The translations under genes were made by a program, and so were the position numbers. From Opitutaceae bacterium (GTDB lineage: Bacteria > Verrucomicrobiota > Verrucomicrobiia > Opitutales > Opitutaceae), in the NCBI GenBank assembly GCA_028284385.1, contig JANQRT010000050.1, positions 1 to 64,000 on the forward strand: 64,000 nt of DNA, given 5' to 3'. Under the pieces are notes generated by a model. That model had not been told where the DNA came from. It made no database searches and saw only the letters and a program-made list of their open reading frames with translations. Shown here one piece after another: positions 1 through 64,000 of the stretch. Each line of letters begins with the position of its first letter. The first letter of the stretch is position 1.

Positions 1-367
1 TAAGAGGAGGAGCAGGGCGGTGAATCGGATAGGTCTTCTCGTGTTTAACCGCTCCTCGTCCATCCACGGTTTCGCCGACCACATTGAAGATCCGACCCAA
101 GACGCCATCTCCAACCGGAACTGAAATCTGATCGCCTGTATCAACGACTTCCATACCACGCTTCAGGCCTTCATTGGACGACATGGCAACTGCGCGAACG
201 ACGCCTTCTCCAAGGTGCTGCTGTACTTCAAGGGTAAGTTTCACATCCTCGCCGGCTACATTGAAATCGATGGTCAATGCCTGGAAAATAGGAGGCAAAG
301 ACTCTTCACTAAATTGGACGTCCACGACGGGTCCAATAACTTGCAAAATTTTTCCTGTATTGCTCAT
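1..367 (-). CDS. atpD: ATP synthase F1 subunit beta, N-terminal part (partial)
   Basis: The first 122 codons of the catalytic beta subunit of F1 are present; the gene runs off the left edge of the window, so the Walker A and catalytic residues are not visible. My translation begins [19 protein letters not shown], the usual beta-barrel opening of AtpD, and reaches a [15 protein letters not shown] segment followed by HRPAPP, all typical of the family. The ATG at 365-367 lies 37 bases after the atpG stop, so it belongs to the same operon. Beta hydrolyses or makes ATP in the alpha3-beta3 ring. The identification is secure; only the C-terminus is missing. Confidence 0.97.
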
Positions 368-404
368 TTGGTTACTAGATGAGAGTTGCTATATCGATAA
401 TTGA

Positions 405-1283
405 CTAGGCGTTTGCTGCGGTAGCGGCGGCGATCTCGAGAATTTCCTGAGTAATCGCAGCTTGGCGGGCTTTGTTGTATTGGAGTGTTAGAGAATCGAG
501 AAGCTTACTGGCATTATCCTTAGCCGTTTTCATAGCAACCATACGAGAGCTGTGCTCGGAGGCTTTGGAGCTTAGAATGGCTTGATAGACTTCGCGATTA
601 ACGAAAAGAGGTAGCAGAGCCTTTAGTACAGTGTTTATATCGGGCTCGAACTTAAAGCTGCGATTATCCTCAATCGGCTTGTGATCTTGCGAACTACTTC
701 CGCGCAGCTTTTCAATCACCTCCGTGAAATCATGTATAGGCAGGAGATCTTGAAAACTCGGTTCCTGTACAAGCGTATTCACGAAACGGGGATAAAGGAC
801 TTCAACAGTATCAACTTCACCCTCTAGAAATTTTTCCACCATGAATTCGACGATCTGCTTGACCTTCAAGTAGGGAACATCGTCTTTGATTTCAAACTCG
901 GCAATCAGATCCCGATTCGTGCGGCTCAGGAATTGCGTACCCTTCCGACCAATACTGACGTATTTTACCGTTTCCTCGATCCTAACGAGCTCTCGAAAAA
1001 GGTTACTATTGAGCGGTCCGCACAATCCGCGATCTGAAGTTACGAGTATAATTCCACGCGTCTTAACGTCTCGCTTTTCGAAAAAAGGATGCTCGATATC
1101 CTCATTGCGGATAGCGATTTGGGAAAGCGTTTCCGCCAGCAGAGAAGCATAGGGACGACCCGCCAAAGCCGATTGCTGCGCGCGCTTCATTTTCGAAGCG
1201 GCCACCAACTCCATCGCCTTCGTAATTTGGCGAGTGTTTTTTACCGACTTGATGCGGCGGCGGATTTCCTTGGTGCTAGGCAT
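405..1283 (-). CDS. atpG: ATP synthase F1 subunit gamma
   Basis: This is the rotating central stalk that couples proton flow through the c-ring to the alpha/beta catalytic ring. The 292-residue length is normal. The protein starts MPSTKEIRRRIKSVKNTRQITKAMELVAASKM, the family signature helix (written here in part), contains the TSDRGLCGPLN segment near residues 82-92, and ends with the conserved helix containing TLQYNKARQAAITQEILEI. The long N- and C-terminal helices form the coiled coil of the shaft. It sits between atpA and atpD in the standard order. Confidence 0.97.
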   Translation of the reverse strand: MPSTKEIRRRIKSVKNTRQITKAMELVAASKMKRAQQSALAGRPYASLLAETLSQIAIRNEDIEHPFFEKRDVKTRGIILVTSDRGLCGPLNSNLFRELVRIEETVKYVSIGRKGTQFLSRTNRDLIAEFEIKDDVPYLKVKQIVEFMVEKFLEGEVDTVEVLYPRFVNTLVQEPSFQDLLPIHDFTEVIEKLRGSSSQDHKPIEDNRSFKFEPDINTVLKALLPLFVNREVYQAILSSKASEHSSRMVAMKTAKDNASKLLDSLTLQYNKARQAAITQEILEIAAATAANA

Positions 1284-1315
1284 GGGTTAGATTTGTATTA
1301 GAATCTGAAATACGT

Positions 1316-2851
1316 TTAAAGATCGAAGGTCGATTTCCATTCGCCTACTGCCTCTTTTAGCTGACCGGCAAGTTCGTCATCGATTTTGGCCTTTTCACGA
1401 ATCGAAGTGAGGAGAGCCTCCTTGCGATCGACAAAAAATTCGCGTAGAGAAACACTAGCCTCAACCATCTTTGGCACCCCTACGTCGTCGAAAAAGTTAT
1501 TCTGCATGGCCCACATGACAACAGCCTGCTGCTCGATGGGAATCGGGTTGAACGCTGGCTGTTTGAAGAGCTCGACGATACGAGTACCGCGATCGAGCTG
1601 AGCCTTGGTCTTGGCATCGAGGTCCGATCCAAACTGGGCAAAGGCTGCCAATTCGCGGAATTGAGCCAGCTCGAGCTTGGTTTTTCCAGCAACTTGCTTC
1701 GTGACTTTGAGTTGTGCAGCAGAACCTACACGAGAAACGGAAAGACCAACCGAAACGGCAGGACGAATACCTTGGTTGAACAAATCCGTCTCCAAAAAGA
1801 TCTGACCGTCGGTGATGGAAATCACGTTGGTCGGAATGTAGGCCGAAAGGTCGCCAGCAAGGGTTTCGATGATCGGCAAGGCGGTCAGCGAACCATTCCC
1901 GTTGTCCTCGTTGACGCGAGCTGAACGCTCAAGCAAACGTGAGTGCAAATAGAATACATCGCCTGGATAGGCTTCACGACCGGAAGGACGTTTCAGCACG
2001 AGCGACATTTGACGGTAGGCAGCGGCATGCTTGGAAAGGTCGTCATAAACGATCAAGGCATCCATGCCATTCTGCAGAAAATATTCTCCCATAGCCGCAC
2101 CAGTATAAGGGGCGAGGTATTGATTCGCCGCGCTATCGGCGGCCGGAGCGGTTACTATAATAGTGTAGTCGAGGGCTCCCGTTTCTTCGAGCACTCCAAT
2201 AGTACGGGCGACATTCGCATTCTTTTGTCCAACGGCTACGTAAATAGAATACACCGGGCGGAAATTGGGATCGCCAGAAGCTTCGCCAACCTTGTTGATC
2301 TTCGCTTGGTTGATGATCGTATCGATAGCGATGGTGGTCTTGCCCGTGCCACGGTCGCCAATAATCAACTCACGTTGGCCACGACCGATAGGAATCATTG
2401 AATCGATCGCCATGATTCCGGTCATCAAGGGCTGATCAACCGATTTGCGCTCGATAATGCCAGGAGCGATTTTCTCGACAGGATAGGACTCGTTACTGTC
2501 AACGTCACCCTTGCCATCTACCGCATTTCCCAAGGCATCCACCACTCTTCCAAGCAGGCCTTTGCCGACCGGAACCGAAAGCAGCTTACCCGTGCATTTC
2601 ACTTCATCGCCCTGTTTAAGGTGGGAGGCTTCGCCGAGAATAACACAGCCTACTTCGTCTTCTTCAAGATTGAGGGCAATTCCGATAGTTCCGCCAGGAA
2701 ACTCGATCATCTCATTATACATGACCTCGGAGAGGCCCTCGATCTTCGCTACGCCATCGGCAATCTGGATGATGCTGCCAGTATTGCTTTGTACCGTTTT
2801 GGTCTGGAGGCTAGCTATCTGCTGTTCAATCTGTTCGATGACGGAACTCAT
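1316..2851 (-). CDS. atpA: ATP synthase F1 subunit alpha
   Basis: This is the non-catalytic nucleotide-binding subunit of the F1 hexamer. At 511 residues it is full length. The P-loop [15 protein letters not shown] lies near residue 170, and the VYVAVGQK-like segment and the conserved [13 protein letters not shown] stretch near residue 370 are present. The C-terminal helical bundle that touches the delta subunit is complete. The start at the ATG in 2849-2851 gives the family N-terminus, whose first helix ([12 protein letters not shown]) is the binding site for delta. It is followed by atpG after about 32 bases. Confidence 0.98.
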
Positions 2852-2882
2852 AGTCGTTTAGTATTAGGAAATTTTGGATACG

Positions 2883-3278
2883 TTAGGAAAGTGAAGTTTG
2901 TAGTGAGGACAACGCGCTTGCGATTGAAGATTCGTAGACATCGCAATCGACGACGACACGCAGGCCGGCAATAAGAGAAGGATCTTCGCTCGCTACAACT
3001 GAAATGGATCGTCCGTATTTGGCGGTCATTCGAGACCTGATAGCGTCAATAGCGGCAGGAGACAGGCTTCCGGCATGCGTTACCACCGCAGTCGCCTTTG
3101 CTATCTCGCGTTGAACAAGCTTAAGGTATTCCTTCAAGACAGCGAGATGATGACGAGGCGGATTTTTGCTCAAGGCTTGAAGGACGCCATCAACACGTTC
3201 TGGCGACAAATCTTCGCCATCCAAACTAAGCCTAAGTAGCTTCTTAGCGAATTCTTTGATCTGCTTGTCCTTCTTCAT
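2883..3278 (-). CDS. atpH: ATP synthase subunit delta, unusually short
   Basis: Delta links the top of F1 to the b-subunit stator. The position between atpF and atpA and the C-terminal half (residues 69-131, with LSPAAIDAIRSRM and DPSLIAGLRVVVDCDVYESSI) identify it. The product is only 131 residues, against about 175-180 for most bacterial delta subunits. The missing part is in the N-terminal six-helix bundle, of which about 60 residues remain. The atpF stop lies 14 bases upstream, so no longer in-frame start exists. The reading frame is clean, so this looks like a lineage feature and not a frameshift. The identity rests on context and the C-terminal domain. Confidence 0.85.
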   Translation of the reverse strand: MKKDKQIKEFAKKLLRLSLDGEDLSPERVDGVLQALSKNPPRHHLAVLKEYLKLVQREIAKATAVVTHAGSLSPAAIDAIRSRMTAKYGRSISVVASEDPSLIAGLRVVVDCDVYESSIASALSSLQTSLS

Positions 3279-3292
3279 TAAAATCTGGATAC

Positions 3293-3856
3293 CTAGTTTT
3301 GCGAGCTAGCTAGGTCGGAACTGGCGGACTCCAAAAAGCGATTTCTCTCGTCGGACGAAAGGTCACGCGAAAGCACTTTGCTTGTAGTGGCGACAACCAG
3401 ACGAGCGATTTCGCTGCGGGCATCGCTAAGCATCTTTTGGCGATCCAATTCGATTTGCTGCTCGGCTTTGGTAAGAATACCCTCCGCTTGCTGAATAGCT
3501 TCCTGGGAGGCCTTTTCGATACGCGATTCAGCAGCTTGACGAGCCTCTTCAATCAGTTTCTTGGCCTCGACCGAAGCCTCTTGGAGAACGCGTTTCTTCT
3601 CTTCCTGAGCATCCGCGAGCTGCTGCTTCATATCCTCAGCATACTTGAGGCCGTCGGCTATTTTCGCATTACGTTCGTCGAGAGTAGCGAAGACTGGCTT
3701 AAAGGCGAAACGATAAAGGACGAAAGCAAGGATCGCGAAGCTGATCAGTTGCATGACGATGTGCCCGACATGAATACCGAACTTCTCGGCAAGGCCTACC
3801 GACTCGGCGGCGGCCTGCGGATCTGTTGCTGCTAGAATGGGAAAAACGTCGATCAT
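3293..3856 (-). CDS. atpF: ATP synthase Fo subunit b
   Basis: This is the peripheral stalk of the ATP synthase. The 187-residue protein has one transmembrane segment near residues 33-50 (IVMQLISFAILAFVLYRF), then FKPVFATLDERNAKIADGL, a classic b-subunit junction, and then a long charged helix rich in E, K, Q and A up to residue 155 that would form the right-handed coiled coil. Only one b gene is present, so the stalk is probably a homodimer. The gene lies between atpE and atpH, in the order seen in most bacteria. Confidence 0.95.
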   Translation of the reverse strand: MIDVFPILAATDPQAAAESVGLAEKFGIHVGHIVMQLISFAILAFVLYRFAFKPVFATLDERNAKIADGLKYAEDMKQQLADAQEEKKRVLQEASVEAKKLIEEARQAAESRIEKASQEAIQQAEGILTKAEQQIELDRQKMLSDARSEIARLVVATTSKVLSRDLSSDERNRFLESASSDLASSQN

Positions 3857-3914
3857 TGCAAAAGCGGGTAGAATTTCAGACGAGCCGCTTTTTGCGACTC
3901 GTCAGAATGTCGAA

Positions 3915-4124
3915 TCAGCTCGCTAGGAAGAGAGCCATAACACCCAAGCCTTCGGCGAGGGCCATACCAATAATAGATTGAACCAGGATCTTGCCTGATG
4001 CGCCAGGGTTACGACCAACGGCTTCCGCCGCTTTTGATCCAACGAGTCCTACGCCAAGACCACAGCCAAGAACGCCGAGTCCTGAAGCGATATTGCCGCT
4101 GATTTCTGCTAGTAGATTTAACAT
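3915..4124 (-). CDS. atpE: ATP synthase Fo subunit c
   Basis: This is the proteolipid that forms the rotor ring. The 69 residues make two transmembrane helices joined by a polar loop with the RNPGA motif at 38-42. Helix 1 carries glycine spacing (G15, G17, G20, G22, G24, G26) needed for tight ring packing. The ion-carrying carboxylate is E58 in helix 2, within MALAEGLGVMAL. The residue after E58 is glycine, and helix 1 has no glutamine of the sodium type, so I infer a proton-driven enzyme. The gene sits between atpB and atpF. Confidence 0.96.
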   Translation of the reverse strand: MLNLLAEISGNIASGLGVLGCGLGVGLVGSKAAEAVGRNPGASGKILVQSIIGMALAEGLGVMALFLAS

Positions 4125-4199
4125 TGTATTGTGTTGTTAGCTGTTAACGTTTTATGCGGCCGCCCACGCTTGGGCATGGTCCCGACCAACAAAGTTTCA

Positions 4200-5051
4200 T
4201 CAGTGCTCGGCGTGTTCATGCCCGTCGTCGTGGTTGCAGATCAATCCGATATACACGCTGAATAATAAAATGAATACGAGAGCTTGCACGAGACCGACAA
4301 GCAGTTCGAGAAAGTAGAAAATCGGGAAGAAGCCCATTCCGTGCAGCAGGTTTTCTCCACCAAAAATGTTTCCGAAAAGTCTAACGGATAGTGTCAGCGG
4401 GCGTATGGCGATCGAAACGACTTCGATCAGACCGACAAAAAGAAATACCGGAATCAGGAGAAGCCACATGCCTTTACCCACTTCTTCCTTGTCTGCCTTG
4501 TTTCCGAAGAGATCGACAATCAGAGTCTTGAAACCGGCATACTTAAGCACGATAAACAACCAAGCCGCCATAGCGACAATGGCCAGAGCGATAGTCCCAT
4601 TCCAGTCCGCATTGGCCGGGCGTATCCAAGGTTTCGTGATATGAAAGTATCCTTCGGCATCGGTATATCCTCCGCCAAGCGTACCTACACCCGGAAACAG
4701 ACCACTCCAGTTCTGAATGAGAATATAAACAAAAAATCCGATTACTAGAGGAAGAGCTGCTCCAACGGCTTTCTTGCCGATGATCGGCTCTACCATATCT
4801 CTCAGACCAACCAGCAGATTTTCAATGATCGCTTGCCCACGCCCGGGAATTAATTGCGGTTTGCCGACCATCATCCGAACGCCGATAATAAGAAGGATCA
4901 CTACCACCCAACTAGTCACCATACTGTTGGTTATGGGCAGGCCGAAAACGGAGAAAAGCGCTTCTGGAGCAGGCGAGACGGCAGCAAAAGAATCGGTGGC
5001 GAAAAATCCGGTTGCTATTAGTGTGGCTGATACTGACTTTAGACGATGCAT
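4200..5051 (-). CDS. atpB: ATP synthase Fo subunit a
   Basis: This membrane subunit forms the two proton half-channels next to the c-ring. The 283-residue protein has several transmembrane segments. The essential arginine is R224, in LSVRLFGNIFGGENLLHG, and the last helix has the LVGLVQALVFILL segment with Q256. The N-terminus is unusual for many phyla: about 24 residues (MHRLKSVSATLIATGFFATDSFAAV in outline) look like a cleavable signal peptide before the conserved part begins. The C-terminus is rich in His, Asp and Glu (HDDGHEHAEH). It is the first gene of the visible operon; no atpI-like gene precedes it on this strand. Confidence 0.96.
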   Translation of the reverse strand: MHRLKSVSATLIATGFFATDSFAAVSPAPEALFSVFGLPITNSMVTSWVVVILLIIGVRMMVGKPQLIPGRGQAIIENLLVGLRDMVEPIIGKKAVGAALPLVIGFFVYILIQNWSGLFPGVGTLGGGYTDAEGYFHITKPWIRPANADWNGTIALAIVAMAAWLFIVLKYAGFKTLIVDLFGNKADKEEVGKGMWLLLIPVFLFVGLIEVVSIAIRPLTLSVRLFGNIFGGENLLHGMGFFPIFYFLELLVGLVQALVFILLFSVYIGLICNHDDGHEHAEH

Positions 5052-5222
5052 GGATCGAGGACGCCGATTTGTTGTAGAATCAAAATGCGAGCGTCAACTC
5101 TCTAAATCGATTTAAAGAAATATGAATGACGATTGTAGCAAATACGCTGGAGGTTAGAACAAACACTAATAATCTACTTCACGATATCTTCAATAGGCAG
5201 GAGAGAGTCAGCAGCTAGACTT

Positions 5223-5429
5223 ATGGCGGAAAAAAATTTATCAGGAGCGATATTCGAACTTAAAGAAAAAGAGCGAGCTCGGAAACGGCGGCAAAACCCA
5301 GCGTCAGCAAAGAAGCTATTCAAACTGCCCTATCGAAGCCGTTCGTTCGATCTTTTCTTCACCTTCGGAATGATCCTTCTAGGATTTGCTACATTTCTTC
5401 AGCTAGCAGCAATCATCCTATTTCAATAG
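5223..5429 (+). CDS. Small membrane protein of unknown function
   Basis: The 68-residue product has a charged, lysine/arginine-rich N-terminal half (KEKERARKRR) and one hydrophobic segment at about residues 44-66 (LFFTFGMILLGFATFLQLAA), so it would be a single-pass membrane protein with a basic cytoplasmic tail. A purine-rich GGAGAGA stretch lies about 15 bases upstream of the ATG. It is divergent from atpB and convergent with trmB. I do not recognise the family. Small membrane proteins encoded near atp operons sometimes help assemble Fo (AtpI, AtpZ), but nothing here shows that role. It could also be a chance frame. Confidence 0.5.
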   Translation: MAEKNLSGAIFELKEKERARKRRQNPASAKKLFKLPYRSRSFDLFFTFGMILLGFATFLQLAAIILFQ

Positions 5430-5504
5430 GAGACACTTTTACGTCGTATTTATATAATAGTGTAGCGCCGCACGGTTGCTAAACCTGAGAAGAAGAGAGG
5501 TCAC

Positions 5505-6101
5505 CTAGGATTCCGCCGAATGCCTGACAAGGACAAGCGATTCAAAGGCCTCGGCTTTCGACTGGAAAACGCTTTCCCTCTCAAACGGCCATTCCGCTTT
5601 AGCAGACACTTCCCAGTTCAGATTTTCATTAGCGATCGATTTGCTCCATTTCATGTATCCAGAATGATCAGTACGGAAATAGAGTTTTGCCTCTGATGCG
5701 CACGATTGAGCAAGGCGATCGAGGAACGGATTCTGGAAAAGCCGATTTTTCCAATGACGCTTCTTAGGCCATGGATCGGGAAAAAGGATAAATACTTTCT
5801 CCAATTGGATTTCGGGAGGAAGCCCTTCGATAACTTCCCATGCTTCTCCGACCACGAAGCAGACATTTTCAAGGTTGCGGGAAGCCTGCTTCTTACAAGC
5901 TCGAGCAATGCGATCGCCAATAATATCGATACCTAGACAAAAGGCATCTGGGAATGCGGAGGCGTAGTCGACTAGCCAGTGACCATGTCCGCAACCAATT
6001 TCCAGAACAACACGCGTTCTACCTTCGAGGACCTCGGAAAGGAGTTTCTGCAAGGCGTTTTTCCTTTCATCAACTCGTTGAAGGTGCGTCTCGTAAGACA
6101 T
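5505..6101 (-). CDS. trmB: tRNA (guanine-N7-)-methyltransferase
   Basis: TrmB uses S-adenosylmethionine to make m7G46 in the variable loop of tRNAs. The 198-residue protein has the class I SAM-binding start VVLEIGCGHGHWLVDYA near residues 32-48, the acidic strand CLGIDIIG, and the diagnostic TrmB motif FPDPWPKKRHWKNRLFQ near residues 106-122, followed by FRTDHSGY. It is slightly shorter than the E. coli enzyme, which has an N-terminal extension. It is on the same strand as phoR, with a 50-base gap. Confidence 0.95.
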   Translation of the reverse strand: MSYETHLQRVDERKNALQKLLSEVLEGRTRVVLEIGCGHGHWLVDYASAFPDAFCLGIDIIGDRIARACKKQASRNLENVCFVVGEAWEVIEGLPPEIQLEKVFILFPDPWPKKRHWKNRLFQNPFLDRLAQSCASEAKLYFRTDHSGYMKWSKSIANENLNWEVSAKAEWPFERESVFQSKAEAFESLVLVRHSAES

Positions 6102-6151
6102 AGAGAGATTAGTGAGGCAACGAACCCAAAACCAAAGAAGCCATAATGGTT

Positions 6152-7450
6152 CTAGACGATATGGTGACGCGCAGCCTCAAGAGCGAGCGGCAGGCGGAAG
6201 ATCACTTTCAGACCCGCGTCGTCAGCGTTTTCAGCCCAGACCCGCCCTCGGTGAAGTTCGATAATGTGTTTTACGATGCTTAGGCCTAAACCAGTACCCC
6301 CAGTCTCGCGAGATCGGCCCTGATCAACCCGATAGAAACGCTCGAAAATACGAGCAAGATCACGCTCGGGCACCCCAGTGCCTTGATCCAAAACCCAAGC
6401 TTCAAAATCACCATTATCGACTCGAGCTCCAATTTCGATGGCTCCCGAAGAGGGGGTATACTTCTTTGCGTTTTCAACCAGATTCTCAAATACCTGCCTC
6501 AGTTTTAGGGTATCGAATTGGACTGTGGCAGGCGTCTCCCCCGCATTGATAGCCATTCGCAGTTCCCGACCGTCGGCCTCGACGCTCGACCTGTAATCCG
6601 AATAAAATTCAAGCATCCAAGCCATCGCGTCAGACTGTATGAAATCCAAAGACAGCGAATCACTCTCTAGTCTGGAAAGACTCAAAAGGTCATCAATCAG
6701 GAGAGCTAGTCGCTCGGCATTACGATAGATGGTGCCAATGAATCGATCCCGGTCTTCGGTCGGCATTGAAGCATGATCCGAAACCAGCGTTTCGGAATAG
6801 CCTTTGATGATCGAGACGGGGGTTTTGAGCTCGTGCGACGCATTGGCTACAAACTGCTTTCGAACTAGCTCCAACCGTTTAAGTTGCGTAATATCATGGA
6901 GAACAAAGAGATACCAAGGAGAATTGCTCTCGCCTTCTTCAAGTAGAGTGGCCGCTGAAACCTCCATCCAGATTTGTTGAGGGCCCTCGTTAAAGACCAT
7001 TTCACAACGTGGAGAACCTTCCCCTTTTTTGACTTTACGAACGAATTCAAGAAAATCCGAACTATGCAAACCACTCTCTAATCGCTTCCCGACACTATCT
7101 ACCAAATCGGGGAAGAAATTTTGCAAGATACTGTTTGCCAATAAGATATAATTATCACGATCGATCATCAGGACGCCTTCATGCAGACTGCCCAATGTCG
7201 TGTCGATTTGCTGGACGTGATCGCTGCTAAGCTTATCGAGCGTGTTTATCCTCTCGATGAGGACATTGAGCTCCTCCAGCAACTGGATCCAGTTGCGATT
7301 GGTACCGCGGAAATCCTTTGAATGGGTAAGAATCGAAGTTCGGCTAGCCAACGACTCCGCAAGTTGCCGGATCGCTACCTTTTGACGGAAGTATTTAGCG
7401 GCGAAAAAGACGGCGATAACCGCCGTTAGGATTAGCAAGACATTCAGCAT
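6152..7450 (-). CDS. phoR: PhoR-type sensor histidine kinase
   Basis: This is a membrane sensor kinase, probably for phosphate limitation together with the adjacent regulator. From the ATG at 7450 it has 432 residues; a TTG directly upstream is possible but less likely. Order: one N-terminal transmembrane helix (residues 3-20), a linker helix, a PAS-like domain (about 80-190), the dimerisation/phosphoacceptor helix with H206 in VANASHELKTPVSIIKGY, and an HATPase domain with N, G1 and G2 boxes (LVENAKKYTPS, DQGTGVPERDL, GGTGLGLSIVKHI). Only one transmembrane helix and no sizeable periplasmic domain are seen, as in PhoR. It starts 11 bases after the phoB stop, so the two are co-transcribed. Confidence 0.9.
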   Translation of the reverse strand: MLNVLLILTAVIAVFFAAKYFRQKVAIRQLAESLASRTSILTHSKDFRGTNRNWIQLLEELNVLIERINTLDKLSSDHVQQIDTTLGSLHEGVLMIDRDNYILLANSILQNFFPDLVDSVGKRLESGLHSSDFLEFVRKVKKGEGSPRCEMVFNEGPQQIWMEVSAATLLEEGESNSPWYLFVLHDITQLKRLELVRKQFVANASHELKTPVSIIKGYSETLVSDHASMPTEDRDRFIGTIYRNAERLALLIDDLLSLSRLESDSLSLDFIQSDAMAWMLEFYSDYRSSVEADGRELRMAINAGETPATVQFDTLKLRQVFENLVENAKKYTPSSGAIEIGARVDNGDFEAWVLDQGTGVPERDLARIFERFYRVDQGRSRETGGTGLGLSIVKHIIELHRGRVWAENADDAGLKVIFRLPLALEAARHHIV

Positions 7451-7461
7451 CAAGGAAGAGA

Positions 7462-8163
7462 CTATCGGCTTTCAACCATCCGATAGCCTACTCCTCTAAC
7501 TGTCTCAAGCCAAGAGGCTTCACCCCCAAGTTTTTCACGCAAGCGCCTCATGTGAGTATCCACCGTACGCGTTTCGATATCGCTTTGGTAATTCCAAACC
7601 TTCTGCAGGAGCATTTCACGCGTTTGCACTTTGCCTTGCTCCTGCATCAAGAGTTTCAACAACCGAAATTCAGTAGCGGTTAATTCGATAGAGGACTGGT
7701 TCACGACGACTTTGTGATGCTCCACATCGAGAAGTATGCCGTCGACTTCCAGAATGTTGTACTCTTCATCACCCTCCCCTGCCCTTTTGAGAATCGCTAA
7801 CACCCTCAACATCAATTCTTTAGGGCTAAAGGGCTTGCAAACGTAGTCATCAGCTCCGCTTTCGAAACCATCGATTCGATCACCCTCTTCGGTCTTAGCG
7901 CTGAGAAAAATAATTGGGATGCTTTTGATTGATGAATCCGAACGAATCATACGACAGACCTGAAGACCGCTCAATTCCGGCATCATCACATCGAGAATAA
8001 TCAGATCGGGAGCGAAACTTCGCGTCGTATCAAGAGCATGACGGGGATCATTGACTGATCGTACATCGTAACCGCGTTGGCGTAGGTGGTAGCCGATTAA
8101 TTCCGTTACATCTATCTCGTCATCAACAACAAGAATTTTGTGGGCTTGTTCGCTGTCGATCAT
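7462..8163 (-). CDS. phoB: PhoB-type response regulator
   Basis: This OmpR/PhoB-family transcription factor has 233 residues. The receiver domain has the acidic pair D14/D15, phosphoacceptor D58 (LIILDVMMPE), S88 and K110 (YVCKPFSPKEL). The C-terminal winged helix follows from about residue 130, with ELTATEFRLLKLL and TRTVDTHMRRLREKLG, the recognition-helix region of the family, and ends RGVGYRM. It is first in a two-gene operon with the kinase. A Pho-box-like direct repeat lies 60-76 bases upstream of its start, which suggests autoregulation. Family membership is firm; the phosphate role is inferred from similarity in style and the upstream repeat. Confidence 0.9.
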   Translation of the reverse strand: MIDSEQAHKILVVDDEIDVTELIGYHLRQRGYDVRSVNDPRHALDTTRSFAPDLIILDVMMPELSGLQVCRMIRSDSSIKSIPIIFLSAKTEEGDRIDGFESGADDYVCKPFSPKELMLRVLAILKRAGEGDEEYNILEVDGILLDVEHHKVVVNQSSIELTATEFRLLKLLMQEQGKVQTREMLLQKVWNYQSDIETRTVDTHMRRLREKLGGEASWLETVRGVGYRMVESR

Positions 8164-8221
8164 GGGCTTGTTCTAAAAGCGACATTGTTACAATCGGTCA
8201 ACCTAGCGCAACAGCCTTAGG

Positions 8222-8239
8222 GTTACAATTCAGTTACAC
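8222..8239 (-). promoter_or_regulatory. Pho-box-like direct repeat upstream of phoB
   Basis: On the minus strand two 7-base repeats, GTGTAAC and TTGTAAC, are separated by the 4 bases TGAA, giving an 11-base period. PhoB-family regulators bind two 7-base direct repeats with a 4-base spacer, so the geometry fits although the sequence differs from the E. coli CTGTCAT. Another TTGTAAC copy lies at 8187-8193. The site is 60-76 bases before the phoB start, a plausible activator position. Confidence 0.5.
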
Positions 8240-8338
8240 GGCGATTATAGATGTCTGAGAATCTGGACTGACACAATCGGTAGAAAATCTCCGAGAATTC
8301 CTAAAAGCACTATCCTTAACTATTTGATTGAAAATAGT

Positions 8339-10192
8339 TTATCGATTTTCCAAGGCCACCATAAGAATGCTGATATCGGCAGGATTCACACCGCTGATCC
8401 GGCCGGCCTGAGCAAGGTTGGCTGGCTTCATTTCAGCCAGCTTGAGAGCGCTTTCCTTGCGAAGCCCAGTGATCTGAAGGTAGTTAAAATCGAAGGGCAA
8501 TCGGATGTTTTCCACATTTTTCAGCTTCTCAATTTGCCTGAGTTCACGCTGCAAATATCCGTCATATTTTATACGATAAACGACTTCGCTTTTAACTTCG
8601 GGCTCCTGGTTGGAAACTTCAGCTGGGAGCTCCGTTTCGTTATCGCCCCGCCGCAAAATGGTCGCCCAAGAATCTTGCCCTCTTCGATTCGACTCCATCC
8701 AAGAAACAACGCGGTTTATCTCGTCTCGCTTTTTCTCGATGCGAGACACCCTACTCTCGGAAATAAGTCCATAACGTTTGGCATAATCCAACAGCCGAAG
8801 CTCAGCGCTGCTATGATTAAACAGCAGTCGATATTCAGCACGACTGGTAAACATACGATAAGGCTCCTGAGTGCCTTTAGTTACCAGATCATCGATGAGC
8901 ACCCCAATGTAGCCATCATGCCTCTTTAAAATGATGGGCTCTTCTCCCCTAACCTTCGACGCCGCGTTGACTCCCGCAATGAGCCCTTGGCAGCCCGCTT
9001 CTTCGTAGCCGGACGTTCCGTTAATCTGACCTGCGAAAAAGAGATTCTCTACTTTCTTTGATTCGAGGTGCGGGAAAAGCTGAGTTGGCGGCGCGAAGTC
9101 GTACTCCACCGCATAGGCCGGCCTCAGTAAATGAGCCTTTTCCAGGCCGGGAATGGTGGCCATCATCTCAATTTGAGTTTCGAACGGAAGGCTCGTTGAG
9201 AGTCCATTTATGTAGTACTCATTCGTATGCCGTCCTTCAGGCTCAAGAAAAAGCATGTGGCGTGGCTTATCGGCAAACCGGACAAATTTATCCTCAATAC
9301 TGGGGCAATATCGAGGCCCTGCCCCTTCAATTTCCCCTCCGTACATGGCCGATAAATGCAGATTCGCGTTTACCAAATCTTGGGTTTCTTGCGAAGTATA
9401 GGTTATCCAGCAGGATACTTGATTCTCGCCAGGCTCCCATCCGGCGAAGGATTCATCGAAATGTTCCACGTGGAACATATCCTCGCTATCCCGAGTATCA
9501 TGAAACGCAAAGAGCGTCGGCTCGGCATCGCCTTTTTGCTCCTCAAGCTTGGAAAAGTCGATGGAGCGGCCTAGAAGCCTCGGAGGCGTACCCGTCTTCA
9601 AACGTTCGAGCTCGATGCCCGCATCCAAGAAGCTTTGTGAAAGCGTTTTGGCCGAATAATCGCCCATGCGGCCGCCTTCGTTTTTGTTGCGGCCGATATG
9701 CATCAAGCCACGAAGGAACGTGCCCGTAGTGATAATCACGGTCTTGCCAAAGAAGTCTACATCGAGATTGGTCTGGCAGCCGACGACACGATCACCCTCG
9801 AAAATCAGTCCCGTCACCGTTGCCTGAAAAACGCTCAGATTTGGCTGATGCTCGAGCACGTGCTTCATGCGTAAGGCATAAGCTCTCTTGTCGCACTGAG
9901 CTCGAGGAGACTGAACAGCGAGTCCTTTGGAAGCGTTTAGAAGTCGAAACTGGATGGCCGTAACATCGGTGTTGATGGCCATCTCTCCACCCAGCGCATC
10001 TATCTCGCGAACAATATGCCCCTTGGCAATCCCACCAATGGCAGGATTGCAACTCATCTGAGCGATCGTATCGATATTCCCACTCAGAATGAGCGTGCGA
10101 GCCCCCATACGAGCAGATGCCAGACCGGCTTCACAACCAGCATGACCAGCGCCGCAGACGATGACGTCAAAAGGCTCTTTGCCAAAATTCAT
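8339..10192 (-). CDS. mnmG: tRNA uridine 5-carboxymethylaminomethyl modification enzyme MnmG
   Basis: MnmG (GidA) works with MnmE to place the cmnm5 group on U34 of tRNAs, using FAD, methylene-tetrahydrofolate and glycine. The 617-residue protein is full length. It has the FAD-binding start DVIVCGAGHAGCEAGLASARMG (shown in outline), the CNPAIGGIAKGH motif near residues 47-58, GTFLRGLMHIGR, and the conserved GLQ-type second motif EEAGCQGLIAGVNAA near residue 400. The C-terminal helical MnmE-binding domain is present. A 16-18 base parS-like palindrome lies inside the gene and encodes the MFHVEH residues. mnmE follows upstream on the same strand with a 117-base gap. Confidence 0.97.
   Translation of the reverse strand: MNFGKEPFDVIVCGAGHAGCEAGLASARMGARTLILSGNIDTIAQMSCNPAIGGIAKGHIVREIDALGGEMAINTDVTAIQFRLLNASKGLAVQSPRAQCDKRAYALRMKHVLEHQPNLSVFQATVTGLIFEGDRVVGCQTNLDVDFFGKTVIITTGTFLRGLMHIGRNKNEGGRMGDYSAKTLSQSFLDAGIELERLKTGTPPRLLGRSIDFSKLEEQKGDAEPTLFAFHDTRDSEDMFHVEHFDESFAGWEPGENQVSCWITYTSQETQDLVNANLHLSAMYGGEIEGAGPRYCPSIEDKFVRFADKPRHMLFLEPEGRHTNEYYINGLSTSLPFETQIEMMATIPGLEKAHLLRPAYAVEYDFAPPTQLFPHLESKKVENLFFAGQINGTSGYEEAGCQGLIAGVNAASKVRGEEPIILKRHDGYIGVLIDDLVTKGTQEPYRMFTSRAEYRLLFNHSSAELRLLDYAKRYGLISESRVSRIEKKRDEINRVVSWMESNRRGQDSWATILRRGDNETELPAEVSNQEPEVKSEVVYRIKYDGYLQRELRQIEKLKNVENIRLPFDFNYLQITGLRKESALKLAEMKPANLAQAGRISGVNPADISILMVALENR
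9461..9478. promoter_or_regulatory. parS: parS-like ParB-binding palindrome
   Basis: ATGTTCCACGTGGAACAT is a perfect 18-base palindrome. Its core, TGTTCCACGTGGAACA, matches the general bacterial parS consensus TGTTNCACGTGNAACA. ParB binds such sites and spreads to organise and segregate the replication origin region. parS sites are often found inside coding sequence near the origin, commonly close to mnmG (gidA), rsmG and parAB. Here it lies within mnmG. I found no second copy in the window. Confidence 0.8.
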
Positions 10193-10309
10193 GAGAGCAG
10201 CAAGATAGACAGCGGGTAGGGGAGCTCAAGTCGATACGCCAGGAAATCGTTCGGCATCAGCAAACTAGGCATAAGTCCTTTAATCGGAAGCGGTTGCAAG
10301 CCAGATAGC

Positions 10310-11674
10310 TTATTTGCCGATACAAAAGGTTGAGAACAGCCGATCAAGCATCGCTTCATTATCGATACGACCAAGAATCGAGCCTATCGCGTCCAAAGCG
10401 CCACGCATGTCACTCGCGATCAGTTCCGCTGGATCTTCGGATTCCAGCTTATCACGAGCAGCTACAAGACAGGATAGTAAACTTTTAAGAGCTTCGCTAT
10501 GACGAGCGTTTACCAAGATCAAGTCATCCTCTTGCGAGGAGAAGGAAGAATCGATTAGCTTCATTACCTCCGTTTTCAAAGTATCAATACCCGTTCGATT
10601 GAGTGCGGAGATCAGAATATTTGGAAATGCCTGAAACTCTGCATCCAATGCCACAATGTTTCCGAGGTCCGCTTTGTTCTGCAGAACAATGCAGTTACCG
10701 GGATTGAGTCGCTGCCTGATTTCATCAGGAAGAGCGGGGCAGGGGAGCGTAGCGTCAAGCACCAGAAGAAAAATGTCTGCTTCTTCGGTAAGCTCGATCG
10801 TTTTACGAATGCCTGCCATTTCAATCCCAGTCTCAGCCTCTCTTAATCCAGCTGTATCCATTAATTGTATACTATGCGGCCCGATTATGATCCGCTCCCT
10901 TAAAAAATCGCGAGTGGTGCCAGGCTCTTCGCTGACAATCGCTCTTTCGAATCCAAGCAAGCAATTCAGCAGCGAACTTTTACCGGCATTAGGCTCCCCT
11001 AAAATAAGCGTTTTGACCCCATCTCTTAGAAAGGCGCCGTATTTACTGCTGTCGATCAATCGAGAGCAAAAATCTATAAGTCTTTGCAGGCGAACAATAT
11101 GCTGGGCTTTTTGCTCTTTAGGAAGGTCCTCTTCAGGAAAGTCGATGTAGGCTTCAATAAACGCAATGCTATTGATGAGATCGTCTTTCAAAGCGCCCAA
11201 CTGACGACCAAAGGCTCCTTTCAATTGATTATTCGCAGCCTGGATCGCCTTGTCGCTACGAGCTTGAATAAGCTCCATCACCGCCTCGGCCTGGGTAAGA
11301 TCAATCCGTCCATTGAGAAAAGCTCTTCGAGTGAATTCACCCGGATCCGCAGTCCTGCATCCTCGAGCAATCAGGTCTTCTAAAACCCTCGCCACAATCA
11401 GCGGATTTCCATGGCAGGAAATTTCAAGGGTGTCCTCGCCGGAGAAGGAATTGGGCTCTTGAAAGTAGCAGTAGATGACATCGTCCAGAATATCACCCGC
11501 TTGGGATTGATAGCTGGCGTGGTAGGAATGCCGCGGCTCCGGATTTGCCTGACGGTTGAAAATGGCTTTGCAAAGCGAGAGGCAGGCGGGGCCGGAAATG
11601 CGAATCATGGCAATCGCGCTCTCTCCTTTTGGGGTGGCCGCAGCCGCTATGGTATCTGTTTGCCCAGTTGCCAT
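10310..11674 (-). CDS. mnmE: tRNA modification GTPase MnmE
   Basis: MnmE is the GTPase partner of MnmG in U34 modification. The 454-residue protein starts with TDTIAAAATPKGESAIAMIRISG, the family N-terminus that binds tetrahydrofolate (here in outline). The helical domain is interrupted by the G domain, with G1 GEPNAGKSSLLNCLLG near residue 229, the switch TTRDFLRE, G3 DTAGLRE and G4 NKAD. The protein ends FCIGK, the invariant C-terminus with the catalytic cysteine. It is upstream of mnmG on the same strand, and the two are probably co-transcribed. Confidence 0.97.
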   Translation of the reverse strand: MATGQTDTIAAAATPKGESAIAMIRISGPACLSLCKAIFNRQANPEPRHSYHASYQSQAGDILDDVIYCYFQEPNSFSGEDTLEISCHGNPLIVARVLEDLIARGCRTADPGEFTRRAFLNGRIDLTQAEAVMELIQARSDKAIQAANNQLKGAFGRQLGALKDDLINSIAFIEAYIDFPEEDLPKEQKAQHIVRLQRLIDFCSRLIDSSKYGAFLRDGVKTLILGEPNAGKSSLLNCLLGFERAIVSEEPGTTRDFLRERIIIGPHSIQLMDTAGLREAETGIEMAGIRKTIELTEEADIFLLVLDATLPCPALPDEIRQRLNPGNCIVLQNKADLGNIVALDAEFQAFPNILISALNRTGIDTLKTEVMKLIDSSFSSQEDDLILVNARHSEALKSLLSCLVAARDKLESEDPAELIASDMRGALDAIGSILGRIDNEAMLDRLFSTFCIGK

Positions 11675-11727
11675 GGTGTCGAAATAGAAACCGGTAAGTT
11701 GTCCAGGCGAGTAGGGGACTCAACGAC

Positions 11728-11753
11728 AAAAAAGGGCCGCTTGTAGCGACCCT
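11728..11753 (-). terminator. Rho-independent terminator after recA
   Basis: Read on the minus strand, AGGGTCGCT and AGCGGCCCT form a 9-base stem (one G-T pair) around a 3-base loop and are followed by TTTTTT. It starts about 44 bases after the recA stop and before mnmE, so it should separate the two transcripts. Confidence 0.8.
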
Positions 11754-11796
11754 AAGATAAAAGCCTGAAAACTAAATCTACACTTATTTTAAGTAT

Positions 11797-12858
11797 CTAA
11801 GCCTCAACAGCTTCTTCCAGTTGCTCAGCATCGGAGGCCTCCGGATTTACGATCTCAATAACCGCAGCGGAGATTTTCTCAGCGATGTCAGGATGCTCCA
11901 GGAGGAAATTCTTAGCAGCTTCTCGACCTTGGCCAACCAGCTCGCCTTCGTACGAAATCCATGCCCCTTTCTTGTCGAGGACCTTGTGCTCGATACCGAG
12001 ATCGATGATGGAGCCTGTCTTGGAAATCCCCTCGTTGTACATGATGTCAAACTCGCAATCGGTGAAAGGCGGAGCCACCTTGTTCTTTACCACCTTAACG
12101 CGAGTCCGGTTACCCATGACCGTACCCGAAGTATCCTTGATCTGCCCAATCCGACGAATATCCATTCGCACTGAAGAGAAGAATTTGAGGGCTCGACCGC
12201 CAGGAGTGGTTTCCGGACTGCCAAACATGACCCCAATTTTCTCACGTATCTGATTGGTGAACAAACAGATACATTTAGTGCGATTCACGATCCCGGTCAA
12301 GCGGCGCATAGCTTGACTCATCAGTCGGGCTTGAGAACCAACTGTCGCATCCCCCATTTGCCCATCAAGCTCTGCTTGAGAAACCAGAGCAGCCACCGAA
12401 TCGATAATGATCACATCGATGGAATTGGACCGAATCAGCGTTTCCGCAATATTCAAGGCATCTTCACCGCTGTCAGGCTGAGAAACGAGAAGATCGTCGA
12501 GATTCACTCCCAGACGACGCGCGTATTTTGGATCCAAGGCGTGCTCGACATCGATGAAGGCAGCCAAACCGCCATTCCGCTGGGCTTCGGCGATCAAGCC
12601 TAGACAAAGCGTTGTCTTGCCAGAGGATTCCGGTCCGTAGATTTCACAAATGCGGCCTCGTGGCAGACCGCCAACGCCAAGGGCCAAGTCCAATGACAAC
12701 GATCCCGTGGAAATCGTTTCCACTTGCATGTGGGTACCGCTTCCCAGCCTCATAATCGAGCCTTCGCCAAATTGTTTGGTGATCGCGGAAATAGCCATTT
12801 CCACGTTCTTTTCTTTATTGTCTGCCGAGGGTAGCGGGTTGGTTTTGCCTTTTGCCAT
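11797..12858 (-). CDS. recA: Recombinase RecA
   Basis: RecA forms filaments on single-stranded DNA, carries out strand exchange and triggers LexA cleavage. The 353-residue protein has Walker [11 protein letters not shown] near residue 74, [18 protein letters not shown], Walker [12 protein letters not shown], and the L1/L2 DNA-binding loops including [18 protein letters not shown] and [19 protein letters not shown] residues (here [18 protein letters not shown]). The acidic C-terminal tail ([12 protein letters not shown]) is typical. The 298-base gap upstream carries its promoter; I could not identify a convincing LexA box there. Confidence 0.98.
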
Positions 12859-13156
12859 AGATATTAGGAATGGGTTGGTTTTCAGGTAATTTTGTTAGTT
12901 GCGAATACTGCGTTCGAGCTCTCTTCGAATCAAGGCTTCACTACAAATTCATTGGCATATTAATGGCTCAACTAAGACATCGATTGTCCTATGCCCGGGT
13001 GAGTTGAAATTTTGCCGAAGAAAGACTATTGTCACCTTGCTGTTTCCTGGAACTGGCTATGGGCGGCAGAAAAATACTTGCAGAATAGTATGGCCCTCGT
13101 TGAACATGTTGTTTCATAGCCGAAATAGGCATAGAACCTGCAAAACAATAGATCAT

Positions 13157-13492
13157 ATGAAGATTAAAGCATATCTGAAACCGCAATGCGGCTGGAGTAT
13201 GGGCGTTCGCGCCATCATGTCGAAGTACGGTCTGGAATACGAAGACATCGATATCATCAACAGCCAGGAAAACTATGCTGAAATGGTCGCCAAGTCCGGC
13301 CAGCCGTTGTCCCCCTGCGTGGAAGTCGACGGCATCATGCTAGCGGACGTTAGCGGAGAGGAAGTAGAGGATTACCTCTTAAAGAATGGACTGGTCGAAA
13401 CTACCGACCGCGATGCAGACGCTCCAACCGATCGGGGATGCACCGATGAGGAGCATAAAAAGATGCAATCCCAGCCCATTCGATTCTTCTAG
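13157..13492 (+). CDS. Monothiol glutaredoxin-like protein
   Basis: The 111-residue product has a glutaredoxin-type thioredoxin fold: strand MKIKAYLKP, then the active-site sequence C11-G-W-S14, and further on LSPCVEVDG, where the cis-proline region normally lies, and GIMLADVSGEEVEDYLL. With Ser in place of the second Cys it would act by a monothiol mechanism. I chose the ATG at 13157 because the fold begins exactly there; an in-frame extension upstream to 12899 has no protein-like character. A C-terminal tail rich in Asp, Thr and Cys (TDRGCTDEEHKK) follows. The partner is unknown. A strong terminator lies directly downstream. Confidence 0.8.
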   Translation: MKIKAYLKPQCGWSMGVRAIMSKYGLEYEDIDIINSQENYAEMVAKSGQPLSPCVEVDGIMLADVSGEEVEDYLLKNGLVETTDRDADAPTDRGCTDEEHKKMQSQPIRFF

Positions 13493-13517
13493 AGACAAAA
13501 GACCAGAGAATCCAAAA

Positions 13518-13545
13518 GGGGCCGGAAAACGATTCCGGCCTTTTT
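13518..13545 (+). terminator. Rho-independent terminator between glutaredoxin and gltB
   Basis: GGCCGGAA (13520-13527), loop AACGA and TTCCGGCC (13533-13540) form a perfect 8-base GC-rich stem, followed by TTTTT. It ends the glutaredoxin transcript 25-50 bases after its stop and shows that gltB is transcribed from its own promoter in the 48 bases or so that follow, or by read-through. Confidence 0.88.
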
Positions 13546-13593
13546 CGCCTACCTGTACAGTTAAAGCACTATCCAACGACACCCAAATACTGA

Positions 13594-16500
13594 ATGAACC
13601 AGATTCACCCATCACCTCTTTATAAGAAAGAATACGAACACGACGCGTGCGGCGTCGGTTTCCTAGCGAACATCAATGGCGAAGCGTCGCATGAGCTTTT
13701 AAAGAAAACGATTCAGGCGCTCAAAAATCTCGCTCATCGTGGAGCGATCGACGCCGACTCTATTACGGGCGATGGTTCTGGAATCCTAACCCAAATTCCG
13801 CACGAGCTTTTCAGAGCTTCCTTGGAGGAAAAGGGGAAGCATCTCTACCACAACGAAGATCTAGGAGTGGGAGTCATTTTCCTGCCGCGCTACGACGAAT
13901 ACGCCCAATCGCACGGAAAGAAGATCGTCGAGGAAACGGTGAAAAAAGAAGGCCTCGTTTTTCTAGACTGGCGCGAGGTACCGGTAGATTCGAGCTGTTT
14001 GGGTCGCAAGGCTGAGGAAACGCAGCCTAAAATCGTCCAGGCATTGGTCGCGAAAACTGGCGAAATGCCGGTGGACGATTACGAACGTAAGCTGTTTCTC
14101 GTCCAAAAGATATGCGAGCGGAAGGCGACGGAGGCAAATATCGAGAACTTCTACATCTGCAGCTTCTCCAACCGCACCATTGTCTACAAGGGCATGCTCA
14201 ATTCCCCTCAGGTGCGCCAATTCTTCCCGGACCTGAAAAACAAGCTGTATAAAACGGCCTTCGCCATTTTCCACCAACGATATTCCACCAACACCTTTCC
14301 TCAATGGCACTTGGCCCAGCCATTCCGGATGCTAGCCCACAACGGGGAAATCAATACCATCCGTGGCAATCGTAATCTCATGCGAGCCCGGGAACGTTCC
14401 AATATTCATGGCATTTGGGGCGACCGCTTTAGCGATCTGCGGCCTATCATTCAGCCCGATATGTCGGACTCGGCTAGTTTCGACAACGCCCTCCAACTGG
14501 TAACTCTTGGAGGACGCAATGCGCTGCATGCTGCCATGATGATGATGCCCCCAGCCTGGGAGAACAATAAGCTGTTGGATGAGAACCTGCGCGGATTTTA
14601 TGAATACCACGCTTGCATGCTCGAACCCTGGGACGGTCCAGCGGCAATCGCTTTCACTGACGGACGCTACGTTGCCGCATCGCTTGACCGAAACGGTCTG
14701 AGACCGGCTCGGTATAAAATCTACGATGACGGAACCGTTCTACTCGCTTCCGAAATGGGCCTGATTGACGAGACCGATTTGCAAACCGTTAAGGCAGGCA
14801 GGCTGGGCCCTGGTAAAATGATCGCCATCGATTTGGAGGAGAAAAAGTTCCTGGAGAACGATGAGATCAAAGGCATGATCGGGAAGGATCCCAAGTTTCG
14901 CGAATGGTGCACTGATCATCTCATCGATATCCAACAGTTCGCTAGTGGATCCAAAGTCGAAGCCGCCAACAAGGAAGATGAGGATAAGCGACTTCAACTG
15001 GCCTTTGGCTGGGAGAAGGACGAATTCGATACCATTCTCAAGCCGATGGCTAACAATGGCCAAGAAGCATTGGGCTCTATGGGGGACGATACGCCATTGG
15101 CCTTCATGTCTCGCAAGCCGCGACTTCTATACACATACTTCAAGCAACTCTTCGCTCAGGTAACCAATCCGCCTATCGACTCGATTCGCGAAAGGCCAGT
15201 TATGTCGACGAACATGTTTTTGGGTGGCCGTTTGGCGTTGCTTGAGGATCGTCCAAGAAGTTCGGGTTTCGTTAAGACCCATTCGCCAGTATTGTTCAAT
15301 CAAGAGCTCGATAGCCTTTACAATGTAAAGTTCCTTAAGGATCGCGTTATCAGGATCGACGCCACTTTCGACGCGGCAGTGGGAGCGATGGGTCTCGAGG
15401 CTGCGGTGCATAGCCTAGCGGCGAGAGCCGTTAAAGCCGTAGAAGAGAAAACGGCCAAGGTTATTATCCTTTCTGATCGCGGAGTTAACAAAGACCGCGT
15501 GGGCATTCCCATGCTGCTGGCGGTGGGAGGGGTTCACCAGACGCTAGTTAAAGAAGGCCTGCGTATGAAGTGCGATATCGTGTGCGAAACGGGCGAAGCT
15601 CGGGATGTACACCAGATGGCCTGCCTACTCGGCTTTGGAGCAAACGCAGTCAACCCGTACATTGGCCTGGCGGTGATACGCAACTTGACGGAGAACGGCG
15701 AGTTAAATGAAGACGTCGATTTAGAAAAAGCCCTCTACAACTACCGGGCTGCCATCGAGAAAGGACTTCTCAAAATAATGGCCAAAATGGGCATCAGCAC
15801 ATTGTTCAGCTATTGCCGAGCCCAGATTTTTGAAGCGATAGGTCTGTCCCAACGCCTCATCGATGAATGCTTCTTCGGAACGCCAACCCCAATTGGCGGC
15901 ATAAGCTATGAGCAGATAGGCGACGACACTTTGGCCCGCCATACGATGGCATTTGAGGAGGAGGACCCCGCATTGACCAGCGCCGGCTACTATAAAGTGG
16001 TCCGCAAGGGCGGGGAATTCCATGCCTGGAACCCGAAGGTAGTGGGAGGCATGCATCGATTCCTCAAAACTTCGAAGGAAGAGGACTTTGCCAAATACAG
16101 AGATCAAGCGGACCAGCATCAGCCTTATGGCATAAAAGATCTGCTACGAATAAAATTTCCAGAGAAAGGAATCGAGCCGGGTCAGGTTGAACCGATCGAA
16201 GAGGTTCGGCGTCGCTTCACAACCGCAGCTATGTCCCTCGGGGCGCTTTCTCCTGAATGCCACGAGACACTGGCCATCGCCATGAATCGGATCGGCGGAA
16301 AATCGAACTCAGGCGAAGGCGGAGAAGATCCACGCCGCTATACGTTGTTGGAAAGTGGAGACAACGCCTCATCAGCCATTAAACAGGTCGCTTCAGGGCG
16401 CTTCGGCGTCACCGCCGAATATCTGTCGACGGCCAAGGAGATCGAAATTAAAATGGCCCAAGGCGCCAAGCCGGGCGAAGGTGGCCAGTTGATGGGGCAT

Positions 16501-18123
16501 AAGGTTTCCCCGCTTATCGCGCGCTTGCGCTTCAGCGTACCGGGCGTAACGCTTATTTCGCCTCCACCGCATCACGATATTTACTCGATCGAAGATCTCG
16601 CTCAATTGATCTTCGATTTGAAGGAAGTGAATCCAAGAGCCAAGGTTTGCGTGAAGCTCGTATCGAGCTCGGGAGTAGGAACCGTCGCCGCGGGTGTCGC
16701 CAAGGCCTATGCGGATGTCATTCTTATTTCAGGACACGACGGAGGAACGGGCGCTTCACCTCTCTCGTCGATCAAGCACGCCGGTTCCTCTTGGGAAATC
16801 GGCTTGGCCGAGACCCATCAGGTTCTGATGATGAACGGCCTTCGCAACCGAGTGACGCTCCGTACTGATGGAGGCATGAAAACAGGTCGCGATATCATTC
16901 TGGCCGCGATTCTCGGCGCGGAAGAGTACAATTTCGGAACCGCAGCGATGATTGCGGCGAGCTGCGCAATGTTCCGTGTTTGCCATTTGAATACGTGTCC
17001 TGTGGGCGTCGCAACGCAACGAGAGGATCTAAGAGCGAAGTACAAAGGTACGCCGGAAAACGTTATCAACTACTTCAATGCGGTAGCCGAAGACGTGCGC
17101 GGATATCTAGCGAAGCTTGGCTACCGTAAGCTGGAGGATATCATCGGTCGCACTGAGCTGCTTGAGCAAATCGACGACGTGGAAAACGTTAAAACGAAAA
17201 TGGTTAACCTGAGCGGCTTGCTTCACAGTCCCGATCCCACAGGCGAAGCTCCTCGCACGCACACGCGGCCTCGCAACGAGCGTCTAGGTTTCGAGGGCTG
17301 TCTCGACCAAACCATCATTCAGGAATCGAAGGACGTGATCGTTGGACGTGTCGCCAGTTTCCGAGGCAATTACAAGGTGAAGAATACTGATCGTTGTTTA
17401 GGCACGCATTTGTCAGGAGAAATCGCATACGTGCGAGGAAGCAATCATCTTCCAGAGGCGTCGATAAATCTTCATTTCGAAGGGACGGCTGGACAAAGTT
17501 TCGGCACCTTCCTCACTCATGGAGTCCGCATGAAGCTTCAAGGCGAAGCAAACGACTATGTAGGCAAAGGCATGTCGGGCGGAGAAATTGTGATCCGTCC
17601 GAAGGAGGCCGAGACCTTTGTTTGGAAAGACAATATTATCATTGGCAACACCTGCCTCTACGGAGCTACGGGTGGCCACCTCTTCGCGGCCGGTCGCGCT
17701 GGCGAACGTTTTGGAGTTCGCAACAGCGGATCCGTTGCCGTTGTAGAAGGGGTAGGGGATCATGGTTGCGAATATATGACTGGAGGAACCATTGTGTGTC
17801 TCGGAAAAACGGGTACAAATTTCGGGGCCGGTATGAGCGGTGGCCTCGCATTCGTATACGACGATGCCAATGTATTCGAAAATATGTACAATCCGGAAAT
17901 GGTAGGCATCGAACGTTTGAACGATAGCGGGGAAGTGGACGCGTTGAGAAAAATTATTGAAACCCATGCCAGCGTAACCGAAAGTCCACACGCAAAGAGC
18001 CTTTTGGAAAACTGGCAGGAAACGGTCAGCAAGTTCTGGAAGGTCGTCCCTCATCCCTCTTCGCCAGATTTGCCTAAGGGTGTTTTAAAGCTGGAAGAAC
18101 TGAAGATTCCGGTACACGCTTAA
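13594..18123 (+). CDS. gltB: Glutamate synthase, large (alpha) subunit
   Basis: The enzyme makes two glutamates from glutamine and 2-oxoglutarate. The 1509-residue protein is full length. It has the N-terminal glutaminase domain with nucleophile C19 (EHDACGVGF), a central domain, the FMN/synthase domain with GEGGEDPRRY near residue 909 and the 3Fe-4S cluster cysteines in CRVCHLNTCPVG (preceded by SCAMF), and the C-terminal GXGXG beta-helix domain (MSGGEIVIR, GATGGHLFAAGRAGERFGVRNSG in outline). The first N-terminal residues before C19 are a short propeptide. The small subunit gltD is not next to it; the next gene is on the opposite strand, so the electron donor is encoded elsewhere or is ferredoxin. 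Confidence 0.96.
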   Translation: MNQIHPSPLYKKEYEHDACGVGFLANINGEASHELLKKTIQALKNLAHRGAIDADSITGDGSGILTQIPHELFRASLEEKGKHLYHNEDLGVGVIFLPRYDEYAQSHGKKIVEETVKKEGLVFLDWREVPVDSSCLGRKAEETQPKIVQALVAKTGEMPVDDYERKLFLVQKICERKATEANIENFYICSFSNRTIVYKGMLNSPQVRQFFPDLKNKLYKTAFAIFHQRYSTNTFPQWHLAQPFRMLAHNGEINTIRGNRNLMRARERSNIHGIWGDRFSDLRPIIQPDMSDSASFDNALQLVTLGGRNALHAAMMMMPPAWENNKLLDENLRGFYEYHACMLEPWDGPAAIAFTDGRYVAASLDRNGLRPARYKIYDDGTVLLASEMGLIDETDLQTVKAGRLGPGKMIAIDLEEKKFLENDEIKGMIGKDPKFREWCTDHLIDIQQFASGSKVEAANKEDEDKRLQLAFGWEKDEFDTILKPMANNGQEALGSMGDDTPLAFMSRKPRLLYTYFKQLFAQVTNPPIDSIRERPVMSTNMFLGGRLALLEDRPRSSGFVKTHSPVLFNQELDSLYNVKFLKDRVIRIDATFDAAVGAMGLEAAVHSLAARAVKAVEEKTAKVIILSDRGVNKDRVGIPMLLAVGGVHQTLVKEGLRMKCDIVCETGEARDVHQMACLLGFGANAVNPYIGLAVIRNLTENGELNEDVDLEKALYNYRAAIEKGLLKIMAKMGISTLFSYCRAQIFEAIGLSQRLIDECFFGTPTPIGGISYEQIGDDTLARHTMAFEEEDPALTSAGYYKVVRKGGEFHAWNPKVVGGMHRFLKTSKEEDFAKYRDQADQHQPYGIKDLLRIKFPEKGIEPGQVEPIEEVRRRFTTAAMSLGALSPECHETLAIAMNRIGGKSNSGEGGEDPRRYTLLESGDNASSAIKQVASGRFGVTAEYLSTAKEIEIKMAQGAKPGEGGQLMGHKVSPLIARLRFSVPGVTLISPPPHHDIYSIEDLAQLIFDLKEVNPRAKVCVKLVSSSGVGTVAAGVAKAYADVILISGHDGGTGASPLSSIKHAGSSWEIGLAETHQVLMMNGLRNRVTLRTDGGMKTGRDIILAAILGAEEYNFGTAAMIAASCAMFRVCHLNTCPVGVATQREDLRAKYKGTPENVINYFNAVAEDVRGYLAKLGYRKLEDIIGRTELLEQIDDVENVKTKMVNLSGLLHSPDPTGEAPRTHTRPRNERLGFEGCLDQTIIQESKDVIVGRVASFRGNYKVKNTDRCLGTHLSGEIAYVRGSNHLPEASINLHFEGTAGQSFGTFLTHGVRMKLQGEANDYVGKGMSGGEIVIRPKEAETFVWKDNIIIGNTCLYGATGGHLFAAGRAGERFGVRNSGSVAVVEGVGDHGCEYMTGGTIVCLGKTGTNFGAGMSGGLAFVYDDANVFENMYNPEMVGIERLNDSGEVDALRKIIETHASVTESPHAKSLLENWQETVSKFWKVVPHPSSPDLPKGVLKLEELKIPVHA

Positions 18124-18169
18124 AGCGAGTACCGGACCGTATCCAAATTTTTGGTCCTTGCTACCTCAA

Positions 18170-19330
18170 TCACCAATTCGTATACGAACCATCAGGACGA
18201 AATAGAACTGGCACCGCATGCGGATCGCGTTCCGTTACTTCGGCCAGCTTTTCTAGGCCAGTTGTTTTGAGCTCCACACCGATACCAGGACGATCTTGAA
18301 TGTAGAGCTTGCCATCGCGAAAGTTCACGTAATCGCTATTCAAATACGATATTTCCTTAGGGGCATTGCCGGCAATTTCTTGCACTACGACTCCGGAAAA
18401 GGTCGCCGAGCAATGGGTTTGAGCCGCGAGCGAAATCGGTCCTGTAAAATGAGGGATCAAACCGATGTAGTGAGTTTCCAGAATCGCTTGGATTTTCTTC
18501 ATCTCAGTGATGCCGCCTACATTGGGCTGCGTCATGCGAGCGAAGTCGATAAGGTTGTTTTCGAGAAGTTCATGGCAGTCCCAACGAGTTCCGTACTGTT
18601 CTCCGGCGGCAAGCGACACTGAAACCTGGTTCCGCAAGTGCCGATAATAGGCAACGTTTTCCGAACGGACAAGATCCTCGCAAAACAAGGGCTCTAGATC
18701 GGTAATGAGATTAGCGAGCCTGACAGCTTGCGGAGGATCAAGACGTGTATGGAAATCGATAGCCCATTGACCCTCCGAACCAACCGCAGTGGCGATTTCC
18801 TCACAGTGAGAATAAAGACGTCGAGCAGCAGTGTGAGGATCGAAGGTTCCGGTCTTGAAATCCTTAAAGCCTCCAGTGCGATAAGCTAGAAATCCTGCGT
18901 CGATACATTTTCTAGCCGCATCGGCGAGATTCTTGTTATCCGCATCATAAGCGGTTGCGTAGCATTCGATATATTCGCGATACTTGCCACCAAGCAGTTG
19001 ATACACCGGGGTATCCAAAACCTTTCCTTTGATGTCCCAAAGCGCGATATCCAATCCACCGAGAGCATGCAGCAGTTCTCTTCCAGCAGGGTAGAAATCG
19101 CCGCGAAACATCATCTGCCACAGATGTTCGATTCTCAGAGGATCCTCGCCTATGAGAAAGGAGCCAAGCTTCTCGACCAAGTTTGGCGAACCGCCTTCGC
19201 CAATGCCCGTAATTCCTTGGTTTGTCTCTATTTCGATGATACCCCAGCTCTGAGCGATCATGCGACGGTAGTAATCAGCAGGACGATAATAATTAATTCG
19301 AGTGATTCGGAGGTCGGAAGAGTCTGTCAT
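18170..19330 (-). CDS. Enolase-superfamily (mandelate racemase subgroup) sugar-acid dehydratase
   Basis: The 386-residue protein has the capping domain (residues 1-120) and the TIM barrel of the enolase superfamily. The three metal ligands can be placed at D192 (AIDFHTR), E218 (FCEDL) and E244 (AAGEQYGTR). H194, two residues after the first ligand, and H294 (LIPHFTGPI) match the general acid/base pair of galactonate/mannonate-type dehydratases. It probably dehydrates a sugar acid such as galactonate, but the exact substrate cannot be read from the sequence. No sugar kinase, aldolase or transporter lies nearby. It is convergent with gltB and 24 bases from uvrC on the same strand. Confidence 0.85.
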   Translation of the reverse strand: MTDSSDLRITRINYYRPADYYRRMIAQSWGIIEIETNQGITGIGEGGSPNLVEKLGSFLIGEDPLRIEHLWQMMFRGDFYPAGRELLHALGGLDIALWDIKGKVLDTPVYQLLGGKYREYIECYATAYDADNKNLADAARKCIDAGFLAYRTGGFKDFKTGTFDPHTAARRLYSHCEEIATAVGSEGQWAIDFHTRLDPPQAVRLANLITDLEPLFCEDLVRSENVAYYRHLRNQVSVSLAAGEQYGTRWDCHELLENNLIDFARMTQPNVGGITEMKKIQAILETHYIGLIPHFTGPISLAAQTHCSATFSGVVVQEIAGNAPKEISYLNSDYVNFRDGKLYIQDRPGIGVELKTTGLEKLAEVTERDPHAVPVLFRPDGSYTNW

Positions 19331-19354
19331 ATGTAGAAGATGAGAGGATATCTG

Positions 19355-20833
19355 CTATTTAGCGAAGTGCGTATCCAAAAAGGATTTCAGTTGCTGAGCA
19401 AGCTTAGGACCGATTCCCTCTACCTGCTGTAGTTCCGTCATGGATGCGGCTTTAATTTTTTCAATGCTGCCAAAATTCTCCAGCAATACCAGACGACGCT
19501 TGGGGCCCAAACCTGGAAAGTCTTCTAGAATGCTCTCGCGTATCCGCTTGCTTTGGAGATCCGCATTGTAGGTGTTGGCGAAGCGATGAGCTTCGTCCCG
19601 CAATCGCTGCAGTAGCTGCAAACCGCCATGGCTCAAGGGGAGTCTCAAAGGTGGTCGTTCGTCGGGAAAAATAATGGTCTCATGCTTCTTGGCCAACCCG
19701 ATGAGGGGAGGGGGTTCGAGATCCTGAACGAAAAAGGATTTAAGAGCCGAACCTACCTGGCCACGACCGCCGTCGATCACAACCAGATCCGGGAAAGACT
19801 TGTTTTCCTTGGCCAGCCGCCTGTAGCGACGCCCTACGACTTCCTCCATGGAGCGGAAATCGTCGTTTCCTTCAAAGCTCTTTATCTTGTATCGACGATA
19901 TTGGGACTTGTTGGGCAGACCGTTTTCAAAACGTACCATCGATGCCACTACAAACGTTCCCGATATATGGGAAATGTCGAAACATTCGATAATGACAGGT
20001 GGAGCATCCAGTCCCAAAGCTTGCTGCAACAGAGCGAGCCCATCCGCCGCGTTCTTCCGAAACCGAGTAGCTCGTTCGAATTTTCTGGTTTTCCTGAGAG
20101 AGTTTTCCAAGGCGAAAACCATATCCCTCAACTCGGCCGCTTTTTCGAAATTCTTGTGCTCCGCTTGCTCGCGCATTCGCTCTTTAAGCTCTTCCAGCCA
20201 TTCTCGAGACCTTCCTTGGAGAAAAGAGCAGGCTTCCTCCACACGTTCGGCATATGATTCTTTGGATACAATATTTTCGAAACCGTAAAGCTCTGAACGA
20301 ACATCGGTGTAAAGCTGGTAGCGCCCATCTGCCAGCTTTTCGGGATGCGTATCCCCAAGTAGAATACCGAATTTCCTACGCATTTCAGTAAGCGTTTTTC
20401 GGATATGTTGAGCATGAGCGAATGGGCCGAAATACTGGGCTCCATCTTCCTTTTTGAAACGAGCGAGAGCAAAGCGCGGCAATTCGCGAGTCATATCCAC
20501 TCGAACCAACAGGAAGCGCTTATCATCCGTAAAATCGGTATTATACCTAGGCTTCCATTTCTTTATGAGCTGGCCCTCGAGAAGCAGGGCTTCGGGCTCC
20601 GACTTTACCTCCAGAAATTCGAAATCCCGGATCATTTCCACCAAAGCTCGGATTTTCGGCTGACTTGTGAAAGAGCGAGAAGGCTGAAAATAGGAAGAGA
20701 CTCGCTTTTTCAAGTTTTTGGCCTTTCCCACGTAAATAACGGAGCCCAGCCGATCTTTCATCAGATAGACGCCAGGAGATCCTGGCAGATGGCGGACCTT
20801 TTCCTTCAATTTACTGGAAACAGACACTGGCAT
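19355..20833 (-). CDS. uvrC: Excinuclease ABC subunit C
   Basis: UvrC makes both incisions in nucleotide excision repair. Domain order: GIY-YIG nuclease at about residues 15-95 (PGVYLMKDRLGSVIYVGKAKNLKKR in outline), the UVR motif that contacts UvrB near residue 215 (EHKNFEKAAELRD), the RNase-H-like 5' nuclease domain near 280-420 (IECFDISHISGTFVVASMV, VIDGGRGQV), and a C-terminal double helix-hairpin-helix (FPGLGPKRRLVLLENFGS, VEGIGPKLAQQL). At 492 residues it is shorter than the roughly 600 of E. coli but has all domains. Confidence 0.95.
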   Translation of the reverse strand: MPVSVSSKLKEKVRHLPGSPGVYLMKDRLGSVIYVGKAKNLKKRVSSYFQPSRSFTSQPKIRALVEMIRDFEFLEVKSEPEALLLEGQLIKKWKPRYNTDFTDDKRFLLVRVDMTRELPRFALARFKKEDGAQYFGPFAHAQHIRKTLTEMRRKFGILLGDTHPEKLADGRYQLYTDVRSELYGFENIVSKESYAERVEEACSFLQGRSREWLEELKERMREQAEHKNFEKAAELRDMVFALENSLRKTRKFERATRFRKNAADGLALLQQALGLDAPPVIIECFDISHISGTFVVASMVRFENGLPNKSQYRRYKIKSFEGNDDFRSMEEVVGRRYRRLAKENKSFPDLVVIDGGRGQVGSALKSFFVQDLEPPPLIGLAKKHETIIFPDERPPLRLPLSHGGLQLLQRLRDEAHRFANTYNADLQSKRIRESILEDFPGLGPKRRLVLLENFGSIEKIKAASMTELQQVEGIGPKLAQQLKSFLDTHFAK

Positions 20834-20901
20834 TTCGAATCATCATACCGTAGGTTTCGGTCATTCCAAGTCGAAGGCTCATTCTCTTTCGAGGAATTAT
20901 T

Positions 20902-22206
20902 ATGAAATCCAAAGCGAAATTCATTCTTATCACTCTAGGCGAAGAGCTATTGCTTGGACTCACCCGCAATGGCCATTTGACTTTCATTGGCGAGCAACTA
21001 CGGCGAAGAGGCGTTACCTTGCATAGCAATTTCACCATATCGGACGACAGTTTGGATATAGAAGAACAGTTTCGCTATTGCTGGGAAAAGGCGGATGTTG
21101 TTATTACAACGGGAGGGCTTGGTCCCACTGTAGACGATCGAACGAAAGAATGCATAGCTGAAGTCACTGAGGATGAACTTATTCTGGATGAGAAGATTTT
21201 GGATACGATTCAATTGCGATTCGACTCAATGGGTCGCAAGATGACGGCCAACAATCGCAAGCAGGCTTATCGACCGGCATCGGCAGAGGTCCTTGAAAAT
21301 CCTAATGGAACGGCCCCCGGGCTGTGGATGGAAAAAGAAGGCAAGACTTTGGTCATGCTCCCAGGGCCTCCTTCGGAATTACAACCCATGTTCATCGACA
21401 AAGTACTTCCAAGGCTTCAGGAGAAAAACCTGATCCAGGATTCGGAGAACTTCATCCAGCTAAGAACGATAGGTATCGGCGAATCAGCCCTGGAGACGAA
21501 ACTGCAGCCTTTATTTAAAAAACACGCCAAACTAGAGGTCGCCTACTGCGCCCATCAAGGGCAAGTGGATTGTCGTATCAGCTTTTCGAATGCAGAAGAC
21601 TGTCAAGATGAATTGCTGGAACTGGCCAACGAGTGCCGGGAGCGGTTGGGAGATCGATTTCTATGCTTCGGTCACGATTCTCTGACGAAGGTCATTTGTG
21701 ATATAATGAAGGCTAGAAATCGAACGCTTGCCCTAGCGGAAGATCAGACTAGCGGGTATTTGGCAAACGAGTTGAGCAAGGTAGAGGGCTTTTCGGAAAT
21801 TTTCCTGGGAAGCGTTGTCGCCCCCGGAGTAGACGCTAAAGTCGACCTGCTATCGGTCCCCGAAGAAATGTTAAAACAGCATACCCAATTTAGTGCGGAA
21901 ATCGCTATGGCTATGGCAGCGGGCGCAGCGGAGAAATTCGAAGCGGACTATTCGCTAAGCATTACTGGCGCTACAAAAGGGGTAGATGGAAGCGTAACGC
22001 TTTTCTCTGGCTTGCATTCTCCAAACGGAGTCTTGGCTAAAGAGATTTCCTTCAAAAATGCGCCCAAGGAGATCAGTAGCAGAGTATTCAACGTTGTATT
22101 CGACTGGCTGAGACAAGAATTGCTAAAGGAGGCTTATCAAGCTGGCAAGTCGAAGGATGGAGGATTGAGAAAAGAATCCGACAACATTCTCCGTTCACTC
22201 TCGTAA
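20902..22206 (+). CDS. cinA: CinA-family protein with degenerate C-terminal deamidase domain
   Basis: The 434-residue protein has the N-terminal molybdopterin-binding-like (COG1058) domain of CinA, with GEELLLGLTRNGHLTFIGEQL, TTGGLGPTVDDRTKE and MLPGPPSELQPMF, which in other CinA proteins hydrolyses ADP-ribose. The C-terminal PncC domain (residues about 275-415), normally an NMN deamidase, lacks its signature: the AESCTGG motif is replaced by AEDQTSG, and the later AGPxGG loop reads TGATKGVDGS. The deamidase is probably inactive. It is followed after 20 bases by moaA on the same strand and divergent from uvrC. Confidence 0.85.
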   Translation: MKSKAKFILITLGEELLLGLTRNGHLTFIGEQLRRRGVTLHSNFTISDDSLDIEEQFRYCWEKADVVITTGGLGPTVDDRTKECIAEVTEDELILDEKILDTIQLRFDSMGRKMTANNRKQAYRPASAEVLENPNGTAPGLWMEKEGKTLVMLPGPPSELQPMFIDKVLPRLQEKNLIQDSENFIQLRTIGIGESALETKLQPLFKKHAKLEVAYCAHQGQVDCRISFSNAEDCQDELLELANECRERLGDRFLCFGHDSLTKVICDIMKARNRTLALAEDQTSGYLANELSKVEGFSEIFLGSVVAPGVDAKVDLLSVPEEMLKQHTQFSAEIAMAMAAGAAEKFEADYSLSITGATKGVDGSVTLFSGLHSPNGVLAKEISFKNAPKEISSRVFNVVFDWLRQELLKEAYQAGKSKDGGLRKESDNILRSLS

Positions 22207-22226
22207 CGCTATTCAAACTTTTCGGT

Positions 22227-23234
22227 ATGGGAAAGCTAACTGACAGGCTGGGACGAGGCTTGAGGGACCTAAGAATCTCTCTGACTGACCAATGCAATTT
22301 CCGTTGCGCCTATTGCATGCCGAAAGAAATCTTCGGCCCCGACTATCAATATTTGAGCAGCAAGGAAATTCTATCCAATACCGAAATTGTTAGCATCACG
22401 AAATGCTTCGTGGAGCTGGGAGTCCAAAAGCTCAGGCTTACAGGGGGTGAGCCTTTATTGAGGAAAGATCTGATTCCACTTTTGCATTCATTAACGAACG
22501 AAACGGAAATTAGGGAAATTTCAATTACCACAAACGGCGTACTCCTACCGCGCTACGCCGAAGCATTGAAAGAAAACGGTGTATCCAGAATCAATGTTAG
22601 CCTTGATAGTCTTGACGAGCGGCGGTTCTCGAAGATCAGCGGAGAGCGAGGAAAGCCCCAAGCGGTGTTGGCAGGAATCGAGTCAGCCATTACCGCAGGC
22701 ATACCGACAAAAGCGAACATGGTCGTCCAACGTGGCGTAAACGAATGCGATATCATTCCGATGGCTGAAAAGTTTAGAATGCTAAAACTACCGCTTCGAT
22801 TTATTGAATACATGGATGTGGGAAACTCAAATCAATGGAATTTGAGCCAGGTATTCAGTACTAAGGAAATTTTGGATACCATTAAATCGAAATATTCTAT
22901 CCAACCTATCGAGCCAAACTATAGAGGCGAGGTGGCTAAGCGTTACCGTTATTTGGATACCGGTCTGGAAATCGGAATCATCAGTTCGATTTCCAAGCCT
23001 TTTTGCGGTGATTGCAACCGAGCCCGCATATCGGCGGACGGAAAAATTTTCACCTGTCTTTTCGCCTCGAAAGGAGTGGATCTCAAAAGAATTTTAAGAG
23101 CTTCGGGCGATGAAGGCAAACTGACTGAAGCGATTGCAAATGTGTGGAAACGGCGAACGGATCGGTATTCAGAGGAGAGAGCAGAGACGACAAAGACCGA
23201 ATCGAAAATCGAAATGTCCTATATAGGTGGCTGA
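22227..23234 (+). CDS. moaA: GTP 3',8-cyclase (molybdenum cofactor biosynthesis protein A)
   Basis: MoaA is a radical SAM enzyme that starts molybdopterin synthesis from GTP. The 335-residue protein has the N-terminal cluster C23, C27, C30 in TDQCNFRCAYCMP, the LTGGEPLLR SAM-binding motif, the C-terminal second 4Fe-4S site in FCGDCNRARISADGKIFTCLF, and the terminal di-glycine (SYIGG) required for activity. It follows cinA by 20 bases, so the two are likely co-transcribed. No other molybdenum cofactor genes lie in the window. Confidence 0.96.
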   Translation: MGKLTDRLGRGLRDLRISLTDQCNFRCAYCMPKEIFGPDYQYLSSKEILSNTEIVSITKCFVELGVQKLRLTGGEPLLRKDLIPLLHSLTNETEIREISITTNGVLLPRYAEALKENGVSRINVSLDSLDERRFSKISGERGKPQAVLAGIESAITAGIPTKANMVVQRGVNECDIIPMAEKFRMLKLPLRFIEYMDVGNSNQWNLSQVFSTKEILDTIKSKYSIQPIEPNYRGEVAKRYRYLDTGLEIGIISSISKPFCGDCNRARISADGKIFTCLFASKGVDLKRILRASGDEGKLTEAIANVWKRRTDRYSEERAETTKTESKIEMSYIGG

Positions 23235-23239
23235 CTAGG

Positions 23240-24130
23240 CTAGCCCCTAAAGGAAATGCCGAAATAGTTAAGCAGCCACACTTCTTTCCAGACGCGATAG
23301 CGTCCTTCCCAGGTTATGCGACCCATTTCTTCGTGAAGATGGGGAGGGAAGAGGAAGCCAGCATCTATGTTGGTACGCTCGAGTTGGCGTTGCTGGAAAT
23401 TCAAGTCCTCCAAAGGTTCCGTCTCATAAGGAACTAGATCCAAATCTTGAATACGTTTTTGGTGGCGTTTGAGGAGCTTGCTTGCAGAGCGGGTCCAGGG
23501 CTTGCGACAGACGTCCCACTCTTCGGGATAAAATCCACCGTAAGGAGTGAAAAGGTTATCCGTTACGAACAACCGTTTATCGGAAGTCTCGGACGAAAAG
23601 GAAACGCTATGGTTTATAGAACCATTTCCTTGAGGCACGAAAACGATTTGTATCCGAATATCTCTGTTTTCGTTCTCATAAATCGAAGAGCGGATACGAA
23701 CCCCGCCACCAACATCGGCAACTAATGCCTGCGTTTTGGAAAAGCCTTCTCCTCTTAACCAATCCCTCAACTCGATAAGCTTGCGGCTGGCCGGCCATTC
23801 TTCACCTGTGAAATTCTCCTTGAATCGCGGAAACAAGCTTATACCGCTCTGGCTCAAGGCGCTGATAGCAAACCAAGTATAAAGCGTCTCGACCAAAAGC
23901 CATAGTAGGAAGAAAATAACTACAAGCGCCCAAAAAGGTCTCTGAATCCACTCGACAGGATAAATGACAAAAGCAAGGGCGAACGAGACACTCAACCACC
24001 GCATCCAGCGATTCATGATGGTAATTTTCGGTGAAGTTCCTCCTCTACTTTGGAGTAGGCCCAACATCACTGAAACGCTAACGAGAGCGAATACAAGTAG
24101 TTTTATAGAGAGGGGCAGAGCTTCGTTCAT
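23240..24130 (-). CDS. Membrane protein of unknown function
   Basis: The 296-residue product has three hydrophobic segments in its first 90 residues (about 8-24, 44-60 and 66-90, the last with WALVVIFFLLWLLVETLY), followed by a soluble region of about 200 residues. That region contains a mixed alpha/beta stretch (VADVGGGVRIRSSIYENENRDIRIQIVFV in outline) and a charged, Gln/Arg-rich C-terminus. I do not recognise the family. It is convergent with moaA, with stops only 5 bases apart, and stands alone downstream of the dnaN terminator, so it probably has its own promoter. Confidence 0.7.
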   Translation of the reverse strand: MNEALPLSIKLLVFALVSVSVMLGLLQSRGGTSPKITIMNRWMRWLSVSFALAFVIYPVEWIQRPFWALVVIFFLLWLLVETLYTWFAISALSQSGISLFPRFKENFTGEEWPASRKLIELRDWLRGEGFSKTQALVADVGGGVRIRSSIYENENRDIRIQIVFVPQGNGSINHSVSFSSETSDKRLFVTDNLFTPYGGFYPEEWDVCRKPWTRSASKLLKRHQKRIQDLDLVPYETEPLEDLNFQQRQLERTNIDAGFLFPPHLHEEMGRITWEGRYRVWKEVWLLNYFGISFRG

Positions 24131-24187
24131 TCGAATGGTTGGTCTTTATTGTAGCATGCATTTGTCAATTTGTGGTTGCGAAAACAA

Positions 24188-24220
24188 CTAAAAAAAGCCG
24201 CATCTCAATGAGACGCGGCC
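24188..24220 (-). terminator. Rho-independent terminator after dnaN
   Basis: On the minus strand GCCGCGTCTCA and TGAGATGCGGC pair almost perfectly (one G-T wobble) and are followed by TTTTTTT. It starts about 33 bases after the dnaN stop and separates dnaN from the downstream membrane-protein gene. Confidence 0.85.
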
Positions 24221-24252
24221 AAAATTGGGTGATTGCGATGGAATTGACTAAT

Positions 24253-25398
24253 TCAAGTCATCCGAACCGGCATAATGACACAGAGGAAACTTTCCAATGT
24301 CTTAAAAACCCCAGGACTCACCTCGTCCTTCAATTCAAAGAATATCTCATCTTTAGCCAGCGCCCTGAGCGGATCCATCAGAAATTGAGGATTGAAGGCA
24401 ACTTGCAGATCTGGACCACTATAGTCGATAGCAAGGGATTCATGAGACTCTCCGAAATCGGGGCTCGAAGCTGAAAGCTCCATCAAGTTGTTGCTAATCT
24501 GAATCTTAACGGAATTCGATTTATCGGTAGTGACCAGAGCCGCACGATGGATGGAGTGGAGGAACAGTTCACGCTCCACCTTGATACGCTGATGCGTCTC
24601 CTTCGGTATGACCTGGGCATAGTTGGGATAATTTCCTTCAACTACCTTGGAGACTAAATGGATATCTCCGACAAAGCCATCAGCTTCGTCTTTGGTGTGT
24701 ATTTGAAAGGCGACGCGACGATCATTGAAAGCGATCTTAAGCGTTTCCCCCTTGTCCAGCAGGCGAGAAATTTCAGAGACAGTCTTCGCAGGAAGGATTA
24801 GGCTCCCGGACATGCCTTCGCCCACTTCCATGTCGTGGTCAATCTTGGCCAGACGTCTCCCATCGGTAGCTACCAAACTGAGCTTGCCTGAGGTGTCAGC
24901 GCTTTCCGGCTCTGAGAAATTGAAGAAAACCCCATTGAGCATGTAGCGCGTCTCGTCGGCAGATTGAGCGTAGGAAACGCTTTTGAGCATGCTGGCTAGC
25001 GTTGCCTGCTCGATGTTGAAGGATCGGTCATCGCTAAATTCAGGCAACGCGGGAAATTCGTCCTTCCCGATGCCCATGATTCGAAACAACGAACCGCCAG
25101 ACGCGATTTTAACCTGATTGTTCGGAGAGGCATCAACCTTCACGTCACTGTTCGGCAACTCCTTTATGATCGTCGCTAAACGTTTAACAGGAAGCGTGAT
25201 AGAACCTGCTTCTTCAACATTAGCCTTGATCCGAGCGGCAATTCCAAGATCGAGATTGGTGGTCGTCAGCGATATCGTTTCACCATCCGCTTCAATAAGC
25301 ACATTGCTCAGAATGGGCATGGACGCTTTCGATCCCACCACATTGAGAACTTGCTGGAGCCCGTTGCTGAAGTGATCGCGGTTGATTTTGAATTTCAT
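24253..25398 (-). CDS. dnaN: DNA polymerase III sliding clamp (beta subunit)
   Basis: The beta clamp encircles DNA and holds the replicative polymerase. The 381-residue protein has the three repeated clamp domains: residues about 1-120 ([21 protein letters not shown] in outline, VLIEADG, ATNLDLGI-type TTTNLDLGI), 130-250 ([24 protein letters not shown]) and 255-381 ([10 protein letters not shown], and the C-terminal VMPVRMT). It stands without dnaA or recF beside it. The 275-base region upstream contains sequences resembling DnaA boxes. Confidence 0.97.
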
Positions 25399-25673
25399 TG
25401 GGGTGTAGTTAGTGAGAATTTAGAGTTACTGACAATTCCAATGGATAAGAATCAATAAGTAATTAAAAAGTATCCGTATTATTATGGCTTGTGAAGTTGT
25501 GTTATAACCTGCCTAAGCTGTTGGAAAACAAAGAATAGCTCCAGATCAAATTCGGCGATCTTTGTGGGAAAACTTGGAGAACAATCACGAATATGTGAAA
25601 AAGTTTTCAATAAACCACTCTTTTTGGGAGGTTTTTCACGAGATATTAGCAATCAATTTACACGCTGAATAAG
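25399..25673. other. dnaN upstream region with DnaA-box-like motifs
   Basis: This AT-rich, non-coding 275 bases separate dnaN from pssA, both on the minus strand, so the dnaN promoter must be here. Compared with TGTGNAWAA (reverse of TTWTNCACA), TGTGAAAAA at 25594-25602 matches fully in the loose consensus, TGTGGGAAA at 25563-25571 differs at one fixed position, and TTTTTCACG at 25632-25640 differs at one. No exact TTATCCACA is present. This could mean DnaA regulation of dnaN or a weak origin-like segment; chance is also possible. Confidence 0.3.
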
Positions 25674-26525
25674 CTAGTGAACCGTACCGGATGACCGTTT
25701 TCTGATGCGTCTTGCAGCCAGAAAAAATCGGATGACGCCATAGAAAAGATATCCTAGAAACAGCAGGACTAAAGCGTATTGCCGGTACAGGTACACGAAC
25801 CCGCCAAGGGCGAGCAGGAGAACGAAAGTGCGAATTCTAATCTTGGTCTGCCAGTCGATAGACTTGAAGCTCGGATATCGAATGGGGCTTACCATCAGGT
25901 AGGAAATGAAAACCATCAGAAAGGGGAGAACAATGGCCCATCGCTGTAAATCGTGGTTGGTGATGAGGAGCACCAGAGTCGCGATCATCCCGGCAGCAGC
26001 AGGAACGGGTAGACCGATAAAATCCTTTTGCGAACGATCGATCTTCGCCGGGTAGACAAGGGGATGGGTAATCACATTGAATCTAGCCAGTCGAACGCCC
26101 GCGCACAGCAGATAGATGAAGCTTAGGAACCATCCAATTTTTTTGAAGAAGATACTTTCCTCAGGATTTAGAATGAGAAAGAGCACCATCAGCGCTGGAG
26201 CGACGCCGAAAGAAACCATATCCACAATCGAATCGAATTCCTTCCCGAATAAAGACTCTCTGCCTCCCAGCCTGGCAACCCGTCCATCCAGTGAATCGCA
26301 CAGCATTGCCCCAAGTATAAGCAGGACAGCGTGAGTATAGAGCTCGTTTGGATTGGTGATAGGCTCGTCCAGCATCACATTGTAGCGAGCTTGAATACAT
26401 TTCTGAATGGCAAGGAACCCGCAGAAAAGATTTCCGGCCGTAAAGAGATTCGGTAGCAAGTAGATGCGACTGGCTTGAGAGGTGTCGATACGCGAAGACT
26501 TGCCTGAGGAGCGCGATTTATTCAA
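25674..26525 (-). CDS. pssA: CDP-diacylglycerol--serine O-phosphatidyltransferase
   Basis: PssA makes phosphatidylserine, the precursor of phosphatidylethanolamine, in the inner membrane. The 283-residue protein has the CDP-alcohol phosphotransferase motif DGRVARLGGRESLFGKEFD, continuing SIVD, that is DG(x2)AR(x8)G(x3)D(x3)D, which supplies the metal and substrate ligands near residues 88-110. Several transmembrane helices follow, and a motif-preceding helix has LPNLFTAGNLFCGFLAI, typical of the PssA type. The basic tail (RRIRKRSS) would lie in the cytoplasm. It follows the RelE-like gene with 1 base between them and is probably co-transcribed. Confidence 0.92.
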   Translation of the reverse strand: MNKSRSSGKSSRIDTSQASRIYLLPNLFTAGNLFCGFLAIQKCIQARYNVMLDEPITNPNELYTHAVLLILGAMLCDSLDGRVARLGGRESLFGKEFDSIVDMVSFGVAPALMVLFLILNPEESIFFKKIGWFLSFIYLLCAGVRLARFNVITHPLVYPAKIDRSQKDFIGLPVPAAAGMIATLVLLITNHDLQRWAIVLPFLMVFISYLMVSPIRYPSFKSIDWQTKIRIRTFVLLLALGGFVYLYRQYALVLLFLGYLFYGVIRFFLAARRIRKRSSGTVH

Positions 26526-26526
26526 T

Positions 26527-26883
26527 TCAATTTGGTCGCTTCAAAGTATCCAAATACTTCCAGAACGACGAATGCTGCTCGATCAACTGTTCTTCTGTAA
26601 TGGGTAGCTTGGTACGATAAATGAAGTCGGTCAGCGAATTCCGGTGCAGGATGCAAACGGTGTGCAAAGTCGATTGGTCTCTTTCAAAGTAAAGCCGATG
26701 TTCTCCAGATCTAAGTCTATATATCGTCTTCCCTTCTCTTGTAAAGGCGCCCAGCGGCTCTGATGGCGAATTGATCTGGCCTTCGGTTAATGAAGTTAAT
26801 GGCTCGATGACAGCCATCTGCTCTAAAGTGCCCAGCTTTTGTAATTCGCTTATGGACTGCTTGCTAAAGGTGACTTGAAACAT
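26527..26883 (-). CDS. RelE/ParE-fold protein without visible antitoxin
   Basis: The 118-residue protein starts MFQVTFSKQSISELQKLGTLEQM and continues with LGAFTREGKTIYRLRSGEHRLYFE and HTVCILHRNSLTDFIYR (in outline), which is the strand-helix-strand layout of RelE/ParE-type toxins, with the R..GEHRLYF segment where RelE-like proteins have GxYRxxY. No antitoxin gene is next to it: the upstream neighbour is the SIS protein 68 bases away, and downstream is pssA with 1 base between. It may be a housekeeping member of the fold and not an active toxin. The fold assignment is moderate; the function is unknown. Confidence 0.6.
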   Translation of the reverse strand: MFQVTFSKQSISELQKLGTLEQMAVIEPLTSLTEGQINSPSEPLGAFTREGKTIYRLRSGEHRLYFERDQSTLHTVCILHRNSLTDFIYRTKLPITEEQLIEQHSSFWKYLDTLKRPN

Positions 26884-26951
26884 AGCGATTTCGGTCCGGA
26901 AACCTTTAAGCTATCGCGCCTCAACCGTGTACGCAAGTTTTCGCGCTTAGC

Positions 26952-27674
26952 CTACAAGGGCTTGCTAAGTCGTCCCTTATAGCTTCTGGCGAGACTGATA
27001 TTGTACTCCATAGCTCCTTCCGTATTCTGGCTTTTGAGTAGGGGAGCGGAGATTCCTTTTGTATGAAGATTTTCCAGAATCTCCATTTGCAAGAGATTGA
27101 TTAATAAAGCTCCTGCCATAGTAGAGGTAGGCCCAGCCGACTGTTTTCCATCAGGCAGTTCGACAATGGCATCGCCCATGACGCCTCCGTTGTCCAAAGT
27201 GTAATCGGCAATCTCATACAGTTTCTTGCCACTGGGGTGAGTTGTTTTGACCTTCTTTGTCATATCCATCGAAGTAATGCCAATCACAAAAAGACCCTTT
27301 TCTTTTGCATACTCTGCGATCTCCAAAGGGGAACAGTTCTTGCCTGAATTGGAAATGACGATGACAAACTCTCCTTCCTTGAACCCGTGATTTCGATCAT
27401 ACCGTTCGGCCAGCTTTCGCCCATAGCCCTGAACATTCTCTACGAACCCGCCCGTTGTATCCAGAATCGCGCTAACGCAAACCAAGCCTCCTGCACGCCC
27501 CACCATTTCCCGGCCTATGATTTCAGAATGTCCACTTCCAAAGGTATGGATAACTCCACCTTCCGCAACGGACTGAGCCATGAGAGGACCGAGTTGTTCA
27601 ATGGTAGACTGGTTCTCGAGATAGGCGCGATCTAGCAAGCTAAGAGCGGTTTTAAGATAGCTTTCTTTTAACAT
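26952..27674 (-). CDS. SIS-domain phosphosugar-binding protein (UPF0309-like)
   Basis: The 240-residue protein is a single SIS domain. Phosphosugar-binding features are [19 protein letters not shown] near residues 45-63 and the second loop [22 protein letters not shown] near 106-127. It resembles the UPF0309 group, whose members lie with amino-sugar or N-acetylmuramate genes in other bacteria, but no such genes are here. It could isomerise or sense an amino-sugar phosphate; the substrate cannot be told. It is divergent from the transaldolase gene. Confidence 0.75.
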
Positions 27675-27818
27675 TTTATTCCAAACCCTTGGTGCATAGA
27701 GGGCGAAAGGTCAATCAAGCCTGCTCCTTTCGATGCCAAAGTGTCACTATCCAGAGAGCAGTTTGCAATCGACATAATTTCACACATACGTTTAGCCTGC
27801 CAATCAACTTCGACACAA

Positions 27819-28793
27819 ATGACCGACATATCTACGCAAACTCAACTCGACCAGCTAAAGCAATTCACGACCGTCGTCGCCGATACAGGCGATTTTCAGT
27901 CCTTTAAGGAATTCGAGCCCCAAGACGCCACCACCAATCCCTCTCTCATTTTAAAAGCCGCTCAGAAAGACGAGTACGCGGCCTTGGTCGACGAGTCGAT
28001 CGCTTCTCAAGCAGGATCTAGCCACGCCGGTCAAGCACTGATCGACGCTATCATATCGGATCTTCTGGTTCGATTCGGTATTGAGATTCTTAATATTATT
28101 CCAGGACGCGTTTCGACGGAAGTCGATGCCCGCCTTTCATTCGACACTCCCGGAACTATCGACAAGGCAAAGGAAATCATCGCTCTTTACGAAAGCAAAG
28201 GCATTGCTCGCGAACGTATTCTTATAAAGATCGCTTCAACCTGGGAAGGCATTAACGCAGCGAAGCAACTGGAAGAAGATGGTATTCATTGTAACCTTAC
28301 ATTGCTTTTCTCTCTGATTCAAGCTGTCCATTGCGCGGAAGCTCGAGTTACGCTCATTTCCCCATTTGTGGGAAGAATATACGACTGGTTTAAGAAGAGT
28401 ACCGGCGAGGAATACCAAGGAGCTGACGATCCTGGTGTGCAATCCGTACAAGGCATCTACGATTATTATAAGAAATTCGGATACAAGACAGAAGTAATGG
28501 GAGCTAGCTTCCGCAATAAAGGCCAGATTATCGAACTCGCTGGTTGCGACTTGCTGACCATTTCTCCAGGCCTCTTGGGAGAGCTGCAAGCTTCCAGCGA
28601 TCCTGTTGATCGAAAACTGAGTGTAGAATCATCTCAGAGTTCGGATGTAGAAAAAATCCAATACGACGAAAACGTCTTCCGTTGGCTTTTCAACGAAGAT
28701 GCCATGGCCACCGAAAAAACGGCTGAAGGCATTCGAGCTTTTGCTGCTGATATCCTCAAGCTTGAGGCCATGATTCAGAGCAAGCTGGGCTAG
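27819..28793 (+). CDS. tal: Transaldolase
   Basis: This enzyme moves a dihydroxyacetone unit between sedoheptulose 7-phosphate and glyceraldehyde 3-phosphate in the pentose phosphate pathway. The 324-residue length and the sequence match the class I TalB type: [14 protein letters not shown] at the N-terminus, [23 protein letters not shown], and the Schiff-base lysine in [13 protein letters not shown] chose the ATG at 27819 because [16 protein letters not shown] is the normal family start; an upstream in-frame start at 27741 would add 26 residues that do not look conserved. The end overlaps cca by 4 bases, tail to tail. Confidence 0.95.
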
Positions 28794-30229
28794 GAATTGT
28801 TGTCCTTGTTTCCTAAATACGTATTCAGCCAGATTTTAGCTCCTTCCAAGTCGTGAAAAGCTCCATCGAGCTGTTCCTCGTAAGCTTGGCTTAGAATCGC
28901 CTTGAAAGAGGTATTGGGTTCGAGACCAGTCTCTATGAGGTGGCGGCCTTTTAGAATAGTGTCTGGAGCCGCGTTTTCTATGCTTAGCTCTTCCGCTTTC
29001 TCGGCGAAAAAGGCTAGCCTCGCTTTTTGCTTTTCTGAAACGAGAGGCGGTCTACCCAAGTGATCCGCTCTCATGACTAGCTCTAAATCTTCTATAGTTG
29101 CAGGACTCAGTCGCCGAGCTAACCTTCTCATGCTCGAGCTGCTGGGACTTTCCGTTTTAAAGGCGTTGAGAAAGTGATGGTTGGCGATCAGTTTTCCAAC
29201 GCATTGTATCACACTATTGGGTGCGCCCATTCTCCTTAGTAGTCGTTCGCTTAAATCCACTCCTGCTTGATCATGTCCTGGACTGATCCATCGAAGCTTC
29301 TCGTTTTTCATCGCATATCGAGTGCAGCGTGCTTTGCCCAAATCGTGCATCAGAACCGCAAGCAATAAGATGCAACGAGCGCTCTCGTCTTTCTCTGTCC
29401 ACGAGGTTTTTTCCACCAAGGCATCTACGCAATGTTTGATATGGGTCCAAACATCTCCCTCGGGGTGCCACTCCGGTTCTTGCGGGAGACGAACCAGGCT
29501 GTTTAACTCCGGGAAAAACGCTATCCATCCTGACTTTTCCAATACATCAAGACCGCAGGAAGGCTTCTGCGATTTCGTAGCCCATTTTTGCCATTCGCCC
29601 CAGATGCGTTCCTTGGGCAAAGTCCAAAATTCCCGCTTCATATCGTAGCAGATTTTTGCTGTATCCGGATCTAATGACAAACCATAGCGTCCTGCAAATT
29701 GAACGGCTCGCAAAACTCGAAGAGGGTCCTCGTTAAAAGCCTGACCGGCGTGCTTTAGCGATTTCTTCTCCAGGTCTTCCAACCCTCCTACATGATCGAT
29801 AACGATGCCTTTCACAGGATCGTACATCAGCGCGTTGATTGTAAAATCGCGTCGCTTCAAAGCGGTTAACTCATCCATTTCGGTGTCCGGATGGACCGTG
29901 AAGCCACGGTGGCCTGAACCACTTTTTGTCTCCATTCGAGGAATACTAAAGTCGTATTCCTTTCCGTCTATCCAGAATTTAACTACACAGAAGGATTTTC
30001 CCACCAAGCTCGTTTTTCCCAGCGGTTTCAGGATCGATTGGATGGACGACAGATCGAGTCCGTAAACCTCTATATCGAAATCGTGAGGTCGGATGTCTAG
30101 CAGCGCATCGCGAACGCAACCGCCAACGACGCGACATTGGCCGCCGCTCTTTTGCAAGGCGGACATTGCCTTCGACAAGCCTTGAGGAATATCGATCTCA
30201 ATGGGTCTGGTGACGAGGGAGGTAGGCAT
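28790..30229 (-). CDS. cca: CCA-adding-type tRNA nucleotidyltransferase with HD domain
   Basis: The 479-residue protein has the class II nucleotidyltransferase head: [24 protein letters not shown] (in outline) with the DxD metal site, [13 protein letters not shown], and [18 protein letters not shown], which binds the incoming nucleotide. The C-terminal part carries an HD phosphohydrolase domain, with [13 protein letters not shown] and [18 protein letters not shown], as in bacterial enzymes with phosphatase activity. It should add or repair the tRNA 3' CCA; the tRNA-Gly in this window has CCA encoded, so repair is also needed. The start is adjacent to the stop of the DUF423 gene, suggesting one operon. 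Confidence 0.9.
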
Positions 30230-30604
30230 TCAGGTTGTATTTTTCGAAGAGCCTTCAAAGAAGAGAATTCCCCATCCGATGATGAAAAGAAGACCTCCGA
30301 TAGGCGTGATGGGTCCTAGTATCGAACATTTGAATAAGGAGAGTAGGTACAGGGATCCGCTAAACAGAAAAACGCCCCCAATCCAGCAACGTCCCGCCCA
30401 TCTTGAAAAGGTGTTGCCCTGAACCTTATCCCAACAAGCCAATGAAAAGAGAGCTACCGCATGTATCATATGATAAAAGACGGCCGTTTCCCAAGTTTCC
30501 ACCGATCCGAGGGCGGTTAGCTTTTCACTTAAGGCATGAGCCCCAAATGCTCCGAGACTTATTCCTATGACTGCCAGGAGACTGGATATTCTAAGTAATG
30601 ACAT
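30230..30604 (-). CDS. DUF423 family small membrane protein
   Basis: The 124-residue protein has four hydrophobic segments and starts with SSLLAVIGISLGAFGAHAL (residues 7-25), the hallmark of the DUF423 (YgdD) family; the later YHMIHAVALFSLACW and GGVFLFSGSLYLLSL segments also fit. Its role is unknown in all bacteria, although it is common. Its stop is directly before the start of cca, so they are probably transcribed together. Confidence 0.85.
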   Translation of the reverse strand: MSLLRISSLLAVIGISLGAFGAHALSEKLTALGSVETWETAVFYHMIHAVALFSLACWDKVQGNTFSRWAGRCWIGGVFLFSGSLYLLSLFKCSILGPITPIGGLLFIIGWGILFFEGSSKNTT

Positions 30605-30781
30605 CTTGAATCCGCTTTCTTCTTGAAACTAGATTGAAAATCCTTGGTCCCTTTCGCACGAGTTGATTGAAAAACCTAGGAAACCATATTTTCTTGTTTG
30701 AATGCAGCTAGCAACATACTCTGGTTGTATTCTTGTTTCTCGTTCAACTTATCAAACTACAAATAGATAACTAAACGTTAA

Positions 30782-31477
30782 ATGAAGACGAAACTAACCA
30801 CATTGCTGGCTATCGTAGCCGGTTTTACTGCAACCCACACTGCCTCTGCTCAGGACCTCACTGTGACTCTTGACGCGACTGTGGCATCCAAGTACGTATT
30901 CCGTGGAGTTCAACTTGGAGATCTTACCATTCATCCTTCAATACAAGTTGAACAGGATGATTACTACCTTAACATTTGGGCGGCCCTGCCTCAGGAAAAC
31001 CGAGGATCTCCCACTTTCTATGACGATGAAATAGATATTGTCGTCGGACGTAGCATGGCTCTTAACGATTCGACGGCCCTCGATTTTGGCGTCACGTTCT
31101 ACACTTATCCGAACGCTGATAATACGACTGAAGTCTATCTTGGAGCTAGTCACGAACTCGAGAACGGCGTTTCGACAGGGATCACCTTATACCGCGACTT
31201 CGACCTGGACACCTTCACTCTGGAAGCTTCAGGGGGCTACAGCTTTATCATAAGCGATATCGCTAGCCTGGATGTCGGAGCTCATCTTGGGACCGTCCAA
31301 GCCGACGACAACGGAGGCATTGATTACACCTACTACGGTGTGGATTTGGTTGTTCCCATTCAGCTGACCGAGAACGCTATTCTTTCCATCGGAGCTCATT
31401 ACTCGGACCACGACGATGATGCCCTAGGCGAAGACAGCCATTTCTATGGCGCTGCTTCGATCACTTACGGCTTCTAG
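30782..31477 (+). CDS. TorF-family outer-membrane beta-barrel protein
   Basis: The 231-residue product has a signal peptide (residues 1-23, ending HTASA) and then alternating hydrophobic/polar strands of a beta-barrel, ending with the C-terminal phenylalanine (ITYGF) recognised by the Bam machinery. The strand YVFRGVQLGDLTIHPSIQ near residues 39-56 matches the putative-porin family called TorF, with its SKYVFRG opening. Acidic loops (DDEID, DHDDDAL) suggest cation contact. The transported substrate is unknown. It stands alone between a divergent gene and its own strong terminator. Confidence 0.8.
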   Translation: MKTKLTTLLAIVAGFTATHTASAQDLTVTLDATVASKYVFRGVQLGDLTIHPSIQVEQDDYYLNIWAALPQENRGSPTFYDDEIDIVVGRSMALNDSTALDFGVTFYTYPNADNTTEVYLGASHELENGVSTGITLYRDFDLDTFTLEASGGYSFIISDIASLDVGAHLGTVQADDNGGIDYTYYGVDLVVPIQLTENAILSIGAHYSDHDDDALGEDSHFYGAASITYGF

Positions 31478-31505
31478 TCTTAGGATCTCGGCTCACCGAT
31501 TTCTT

Positions 31506-31535
31506 GCCCCACGTCGATAGGCGTGGGGCTTTCTT
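31506..31535 (+). terminator. Rho-independent terminator after the TorF-like porin
   Basis: GCCCCACG (31506-31513) and CGTGGGGC (31522-31529) form a perfect 8-base stem around an 8-base loop, followed by TTTCTT. It lies about 30 bases after the porin stop. Confidence 0.85.
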
Positions 31536-31563
31536 ATCGATTGCTCTAGGGCGCTTTTCAAAA

Positions 31564-31576
31564 CGGAATAATTCCG
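31564..31576. promoter_or_regulatory. Palindrome upstream of rplM
   Basis: CGGAATAATTCCG is a perfect 6+1+6 palindrome with A/T flanks (AAA-A and C-TTT), 63-75 bases before rplM. Eleven bases further on is a TTGACA that could be the -35 of the ribosomal operon promoter. The palindrome could be an operator or a short RNA hairpin; nothing shows which. Confidence 0.3.
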
Positions 31577-31638
31577 CTTTAAATCATTGACATGCTAGAA
31601 GCCTAGGGTAGGTGTTTTCCTCTTTTTCTCGAATTCCG

Positions 31639-32067
31639 ATGAAAACTTTCGTTGCCAAGAAAGAAACAGTAGAACGCAAATGGTATCTGGTCGATGCGAA
31701 GGACCAGGTTCTTGGCCGTCTGTCGGTGAAAATAGCCAATCTTCTGAGAGGTCGTGACAAAGCGACCTACACGCCTCATGTCGACACCGGGGCCTTTGTC
31801 GTCGTAATCAATGCCGATAAAATCGTCCTTACCGGTAAAAAGCAGGACCAGAAGAAATACATGTTCTACAGCGGTTACGTTGGAGGCGAAAGCTATCGAA
31901 GCGTTGAGCAAATGCAGGAACGCCAACCAGATTTCGTCGTCAAGCATGCTGTTAAAGGTATGCTTCCAAAAAATCGTCTCGCTAAGAAAATGCTGACCAA
32001 GCTGAAGGTCTATGCGGGCGAAGAACATCCTCATGAGGCTCAAAATCCTCAAGCCATCTCCGTATAG
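31639..32067 (+). CDS. rplM: 50S ribosomal protein L13
   Basis: This is a large-subunit protein that binds 23S rRNA early in assembly. The 142-residue product has the family sequence [25 protein letters not shown] in outline, the [15 protein letters not shown] segment, [12 protein letters not shown] and the C-terminal [14 protein letters not shown] chose the ATG at 31639, giving MKTFVAKKE, the normal L13 start, over the upstream in-frame start at 31612. It is followed by rpsI after 10 bases in the conserved L13-S9 operon. Confidence 0.97.
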
Positions 32068-32077
32068 TTAGTTAACA

Positions 32078-32476
32078 ATGGCTGCACAAACTGATACATT
32101 TTTAGGAACTGGACGTCGTAAGACGGCTGTTGCTCGTGTGCGTCTGCAAGAAGGCTCTGGAAAAATCGCGATTAACGGTCGCAACCAGGACGACTTTTTC
32201 GCCCACGAAAATTTCTCGAGATCCGCTCTTCTGCCGCTTCAAACGGCGGAGGTCGCTGGAAAGTTTGATATCAATGTTCGCGTTGACGGTGGAGGCAACA
32301 GTGGCCAGGCGGGCGCTGTGGCTCACGGCATTGCACGCGCGTTGCTGAAATTCGATCCTGAACTGCGAACGGTTTTGAAGCAAGCCGGTCACCTTACTCG
32401 CGACCCTCGAATGAAGGAGCGAAAGAAGGCAGGTCAGCCAGGGGCGCGCAAGAAATTCCAGTTCTCGAAGCGTTAG
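32078..32476 (+). CDS. rpsI: 30S ribosomal protein S9
   Basis: This small-subunit protein has its C-terminal tail in the ribosomal P site. The 132-residue product has [21 protein letters not shown] near the start, [20 protein letters not shown] in the middle, and ends [24 protein letters not shown] (outline), with the invariant terminal Lys-Arg that touches tRNA. It is second in the rplM operon and followed by a terminator. Confidence 0.98.
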
Positions 32477-32501
32477 TACGCATCATCAAAGAATTTTTCA
32501 C

Positions 32502-32541
32502 AAAAGCCCTCTTTGGTTAACCGCCATAGGGGGCTTTTTAT
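32502..32541 (+). terminator. Rho-independent terminator after rpsI
   Basis: AAAAGCCCTCT (32502-32512) and AGGGGGCTTTT (32528-32538) pair with one G-T wobble around a 15-base loop and run into TTTTTATTTT. It ends the L13-S9 operon and separates it from the arginine cluster. Confidence 0.8.
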
Positions 32542-32590
32542 TTTCACATAACGAATTACTAGAAAAACCACCATCCACTTTCATTTGTAA

Positions 32591-32606
32591 CGTCATTTCC
32601 ATGACG
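32591..32606. promoter_or_regulatory. Inverted repeat upstream of argC
   Basis: CGTCAT-TTCC-ATGACG is a perfect 6-base inverted repeat with a 4-base spacer, 29 bases before the argC start. It does not match the ArgR box of E. coli. It could be an operator for the arginine cluster or a small hairpin in the leader. Confidence 0.35.
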
Positions 32607-32635
32607 CAAAGTTCAACGCCTTATCACTTGAAATC

Positions 32636-33655
32636 ATGAATGTTGCCGTTGTCGGAGCCACTGGTTATATTGGAGACACGCTTGTGAAACTGCTTGCCGG
32701 CCATCCCAAGGCGAATCTCAAGGTCGTCACTTCTAGGTCGAAGAGCGGTCAAGCCGTCAGCAAGGTGATCCCCGCGTTGCGAGGCGTCTTGGATGATTTG
32801 AACTTCGATTTATCAGACCCTGAAACCCTTGCTGCTCGTGATGATATTGACTGCTTTTTTCTGGCCGTACCACACGGAACCGCCACCGAATACGCCAGGC
32901 CGCTTGTCGACGCTGGCAAAAAGGTTTTTGATGTAAGCGCTGATTATCGAACCTCCAGTGCAGAGAAATACGAGGAGTTCTATGGGCCACATCCCGATCC
33001 TGATTTACTAAAGGAGGCTCAGTACGTTTTGCCTGAAATTACGCCTGAAGGCTGGCAGTCCAAGTCCATCTTTGCGTTGCCTGGCTGTTATCCTACTTCG
33101 ATCATTCCGCCGCTGTATCCACTTTTACAAGCAGGCGTGATCGGAAAGGAGCACATTGTGGTAAACTCTGTGAGTGGGGCCAGTGGCGCTGGCAGGAAAG
33201 TCCATGAGGATTTCATTTATTGCGAAGTCACTGAAAACGCAAAATCCTACTCCATTCCCAAACATCGCCATCTCTCTGAGATCGAAGAGCAGTTAGGCCA
33301 TGCCGGGAGAGGAGACGTGGTTATACAATTCAATCCACATCTTGTTCCGATGAAAAGAGGTATTGCCACTACCATTACAGTGCCTGCCGGGAATAGCTCT
33401 CTAGACGAATTGTATGATTGCTGGCGGTCTGCCTATTCGAATCGTCCCTTTATCTATGTCTTGGACTCTAGCGAACGGCCTCAGACTTCCGCAACGATCG
33501 GAACGAATCGTTTGGACATCGCCGCGGTAAAAGACGAGCGGACCGGAAATTTCGTCATCATGTCAGCCGAAGATAATCTTATGAAAGGGGCAGCTGGTCA
33601 AGGTATCCAAATTATGAATCTCTGGCAGGGATGGGATGAAGCAACTGGACTCTAA
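32636..33655 (+). CDS. argC: N-acetyl-gamma-glutamyl-phosphate reductase
   Basis: ArgC catalyses the third step of arginine synthesis, an NADPH-dependent reduction of the acyl phosphate. The 339-residue protein has the Rossmann start VAVVGATGYIGDTLVKLL, the catalytic cysteine C151 in ALPGCYPTSI, and the conserved SGASGAGRK and PKHRHLSEIEEQL stretches. It is the first gene of an argCJBDFG cluster; the argJ start lies 2 bases after its stop. Confidence 0.96.
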   Translation: MNVAVVGATGYIGDTLVKLLAGHPKANLKVVTSRSKSGQAVSKVIPALRGVLDDLNFDLSDPETLAARDDIDCFFLAVPHGTATEYARPLVDAGKKVFDVSADYRTSSAEKYEEFYGPHPDPDLLKEAQYVLPEITPEGWQSKSIFALPGCYPTSIIPPLYPLLQAGVIGKEHIVVNSVSGASGAGRKVHEDFIYCEVTENAKSYSIPKHRHLSEIEEQLGHAGRGDVVIQFNPHLVPMKRGIATTITVPAGNSSLDELYDCWRSAYSNRPFIYVLDSSERPQTSATIGTNRLDIAAVKDERTGNFVIMSAEDNLMKGAAGQGIQIMNLWQGWDEATGL

Positions 33656-33657
33656 CC

Positions 33658-34878
33658 ATGGCTAATGAAATACATTTCCAGGAAGATGCGGCGAGCATCA
33701 CCGATCCCAAAGGGTTCTATGCGGCAGCTAGTCATGCCGACGTTCGCAAAAAGAAGGACCATAGACTGGATACCGGGATTCTTTTTTCGCGGCCACCTTG
33801 TTCCGCAGCAGGCGTATTCACTTTGAATGCCGTGAAGGCGGCACCCGTTTTACAATGTCAGCGTATCCTTAAACTGGACACATCGGTCCATGGACTAGTT
33901 GTTAACAGCGGCAATGCCAACGCCTGTACAGGAGAGCAAGGCATGAAAGACGCCACTGCTATGCAGGTGGAAGCGGAGAAAGCCTGCCTCGCTCCGGCAA
34001 ACAGCTTTTTTGTCTGCTCAACGGGTCGGATTGGAGAGCTATTGCCTCTAGAAGCGATAACTAAGGCGATCAGCTCTGCAGGCGATGCGATTAGAAGCGG
34101 AGCCACGGTAGGCTCGGGCTTTGCTCAGAGTATTCTTACTTCGGATACAAGGCCAAAAACCTGTACGGCGTCCTTTAGAATCGATGGACAAACGGTTACC
34201 ATCTCAGGGGTGGCAAAGGGAGCGGGGATGATTCAGCCTAATATGGCAACTATGCTGGCCTTTATTACAACCGACATTCAAGCGGACTCGACGAGTATTC
34301 AGAATCTCTTGAACGAGGTCGTGAAAGAGACTTTTAATGCCATTACCGTTGACGGCGATATGAGTACCAATGATACGGTTCTCATTTTGGCAAATGGAGA
34401 ATCAGGTTGTTCGCTAAACGCCTCCAGCGAGGTTCTGTTTAAGGAAGCTCTCTTTAAGGTTTGCGACTCTCTGGCTGATAAGATCGTTTCGGATGGAGAG
34501 TGCATCACCAAGGTTGTCGAAATAAATGTTAAGGGAGCGGACTCTGACACGGATGCTGAAAACATAGCCCGAGCGATTGGCAACTCTTTGCTAGTCAAGA
34601 CCTCCTGGTACGGTAACGACCCGAATTGGGGTCGTTTGATAGATGCCCTTGGATACGCCAAGGCTCGAATCGAACAGGAGTTGATCGATCTTAGCTACGA
34701 TGATGTTCCTGTTTTAGTTAAAGGGGCTCCAATTCCTACCAATAAGGCTCAATGGAGAAAATGCGTTTCAGAGCCGAGATTCTCCATAAACATTAATATG
34801 AATGTCGGGCAGGGCAGTTATCGGTTAAGAGCTACCGATCTCACCGAAGGCTACGTGAACTTCAATATGAGCGAATAG
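33658..34878 (+). CDS. argJ: Glutamate N-acetyltransferase / amino-acid acetyltransferase
   Basis: ArgJ recycles the acetyl group from N-acetylornithine to glutamate and, when bifunctional, also makes acetylglutamate from acetyl-CoA. The 406-residue precursor is cut autocatalytically before T198 in [12 protein letters not shown], which becomes the nucleophile. The [11 protein letters not shown] and [11 protein letters not shown] motifs are conserved. Its presence explains the lack of argA and argE in the cluster (cyclic pathway). It is 2 bases from both neighbours in the operon. Confidence 0.96.
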
Positions 34879-34880
34879 AT

Positions 34881-35759
34881 ATGAACATGCAAGAAATCAT
34901 ATCTAAGGCTGCTGTATTGATAGAAGCCCTACCGTACGTTCAGGAGTTTCGAAACTCCATTTTCGTAATAAAATACGGCGGCAGCTTTATGGATGACCCG
35001 GATCCGGTTATTCGCTCCAGGGTTGCTGGAGACATCGCATTCCTATCGGCGGTTGGTATTCATGCCGTCGTTGTCCATGGCGGCGGGAAAGCTATTAGTC
35101 GAGCAATGTCAGCCAGGGGCTTGGAAGCGCGTTTCATAAATGGGCTTCGCTACACCGACGAGGCTACCGTTAAAGTCGTGCAGGAAGTTCTCAATAAGCA
35201 AGTGAATAGCGAAGTCTGTGAAATGCTGCAAATTCGCAATGATCGTCCACTTGGCCTGCCTGGGAATAGCGCGTTACAATGCGAGAAGCTGACTGAGGAC
35301 GCTCAAGGCAAACCCGTGGACCTTGGATACGTTGGAAAGGTGACGGCCGTCAAAGCTAAGGTCATCAAAAAGGCTATCAAGGATGGCTATACGCCGGTTG
35401 TTTCGCCCATCGCCGAGGATGAAAATGGGAACGCTTACAATGTGAATGCCGATGTCGCTGCTGCTTGCGTTGCCAGCGCCTTGAGAGCTAGAAGGCTAGT
35501 ATTCATGAGCGATGTGCCGGGACTGCTTAATGATCCCAATGATGTGAATACGCTTATCCCGACATTGAAAGCCGGGCAAGTTGAGAAGCTGAAGAAAAAC
35601 GGAGTGATTAGCCAGGGCATGCTCCCGAAAATCGATAGCGCTATGAAAGCTTTGGATGCCGGCGTGCATCGAGTCCACTTTATCGACGGCAAGCTCCCCC
35701 ATAGTCTTTTGCTGGAAATATTCACCGATGAAGGAATCGGGACTCAGATCGTGCACTGA
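34881..35759 (+). CDS. argB: Acetylglutamate kinase
   Basis: ArgB phosphorylates N-acetylglutamate. The 292-residue protein has the amino-acid-kinase features [11 protein letters not shown] (ATP phosphate loop), [14 protein letters not shown], and the C-terminal [16 protein letters not shown]. The N-terminal helix and [12 protein letters not shown] segment fit the hexameric, arginine-inhibited type, in which an N-terminal kinked helix carries the feedback site, so this is a likely control point; that is inferred from length and family. It starts 2 bases after argJ; a second in-frame ATG lies two codons on. Confidence 0.95.
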
Positions 35760-35789
35760 TTTTGTAACCAGAAACCAATAACAAAAACC

Positions 35790-37010
35790 ATGACAACGAA
35801 CATCGATACCGAGAAGCTTTATAAGGATAATCTGCTCGGCAATTATGGATTGCCGCCCATCACGTTCGTTCGCGGTCGTGGCGCTTACCTTTGGGATGAC
35901 GAAGGCAATCGATACCTGGATTTCTGTTCTGGACTAGCCGTAACGACGCTTGGTCATAGCCATCCCGCTATAGCCAAGGCGATTGGCGAGCAGGCTGAAA
36001 CGCTTCTTCACGTTAGCAATCTTTACAGAAATCAACCGCAGGCTTTGCTGGCCCAAAAGCTTAACGAAAAAGCGGGCGGCAATGGAAAAGTGTTCTTCTG
36101 CAACAGCGGAGCTGAAGCCAACGAGGCCTTGATAAAGCTCTCTCGGCTTTTCGGTCAACGAAAGTCTGGCCAAGAAGGAAAGCGCATTAAGGTAGTTTGC
36201 GCCGAAAAAGCCTTTCATGGGCGAACTTTTGGAGGGATGAGCGCGACGCCCAAGCCAAAGGTTCAAGGAGGATTTCATCCGCTGGTTCCCGGATTCGAAT
36301 TCGCCGAGCTGAACAACTTGGAGAGCTTCGCCAATGCGATCGACGACGATACATCCGCCGTATTCGTTGAAACCATACAAGGCGAAGGTGGCATCCATCC
36401 TTGCGAAGCGGAATTTCTAAACGGACTGAGGAGCCTTTGTCACGACAGGGGTGTTTTGCTAATGCTCGACGAGGTTCAGTGCGGCATCGCGAGAACGGGG
36501 GCTTTTTTCGCTTTCGAGCATTATGGCGTAAAGCCTGACGCGATTGGCATGGCCAAAGGCCTTGGCAGTGGCGTGCCCATTGGGGCCGTCTGGATCGACG
36601 ATCAGTATGCTGATCTCTTTACTCCGGGCACGCATGCCACCACCTTTGGCGGTACGCCGCTGATTTGCTCGGCCGCGATCGCCACTCTGGATACAATCGA
36701 GCAGGACAATCTGATCGAGAGTGTTAAGCAAAATGGCGCGTACATGCTCAATGCTCTGCAAGACCTGCGCAGCGAGTTACCTGATGGCATTATCCAAGTA
36801 AGAGGAATGGGCTTTCTTGTAGGTATACAGGTAGCCGGGGATAATATGGCAATCGTGAACGAATGTCGGTCCAAGGGACTTATCGTTCCGCCAGCCGAAG
36901 GGAACGTAGTTCGCTTTCTGCCGCCCCTCATCGCTGGCAGAGAGGAAATCGACGAAGCCATCGGCATCTTCAAAGACTGCCTGCAAGTATCGCTGGCCGA
37001 AGCGGGGTAG
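35790..37010 (+). CDS. argD: Acetylornithine aminotransferase
   Basis: This PLP enzyme converts N-acetylglutamate semialdehyde to N-acetylornithine and may also serve lysine synthesis. The 406-residue class III aminotransferase has NSGAEANEAL near residue 105, AFHGRTFGGMSAT, the PLP-ring aspartate in MLDEVQCGIARTG near residue 227, and the Schiff-base lysine K256 in GMAKGLGSGVPIGA. It is the fourth gene of the cluster. Confidence 0.95.
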   Translation: MTTNIDTEKLYKDNLLGNYGLPPITFVRGRGAYLWDDEGNRYLDFCSGLAVTTLGHSHPAIAKAIGEQAETLLHVSNLYRNQPQALLAQKLNEKAGGNGKVFFCNSGAEANEALIKLSRLFGQRKSGQEGKRIKVVCAEKAFHGRTFGGMSATPKPKVQGGFHPLVPGFEFAELNNLESFANAIDDDTSAVFVETIQGEGGIHPCEAEFLNGLRSLCHDRGVLLMLDEVQCGIARTGAFFAFEHYGVKPDAIGMAKGLGSGVPIGAVWIDDQYADLFTPGTHATTFGGTPLICSAAIATLDTIEQDNLIESVKQNGAYMLNALQDLRSELPDGIIQVRGMGFLVGIQVAGDNMAIVNECRSKGLIVPPAEGNVVRFLPPLIAGREEIDEAIGIFKDCLQVSLAEAG

Positions 37011-37048
37011 TCCTCACAATTGCGATTTAACTCCAAATTTTAAATACA

Positions 37049-38008
37049 ATGACTCATTTTCTTAAAGAAACCGACTTCTCTCCTGCTCAGGCTGCCGAGG
37101 TACTGTCTCTCGCCAAGAGCTTGAAGAGAAACCGAGGAAAGCACACGCCACCCGTCTTGTCCGGGCAAACTTGGGCCATGATCTTTTCCAAGTCCAGCAC
37201 TCGTACGCGCGTGTCATTCGATGTTGGCATCCATGAGCTTGGAGGGCATCCAATTTTCTTGAACAAGAACGACATACAACTCGGTCGAGGGGAGACGATC
37301 CACGATACCGCCAAGGTTCTTTCGCGGTTTGTTCATGGTTTGATTGTGCGCACATTCGATCATAGCGAAGTGGAACTGCTTTCTAAAGAGGGTAGTGTTC
37401 CCGTTATCAATGCCCTGACGGACTTTCTGCATCCATGCCAAACCTACACGGACGCTTTTTCCATGGCGGAGCGTTGGGCATCCAACGACGATCTATTTGG
37501 CTCACTGAAAGATCGCAAGATGGTTTACTATGGAGATACTGCCAATAACATAGCCAATTCCTGGATACTTGGCGCGGCTTTGTTCGGCATGGAACTCGTG
37601 TTGTGCGGCCCCGAGGGGTACCAGCCGCAAGCGGAAATCGATGCCGCTCTGCAAGCGAGTGGCTATGACAAGACTTATTCTTTCACCAGCGACGCCTTGG
37701 CTGCGGCTGCAAATGCCGATGTTATCTACACGGACACTTGGGTAAGCATGGGCCAGGAGGACGAGTCTAAAGAACGTATCGAAGTTATGAAGCCGTATTC
37801 AGTAACAAGTGACATCATGAAACAGGCTAAGCCAGACGCTCTTTTCATGCATGACCTCCCCGCCTATGCCGGCATGGAAGTGCAGAAAGACGTTCTTTAT
37901 GGCGAACAATCGATCATTTTTGACCAGGCGGAAAACCGCTTGCACACGCAAAAGGCGATTATGGCCGAGCTTGCTCGAAGTGCCCGCTCGATTGCCAAGG
38001 ATATTTAA
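37049..38008 (+). CDS. argF: Ornithine carbamoyltransferase
   Basis: This enzyme makes citrulline from ornithine and carbamoyl phosphate. The 319-residue protein has the carbamoyl-phosphate loop S50-TRTR54, FLHPCQ (residues 127-131), and the ornithine-side loop DTWVSMGQE with SMG at 233-235, which marks a true ornithine enzyme. One oddity: the usual HCLP motif, whose Cys touches ornithine, reads HDLP (H268-D269-L270-P271). Codon GAC is clear in the sequence. It lies between argD and argG, so the role is well supported. Confidence 0.93.
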   Translation: MTHFLKETDFSPAQAAEVLSLAKSLKRNRGKHTPPVLSGQTWAMIFSKSSTRTRVSFDVGIHELGGHPIFLNKNDIQLGRGETIHDTAKVLSRFVHGLIVRTFDHSEVELLSKEGSVPVINALTDFLHPCQTYTDAFSMAERWASNDDLFGSLKDRKMVYYGDTANNIANSWILGAALFGMELVLCGPEGYQPQAEIDAALQASGYDKTYSFTSDALAAAANADVIYTDTWVSMGQEDESKERIEVMKPYSVTSDIMKQAKPDALFMHDLPAYAGMEVQKDVLYGEQSIIFDQAENRLHTQKAIMAELARSARSIAKDI

Positions 38009-38033
38009 AGACACTATTTTGAAAGCTACTTAA

Positions 38034-39263
38034 ATGAAAATCGTATTAGCATATTCAGGAGGCCTCGATACATCCGTATTGGTACGGTGGTTGAAGGATC
38101 ACTACAACGCGGACATTGTAACCTTTGCGGCCGATGTGGGCCAGGAGGAAGAACTCGATGGCTTGGAGGAAAAGGCTGAAGCGACGGGAGCCGTCGAACA
38201 CCATACGCTCGATTTGGTGGAAGAATTCGCGGAGGATTTCATCTATCCGATGATGCGAGCCAATGCCATCTACGAAGGTCAGTATTATTTGGGTACGTCC
38301 ATCGCCAGGCCTCTGATCGCCAAGGCGCAGATCGATCTTGCTCGGAAAGTTGGAGCCAACGCTCTTGCTCATGGTGCCACAGGCAAAGGCAATGATCAAG
38401 TTCGATTCGAGCTTACTTACGCGGCCCTGTCTCCTGATCTAAAAACGATTTCCCCCTGGAGAATGGACGTCTTTCGGGATGCCTTCCCCGGTCGGAGCGA
38501 GATGATCGCCTATTGTCAGGATAACAATATCAATGTCGAAGCATCCGCCTCGAAGCCCTATTCGATGGATCGGAATCTTTTGCACATCTCCTACGAGGCG
38601 GGCATTCTGGAGGATCCTTGGTTTGATCCGACCACGCCAGATAACAAGGATATGTACAAGCTCACGGTTGATCCCGAGGACGCTCCCAACGAAGCCGAGT
38701 ATATCGAGCTGGACTTCGAAAAGGGCGATTGCGTTGCGGTTAATGGCGAATCGCTAAATCCCGCTCAAGTTCTGAAAAAGCTGAATGCCTTGGCTGGCAA
38801 GCATGGTATTGGAAGAGTAGATATCGTGGAAAATCGCTTTGTTGGAATGAAAAGCCGCGGCGTCTACGAAACTCCGGGCGGCACCATACTCATGATGGGC
38901 CATAAGCAAATCGAGTCCATTACGATGGATCGCGACCTCGAGCACCTGCGCGATAGTCTGATCCCCAAATACGCGGAGCTCGTTTATAATGGATTCTGGT
39001 ACGCTCCAGAGCGAGAGGCCCTGCAAGCTTTTATCGATGATAGTCAGAAAACGGTTACCGGCACTGTTCGTCTGAAGCTCTACAAAGGCAATGTGACGAC
39101 AGTCGGACGCAAGTCTCCATATTCCTTATACAATGAGGAGGTGGCATCCATGGAAGGCGTGGAAAGCGACTACGATCCAAATGATGCCACCGGCTTTATA
39201 CGTCTACAGGGCCTCCGCTTAAGAGCCCGCTTTGGGGCTCAGCAGGATTTTATCGAAAAATAG
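38034..39263 (+). CDS. argG: Argininosuccinate synthase
   Basis: ArgG joins citrulline and aspartate with ATP. The 409-residue protein starts with the ATP pyrophosphatase motif [19 protein letters not shown], and has [15 protein letters not shown] and [13 protein letters not shown] [13 protein letters not shown] substrate loops, and [20 protein letters not shown]. It closes the argCJBDFG cluster; argH is not in the window. It is convergent with the TPR gene, with 4 bases between stops. Confidence 0.96.
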
Positions 39264-39267
39264 TCGA

Positions 39268-39966
39268 TCAGCTCTCAGAGTCTTCCTCTAAAGTTTCCTC
39301 TTCTGGAGGAAGCTCGCTTTGCAGGATCATAGCCTTCTGTAGCCAATAGAAATTCTCTTGCGAGGCGTTAGACTGAACCTGTTCGATATGTTCTCTCGCT
39401 GTCGAAAAGTCTCCGTCTTGCTTAGCCAAGCTTGCGAGTTGGTACCAAGCTTCTAGCCGATTGGTTGCTTTTTCGTCCTTCGCAATTTTGGAAAACGCAT
39501 TCTTGGCTTCCGTTTCTTCTCCGTTTTGCAAATGAGACATAGCAAGCCCCAGTTGAGCCGCGTCTTGAATAGCGGATTTAGTCGATTTTACCGCCTTTCC
39601 ATAAAGGTCGGCCGCTTTCTGGAAATCCTGTTCCTTATAAGCTTCGTCGGCTAGTTGCTTGTATGCGAAACCGCTGAGCGGATGGCCTGATTCGCCTTGA
39701 GCCCATTCGCTTTTCTCTTCAGGTCCTTCAGCTTCCACATAACCCGCTTGGATCGACTGTTCCGCTCGCTCGCCCAAAAATTTCACAACGTAATAGCCTG
39801 CGAAAATCACGAAAATACCTATAATTCCATAGGTGATGAGCTGCTTGTTCTGGTCCCAGATCGACGCGAGTTGGTCCTCGAGATCGACACTTTCCGAACC
39901 TTCTGCCGATACTACATTACGCGTATCGCTTTTGGGGGTCTCGTTGCTTTTGCTTCGTTTGGCCAT
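39268..39966 (-). CDS. Single-pass membrane protein with TPR-like repeats
   Basis: The 232-residue protein has a charged cytoplasmic N-terminus, a transmembrane helix at about residues 45-63 (YGIIGIFVIFAGYYVVKFL), and then helical TPR-like repeats (GFAYKQLADEAYKEQDFQKAADLYGKAVKST in outline, then two similar units to about residue 205) and an acidic tail. The layout resembles YfgM, a periplasmic TPR protein that works with the Sec translocon/chaperone network, but I infer only similar architecture. It follows purU on the same strand by 92 bases. Confidence 0.7.
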   Translation of the reverse strand: MAKRSKSNETPKSDTRNVVSAEGSESVDLEDQLASIWDQNKQLITYGIIGIFVIFAGYYVVKFLGERAEQSIQAGYVEAEGPEEKSEWAQGESGHPLSGFAYKQLADEAYKEQDFQKAADLYGKAVKSTKSAIQDAAQLGLAMSHLQNGEETEAKNAFSKIAKDEKATNRLEAWYQLASLAKQDGDFSTAREHIEQVQSNASQENFYWLQKAMILQSELPPEEETLEEDSES

Positions 39967-40058
39967 GAATTTCAGGCAGTTGCGTAAAGGGGTGTGATTG
40001 AGCGCGTTTTACCGGGAATTTCGAGAACTATTTAGCTCATACCCGGTTCCTTGATCCT

Positions 40059-40919
40059 TCAATCGAAGACGACCGTCTTGTTTTCGTACACCAGAATGCG
40101 ATTTTCCAGATGCCAAGCGACAGCCCTGGCGAGGACCATTTTTTCCAGATCCCTACCTTTGTGGATCAGCTCGCTCACGTTGTTACGATGGGAAATGCGA
40201 GCTACGTCCTGGTGGATAATCGGGCCTTGATCGAGATCCGCGGTGGCATAGTGGGCGGTTGCTCCAATGAGTTTAACGCCTCTGTGATGAGCTTGATGAT
40301 AGGGACGCGCTCCGGCAAAAGCAGGCAGGAAGGAATGGTGAATGTTAATTACCGGCTTCCCGAAGGTATCCAGAAAAATCGAGGATAGGATTTGCATGTA
40401 GCGAGCCATGATCACCAGGTCGATGCCTTCCTGATTCAAAAGAGCTAGCTGCTGCGCTTCCGCGTCGGGCTTGTTTCCTTTGCTAACCGGGATGTGGTGA
40501 AAGGGGATACCGTATTGCTCGGAAGCAGTCCGAAGTTTTTCGTGATTCGAGATCACCAGTTTTATCGAGCAAGGATACTCTCCTGCTTTCCATCTGAGTA
40601 TCAGATCATGGAAACAATGATCGGACTTAGAGGCGAAGATGGCGACACTAGGTTTTTCTCCCGCAATCGCGACTTTCGTTTTCATTCCAATCGAATCTCC
40701 GAACCTTTCGAAATCCTTGGCTTGCTGCTCAGTCTCGCCATTCTCTACGGCCCATTCCACACGCTGGAAAAATACGCCTTCCTCCTGATCACGATGTTGG
40801 TCGGCATGGATGATGTTGCCGCCTTGTTCGTAGATCCACGTTGCAACTTTCGCTACCAACCCCCTTTGGTCGGGACCTGAAAGCAATGCGATAATTCTAT
40901 CGGCCGAGCTAGCTGGCAT
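40059..40919 (-). CDS. purU: Formyltetrahydrofolate deformylase
   Basis: PurU releases formate from 10-formyltetrahydrofolate, balancing one-carbon pools and feeding purine synthesis through PurT. The 286-residue protein has an N-terminal ACT regulatory domain (residues 6-85, starting with RIIALLSGPDQRGLVAKVA) and a formyltransferase domain with the catalytic set N/H/D in VINIHHSFLPAFAGARPY and GATAHYATADLDQGPII. It starts 11 bases from the carB stop and is co-directional, so the two are likely co-transcribed. Confidence 0.93.
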   Translation of the reverse strand: MPASSADRIIALLSGPDQRGLVAKVATWIYEQGGNIIHADQHRDQEEGVFFQRVEWAVENGETEQQAKDFERFGDSIGMKTKVAIAGEKPSVAIFASKSDHCFHDLILRWKAGEYPCSIKLVISNHEKLRTASEQYGIPFHHIPVSKGNKPDAEAQQLALLNQEGIDLVIMARYMQILSSIFLDTFGKPVINIHHSFLPAFAGARPYHQAHHRGVKLIGATAHYATADLDQGPIIHQDVARISHRNNVSELIHKGRDLEKMVLARAVAWHLENRILVYENKTVVFD

Positions 40920-40930
40920 GGCAGGTTCTT

Positions 40931-43900
40931 CTAAACGGCGGCTACGTTTTCGGCCACGTAGCTTTGCAGAGATCTGATATCGAAGTCGCGGCTTTTGAGG
41001 GCCTTAATTCCGTCAACCGCCGCTCGAGCTCCCGTGATGGTCGTGATTAAACAAATGCTATCCGAATAAGCGTAGGCGCGGATCCGGTTTTCGTCTTTGC
41101 GCGGCATCATGCCTGTCGGCGTGTTTATGATCATGTGAATATCTCCATTCTTGATCATATCGATCACGTTTGGTCGCCCTTCAGCAATGCGAAGCAGCTT
41201 TTTCGCGGGTATGCCATTTTCCGCAAGGAAGCTGGCCGTCCCCATCGTAGAATAAATCGTGAAGCCAAGCTCGTGGAGATCTTTGGCGATATCGAGCGAT
41301 TTAGGTTTATCGCTATCCTTTACACTGAAGAAGACATTACCCTCTAGCGGAAGGCCAGGCTTGACGGCTTCCTGAGCTTTGGCGAAAGCGACGCCAAAAT
41401 CGTCGTGCATACCCATGACTTCGCCGGTGCTTCGCATCTCTGGCCCCAATCGAATGGTAGCTCCTGGAAAACGCACGAATGGAAAGACGGATTCCTTGAT
41501 GCAAAAATGCTTAGGCGTTTTTTCTTCGGTAAAGCCTAGTTCCTCCAAGGTCATACCAGTCATTATCTTCGCCCCCAGCTTGGCCAGTGGAACGCCGATC
41601 GCTTTCGATACGAATGGAACAGTACGCGAAGCGCGTGGATTTACTTCGAGCACGTAGAGCTCGTTGTCTTTAATGGCGAATTGGATGTTCATCAGCCCAA
41701 CCACATTGAGGGCCTTAGCGAGTTTATAGCTGGCCTGGCGAACCGTCTCGATCATTTCATCGCCAAGGGTGTGTGGAGGAAGCGCCATTCCGGCGTCTCC
41801 ACTGTGCACGCCAGCGTATTCAATATGTTCTAACATGCCGCCCACGATGGTGCGATTGCCGTCTGAGATACAGTCTACATCCAGTTCGATCGCGTCCTCG
41901 AGATACTTGTCAAGAAGCACTGGCTTGTCGGGAGAGGCCTCGAAAGCCTCGTTAATGACATGCCGCATCTCCTTCACGTCGTAGACAATGAACATGCCGC
42001 GGCCGCCTAGGACGAAGGAGGGGCGAATCAGAATGGGGAAACCGACTTCCTCGGCCATTTTGTAGGCCTCATCTTCGGTAAGGACGGTTCGGTTTTCAGG
42101 CTGCTTGAGCCCGGTTTCGTTTAGGATCTGCTTGAAAAGCTCTCTGTCTTCGGCCGCATCGATCATCTCGGGCGCGGTACCGATGATATTGACGCCATTG
42201 GCCTTCAGTTGGCTTGCAAGATTCAATGGAGTTTGCCCTCCGTACTGAACGATTGCTCCTTCGCAGCCTTCTTGCTCGTAGACCTCTAGCACGTCCTCCA
42301 GTGTGAGCGGCTCGAAGTAGAGCTTATCGGATGTATCATAATCCGTGGATACGGTTTCCGGGTTGGAATTCACCATTACTGATTCGTATCCGACTTCTTG
42401 TAGAGCAAAGGAAGCATGCACGCAGCAGTAGTCGAATTCGATACCTTGACCGATACGGTTGGGTCCGCCGCCGATAATCATGATTTTCCTGTTATCGGTG
42501 CGTATAATCTCATTTTCGTCGCCGTATGTAGAATAGTAATATGGCGTGGTGGCTTCGAATTCTGCGGCACAGGTGTCGACGAGCCTGAAAACGGTTTCGA
42601 TCCCCAGTTCCTTGCGTTTGGCTTTCACCTGCCTCCAATCAATATCGAGGATATTGCCGATTTGGCGGTCGGAGAATCCAGCTTCTTTGGCTTCCTTTAG
42701 AAGCTCTGTTGAAATAGTATCCAAAGATTCCTTACCCATCGCGATTTCCAGATCGAAGATCTGCTTAAGCTGATGAAGGAACCAGAGGTCGATCTTGGTA
42801 AGGTCGAAAATTTTCTCGATAGAGTAGCCAGCGTTGAAAGCGGCTCGCAGATAAAATACCCGTTTGGAATTCGGACGAGCGATTAGGGAATTGATTTCCT
42901 CTTCGGAGAGCACTCGGTCTCCGCCGAACTTGCCTCCGCCAAAACCGAATGCCCCAATCTCCAGCGAGCGAAGGGCTTTCTGGAAGGATTCCTTAAAGGT
43001 GCGGCCGATGGCCATGGCCTCGCCTACGGATTTCATGGACGAGGTAAGAGAATCCTCCGAGCCCTGGAACTTCTCGAAAGTGAAACGCGGGATTTTAGTC
43101 ACCACGTAATCGATGGAGGGCTCGAAGCAGGCGGGCGTCGCTTTCGTGATATCATTTTGGATTTCGTCGAGACTGTATCCAACGGCCAACTTCGCCGCGA
43201 ATTTCGCGATTGGGAACCCCGTGGCCTTTGATGCCAAAGCGGAACTGCGCGACACGCGTGGGTTCATTTCAATGACAACCATGCGTCCTGTTTCGGGATT
43301 TATTGAGAACTGGATATTGGAACCGCCTGTTTCGACGCCGATCTCGCGGATGATGGCGAACGAAGCGTCGCGCATCGCCTGATACTCGCGATCGGTCAAA
43401 GTCATGGCTGGAGCGATCGTTATCGAATCGCCTGTATGGACGCCCATAGGATCAAAATTCTCGATAGAGCAAATCACGACGCACTGGTCCTTCCGGTCGC
43501 GCATGACTTCCATCTCATATTCCTTCCATCCAAGCAGGCATTCTTCTACCAGAACTTCGGTAACGGGCGAGACTTCAAGCCCGTGCGAAACGATTTGCTC
43601 GAACTCTTCTCGATTGTAGGCAATGCCGCCGCCTGAGCCGCCTAGCGTGAAACTAGGCCTAATGATAAACGGATACTCGCCGATTGCCTCTGCCGCTTTT
43701 TTAGCCTCCTCGAGCGTGTGAACAGTGCGAGATTTCGGCATGTCCATGCCGATTTTCTGCATAGCTTTCTTAAAAAGTTCGCGGTCTTCTCCCTTGTTGA
43801 TGGCTTCCGGTTTGGCTCCTATCATTTCCACGCCGTGCTCTTTCAGAATTCCAACGGCATCGAGATCGAGGGCAAGGTTGAGTGCTGTTTGGCCACCAAG

Positions 43901-44167
43901 AGTAGGCAGAACGGCGTTCGGTTTTTCCTTGGCTATGATTTTTGAAACGGCGTCCACTGTTAGTGGCTCGATGTAGGTGGCATCCGCGAATTCAGGATCG
44001 GTCATGATGGTCGCTGGATTGCTGTTCACCAAGATGACTCGGTAGCCCTCCTCCTTTATCGCTTTGCAGGCTTGGGTGCCGGAATAATCGAATTCGCAGG
44101 CTTGTCCTATAATGATGGGGCCTGCTCCGATGATGAGGATGGAGTCTATATCAGCGCGTTTTGGCAT
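40931..44167 (-). CDS. carB: Carbamoyl-phosphate synthase, large subunit
   Basis: CarB makes carbamoyl phosphate from bicarbonate, ammonia and two ATP; the product feeds both arginine (argF here) and pyrimidine synthesis. The 1078-residue protein has the two homologous ATP-grasp halves: residues 1-550, starting [22 protein letters not shown] (in outline) and with [12 protein letters not shown]; and residues 555-940, with [21 protein letters not shown] and [11 protein letters not shown]. The C-terminal allosteric domain follows (FSVKDSDK onwards). The small subunit carA is not adjacent. It precedes purU in a likely operon, and a leader stem-loop lies just upstream. Confidence 0.97.
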
Positions 44168-44180
44168 GTTGTAAGGATCC

Positions 44181-44219
44181 GTTTCGCCGCAGTCGGGAGA
44201 GCTGCAGGAAGGGTGAAAC
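44181..44219 (-). promoter_or_regulatory. Imperfect stem-loop in the carB leader
   Basis: On the minus strand GTTTCACC...GGCGAAAC (one mismatch) encloses a GCAG...CTGC stem with a bulge, ending 13 bases before the carB start. A GGATCC and TTACAA follow before the ATG. It could affect carB translation. I do not recognise a known riboswitch class in it. Confidence 0.3.
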
Positions 44220-44312
44220 GAACCCCTAAGCCAAAGGCAAGCGCATTCAGATATTCAAGAGACGAGGTGTGCTCTCGCCCCTCTGATGTCTTTGCCTTTA
44301 GCGACCCGATTT

Positions 44313-45563
44313 CTAGCTATCTAGAGTCGCGAATTCATTCTCTTCGCACTTAAGAATTTCTGCCGCTTTTGAGGCGTCGCCTTTGCAGGCTTGCAGAACT
44401 CTGGACATATACTCACGGCTTTTGTTTTCCATGAAATCAGTCAAGCTAGGCCAGCTCGCCATGTCGTGAATTTTTTCGGGAAGGTCTTTTGCTCGAAGCG
44501 TTTCTCCATCGCATTGATTGGCGGCCTCTTCGATTGCGTGCTTTAATTCAGTGTAATTCCCAGGCCATTGGTAAGCCGCCAAAAGGGCCTTGGCTCTGTC
44601 GCTTACGTCAAGATCTTCGAAGCCCGTACAGTTCAGAATGGCTCTCGCAATTAGCGGGATATCGTCGGCGCGATCTCGCAGGCTTGGCACCTTTACCGGG
44701 CTGGTCGAAATGCGAAAATAAAGCGATTCGTCGAACTCTCCAGCTTCAGTCATTGCTTCAAGGTTTCGACATGTCGAACAAACGACTCTTACGTCTTCCT
44801 TGAATTCGCTGATTATGTTCCCAAGGTCGCTCTGGAATTCGTCCGTTAGAAACTCGACGTCGCGAACAAATAGAGTTCCTCCTTTCGCTTCCGCAAATAA
44901 GGGCCCTCCGTTTTTTTCATTTCCTATGAGCTGTTCCTGAATTTCGTCCACCGTCAGTTTTTTGCAGCTTACGGTGACGAATGGCTTCTCCGCCTCGGAC
45001 TCTTCTTCCGCTAGGCTCGATTTGTGGAGCAAAGCTGCGACCAGGGATTTCTGGGTCCCGATTTCTCCTTCTATCAGAATTGTATTCGTGGTCGAGGATA
45101 GCTTTTCGATATTCTTTCTAAGTTTCTGGATATTTTCCGAATCGCCTACGAAGTTCGAAGAGGGATCGCCATCTGCTGTATCTCCATCTCGAATACGGCT
45201 TTTGAAAATGTCCTGGGCCCGGTTAATGGCGTGCATGAGCTGATCCACCTTAAACGGCTTAGTGATGAAGTCGAAAGCGCCTAGTCTTAGTGACTGCATG
45301 GCATTATCCGTATTCGCATAGCCAGACATCATTATGACCAAGACGTTGGGATCGATGCTTTTAAGCTCTTTAAGAAGTTCGATACCATCCATTGGCTCCA
45401 TGTTGATATCAGTCAGGACAAGCTGGAATTGCTCCTTTTTGAAAAGCTCCAAAGCGCTCTGGCCATCCTTCGCGAATGCCGTAGTCAGACCGATGGGCTG
45501 AACCACGGCGTCGAGCATTTCATGTATGGATTCCAGATCGTCTACTATCAGAATAGAGTTCAT
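44313..45563 (-). CDS. Degenerate NtrC-like response regulator
   Basis: The 416-residue protein has an intact receiver domain (acidic D8/D9, phosphoacceptor D52 in VLTDINMEPMDG, K102 in ITKPF), then an AAA+ domain that has lost key parts. The P-loop GESGTGKE is GEIGTQKS (166-173), the sigma-54-contacting GAFTGA loop is missing (NEKNGGPLF at 215-223 takes its place), and Walker B DE is replaced by RD (LFVRDVEFL). A short Fis-like helical end (VLQACKGDASKAAEILKCEENEF in outline) remains. It can probably not activate sigma-54 promoters and may act by binding a partner. It lies 89 bases after the PilC gene on the same strand. Confidence 0.8.
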   Translation of the reverse strand: MNSILIVDDLESIHEMLDAVVQPIGLTTAFAKDGQSALELFKKEQFQLVLTDINMEPMDGIELLKELKSIDPNVLVIMMSGYANTDNAMQSLRLGAFDFITKPFKVDQLMHAINRAQDIFKSRIRDGDTADGDPSSNFVGDSENIQKLRKNIEKLSSTTNTILIEGEIGTQKSLVAALLHKSSLAEEESEAEKPFVTVSCKKLTVDEIQEQLIGNEKNGGPLFAEAKGGTLFVRDVEFLTDEFQSDLGNIISEFKEDVRVVCSTCRNLEAMTEAGEFDESLYFRISTSPVKVPSLRDRADDIPLIARAILNCTGFEDLDVSDRAKALLAAYQWPGNYTELKHAIEEAANQCDGETLRAKDLPEKIHDMASWPSLTDFMENKSREYMSRVLQACKGDASKAAEILKCEENEFATLDS

Positions 45564-45652
45564 TGCTTTCTACTGTAACAAGCCTTCTTTTTGAAAATGG
45601 TCAGAGCATCGATTTTAGCTAATCGTTTTCTGTTGTGGGAACTAGCCATGCG

Positions 45653-46831
45653 CTATCCGCCTACTACGGTTGCCAGCGAGAAGATGGGTAGGAACATCGC
45701 CATTACGATACCGCCAACGACAACCCCGAGAAACACGATCAGCATTGGCTCGATGAGCGAGGTCAATGATGCGATGATAGCGTCGGTTTCCGTATCGTAG
45801 AAGTCCGCAATCTTATTCATCATGCCGTCAACATTGCCGGTCTGCTCGCCAGCCTTCGTCATGTGTTTCATCATTGGAGGAAAGAAATCCAGGTTCTGAA
45901 CCGTTCCTGATACCTGTCCGCCCTCGGAAATGTTTTTGGAGATCGCTTTACAGGCGTCTTCGATTTGGACCTTTCCGCTACTTGCTGCTACGATTTCAAG
46001 GCATTGCATAATCGGCACCCCGCTTCGCAGGAGTGTCGCGTAGGTTCGGCAAAAGCGTGAGAGGGTGATCTTCTTAATCAGATTCCCAAACACAGGCATT
46101 CGAATCAGCATATTGTCTTTTATGCGACGGCCCTTGGGTGTTTTCGTGAATCGCGACCAAATTTGGAAAAGAATGAATCCTGCCGCTATTACGTACAGTA
46201 TATTGGCCTGCATCCAATCGCTGAAATTGATCAGCATAGTTGTAGGCTTTGGCAATTCCGCTCCGAAGCCGGAAAACATCTCGGCGAATACCGGGATTAC
46301 GAAGATCAGAAGAATGTTTACCAAAATAATGGCTAACGCGATAACGGCGATCGGGTAGGTCATCGCCGATTTGACCTTCTTGACCAGTTTAGTTGTAGCT
46401 TCGAAATAATCTGCAACCTTTTGCAATATTTCGGCCAGCCCCCCGCTTGCCTCGCCAGCTTCGACCATTGACACGAAAAGGTTGTTGAACGCTTTAGGAA
46501 ATTTAGCGCAAGAGGCCGAAAAAGTAGTGCCTTGAGAAACGTCGGCCTTAACCTCTCGTATGATAATTCTAAATACCGGATCCTCGGTCTGGTCTTGCAA
46601 GGCTGCTAAGGCCGAGACTAGGGGTAGACCGGCTTCCAGCATGGACGCCAGCTGTTGGGTGAATACGGTAAGGGAATCCAGCTTGAGCTTGTATTTCTTG
46701 GCCTTTTTCTCGTACGCCTTTTCTTTCGCAAGCCGTTGAGACTCCCAGAAACTTACGGATTTAGCCTTTTTCTGGTGCCTTAATCCTGTTCCTGAACTCT
46801 TGGTGGATGACTGTGTCGTTAGTAATGGCAT
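45653..46831 (-). CDS. pilC: PilC/GspF-family inner-membrane platform protein
   Basis: From the ATG at 46831 the product has 392 residues (a GTG three codons earlier is possible). It has two T2SSF domains: residues about 60-190 (LTVFTQQLASMLEAGLPLVSALA in outline) and 265-390 (FCRTYATLLRSGVPIMQCLEIVA), each followed by hydrophobic helices, with transmembrane segments near 165-185, 210-230 and 365-385. Such proteins sit at the base of type IV pili and type II secretion systems. No pilin, ATPase or secretin gene is nearby, so which machine it serves is unclear. The gene symbol is given for the family only. Confidence 0.85.
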   Translation of the reverse strand: MPLLTTQSSTKSSGTGLRHQKKAKSVSFWESQRLAKEKAYEKKAKKYKLKLDSLTVFTQQLASMLEAGLPLVSALAALQDQTEDPVFRIIIREVKADVSQGTTFSASCAKFPKAFNNLFVSMVEAGEASGGLAEILQKVADYFEATTKLVKKVKSAMTYPIAVIALAIILVNILLIFVIPVFAEMFSGFGAELPKPTTMLINFSDWMQANILYVIAAGFILFQIWSRFTKTPKGRRIKDNMLIRMPVFGNLIKKITLSRFCRTYATLLRSGVPIMQCLEIVAASSGKVQIEDACKAISKNISEGGQVSGTVQNLDFFPPMMKHMTKAGEQTGNVDGMMNKIADFYDTETDAIIASLTSLIEPMLIVFLGVVVGGIVMAMFLPIFSLATVVGG

Positions 46832-47030
46832 AATCAGCACTAACTATATACGGCCAAAACTGCGGAAACTTTGATGTGTGATAGCGCTTATTTGCCTTTA
46901 GGCTCAATTGCCTATAAGTTCTTGGGTTTCCGGATCGGAAACGCCCCAATTTCGGCTTCAGGCTATTCTTTTCCCTTAATCGGAATCCCTTAGCCTCTCT
47001 TGATGCCTATTGCCCAGCTTTACTGAAACC

Positions 47031-47104
47031 TGGTGCGGGTAGACGGAATCGAACCGACGCGGCCAGCTTGGAAGGCTGGAGTTCTACCACTAAACTATAC
47101 CCGC
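47031..47104 (-). tRNA. tRNA-Gly (anticodon TCC)
   Basis: Read on the minus strand, GCGGGTA and TACCCGC form the acceptor stem, the D-arm is GTTTAGTGGTAGAAC, the anticodon arm is CCAGC-CTTCCAA-GCTGG, giving anticodon TCC, and the T arm has TTCGATT within GTCGG/CCGTC-type stems. A discriminator A and an encoded CCA follow (ACCA at 47031-47034). It decodes GGA and GGG/GGN glycine codons. It stands alone, 200 bases upstream of pilC on the same strand. Confidence 0.95.
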
Positions 47105-47571
47105 TTTTTTGTAGGGAGGTCCTAAAATCGGCCGCTTTCCCATTGGGTCAAGCCCATTCTGAAGGGCTTTTCAAGAGCTCATCCGAGAAGTCTCCTTCAG
47201 CCGACCTACCTTTTGCAAGATCTAGTGCCATCGAAACGCTTGTTCGAATTCACGTAATAAAATCTAGGCTTAGCCGTGCCTGCTAAATCGCATGTTGCCA
47301 TCTCCTCAATGGATCCTACAGCTTTGTACGCGGATAATTGTAGCGAGAAATTAAATACGCAGGTGTTATCGAAGATTCCAATACAAGCGTAAATTGCATT
47401 TGAAATCGTTCATAAATCAAAGCGAGGAATATTGGCTCCAATTTGCGGATCGACTTGGAATATTCTATCGCTTTTATCGCTGGAGTGATCGTCATACTAG
47501 GTCATTTCCTCATAGCGTCCCAGGTTATTGGATAAGTATAATCTCCTAGCATGCTGTCGAGATCGTGCCAA
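47105..47571. other. Non-coding region between tRNA-Gly and candidate small RNA
   Basis: These 467 bases have no convincing gene on either strand. A TATAAT at 47537-47542, within GATAAGTATAATC, is a good -10 box but lacks an obvious -35 at the right distance. Apart from this possible extra promoter for the downstream transcript, I see no repeats or structure. Confidence 0.5.
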
Positions 47572-47599
47572 TTGACAATAACTGGTTTTATAGTAGTAT
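47572..47599 (+). promoter_or_regulatory. Promoter of the candidate small RNA
   Basis: A perfect -35 TTGACA (47572-47577) is followed after 16 bases by TAGTAT (47594-47599), 4 of 6 matches to TATAAT. Transcription would begin near 47606, about 106 bases before the stem of a strong terminator. The consensus -35 with no coding sequence downstream is the main reason to suspect an RNA gene. Confidence 0.45.
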
Positions 47600-47605
47600 G
47601 TTAGC

Positions 47606-47746
47606 GGGTTTAGGATTCCGATTGGAAATACATCTCCTCGGAGATGGCTAGGGTAACAGCAGGCTATACTTCCATCGGAAACTTTAGCTCACATACAAGA
47701 GTTGGATTCCTGAGCCGGCGGTGCAGATCGCCGGCTCTTCCATTTT
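47606..47746 (+). ncRNA. Candidate structured small RNA (about 140 nt)
   Basis: Between the promoter-like sequence and the terminator the DNA can fold into a series of short hairpins: TTCC-GATT-GGAA (47616-47627), CATCTC-CTCG-GAGATG (47631-47646), TTCC-ATC-GGAA (47670-47680) and the terminator stem. No protein-like frame covers it; a 43-codon frame from ATG 47644 passes through the terminator hairpin and looks random. I compared it by eye with 6S, SRP, tmRNA, RNase P and common riboswitches and found no match. It could be a trans-acting RNA; the boundaries are approximate. Confidence 0.35.
47712..47746 (+). terminator. Strong terminator of the candidate small RNA
   Basis: GAGCCGGCG (47712-47720) and CGCCGGCTC (47729-47737) form a perfect 9-base GC-rich stem with an 8-base loop, followed by TTCCATTTTATTT. 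No protein gene ends upstream on this strand, which is why it points to an RNA gene. Confidence 0.65.
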
Positions 47747-48002
47747 ATTTGGTAACTATCCTTGTACTCGACTTGGGCTTTCAATGATCGGCCCTTCAAG
47801 TGAATCATTTTCGAACCACTTTCACGAGTTCCCTCCGTTCTAATCTTTAGTTCTGTATTCAAGATTGAGATTCGAATCTCTCGAGCCCGGCTTTGGTAGC
47901 TCGAAACCGAGTTTATAGCAAAGCCTTCCCTCGCCTCGGTTTGGTTTCTTTTCAGGAAACACATTCTCAAAATCAGGGTCGAAATAGAGGTCATTATTTT
48001 TT

Positions 48003-48323
48003 ATGATGGCTAGGGTAAGGAGAGATAATTTAGAGCCGTCGATGTTGTTGAAGGGCGAATTCGAAGGCTTCGAAACCTGTGAGCAGCGTGTGCGTAATTC
48101 GGATCCTGCGAAAATCGCAGAAGAGCTCCTGGCTTTGAGGTCTTCCTTGCACTCGCTTACGACTCGGAACTACTACGCAATCAACGCCTTAAAAGTGGCT
48201 CACATGCGAGTTAAGCTGCTCGAAAACAAAATATCCAAAAACGATTTGGAATTGCCCGGAAAGTCTACGCCGCCTGAAGACGCTGACAAACAGGATCTCG
48301 TCGTTCACTACAACGTAGAGTAG
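48003..48323 (+). CDS. Small helical protein of unknown function
   Basis: The 106-residue product is charged and mostly helical, with a heptad-like stretch at about residues 37-85 (IAEELLALRSSLHSL, then NALKVAHMRVKLLENKISK) that may form a coiled coil. There is no signal peptide or membrane segment. An AGAGGT lies about 14 bases before the ATG; the second ATG, one codon on, could also be used. It precedes hflK by 153 bases on the same strand. I do not recognise the family. It is probably real because of its amino-acid make-up, but not certain. Confidence 0.5.
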   Translation: MMARVRRDNLEPSMLLKGEFEGFETCEQRVRNSDPAKIAEELLALRSSLHSLTTRNYYAINALKVAHMRVKLLENKISKNDLELPGKSTPPEDADKQDLVVHYNVE

Positions 48324-48476
48324 GCAAACAGTCCCAAAGGAATTTTGTATCAGCTGGCTTATTACAAAGCCAGATGCGTTTGTCGCCCTTCCCGGTTTCA
48401 CAAACCTTTCTTTAATCGAGGCGGATTTGGAATTTGAATTTGCAACCAGCCAGATCTTCTAGAGAGTGAATTTCCT

Positions 48477-49469
48477 ATGGCTGAAAAAGTTGAATTCAAC
48501 CTGCCTGAAAATCTTGGTGAGCTAAAATCTACTCTTCGGTCCGTTCTTTGGGGCGCTTTTGTATTGGCTCTGATTGCCGCGGCGTTCACCAGTTTCTATA
48601 CGGTTCAAGCCGACTCTCAGGGGGTCGTTTTGCGTTTTGGAAAATACATCAAGACTGTTGACCCTGGGTTGCGGTTTAAATTTCCTTTCGGTATCGATCG
48701 CGTCGCGATTGTCCAGGTGCGGCGTCAATTGACCCAGGAATTCGGCTCCGGGACTCCTGGCGCGACTAATCCCAGTCAGTACTCCAGTTCTCGAGCCGAG
48801 CAAGAACAGGAGCGGAGCATGGTCACCGGAGACAAAAACGCCGCCAGTGTGGAATGGGCTGTCCAATTTCGCATCCGCGATCCAAAACTCTACCTATTTA
48901 ACGTTCGCGAGCCTCAGGAAACCCTGAGAGACGTTTCAGAGTCGGTAATGCGTACTCTGGTTGGCGACCGGACCGTTGATGAGGTCATCACCATTGGCCG
49001 TCAAAGCATCGAGAGCGATGCCAAGGTCCAGATGCAGGAATTTGTTAACCGATACGAACTCGGGTTGAGCATCGACCAAGTACAACTCCGGGGTGTCAAT
49101 CCGCCTCCACCGGTTCAGCCATCGTTTAACGAAGTAAATCAGGCCCAGCAGGAAAGAGAAAAACTCATCAATCAGGCCAATGGTGAGTACAACAAAGTGA
49201 TCCCCAGAGCAAAGGGTGAGGCGGAGCAGAAAGTTCAGTCTGCCGAGGGTTACGCGTTGAAACGCGTAAATGAAGCAGAGGGCGATGTTGCCCGTTTCAA
49301 TGCGGTTTTCGAGGAGTATTTGAAAGCTTCGGAGGTCACAAAGCGACGGCTCTATCTGGAAACCATGCAGTCCGTGGTAGAAAATCTCGATCGCAAGATC
49401 GTCATCGATGATGACGCCAAGAGCATTCTTCCTTTGCTCCAGCTCAATTCTAACCAGGGAGGTAATTAA
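48477..49469 (+). CDS. hflK: Membrane protease modulator HflK
   Basis: HflK and HflC form a large SPFH-domain cage around the FtsH protease in the inner membrane. The 330-residue protein has a cytoplasmic N-terminus, a transmembrane helix near residues 22-42 (LWGAFVLALIAAAFTSFY), then the SPFH domain (VVLRFGKYIKTVDPGLRFKFPFGID in outline) and a helical region (INQANGEYNKVIPRAKGEAEQKVQSAEGYALKRVNEAEGD in outline) typical of HflK. It is shorter at both ends than E. coli HflK, which has a Gly/Pro-rich tail. hflC starts 2 bases later. Confidence 0.93.
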   Translation: MAEKVEFNLPENLGELKSTLRSVLWGAFVLALIAAAFTSFYTVQADSQGVVLRFGKYIKTVDPGLRFKFPFGIDRVAIVQVRRQLTQEFGSGTPGATNPSQYSSSRAEQEQERSMVTGDKNAASVEWAVQFRIRDPKLYLFNVREPQETLRDVSESVMRTLVGDRTVDEVITIGRQSIESDAKVQMQEFVNRYELGLSIDQVQLRGVNPPPPVQPSFNEVNQAQQEREKLINQANGEYNKVIPRAKGEAEQKVQSAEGYALKRVNEAEGDVARFNAVFEEYLKASEVTKRRLYLETMQSVVENLDRKIVIDDDAKSILPLLQLNSNQGGN

Positions 49470-49471
49470 TC

Positions 49472-50434
49472 ATGGCTAAATTTGGAGGTTTTATTTTTCT
49501 GGTGTTAATCATCGCGGGAATCGTGGTGCTGTTTTCGTCCGCTTTTGTCGTTTCCGAGACCAAGCAAGTTATCATCACTCAGTTCGGTAAACCGGTTGGA
49601 GAGGCGATTACCGAGGCGGGTCTGCATTTCAAAACTCCTTTTATCCAGGACGTTAACGAATTCGAAAAACGGGTCCTTTCTTGGGACGGAGCTCCTGAAC
49701 CCATTACCACGAAGGATAAGACCTACATTGTAGTGGATACATTCGCTCGTTGGCGTATCAGCGACGTTAATCAGTATTTTCTGCGTATCCGTGACGAACG
49801 TAGAGCCCTTTCGCGACTGGATCAGATTTTGGGAAGCGAAACGCGCAATGCGATCGCCAAACACGATCTCATCGAGGTTATCCGTACCACTAAGGGGCGT
49901 GTCCCCGATTCGGATGTGTCGATCACAGGCGATTCCGAAAACATTGGCGTTTTAACTCCGATTGAGAAAGGCAAGGGAACCATAGAGGAAGAAATCCACA
50001 CTGCGGCTGCCCCCAAGCTTCTCGAGCTAGGTATCGAACTTCTGGATATTCGTTTCAAGCGTGTGAATTACAATGAAACGGTTCGCCGTGGCATTTTCGA
50101 GAGGATGATTAGCGAGCGCAGGCAGATAGCCGAGCGCTTTCGATCCGAAGGCGCTGGCGAGGCCGCTAAGATAATCGGTAGAAAAGAGCGCGACCTGCAG
50201 GAAATCGAGTCCGAAGCCTACAAGCGGGTTCAGGAAATTCGAGGCAATGCTGACGCTAAAGCGACCGAGATCTATGCCAAAGCCTTCAACCAAAGCCAAG
50301 AGTCAGTCGAGTTCTACGAATTCTTGAAGACGCTTGAGTCTTACGAGCAAATGATGAGTCGGGATACAACCGTTGTCCTTACGACTGACAGTGACATCTT
50401 CAAGTACTTGAAATCGATAGATCCCAATCAATGA
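49472..50434 (+). CDS. hflC: Membrane protease modulator HflC
   Basis: HflC is the partner of HflK. The 320-residue protein has an N-terminal transmembrane helix (residues 5-27), the SPFH domain with VSETKQVIITQFGKPVGE and KTPFIQDVNEFEKRVLSWDG in outline, and the conserved VNYNETVRRGIFERMISERRQIAERFRSEG stretch (outline), followed by EAAKIIGRKERDLQEIESEAYK. The 2-base spacing to hflK shows co-transcription. The FtsH gene is not in the window. Confidence 0.95.
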   Translation: MAKFGGFIFLVLIIAGIVVLFSSAFVVSETKQVIITQFGKPVGEAITEAGLHFKTPFIQDVNEFEKRVLSWDGAPEPITTKDKTYIVVDTFARWRISDVNQYFLRIRDERRALSRLDQILGSETRNAIAKHDLIEVIRTTKGRVPDSDVSITGDSENIGVLTPIEKGKGTIEEEIHTAAAPKLLELGIELLDIRFKRVNYNETVRRGIFERMISERRQIAERFRSEGAGEAAKIIGRKERDLQEIESEAYKRVQEIRGNADAKATEIYAKAFNQSQESVEFYEFLKTLESYEQMMSRDTTVVLTTDSDIFKYLKSIDPNQ

Positions 50435-50458
50435 GCTGTTTGGATCGCGTGTTGAGGG

Positions 50459-51766
50459 ATGCTGCCTACTCTTAAAGTTATCTTCGGGCTTTGTCTGGCA
50501 GTCGCTGTCGGGATGAGCTTAGCCCTGGGATTCGATTGGCTAGTAGTTAGGTTAGGGGACAGGATTGCCGTAGGGCGACCCTCTTTGGCCTTGCCCGCTA
50601 GCTATGGTGAGAATTCAGCATCCAGCGAGCCGATTATCCAAAATTTGGATATAAATGATCTCGATTTGATCAACCCGAGCGCGGTCCTCATCGGAGACTT
50701 CATTGCCGAAACGGACCCTGAACGTCGTCTGTGGCAGTTGAGGCAACGGATTGAAAGTGCTTCAATTGAATCCTTGCAGGAGCTTTTTATCGAGGCGCTT
50801 TCATACGACCTTGAGGATCGGCTTGTTTTCCAAATAGCGGGGATAGCGTTAAAGAAAATCGCTCAGCAAAATGCGGCTGCCAGTGTTGAGCTACTTTTCG
50901 CCTTATCGCCTGCCGAGAAAGAAAAGCTGGCTTGGGCGGTCGCCAGTGGCTGGGCTGTAGATGATGGCAGATCCGCTTGGGATTGGATCTCCACAGCCTG
51001 GATTGATCCGTTGGGGAACTTTATCGATCGCGATTTGCAAAATCGTCTGCATCGCGAGGCGCTCGACGCTCTGATGTTGGAGAATCAGGACTACCAGTTG
51101 GCTGCCAGTCTCGCTTCAACCGTTACTGAACCCGATCTTAAAAAAAGCCTGGCGGATCTGATTGCCTTTCGCGTAGTCAGCGACAATCCAAGCGCAGCGC
51201 TAGATCGTATCGATTTTGCCAGCAACGATTATTTGGATACGGCCATTATGGATGCTATCGTTGATGAATGGGCCCAGCGTGATTCATTTGGAGCCAAGAA
51301 TTGGACCCTTGAAAACGAGCCTCAAGTATCGACGAGAGGGGCGAGGATTATCGCTAAAAATCTTTTTTTGAGCGAAGCGATGGAGGTGCTTAGCAGTTTT
51401 CATCAAAATCTTACAAGCATACCTAAAAAGGACTCTGTGGCTGCGGAAGCCACGAGACTGCTTGCTCGAAGGGATCCCGCCTTTTCAGTGGATTGGTTGC
51501 ATTCCATTCAGTCGCCATTCATCAAGCGCGAAGCGACTTACGACGCTTTGTATGAGATTGGCCATGACAGTTTCGAGTCTACAATTCAGTATGTAGATCT
51601 TGCTTACGCCTCTTTAACTCCAGAGAGGGAGTCGACCCTTTACGCCGCTCTGGAAAGCTGGTCTCGCGTGGACGCTCAGATCGTTGCAAACTACCTGGAT
51701 TCCGGTCAATCAGGCATGCCGTCCATAGCCGTTCTTGCCCTAAAAGAGTCCCTAGGTATCCAATAA
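50459..51766 (+). CDS. Anchored helical-repeat protein downstream of hflKC
   Basis: The 435-residue product has an N-terminal hydrophobic segment (residues 6-26, possibly an uncleaved anchor) and then an almost all-helical extracytoplasmic part. I see a repeated unit of about 12 residues with pattern W/L-A-x-x-D-x-x-x-A-x-x-W: GWAVDDGRSAWDW (164-176), EWAQRDSFGAKNW (270-282), LLARRDPAFSVDW (334-346) and SWSRVDAQIVANY (400-412). Such helical repeats usually mediate protein contacts. It starts 25 bases after hflC on the same strand and may be an accessory of the HflKC-FtsH complex; that link is inferred from position only. Confidence 0.65.
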   Translation: MLPTLKVIFGLCLAVAVGMSLALGFDWLVVRLGDRIAVGRPSLALPASYGENSASSEPIIQNLDINDLDLINPSAVLIGDFIAETDPERRLWQLRQRIESASIESLQELFIEALSYDLEDRLVFQIAGIALKKIAQQNAAASVELLFALSPAEKEKLAWAVASGWAVDDGRSAWDWISTAWIDPLGNFIDRDLQNRLHREALDALMLENQDYQLAASLASTVTEPDLKKSLADLIAFRVVSDNPSAALDRIDFASNDYLDTAIMDAIVDEWAQRDSFGAKNWTLENEPQVSTRGARIIAKNLFLSEAMEVLSSFHQNLTSIPKKDSVAAEATRLLARRDPAFSVDWLHSIQSPFIKREATYDALYEIGHDSFESTIQYVDLAYASLTPERESTLYAALESWSRVDAQIVANYLDSGQSGMPSIAVLALKESLGIQ

Positions 51767-51791
51767 CAGCGGCTTAATTATTTGGGTTGGA

Positions 51792-52841
51792 TCAATTCGT
51801 GCGCGGAGAGTAAGCAATAAGGACTTTGCTGACAGCGTCTAATACTCTTTTGGCCGTGATTTGCTTCATGCAGGTAAATGCTCCATTGCAAGTGGGGCGG
51901 CGATGGCAAGGTGAACATTCCAGGTTGTCGTAAAGAATTAACGTCTTTTCAGTCTCCCCTTTCAGGTAGGGTCTCGTTGAGCCCCAAATGGCCACAGTTG
52001 GCGTATTCATGGCTGATCCGAGATGCGTCATACCGGTGTCGACTCCGACTAGAAATTCGGCCATCTCGATGATACAAGCCCCTTCGATCAAGGATGTTCG
52101 GCCTGCCAGCGAAACGACGTTTGTTTTGTCGATCATTTCGAATCGCTTAGCTAGCTCTACGTTGTCAGGACCGCCAAGAATTAGAATCTTTAGTTGATAC
52201 TTGGAAATCAGTTTTGGAAGAAGCTCCTGCCAGTGTTCTTCAAACCAATGCTTTTGAGGTCGCGTAGTAAAAGGGGAGATGACAGCGAATTTTCCGTCGA
52301 TTTCCTCTTCCCTGAGTTTCGCTTTGGCTTGCTTTCGCGTTTCCTCAGTTGGACAGATACTCATCGGCATATGCTCGGAAGGAATTCCTATGTGGGCGAC
52401 TAGCTGACGGCTTTCCGCGCTGATCATTTCGTATTCGTAATCACGTTCGAAAGATTCCGTCATGAAAATCTGGCTACGCTCCTTGGATTTAAAGCCAACG
52501 CGCCTCTTGGCTCCGCTGACCCATGCCCAGAAGGAACTTTTCAGCAAGCATTGGGCATCCAGAACGAGATCGAACTTTGGATTTCTCAGCCTTTTGCGGA
52601 AAGCGAGCATACTTTGAATCAGTCTTATCCAGCGAAAGCTTTTGAATAAACGATTCCATTCACTGCGATCCCAAATGATGACCTCGTCAAGCTGTGGATT
52701 GTTTTCGAGCAACTCTACGACTCGGGGTTCAGCTAACCAGGCTAATTGAGAATCTGGATACTGCTTCTTTAGAGCGGGAATGAGAGAAGTGGCCAGAATC
52801 ACATCTCCTATCGCGCTCATCTTGATGATCAGAATTCTCAT
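51792..52841 (-). CDS. Glycosyltransferase family 9 (heptosyltransferase-like)
   Basis: The 349-residue protein has the two Rossmann domains of GT9 enzymes, which add heptose to lipopolysaccharide core. Visible signatures are MRILIIKMSAIGDVILATSLI at the N-terminus (outline), FAVISPFTTRPQKHWFEEHW near residue 180, LILGGPDNVELAKRF, and the donor-site segment ADFLVGVDTGMTHLGSAMNTPTVAIWGST (here AEFLVGVDTGMTHLGSA). A Cys-rich stretch near residue 310 (CSPCHRRPTCNGAFTC) is also typical of WaaF/RfaF-like proteins. It is convergent with the helical-repeat gene and divergent from the O-acetylation pair, so a shared role in surface glycans is possible. Confidence 0.85.
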   Translation of the reverse strand: MRILIIKMSAIGDVILATSLIPALKKQYPDSQLAWLAEPRVVELLENNPQLDEVIIWDRSEWNRLFKSFRWIRLIQSMLAFRKRLRNPKFDLVLDAQCLLKSSFWAWVSGAKRRVGFKSKERSQIFMTESFERDYEYEMISAESRQLVAHIGIPSEHMPMSICPTEETRKQAKAKLREEEIDGKFAVISPFTTRPQKHWFEEHWQELLPKLISKYQLKILILGGPDNVELAKRFEMIDKTNVVSLAGRTSLIEGACIIEMAEFLVGVDTGMTHLGSAMNTPTVAIWGSTRPYLKGETEKTLILYDNLECSPCHRRPTCNGAFTCMKQITAKRVLDAVSKVLIAYSPRTN

Positions 52842-53009
52842 AAGTCACCGTTCGGCTAAAGAGCACTTTGCCAGGCGAGGTCAAAGCAGCCAGCCAAAAT
52901 TTCCTTATCAAAATAGAAGTTCTTCACTCCTAGTTTCCCATAGAGCCCGTCATCTCGCTGTCCGAAACGCAGCCTTGATCTGTTTGGGCTGTCTGGCTTT
53001 GCTCCGTCG

Positions 53010-54449
53010 ATGGTCTTTAGCTCGCCGATTTTTCTTTTCGGCTTTCTGCCTTTAATCCTGCTTGGCTACTTCTTTGCAGGCAAGTCTGGTCGCAACCTGT
53101 TTTTGCTAGTAGCCAGTCTCTTTTTCTACGCCTGGGGCGAGCCGATCTTTGTGCTGCTACTTATTTTCTCCATACTGGCCAACTATGGTCTGGCACTACG
53201 ATTGCGAGGGTCTAGTGGCGAGGGCCGGAAAATCTCCTTTTGGGTCGTAATCAGTCTCAACCTCGGCCTGCTTTTTCTATTCAAGTATTTGCCGTTTGTC
53301 GTAGGAAATCTACAGCTGGCGCTTGAGAGTTGGGGGCTAGGCTCTCGGTCTTCTTTTGCTTGGGTGGACAGTTGGCCGGCTATGCCGATCGGCATCTCTT
53401 TTTTCACATTTCAAGCTCTCTCGTACGTGTTTGACGTTACGCGAGGCGTGTGTCCCGTTCAACGCAATCCTCTGAAACTTGGCTTGTATATCGCCATGTT
53501 TCCTCAGCTTATCGCCGGTCCGATTGTTCGTTATTCCGAAATACGCCAGCAGATTGATGAGCGTCATTGGAATTTGGATTCATTTAGCCAAGGAGCGATA
53601 AGATTCACGATCGGTCTCGCGAAAAAGGTTCTCGTCGCCGATACGGTTGCTCGGGTGGCGGAGGTCTATTTTTCCATTTCTTCGGATGCTCTATCCACAC
53701 CCGCTGCTTGGATTGGGGTTCTTTGCTTTGCGGTTCAGATCTATTTCGATTTTTCCGGCTACTCGGATATGGCCATAGGCATTGGAAAGATGCTTGGCTT
53801 CCGTTATCCCGAAAATTTTAACTATCCTTACATTTCTAGAAATGTAAGGGAGTTTTGGAGACGCTGGCATATGACTCTATCTCGTTGGTTTCGGGACTAC
53901 CTGTACATCCCTATGGGTGGCAGCCGAGTGACTTCCTGGAGGATGGGTCTAAACCTGCTCACCGTTTTCGTCCTTTGCGGGTTGTGGCATGGAGCAAGCT
54001 GGAACTTCCTCATCTGGGGGCTGTTCCACGGAGTTTTTATGTCGTTGGAGCGCACTAAGTTTGGAAGCTTTCTCGAATCGCTACCGAGGATTGCTCAACA
54101 CTTCTACCTTTTGATGGTTGTACTGGTAAGTTGGGTATTCTTTCGCAGTGAAACGGTTTCCGGAGCCTTCAGTTACCTAGCCGTCATGTTTACCTGGCAA
54201 GGTGGCGATCCTTTGGTTTCCTCCTTGTCAAGGCACCTTGGCAACGATGCTCTCTTGGCCCTCTCTGTCGGCGTTATCCTTTCCTCTCCTTTTGCTTTGA
54301 ATTTAGCTAGAGGGATTCAGGGACGCGTTATTCGAACTTCTTGGCAGGCCAGTTTGGTTCAAAGAATCGGAGCCCTGTTACTCCTAGCCGTTTCCGTCTT
54401 GGTTGTGGCCAGTAACGCCTATAGCCCTTTTCTTTATTTCAGATTCTGA
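53010..54449 (+). CDS. MBOAT-family O-acyltransferase (AlgI-like)
   Basis: The 479-residue polytopic membrane protein matches the AlgI/DltB-type MBOAT group, which moves acetyl groups across the inner membrane for polysaccharide O-acetylation. Signatures are FFTFQALSYVFDV, QLIAGPIVRYSEI, DFSGYSDMAIGIGKMLGF, FWRRWHMTLSRWFRDYLYIPMGG in outline, and the catalytic histidine in GLWHGASWNFLIWGLFHG near residue 327. Its stop overlaps the start of the next gene by 1 base (TGATG), so translation is coupled with the AlgX-like protein. Confidence 0.92.
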   Translation: MVFSSPIFLFGFLPLILLGYFFAGKSGRNLFLLVASLFFYAWGEPIFVLLLIFSILANYGLALRLRGSSGEGRKISFWVVISLNLGLLFLFKYLPFVVGNLQLALESWGLGSRSSFAWVDSWPAMPIGISFFTFQALSYVFDVTRGVCPVQRNPLKLGLYIAMFPQLIAGPIVRYSEIRQQIDERHWNLDSFSQGAIRFTIGLAKKVLVADTVARVAEVYFSISSDALSTPAAWIGVLCFAVQIYFDFSGYSDMAIGIGKMLGFRYPENFNYPYISRNVREFWRRWHMTLSRWFRDYLYIPMGGSRVTSWRMGLNLLTVFVLCGLWHGASWNFLIWGLFHGVFMSLERTKFGSFLESLPRIAQHFYLLMVVLVSWVFFRSETVSGAFSYLAVMFTWQGGDPLVSSLSRHLGNDALLALSVGVILSSPFALNLARGIQGRVIRTSWQASLVQRIGALLLLAVSVLVVASNAYSPFLYFRF

Positions 54450-55591
54450 TGACTGCCAAACAATCCTTCCCGATTCTTTCTTTGGCGTTTATCGTTTGTT
54501 TTGTGGGCATCATTTCACTGCCATTGGTAACCATGCCATTCTCTTGGCTTACGGTCGAGTCTGCCGAGAAGCGAAGCGCCAACGCTTGGCCAACGTTTTC
54601 CGATTTATTCTCCGATTCGTATCCAAGTGTTCCACGCAGATTTGAGGACGCCTTCAATGATCGGTTCGGTATGAGAATCGAGATGTCGCGTTTATTTAAA
54701 CAATCCTTGTTTCATTTGAATCTGATGGGCTCTAGCCGTACCCAAGTCGTCCAAGGAAAGAAGGGCTGGCAATTCTATACTTCGAGCGGTTACGAAGACA
54801 CTCTGCAAATCTACAGTGGCGGGTTGGATTTCGGGGAGAGCGAGCTCAGCAGGATGACGGAGACGCTTCTGGTGTGGCAGAACTGGCTGGAGGAGCGCGG
54901 CGCCCGCTTCTACTATCTTTCGCTTCCCAACAAAGTGTCCGTTTATTCTCAATACAAGCCAGACTACCTAGATAAGAATCCCAATGGGACGCGTACGGAA
55001 AAGCTCCTTTTCCATCTTCAAAAGGCAGGGGTACGAGTGCTCAGTCCGGTCGATGTTCTTCAGGCTCTATCTAAGGAGAGCGATTTGCTCTATTTTAAGT
55101 GGGACACGCACTGGACACTTCTCGGTTGTTATCATGCTCATTTGGATACATTGGAAGCGTTGGCGGATGATTTTCCATCCCTCGCCAATTACGAGAGGCC
55201 AATATACACTTTCGATGTAGGTACGAAATATGGAGGTGATCTGGTAGATATGCTGGGAATTGGAGGAACGCATCGCGATCACCTCGTCAGCGTTTTCTTA
55301 GACGGTAAGCCCTTGCCTAACATACAAGAGCAAGTTCCACTCTCCTATGGCGATAGGGTAACGTTGAAATGGGGAGATCCCTCTCTCCCGACCGCCATGA
55401 TCTTTCATGATTCCTTCATGCTCTCGATGGGATCCTTCCTTTCCATGAACTTTGGCGAGACCACCTATGTTTTTGATGATAAATTGGATTCCGCGCTTAT
55501 TGAAAGCGAGGGGCCTGATATTGTCATTTTCGAACAAGTGGAGCGCTTTGCCCACCAATTGCTAGAACTCCCTCTGCCCCCGTTGGAATAG
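54449..55591 (+). CDS. AlgX/AlgJ-like SGNH O-acetyltransferase
   Basis: The 380-residue protein has an N-terminal membrane anchor or signal (residues 8-32) and an SGNH-hydrolase-type domain. The catalytic pair is in WDTHW (D219, H221), and the nucleophile segment is FHDSFM (H320-D321-S322), as in AlgX and AlgJ, which accept acetyl from an MBOAT partner and place it on a polysaccharide in the periplasm. The 1-base overlap with the MBOAT gene supports that pairing. The polysaccharide is unknown; alginate synthesis genes are not seen. Confidence 0.85.
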   Translation: MTAKQSFPILSLAFIVCFVGIISLPLVTMPFSWLTVESAEKRSANAWPTFSDLFSDSYPSVPRRFEDAFNDRFGMRIEMSRLFKQSLFHLNLMGSSRTQVVQGKKGWQFYTSSGYEDTLQIYSGGLDFGESELSRMTETLLVWQNWLEERGARFYYLSLPNKVSVYSQYKPDYLDKNPNGTRTEKLLFHLQKAGVRVLSPVDVLQALSKESDLLYFKWDTHWTLLGCYHAHLDTLEALADDFPSLANYERPIYTFDVGTKYGGDLVDMLGIGGTHRDHLVSVFLDGKPLPNIQEQVPLSYGDRVTLKWGDPSLPTAMIFHDSFMLSMGSFLSMNFGETTYVFDDKLDSALIESEGPDIVIFEQVERFAHQLLELPLPPLE

Positions 55592-55660
55592 TTTTATCGA
55601 TTTTGGCGTTCGCCGGACTTTTTGCTTAACAGTCGTTTGTTAAGCTTCATAGTTTCTCGC

Positions 55661-56011
55661 ATGTACGAATTAGAAGGCACCGTTAAGCTCATCGAGGATA
55701 CGCAGACTTTTTCGAGCGGCTTCAGCAAGCGCGAGTTTGTGGTCACCTCCGATGAAAAATATCCGCAGGATGTTAAATTCGAGTGCACCAAAGAGAAAAT
55801 CGAGATGCTCGACAAGGTTCGTTCGGGAGATCGCGTCAAGGTCAGTTTCAATATCCGAGGTAACGAATACAAGGGCCGCTATTACGTGAATTTGCAGGCA
55901 TGGCGGATAGAAGCCTCTGGAGGGGAAGTCGATGGTTCGTTGAGTGACGTTTCTGGAGAAGCAGTGTCCCCTGCCGGCAATCTCGACGATATCGAGGATT
56001 CGCCTTTCTGA
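55661..56011 (+). CDS. DUF3127 family protein (OB-fold-like)
   Basis: The 116-residue product starts MYELEGTVKLIEDTQTFSSGF and has FSKREFVVTSDEKYPQDVKFEC, the DUF3127 core, and then a Gly/Asp/Ser-rich disordered tail ending DIEDSPF. That layout (compact beta domain plus an acidic tail ending in Asp-Xaa-Pro-Phe) is like single-stranded DNA-binding proteins, whose tail recruits partners, so a role in DNA metabolism is a reasonable guess, not shown. I chose ATG 55661 over an upstream TTG at 55622 because the domain begins there. Confidence 0.75.
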   Translation: MYELEGTVKLIEDTQTFSSGFSKREFVVTSDEKYPQDVKFECTKEKIEMLDKVRSGDRVKVSFNIRGNEYKGRYYVNLQAWRIEASGGEVDGSLSDVSGEAVSPAGNLDDIEDSPF

Positions 56012-56023
56012 AGACGGATCTGC

Positions 56024-56500
56024 CTAATCGGGTCGCTTCCATTCTGAAGCGTTCAGTTCCTTGAACGAGGACAGGATTTTCCGGCAAACGTAGACCCAGC
56101 AAAAAACAGTCTTGGCTTCTACAATTTTCGCTCGAGCGATCACTCGCTCATAAACGCTGTTGCTTCCCGGTTCGAATCCTTCCCAGGCATCCATTTTGCT
56201 GAAGGTTTTAATTCCGACAGGCAGTTCCAGGATTTCGCCCTTAATCCAATTTGCATTCCTATCCCATGCCTTTCCTCCATCTTCGTTATGCACTTGTTTC
56301 CAATCGGCGATAGGATCGTTAGTAGCTCTCAGCAAAACGGTCTCTTGGGGTATATGAAGAATTGGATAAGCGTCTTCTATTTCGAATAGCCTGCCGGGCA
56401 TTTCCGCTTTAAGAACCGAAACAGGTTTTGGGCAGTAGCGATCATGTTCTGGATGCCCGCTCATAAGCGTTCCATAGGCGAAGAGGAATTGAGTATCCAT
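56024..56500 (-). CDS. Gamma-glutamylcyclotransferase-like protein
   Basis: The 158-residue protein has the AIG2/gamma-glutamylcyclotransferase fold: FLFAYGTLMSGHPEH at the N-terminus with the substrate loop YGTLM (residues 9-13), and the acidic residue in MDAWEGFEPGS near residue 105, in the position of the catalytic glutamate. Family members open gamma-glutamyl-amine or peptide bonds to 5-oxoproline. The physiological substrate is not evident. It is convergent with the DUF3127 gene and stands alone; 280 non-coding bases follow on the right. Confidence 0.8.
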   Translation of the reverse strand: MDTQFLFAYGTLMSGHPEHDRYCPKPVSVLKAEMPGRLFEIEDAYPILHIPQETVLLRATNDPIADWKQVHNEDGGKAWDRNANWIKGEILELPVGIKTFSKMDAWEGFEPGSNSVYERVIARAKIVEAKTVFCWVYVCRKILSSFKELNASEWKRPD

Positions 56501-56783
56501 TTATCTAAGATCCTTAAAGATTTTTGTGATTTGAGCTGTATCTGCCGGACAAGTACCTTTCGGTTGTAATCCGCTCTATGAAACAGGTGTGAACTTAAGG
56601 TAGTTCTACCCTAGTTTACCCCCTTTTGATTTGATCCTCGTTTAGAGCAAGCTACGGTCCAACATGCCATTTCAAACTAATTGGTCAAAAATGAGCCTCC
56701 TTCCTTGCAATAAGTGAAACTGATGCCTCGTTCTTGACCGTAATAGCAGGTTATTCTTAGGCGATACTTGTTACGATTCCAAC

Positions 56784-57959
56784 ATGAGCTCCCTCCAAAC
56801 CCGTCCGTTTTCCGTTTTACCCCGTTCAGCTCGAATCCTTCTCTTTACCTTCTATTTCTATACCTGGTTGTTGAGAGATGGGTTTGCAGAGGATCACATT
56901 TCCGTAAAGTGGCAGGACTACAGCGAAGATGACGACCGTATACGTGTTATTTCTCGATATCTTGGAGTAGAAAAGGAGATCAATTCGAGCTTTACGCTTA
57001 AAGCTCATGGAGTTCATGACGCGATCTCGGGAGCCACGCCCACCGGAGTTCCTGCCGAGGATGGCGTAGAGGTTCCACTCAGCAATCTGACGGACCAGCG
57101 AACCTCAGGCGTAGTTGATCTGGTATGGACCAAGGATATCCATTCCACTTCGTTTCAATATGCCCACAGCAAGGAAAGCGATTTCCTTTCCCGGGGCTAT
57201 TCGTTTTCAACAACAACCGAATTAAACAAGCGGAACACGGGCATCAACTATGGCGTTTCTTTTATTAATGATCTGATCAGTCCCAGCTTTTTCGATCGCT
57301 CGAAACAGAAAGACAGCTGGGACTATTTCTTGGGCGTCAGTCAAGTAGTTGATCCCAACACTGTTGTCGCTCTGAATTTCACCTACAGCGTCTTTGACGG
57401 CTTTCTTAGCGATCCTTACAAGATCGTTCTTCAGGAAACCGAGATCCTTCCTGGCCTTTCTCTGCCCCTTACCTTTCAGGAAAATCGCCCCGACAATCGC
57501 ATTCGCCGGATCTGGTACACCAATGTGAAGCGTTTCTTCCCTGAAATCAATGGAAGTCTCGATTTCGGCTATCGGTACTTCAGCGATACATGGGGAATCG
57601 ACAGTCATACCTTCGATTTCGAATGGTATCAGAAATTTGGGGAACGCTGGATTGTTCGGCCAAACTATCGTTATTATAAGCAATCCGCGGCCGACTTCTA
57701 CACATTGGATTTGACAGGCGAACCGTTCGCGGCGACCGAAGAGCCCAGTGGGCTAGCTCCCTTCTATTCAGCCGACTACCGATTAGCTAAGATGGATACG
57801 AGTTCCTATGGACTGAAAGTGATTTTCAAGATAAACGAGACCTTCAGCCTGGATGCGGCCTTCGAACGATATGAGATGGAGGGCCGCGATGGGAAAACGC
57901 CCCAGTCCGCCTTCCCCGATGCCGATATACTTACCTTAGGAGGTGTATTTTGGTTTTAA
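56784..57959 (+). CDS. DUF3570 outer-membrane barrel with a flavinylation-type motif
   Basis: The 391-residue protein has a signal peptide (hydrophobic residues about 17-31, ending GFA), many alternating beta-strands, and the C-terminal aromatic FWF expected for an outer-membrane barrel. It matches the uncharacterised DUF3570 family. Residues 79-85 are DAISGAT, followed by PTG, which fits the motif D-x-x-[S/T]-G-A-[S/T] that ApbE enzymes modify with FMN on the final Thr (T85 here). The next gene, overlapping by 10 bases, encodes an ApbE, so T85 is a plausible FMN site. It is first in a DUF3570-ApbE-TlpA-DUF4266 cassette. Function unknown; covalent flavin is my inference. Confidence 0.8.
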   Translation: MSSLQTRPFSVLPRSARILLFTFYFYTWLLRDGFAEDHISVKWQDYSEDDDRIRVISRYLGVEKEINSSFTLKAHGVHDAISGATPTGVPAEDGVEVPLSNLTDQRTSGVVDLVWTKDIHSTSFQYAHSKESDFLSRGYSFSTTTELNKRNTGINYGVSFINDLISPSFFDRSKQKDSWDYFLGVSQVVDPNTVVALNFTYSVFDGFLSDPYKIVLQETEILPGLSLPLTFQENRPDNRIRRIWYTNVKRFFPEINGSLDFGYRYFSDTWGIDSHTFDFEWYQKFGERWIVRPNYRYYKQSAADFYTLDLTGEPFAATEEPSGLAPFYSADYRLAKMDTSSYGLKVIFKINETFSLDAAFERYEMEGRDGKTPQSAFPDADILTLGGVFWF

Positions 57960-58936
57960 CGACACAATGCGATCCCATGAAGATCGATGCGTCACTCTCC
58001 TTCGATGCCTCCCAGGAGCTCTACGCGGTGGCTTTCCGTGCTATGGGTACGAATTGCTCCATTAAATTTGCCGAAGCGGATCGGAATCGAGCCGAGAATT
58101 TCGCTCGAGAAGCCGTTCAATGGGTAGCCAATTTTGAGACCAAGTATTCACGATTTCGAGACAGTAGTTTGATTAGCCAGATTAATCGCAATGCAGGTAA
58201 GGCTTGGGTGGAAATCGATCCCGAAGTTGAGTCGATTTTCGCGATTTGCGACGATCTGCATTTCATGACTCAAGGGGTTTTAGATCCAACTATGCTGCCT
58301 TTGATCAAACTGTGGGACTATCATCAAACCCCTTCACGCATTCCGACCGATGATGAGGTGAACGAGGCCCTCGGACTGGTTGGCTGGAAAAAAGTGGAAA
58401 GAAAGTCCGGAGCTATTTTTCTGCCAAGAGAAGGCATGTCGCTTGATTTGGGAGGCTTTGGGAAGGAATACGCGGTTGATAAAATCGCGGCTATGGCAGT
58501 GGGCTATGGATTGACTTGCTGTTTGGTGGATTTCGGTAGAGACATTCACGCAGTAGAGTCCCCGCCCAAAGCCCCTGCCTGGCATATCGCGTTGGAAAAT
58601 CCTGAAAACCCGGATACGCCCTGGACTAGCGTAGCTGCATGCAATCTTGGTATTGCCACCTCTGGCGATTATTGTCGTTTCTTTGAAAAGAATGGGCAGC
58701 GCTATGGGCATATTATCGACCCGCGAAACGGTAGGCCGATAGCCAACGCGATTCTCGCAGTTAGCATCCTGGCTAACTCCTGCCTTGAAGCAGGCGTTTT
58801 GTCCACAGCCGCATTTGTCTTAGGCGAGGAGGAAGGGATAAAGCTAATTGAAGGAACTTTCGGAGCGGAAGGATGCTTCGTATTTAATAATGGAATACAG
58901 CAAACATCGAATTTTTATCAGCATGTCGTACAATAG
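57950..58936 (+). CDS. apbE: FAD:protein FMN transferase (ApbE family)
   Basis: ApbE enzymes transfer FMN from FAD to a Thr of target proteins. The 328-residue protein has LDLGGFGKEYAVDKIA (166-180), the NLGIATSGDY (232-241) and GHIIDPRNGRP (253-263) signatures. I prefer the TTG start at 57950, because AGGAGG at 57938-57943 lies 6 bases before it and it overlaps the DUF3570 end; ATG 57977 is the alternative but has no ribosome site. Either way no signal peptide or lipobox is seen, unlike usual periplasmic ApbE. Also the metal-binding A-D-A-L-x-T motif reads A-G-V-L-S-T (281-286), so the Asp is a Gly and E280 may substitute. Confidence 0.88.
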   Translation: MVLTTQCDPMKIDASLSFDASQELYAVAFRAMGTNCSIKFAEADRNRAENFAREAVQWVANFETKYSRFRDSSLISQINRNAGKAWVEIDPEVESIFAICDDLHFMTQGVLDPTMLPLIKLWDYHQTPSRIPTDDEVNEALGLVGWKKVERKSGAIFLPREGMSLDLGGFGKEYAVDKIAAMAVGYGLTCCLVDFGRDIHAVESPPKAPAWHIALENPENPDTPWTSVAACNLGIATSGDYCRFFEKNGQRYGHIIDPRNGRPIANAILAVSILANSCLEAGVLSTAAFVLGEEEGIKLIEGTFGAEGCFVFNNGIQQTSNFYQHVVQ

Positions 58937-58949
58937 AAGAGATAATAAA

Positions 58950-59480
58950 ATGAAGCCTGCCATTAGTTTATTCCAGGTCGGAACACGTCTTAGCCTCCTG
59001 GCCTTCTTTCTAATCGCCAGTTTCGTGCCCAAGGCGATTGCCAGCGAGTGGTCCAGCGATGCGGAATTGCCGGATCTCGGAGAATTCGAACTGGTTGGCG
59101 AACTGCCCGAAATCGAGGGCAATGTCGTACTGATCGATTTCTGGGCTTCCTGGTGCGCCCCTTGCAAAGCCTCGTTCCCATCAATGGAGGAGGCGTATCA
59201 AAAATATAAGGACGAAGGCTTCCGTATCGTAGCAGTGAGTGTCGATAGCAAGGCCAAGAGTATGGAAACGTTCGTCAAGAGAATGAAGCCAAGCTTTTCT
59301 ATTGTCCATGATGCAAAGCAGAAGCTTGTTTCCAGCGCGGGTATAAAGGTAATGCCGACTTCCTTCCTCGTAGATAGAAAAGGACGTATTCGATTTACCC
59401 ATCTGGGATGGCAAGGCAAGGAATCAGCCGTTAAGCTAATGGCTGAGATAGAAGAACTTCTAGCGGAGGAGGCTCCATGA
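58950..59480 (+). CDS. TlpA-like periplasmic thioredoxin
   Basis: The 176-residue protein has a signal peptide (residues 1-31, ending KAIAS) and a TlpA/ResA-type thioredoxin domain with the active site C69-A-P-C72 (DFWASWCAPCK) and VMPTSFLVDRKGRIRF, which holds the cis-proline. It would reduce or exchange disulfides in the periplasm. I chose ATG 58950 because the signal peptide begins there; an upstream in-frame start at 58848 would add unrelated residues. It follows apbE by 13 bases and overlaps the DUF4266 gene by 4, pointing to a shared function, perhaps on the Cys-rich tail of that lipoprotein. Confidence 0.9.
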   Translation: MKPAISLFQVGTRLSLLAFFLIASFVPKAIASEWSSDAELPDLGEFELVGELPEIEGNVVLIDFWASWCAPCKASFPSMEEAYQKYKDEGFRIVAVSVDSKAKSMETFVKRMKPSFSIVHDAKQKLVSSAGIKVMPTSFLVDRKGRIRFTHLGWQGKESAVKLMAEIEELLAEEAP

Positions 59481-59695
59481 AGAATCGTCTGCTCTGCCTC
59501 CTGTTTTTTTGCATTGGCTTTTTGCTAACCGGATGCGCGACGGTCGAGCCGTGGCAGAAAGGAAATCTCGCCGACTACACAATGCGTTCCGATCGCGATG
59601 AGCTAGCTAGCGTGATGACATCGCACATACAATTTTCTCGCGAAGCGACTACAGGTGGCGAGGGGGTTGGCGGTGGCGGCTGCGGTTGTAATTAA
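59477..59695 (+). CDS. DUF4266 small lipoprotein with C-terminal CGC
   Basis: The 72-residue product has a lipoprotein signal (residues 1-19) with lipobox LTGC20, the DUF4266 core VEPWQKGNLADYTM and SHIQFSREATTGGEG, and a Gly-rich tail ending GGGGCGCN. The two tail cysteines (C69, C71) flank a glycine. It overlaps the thioredoxin stop (ATGA). The mature protein is only about 50 residues. DUF4266 genes tend to occur beside DUF3570, thioredoxin and ApbE genes, as here. The biochemical role is unknown. Confidence 0.85.
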   Translation: MKNRLLCLLFFCIGFLLTGCATVEPWQKGNLADYTMRSDRDELASVMTSHIQFSREATTGGEGVGGGGCGCN

Positions 59696-59736
59696 TTTTC
59701 CACTACTTATCAAAACGTTACTAACTGACTCGAAAA

Positions 59737-61353
59737 ATGGATACCATGCTGATTAAAATCAAGATTGCCCGCTACCAGATGGCGATCTTCATGCTGATGA
59801 TGCTCTTGCAGCGCATGCCGCTGGTAAAGCATCTGCTTAAATTCGACAAGGCGTTAAGCGCTCCATTGGCCAATGCCATTCGCTCCACAACAGTAGTGGC
59901 CTCTTCGCTGGGAATCTTTCATGCGTATTCTGGGGCAACCACTTTTACTACTAATCCGGTAAGCCCTGCGTCTGGAAAAGTAGGCGAACAATTCGACCTA
60001 GCCTTTACTATCACGGGAACTCCTGACCCTGTTCGCTCCTGGACCGTTACAGGAAACATTCCTCCAGGCCTTTCTGTACCGAGCCTAAATGGTCAGGTTC
60101 TAAATCTCGCGATCGGTCAAATTTCGGGCATCCCTACCCAAGCTGGTACTTTTCAAGTCAATTTGCAGCCTTGGGACCGTCTTAATAACACCGGCGATAC
60201 AACGAGTCCATTTCCGGTCACTATTAACATTGCCAATGCCGATCCGCCGCCTGTCCCCGAATTCACGACACAGCCTGAATCGATCTCCGTCAATCCAGGC
60301 TCTACTGCGGTTTTCTTTGCGGAGACTAACTCGACGGCAGCTGTCCAGTGGTTCAAGGATGGGGTCGCTTTAGCAGGCGAAACGAATCTCTCGCTGATCA
60401 TCGAAAATGTAAGTAATTCAAATGCAGGCTCTTACACGGTTACGCTTAGCAATAACGCTGGGTCTGCAGATTCGACGCCTGCTTTGCTGACGGTTGATTT
60501 CTTAGGAAGCTCCAAGCTCGTCAATCTTGCCAACCGAGGACTGGTTGGAACGGGAGATAGTATAATGATCGTCGGTTTTAATCTTCGAGGCGAAGGAGCT
60601 AAGAACATTCTGGTCAGGGCTTCTGGTCCTGCTCTGCAAAACGCTGACACTCCTGTTGAAGGAGCGATGTCTGACCCTACGCTCACGGTCTTGCCGCTTT
60701 CCGGGCAGAACTTCCAGTCCGTGACCAACGACAATTGGGAAGACGCTCCCAATGTCGCGGATATTGTAGCTGCTACTGCGAACTTCGGATTGGACGCCTT
60801 TGCCGACGGAAGTCTCGATTCCGCGATCCTGGCGGAAATGCCAGAAGGTTCTTACGGAGCTCTGCTTAGCGGTGTTGGGGGCACGACTGGTGTGGGCCTG
60901 CTTGAAGTAGTGGATGCTGAAACGGGCGAGCCGATCAGCTTCAACAATCTTTCTACCCGTTCATTTGTTGGAGATGGCGACAATGTCATCATTCCTGGTT
61001 TTATCATTCAGGGCGATGTCGGCAAAACGGTTATCATTCGGGCTCTTGGGCCCGATCTTATTACTCGAGGCGACCCCATCTCCCCTGATGACGTTTTACA
61101 GGATCCGACGCTCACTCTTTTCCGGCTTTTTCCATCGTTTGCGGTGGTTGCGACCAACGACAACTGGGACGAAAGTGGAAACAGCGATTTAATCCTGAGT
61201 AGCTTTGTCGAAGCTGGGGCGACCGCATTGCAGATTGGCTCTAAGGATTCAACGATTCTCGCTACGCTTTCTCCTGGAAACTATGGCGCTGTGACCTCTG
61301 GAGTCGAAGGTTTGATTGGCATAGCTTTGGTCGAGGTGTTTGAGGCCGATTAG
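59737..61353 (+). CDS. Ig-like secreted protein 1
   Basis: The 538-residue protein has an unusual N-terminus: a basic start, a hydrophobic helix at about residues 12-30 (YQMAIFMLMMLLQRMPL), an amphipathic stretch, and a second hydrophobic segment (50-64) leading to HAYSGAT (62-68). Then follow a putative Ig/cadherin-like domain (about 75-170), an I-set Ig-like domain (about 180-255, with VQWFKDGVALAGETNLSL) and two copies of a beta-rich unit beginning LVNLANRGLVGTGD and containing NDNWEDAPN or NDNWDESGN. It has a close paralogue directly downstream. It starts 41 bases after the DUF4266 stop and may belong to the same transcript. Its likely role is a surface or matrix protein; function unknown. 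Confidence 0.75.
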   Translation: MDTMLIKIKIARYQMAIFMLMMLLQRMPLVKHLLKFDKALSAPLANAIRSTTVVASSLGIFHAYSGATTFTTNPVSPASGKVGEQFDLAFTITGTPDPVRSWTVTGNIPPGLSVPSLNGQVLNLAIGQISGIPTQAGTFQVNLQPWDRLNNTGDTTSPFPVTINIANADPPPVPEFTTQPESISVNPGSTAVFFAETNSTAAVQWFKDGVALAGETNLSLIIENVSNSNAGSYTVTLSNNAGSADSTPALLTVDFLGSSKLVNLANRGLVGTGDSIMIVGFNLRGEGAKNILVRASGPALQNADTPVEGAMSDPTLTVLPLSGQNFQSVTNDNWEDAPNVADIVAATANFGLDAFADGSLDSAILAEMPEGSYGALLSGVGGTTGVGLLEVVDAETGEPISFNNLSTRSFVGDGDNVIIPGFIIQGDVGKTVIIRALGPDLITRGDPISPDDVLQDPTLTLFRLFPSFAVVATNDNWDESGNSDLILSSFVEAGATALQIGSKDSTILATLSPGNYGAVTSGVEGLIGIALVEVFEAD

Positions 61354-61387
61354 TAACGAGTCGCTTGCTTCTAGCGTCTTGAATGGA

Positions 61388-63016
61388 ATGAAGTACTGGA
61401 GGATAAAGACTCAGTTGCTGCGTTATCAGGCTGCTATCATGCTTCTTGCCCTGCTCCTGCAACGTTCTCCGATTTTCCAGTACATTCTTCATTTGAAAAC
61501 CAGTCTTGAGCGACCTATTGCCAGGATCGTTCAAACGACATCGATTGCGGCTGCATCGCTTGGAGGATTTCATGCGGTTTCGGGAGCCACGCGTTTCTCG
61601 ACCCAGCCTGCGGGGCCATTCGAGACGAGAGCCGAAGAAAGTTTCTCAATGTCCTTCACCGTACTAGGGTCGCCTGCCAACCCCGCCTCTTGGCTGATCG
61701 AAGGGGAAATTCCTCCAGGCTTGAGCGTTACCAGCAATTCAGGCGATTCCTTGATCAACAATGGAATCAATGGGCGAGTCGTGGTGGTGAGTGGCGTTCC
61801 CACATCCTCTGGCATTTATACTTTTACGGCCCAGGCATTTAAAGAGGCCAATCTTACGGGTGATACCGATGGGGTTAAAAATCCATTGGCCATCATGGTT
61901 ACGGAAGCTCTTCCGCCTTTGCCGGAAGTCTTGGTTCATCCGCTATCGATAACGGTTCGCCCAGGCGGAATCGCCGTTTTCTCTATTACTCCAAATGAGG
62001 CGCCTTCTAGCATTACCTGGTTTAAAAACAATATTCCTATCCCTGGGGAAACGAGCGAAACATTGATTCTGGAGAATGTGGGTAGCGCTAATGGAGGGTC
62101 CTATGTGGCTTCTCTGTCCAACGAATCCGGTACGGTGCTTTCCGATGTCGCAACGCTTAGCGTGGTTGAGAACGGAACTTCAACTATGGTGAACATCGCC
62201 AATCGAGGATTGGTGGGGACGGGTGACGATATCATGATCGCCGGATTTACGATTGCCGGGACCGGTTCCAAGAGGATCCTTCTTCGAGCTTCGGGGCCTG
62301 CTTTACTTAACGCGGATCCTCCAGTGAGTGGATTTTTGGCAGACCCTTCCTTGTTGGTTGTAGGGAATGGCGGATTTGAAGCGCTTTCTAACGACAATTG
62401 GGAGGATGCTCAAAACGTCTCTGAAATTTCCTCCGCATTCTCGACCGTGGGTGTCGACCCGTTTGCCGAGGGTAGCAAGGATGCCGCAGTGCTAGCCGAT
62501 TTCCCTGCTGGTTCCTATGGGGCGATTTTAAGCGGGGTCAATGAAGCGACCGGAGTCGCCTTGATTGAGGCGTTTGATGCGGATACCGGATTGCCGATCA
62601 AGTTGATCAATCTGTCTACGCGTTGTGTGGCTGGCGATGGCGACAATGTGGTTATCCCAGGATTTGTGATACAAGGAGATGTAGCGAAGACTGTTATTAT
62701 TCGGGGTGTTGGGCCCAACCTAATCGGTCAGCCTGGAGGTCCGGCGGCGGAAACCATTCTGCAAGATCCCAGTATGACCCTGTTTCAGACCTTTCCTGTT
62801 TTCCGGCAATTAAGTTTCAACGACAACTGGGATGAGAGTGGCAATGCGGATACGATCACTACGTTATTCCAGCAAGTAGGAGCCAGCGTTCTTCCAGACG
62901 GAGCGAAAGACGCGGCTATTGTGGCGACTCTGCCTCCAGGAGGCTATGGGGTTGTGACGAGGGGAGCGGGAGAGGAAACCGGCATCTGCTTGGTGGAGGT
63001 GTTCGAGGCCGATTAG
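61388..63016 (+). CDS. Ig-like secreted protein 2 (paralogue)
   Basis: This 542-residue protein has the same layout as its upstream neighbour: basic start, hydrophobic helix (LRYQAAIMLLALLLQRSP), second hydrophobic segment, HAVSGAT at residues 62-68 (the same position as in the paralogue), putative Ig/cadherin-like domain, Ig-like domain (ITWFKNNIPIPGETSETL) and two copies of the VNIANRGLVGTGD/NDNW repeat unit. Both proteins end VEVFEAD. I chose ATG 61388 because it aligns with the paralogue start; an in-frame TTG at 61340 lies inside the previous gene. The pair is a tandem duplication that has since diverged. Confidence 0.75.
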   Translation: MKYWRIKTQLLRYQAAIMLLALLLQRSPIFQYILHLKTSLERPIARIVQTTSIAAASLGGFHAVSGATRFSTQPAGPFETRAEESFSMSFTVLGSPANPASWLIEGEIPPGLSVTSNSGDSLINNGINGRVVVVSGVPTSSGIYTFTAQAFKEANLTGDTDGVKNPLAIMVTEALPPLPEVLVHPLSITVRPGGIAVFSITPNEAPSSITWFKNNIPIPGETSETLILENVGSANGGSYVASLSNESGTVLSDVATLSVVENGTSTMVNIANRGLVGTGDDIMIAGFTIAGTGSKRILLRASGPALLNADPPVSGFLADPSLLVVGNGGFEALSNDNWEDAQNVSEISSAFSTVGVDPFAEGSKDAAVLADFPAGSYGAILSGVNEATGVALIEAFDADTGLPIKLINLSTRCVAGDGDNVVIPGFVIQGDVAKTVIIRGVGPNLIGQPGGPAAETILQDPSMTLFQTFPVFRQLSFNDNWDESGNADTITTLFQQVGASVLPDGAKDAAIVATLPPGGYGVVTRGAGEETGICLVEVFEAD

Positions 63017-63091
63017 GATCAAAGTAGGCAGGCATCAGTGGTCAATTGGCAGATTGAACTAACGACTGTCTACTGCCGACTAAAAACTTTC

Positions 63092-64000
63092 TCAGACACC
63101 CCCGAAAAGATCTTCCAAGCTTCGTTCAGCTTTTATGGATACAGCTCGTTTTTCTTTGGCGGACAAGGCGAGGGCGTCGAGCATCTTCATCAAAGTAAGA
63201 CCCTGTTTGCCTGTGTTTTGCGGCTCCCTCTTCTCCTTGATGGCATCGATAAACTCGCGAGCCTGCCTCTTGAAGGTTTCTTCTTGTTCGACCGCCTCTG
63301 CGTAAGATTCGATATCGATGTCTTCTCTCGGTCTTACGTGTATCTTTTCGCCGGATACCATGTCTATTGAAGCTTTGCTACCAAATACTTGGAGTTGATG
63401 GACGTTGGACGAGTCTCGAAGTGTTCTTGGACCCTCGATGTGCGTCAGGAACGAAGTCTCGTAGGTCAGCGTCGCTCCGTTCTTGAAACGGACCATTCCG
63501 AAAGAGGAATCCTCCGCCGCATCGTCGGGATCGCTCATCTCGTTTTTCATGAGAAGATTGTGGGCGCTAGCAAAAGCTTCCACAGGATCAGGGCATCCAA
63601 TGGCAAACCAGAGCGAATCGATTATATGGATACCAATATCAAGCAAGGCTCCACCACCACGCTCGACGCTGCCGCGCCAGCTGTCCGGCTCGAATGGCCA
63701 CCACCCCCACTGCCACTTCGCGCTTGCATGGTAGACTTCGCCTAGATTGCCCTCTTCGATCATTTTTCGAGCGTTTAGGAGCTCGTTAGAGAATCGTTGC
63801 TGCCTTGCCCACATGTAGGTTTTCCCGACCAGACCGGCTGTTGTTACGATCTGAGACATCTCTCGAGCATTGGTCGCTGGGGGTTTCTCGCTCAGCACAT
63901 GGAGCCCTGCATCGAAAGCCTCGCTCACATGACGTTCGTGCAAGTTGGTTGGCGTCGTGATAACAATAGCGTCAATGTCTCCGGAGTGAACCAATTCCGA
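63092..64000 (-). CDS. Gfo/Idh/MocA-family oxidoreductase (N-terminus missing)
   Basis: The frame is open to the right edge, so the first part of the Rossmann domain is outside the window. The visible 302 residues include IDAIVITTPTNLHERHVSEAF, the conserved HVLSEKPPATN loop with the catalytic lysine of the family, GGGALLDIGIHIIDSLWF, which has the DxxxH pair near the active site, and a C-terminal beta-sheet domain. It should be an NAD(P)-dependent sugar or inositol dehydrogenase; the substrate cannot be told. It is convergent with the Ig-like paralogue. Confidence 0.88.
   Translation of the reverse strand, partial: SELVHSGDIDAIVITTPTNLHERHVSEAFDAGLHVLSEKPPATNAREMSQIVTTAGLVGKTYMWARQQRFSNELLNARKMIEEGNLGEVYHASAKWQWGWWPFEPDSWRGSVERGGGALLDIGIHIIDSLWFAIGCPDPVEAFASAHNLLMKNEMSDPDDAAEDSSFGMVRFKNGATLTYETSFLTHIEGPRTLRDSSNVHQLQVFGSKASIDMVSGEKIHVRPREDIDIESYAEAVEQEETFKRQAREFIDAIKEKREPQNTGKQGLTLMKMLDALALSAKEKRAVSIKAERSLEDLFGGV

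What the first reader, a model, noticed from the sequence alone, without database searches (positions are those of the whole stretch)
56784..59695. DUF3570-ApbE-TlpA-DUF4266 cassette with a flavinylation motif in the barrel
Four tightly packed genes (10-base overlap, 13-base gap, 4-base overlap) encode an outer-membrane barrel of unknown function, an FMN transferase, a periplasmic thioredoxin and a small Cys-tailed lipoprotein. The barrel has DAISGAT at residues 79-85, which fits the known ApbE target motif D-x-x-[S/T]-G-A-[S/T] of NqrC and RnfG. I infer a covalently flavinylated outer-membrane protein, possibly part of a redox system at the cell surface. I do not know of a described function for DUF3570 or DUF4266, but I cannot search the literature.
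Basis: partly seen in the sequence, partly recalled or inferred. Interest (0 to 1): 0.8.

Follow-up and report, generated by a model that had tools for sequence, protein, structure and literature searches.

The report
Flavin cassette with Ig-protein clients
A published kind of bacterial gene set that is expected to attach flavin to an outer-membrane barrel is followed here by two genes for Ig-domain proteins that carry a similar motif and are predicted to be flavin-tagged as well, likely before export, which would make them new parts of a haem-free electron relay to the cell surface.

Summary
In detail: four packed genes (DUF3570, ApbE, thioredoxin, DUF4266) with DAISGAT in the barrel. The core is published: Meheust et al. 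2021 (PMC8238504) showed that a DUF3570 protein is flavinylated by its ApbE and listed hundreds of such clusters.

What goes beyond that paper's main text lies just downstream. Two Ig-domain proteins share an N-terminal region with LLQRxP and a near-invariant GA[T/S] (HAYSGAT, HAVSGAT). The region accompanies the cassette: 46 of 56 loci with over 4 kb downstream have it. In the order it is found in 36 of 44 DUF3570 genomes against 2 weak partial matches in 229 others; in the phylum in 24 of 41 against 0 of 346. Position 4 of the site uses the same residues (A/S/T/V) as the barrel's site. The ApbE shows no signal peptide in at least 70 of 73 scored frames, and the barrel's site is modelled at an extracellular rim, so loading before export is the simplest reading.

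Main rival: in the Ig proteins [ASTV]-G-A|[TS] may be a signal-peptidase site. No flavinylation was tested. New variant of a known kind.

The parts
56784..57959 (+). DUF3570 outer-membrane barrel, 391 aa, expected FMN carrier
   Evidence: PF12094 E 1.3e-68; AlphaFold barrel, pLDDT 91.0
57018..57038 (+). DAISGAT, residues 79-85; T85 is the expected FMN site, modelled at the start of loop 83-103
57950..58936 (+). ApbE-family FMN transferase without signal peptide (TTG start)
   Evidence: PF02424 E 1.5e-71; N terminus compared
58950..59480 (+). periplasmic thioredoxin (TlpA-like), signal peptide, WCAPC
59477..59695 (+). DUF4266 lipoprotein with Gly-rich Cys-Gly-Cys tail
   Evidence: PF14086 E 1e-20; sequence
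59737..61353 (+). Ig-domain protein 1, 538 aa, predicted ApbE client
   Evidence: I-set/Ig_3; N-terminal region profile A4
59803..59820 (+). LLQRMP, residues 23-28 of Ig protein 1, conserved element of the N-terminal region
59920..59940 (+). HAYSGAT, residues 62-68 of Ig protein 1, flavinylation-like site between N-terminal helix and beta domain
61388..63016 (+). Ig-domain protein 2, 542 aa (ATG start; a TTG at 61340 is possible), predicted ApbE client
61571..61591 (+). HAVSGAT, residues 62-68 of Ig protein 2

Best explanation
This is a DUF3570-ApbE-thioredoxin-DUF4266 cassette of the published kind, followed on the same strand by two Ig-domain proteins that carry a conserved [H/N/D/Q]-x-x-[A/S/T/V]-G-A-[T/S] site, and it is predicted to work as a haem-free redox relay in which an ApbE without signal peptide likely puts FMN on both the barrel and the Ig proteins before they are exported. 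Shown by sequence: gene content and order, motifs, lack of an ApbE signal peptide, co-occurrence of the Ig N-terminal region with DUF3570. Predicted: a barrel with T85 at the extracellular rim, out of reach of a periplasmic enzyme once the barrel is inserted. Inferred: ApbE in the cytoplasm reads the short site on both unfolded precursors and joins FMN to T85 of the barrel and T68 of each Ig protein, and the loaded chains then pass the Sec channel. Inferred: in the envelope, reducing power goes from the genome's unlinked DsbD to the thioredoxin, to the Cys-Gly-Cys tail of the DUF4266 lipoprotein, whose Gly-rich arm could reach into the barrel, to the barrel FMN, to the FMN at the base of the Ig fibres and to an outside acceptor.
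For: Homologous DUF3570 is flavinylated by its ApbE (PMC8238504). Site in 81 of 81 loci, with G and A nearly invariant. Ig N-terminal region downstream in 46 of 56 loci, 40 of them within 400 bases of DUF4266; in the order 36 of 44 DUF3570 genomes against 2 weak partial matches in 229 (Fisher p 1e-34); in the phylum 24 of 41 against 0 of 346, also where the genes are unlinked (for example G032, G048, G064). GAT or GAS in 103 of 107 sites; position 4 is A, S, T or V in both barrel and Ig sites. No ApbE signal peptide in at least 70 of 73. The site sits between helix and beta domain in the Ig model. Co-localisation with apbE plus a motif-like site is how two other substrate classes were found and then confirmed (PMC11334425, passages). 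Conserved Ser and His of the catalytic site are kept.
Against: No flavinylation tested. The strict motif D-x-x-[S/T]-G-A-[S/T] is met by 1 of 107 Ig sites: D in 14, S or T at position 4 in 38; the review calls the Asp strictly conserved although Asp to Ala had minor effects. The Ig site also fits a signal-peptidase site. The third residue of the proposed catalytic triad (Asp285 of V. cholerae ApbE, recalled alignment checked by spacing) is Gly in 71 of 73 and a gap in 2. 10 of 56 loci and 8 of 44 order genomes lack the Ig region, and 0 of 16 DUF3570 genomes of other classes have it. One of 7 further DUF3570 frames (L127) shows no [STAV]GA[ST]. The Hymenobacter cassette has an ApbE with signal peptide. 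No electron donor or acceptor is known.
Confidence: 0.5

Rival explanations
1. The GA[T/S] of the Ig proteins is the end of a long conserved export signal, cut by signal peptidase I after GA; the Ig proteins are surface fibres made with the cassette but carry no flavin, and only the barrel is flavinylated, as published.
For: The site follows a hydrophobic stretch by a few residues; position 4 (A, S, T or V) and the Ala at position 6 fit the -3/-1 rule (rule recalled); Asp is usually missing (14 of 107).
Against: Position 5 is G in 105 of 107 and position 7 T or S in 106 of 107, which cleavage does not need. In one common scan 17 of 550 other proteins with a hydrophobic stretch in the first 140 residues show [ASTV]GA[TS] there, against 56 of 67 Ig proteins (partly circular, as the family was defined with the site; 151 proteins without a stretch set aside). 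The same four residues occur at position 4 of the barrel site, where no cleavage is expected.
Confidence: 0.32
2. ApbE is exported by a route that leaves no classical signal peptide, or the barrel and Ig proteins are flavinylated in the periplasm by the genome's second ApbE; the cytoplasmic-loading idea is wrong although the clients are right.
For: Characterised ApbEs are typically periplasmic and lipid-anchored (PMC12052999, passages); the Hymenobacter DUF3570 cassette has an ApbE with signal peptide. FMN-bearing chains passing Sec are not documented in what I read.
Against: At least 70 of 73 scored ApbE frames have no hydrophobic N terminus, nor, by eye, have 7 of 7 further loci and a Vibrio locus. 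The genome's second ApbE shows none either (L002). Cytosolic ApbEs exist in Klebsiella and kinetoplastids.
Confidence: 0.13

Closest known systems
DUF3570/ApbE/thioredoxin-like/DUF4266 clusters (Meheust et al. 2021, eLife, PMC8238504)
   Same: All four components; [S/T]GA[S/T] site in DUF3570; CxC tail of DUF4266; DsbD not linked, as in 316 of their clusters.
   Different: One site in the barrel where the paper describes two; two Ig-domain proteins added; ApbE without signal peptide. The paper's main text does not mention immunoglobulin, Ig-like or Verrucomicrobi; its supplement was not read.
Porin-cytochrome conduits (Mtr complex)
   Same: Works-like only: barrel in the outer membrane plus redox partners on both sides; the Mtr barrel 6r2q_B is among the weak Foldseek matches (rank 49, TM 0.41 by query).
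   Different: No haem; thiols and flavins instead; no sequence relation shown; the role is inferred.
Flavodoxin_4 and FMN_red substrates of ApbE (PMC11334425)
   Same: Found by co-localisation with apbE plus a motif-like site (passages).
   Different: They descend from flavin-binding folds; the Ig proteins do not, and here nothing has been confirmed by experiment.
Cytosolic ApbE of Klebsiella (as cited in PMC12052999)
   Same: ApbE without signal peptide.
   Different: Its substrate is a soluble cytoplasmic fumarate reductase; here the expected substrates are exported.

Membership tests
DUF3570/ApbE/thioredoxin/DUF4266 flavinylation cluster | DUF3570 (PF12094) | tested here: met
   E 1.3e-68, 232 bits against cut-off 25
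DUF3570/ApbE/thioredoxin/DUF4266 flavinylation cluster | ApbE (PF02424) beside it | tested here: met
   E 1.5e-71
DUF3570/ApbE/thioredoxin/DUF4266 flavinylation cluster | thioredoxin-like protein | tested here: met
   Redoxin and Thioredoxin_8; the paper names PF13899, another thioredoxin-like family
DUF3570/ApbE/thioredoxin/DUF4266 flavinylation cluster | DUF4266 with C-terminal CxC | tested here: met
   PF14086 E 1e-20; ends CGCN
DUF3570/ApbE/thioredoxin/DUF4266 flavinylation cluster | at least one [S/T]GA[S/T] site in DUF3570 | tested here: met
   DAISGAT 79-85
DUF3570/ApbE/thioredoxin/DUF4266 flavinylation cluster | second [S/T]GA[S/T] site (typical of the studied proteins, not of the Pfam family) | tested here: not met
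   only one x3-[ST]GA[ST] in the protein; other-class relatives have two sites
DUF3570/ApbE/thioredoxin/DUF4266 flavinylation cluster | covalent FMN on DUF3570 | not testable with these tools
   needs protein chemistry
ApbE substrate (claim for the Ig proteins) | strict D-x-x-[S/T]-G-A-[S/T] | tested here: not met
   window sites HAYSGAT and HAVSGAT lack the Asp; 1 of 107 sites is strict. They are therefore called candidates, not members
ApbE substrate (claim for the Ig proteins) | gene linked to or co-occurring with apbE/DUF3570 | tested here: met
ApbE FMN transferase | conserved Ser and His of the catalytic site | tested here: met
   SGDY and GHIIDP aligned with solved ApbEs
ApbE FMN transferase | conserved Asp of the proposed catalytic triad | tested here: not met
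   Gly in the window and in 71 of 73 rows, gap in 2; activity therefore uncertain, family membership rests on PF02424
ApbE FMN transferase | signal peptide or lipobox (typical, not universal) | tested here: not met
   hydropathy scan; SignalP not available

The most novel reading that the evidence does not exclude
Opitutales bacteria run a conduit through the outer membrane made of flavins and thiols instead of haems: an ApbE in the cytoplasm loads FMN onto a barrel and onto Ig-fibre proteins that bear a dedicated N-terminal flavin tag (LLQRxP plus GAT), the loaded chains are exported, and a Cys-tailed lipoprotein feeds electrons through the barrel to flavins on the surface. The fibres are a new class of ApbE clients, in some genomes encoded far from the cassette.
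Probability: 0.28. Interest if true: 0.82.

Novelty: new variant of a known kind. Interest (0 to 1): 0.57.

Why it matters
Electron transfer to the outside of cells is thought of mainly in terms of multi-haem cytochromes. The published DUF3570 system has a flavinylated barrel but no function, and no partner outside the barrel in what I read. If the Ig proteins are flavinylated, the system gains a surface component and ApbE gains a new client class. The missing signal peptide makes a sharp claim that can be tested: FMN is attached in the cytoplasm to proteins that are then exported. One co-expression experiment would decide the first point.

Tried and rejected

Co-variation of position 4 between barrel and Ig site: 41 of 77 pairs identical against 22.2 on average in shuffles, 0 of 5000 shuffles reaching it; the highest excess among 21 barrel columns of A/S/T/V type, but only rank 11 of 131 by normalised mutual information. 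Shared ancestry explains much of it, so I do not rest on it.

Structure searches of the barrel gave generic outer-membrane barrels: they support the fold and no function. NCBIfam gave nothing for the window's DUF3570, DUF4266 or Ig proteins.

Other flavinylation in the genome: no FMN_bind match at E 0.001; a second ApbE on contig C69.

A first background scan for the site (3 of 244 background proteins, 12 of 57 Ig proteins) was badly set for the Ig proteins, because the 5'-most start pushed the site out of range; one search repeats it with one wider rule for both groups.

Papers: DUF3570 and DUF4266 each occur in one held paper; flavinyl + Verrucomicrobi + outer membrane, 0; ApbE + immunoglobulin-like + flavin, 0; flavinylated + outer membrane + barrel + ApbE, 1, listing only, on nosX. 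Claims of novelty rest on these searches of open-licence papers and on the main text of PMC8238504; its supplement was not read.
Full report
What is there. Four genes on the + strand encode DUF3570 (56784-57959), an ApbE-family protein (57950-58936), a thioredoxin with signal peptide and WCAPC (58950-59480) and the 72-residue lipoprotein-like DUF4266 (59477-59695). Two further genes follow after 41 and 34 bases: Ig-domain proteins of 538 and 542 residues (59737-61353, 61388-63016), 50% identical.

Prior knowledge. Meheust et al. 2021 (PMC8238504; outline with abstract, section 6 and passages seen) reported that DUF3570 is an ApbE substrate with two [S/T]GA[S/T] motifs, confirmed for Chlorobium luteolum by co-expression and serine-to-alanine changes. 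[quoted passage not shown] The core of the finding is therefore known. The window's DUF3570 has a single x3-[ST]GA[ST] site.

Motif in the barrel. In the aligned site of 81 loci (80 fetched, the best of 405 matches, plus the window) position 1 is D in 81, position 4 is A 27, S 25, T 25, V 4, position 5 is G in 81, position 6 is A in 78, position 7 is T 78 or S 3. Of 7 further DUF3570 frames looked at, 6 show the pattern x3-[STAV]GA[ST] and one (L127) does not. AlphaFold gives a confident barrel (mean pLDDT 91.0). From its DSSP I count 16 main strands plus a hairpin in one loop, with turns of 2-4 residues on one side and loops of up to 36 on the other; by the usual rule (recalled) the long loops are outside. 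DAISGAT ends strand 3 and opens the 21-residue loop 83-103, so T85 is predicted at the extracellular rim. Structural matches are general outer-membrane barrels.

ApbE without signal peptide. Before the catalytic domain the cassette ApbEs have a short, mostly polar stretch. A hydropathy scan from the 5'-most plausible start gives a 12-residue window of 1.6 or more in 3 of 73 ApbE frames (one of the 73, in L083, is not in the cassette), against 80 of 80 scored DUF3570, 74 of 74 DUF4266 and 76 of 77 Ig proteins of the same loci. The scan reaches past the domain start, and in the top-scoring ApbEs the stretch seems to lie inside the domain. By eye, 7 of 7 further loci show no signal peptide either. 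A Vibrio DUF3570 locus has an ApbE without signal peptide too, whereas a Hymenobacter one has a signal peptide. The Opitutales enzymes keep the conserved Ser and His but have Gly at the place of the triad Asp in 71 of 73 rows (gap in 2, compared with solved ApbEs); the Hymenobacter enzyme keeps an Asp there (LADGL). An enzyme in the cytoplasm would explain how a site that ends up outside the cell can be loaded. That Sec would pass a chain bearing FMN is my inference; the paper on bulky adducts (Bonardi et al. 2011) I saw only as a reference entry.

The Ig proteins. Their first 115 or so residues form a region of their own: a basic start, a short hydrophobic stretch ending LLQRxP, a second hydrophobic stretch, then the site and a beta domain (He_PIG in two of ten relatives scanned), followed in relatives by up to 8 Ig domains; one of the ten, L115, had no Pfam match. 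In this genome the region was found twice, both times here. Among 107 distinct domain hits (3 more without the full site set aside; some genomes are in two collections) the last three residues are GAT 95, GAS 8, other 4; position 4 is A 62, T 20, S 18, V 7; position 1 is H 61, N 22, D 14, Q 9, E 1. The strict published motif is met once. In the model of Ig protein 1 (mean pLDDT 85.2) residues 28-65 are of low confidence and the beta domain starts at 69, so the site is the hinge between the N-terminal helix and the fibre.

Association. Of 56 loci with over 4 kb downstream of DUF3570, 52 have apbE, 53 thioredoxin, 56 DUF4266 and 46 the Ig region within 7 kb; in 40 of the 46 it starts less than 400 bases from DUF4266. 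These loci are the window's nearest relatives, so the surveys matter more. In 273 genomes of the order PF12094 is over its cut-off in 44 (45 at E 0.001), and profile A4 matches 38, of which 36 are among the 44; the other two (G139, G175) are weak matches (E about 4e-6) that begin at model position 59, inside the site and after LLQRxP. DUF4266, the known partner, is found in 41 of 273, all among the 45, which shows that the method recovers a true partner. In 387 genomes of the phylum all 24 A4 genomes are among the 41 DUF3570 genomes and none of 346 others matches. The two samples share the window's family; together they hold 43 distinct genomes whose match covers the site, all with DUF3570. 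In family f8 (for example G032, G048, G064) the Ig genes lie on other contigs or far away, so co-occurrence is more than linkage. Against this, 10 of 56 loci and 8 of 44 order genomes lack the region (in MAGs some may be missing sequence), and none of the 16 DUF3570 genomes of other classes has it. It is a lineage-specific addition and not part of the minimal system.

How it most likely works, with the status of each step. Shown: gene set, motifs, association, missing signal peptide. Known from a homologue: ApbE puts FMN on DUF3570. Predicted: barrel with the site outside. Inferred: the same ApbE modifies the Ig proteins, because they travel with it, share GA[T/S] and show the same residues at position 4 as the barrel; and electrons run from DsbD (one over-cut-off match, on contig C52) through thioredoxin and the Cys-Gly-Cys tail to barrel FMN and Ig FMN. 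The weak points are the missing Asp of the motif (a review reports that Asp to Ala had only minor effects in the Klebsiella protein, PMC12052999 section 8), the Gly in the ApbE active site, and the fact that the Ig site is also a fair signal-peptidase site. The near-invariant G and T/S speak against a mere cleavage site, and so does the scarcity of the pattern after hydrophobic stretches elsewhere (17 of 550 against 56 of 67, partly circular), but neither excludes it.

Verdict. The finding as given is real and its core is already published. The extension, a family of Ig-domain proteins with a flavinylation-like N-terminal site tied to the cassette and to an ApbE without signal peptide, was not found in the main text of that paper nor in the searches, and is a testable new variant.

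Noticed in passing
L002 (G000:C69, about 62768-63493, - strand): Second ApbE-family gene of the genome, also without an evident signal peptide; a neighbouring open frame looks like an NRAMP-type metal transporter (by eye, recalled).
   Followed up: partly
window 53010-55591: MBOAT acyltransferase followed by an AlgX-like SGNH protein, as in exopolysaccharide O-acetylation pairs.
   Followed up: no
window 63092-63994, - strand: Open frame that looks like a Gfo/Idh-type oxidoreductase (by eye); it ends the run of + strand genes after the Ig proteins.
   Followed up: no
L007:13140-14414 and L007:14465-15739: Two tandem Ig-protein frames with identical profile scores, lengths and N-terminal sequence: a recent duplication of the candidate client gene.
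   Followed up: no
loci L025, L029, L040, L060, L075, L079, L083: DUF3570 with DUF4266 but no apbE found in the cassette, site kept; some of these MAGs have another cassette with apbE.
   Followed up: partly
L144 (Hymenobacter sp. DG25B plasmid), 3554-6630: Cassette in another order: thioredoxin, ApbE with signal peptide, DUF4266, then DUF3570 annotated as two pieces.
   Followed up: partly
L122, L123, L124, L136 (other classes of the phylum): DUF3570 with N instead of D at the first site (NSISGAT, NAISGAT) and a second [KV]AGAT-type site about 70 residues on; ApbE again without signal peptide.
   Followed up: partly
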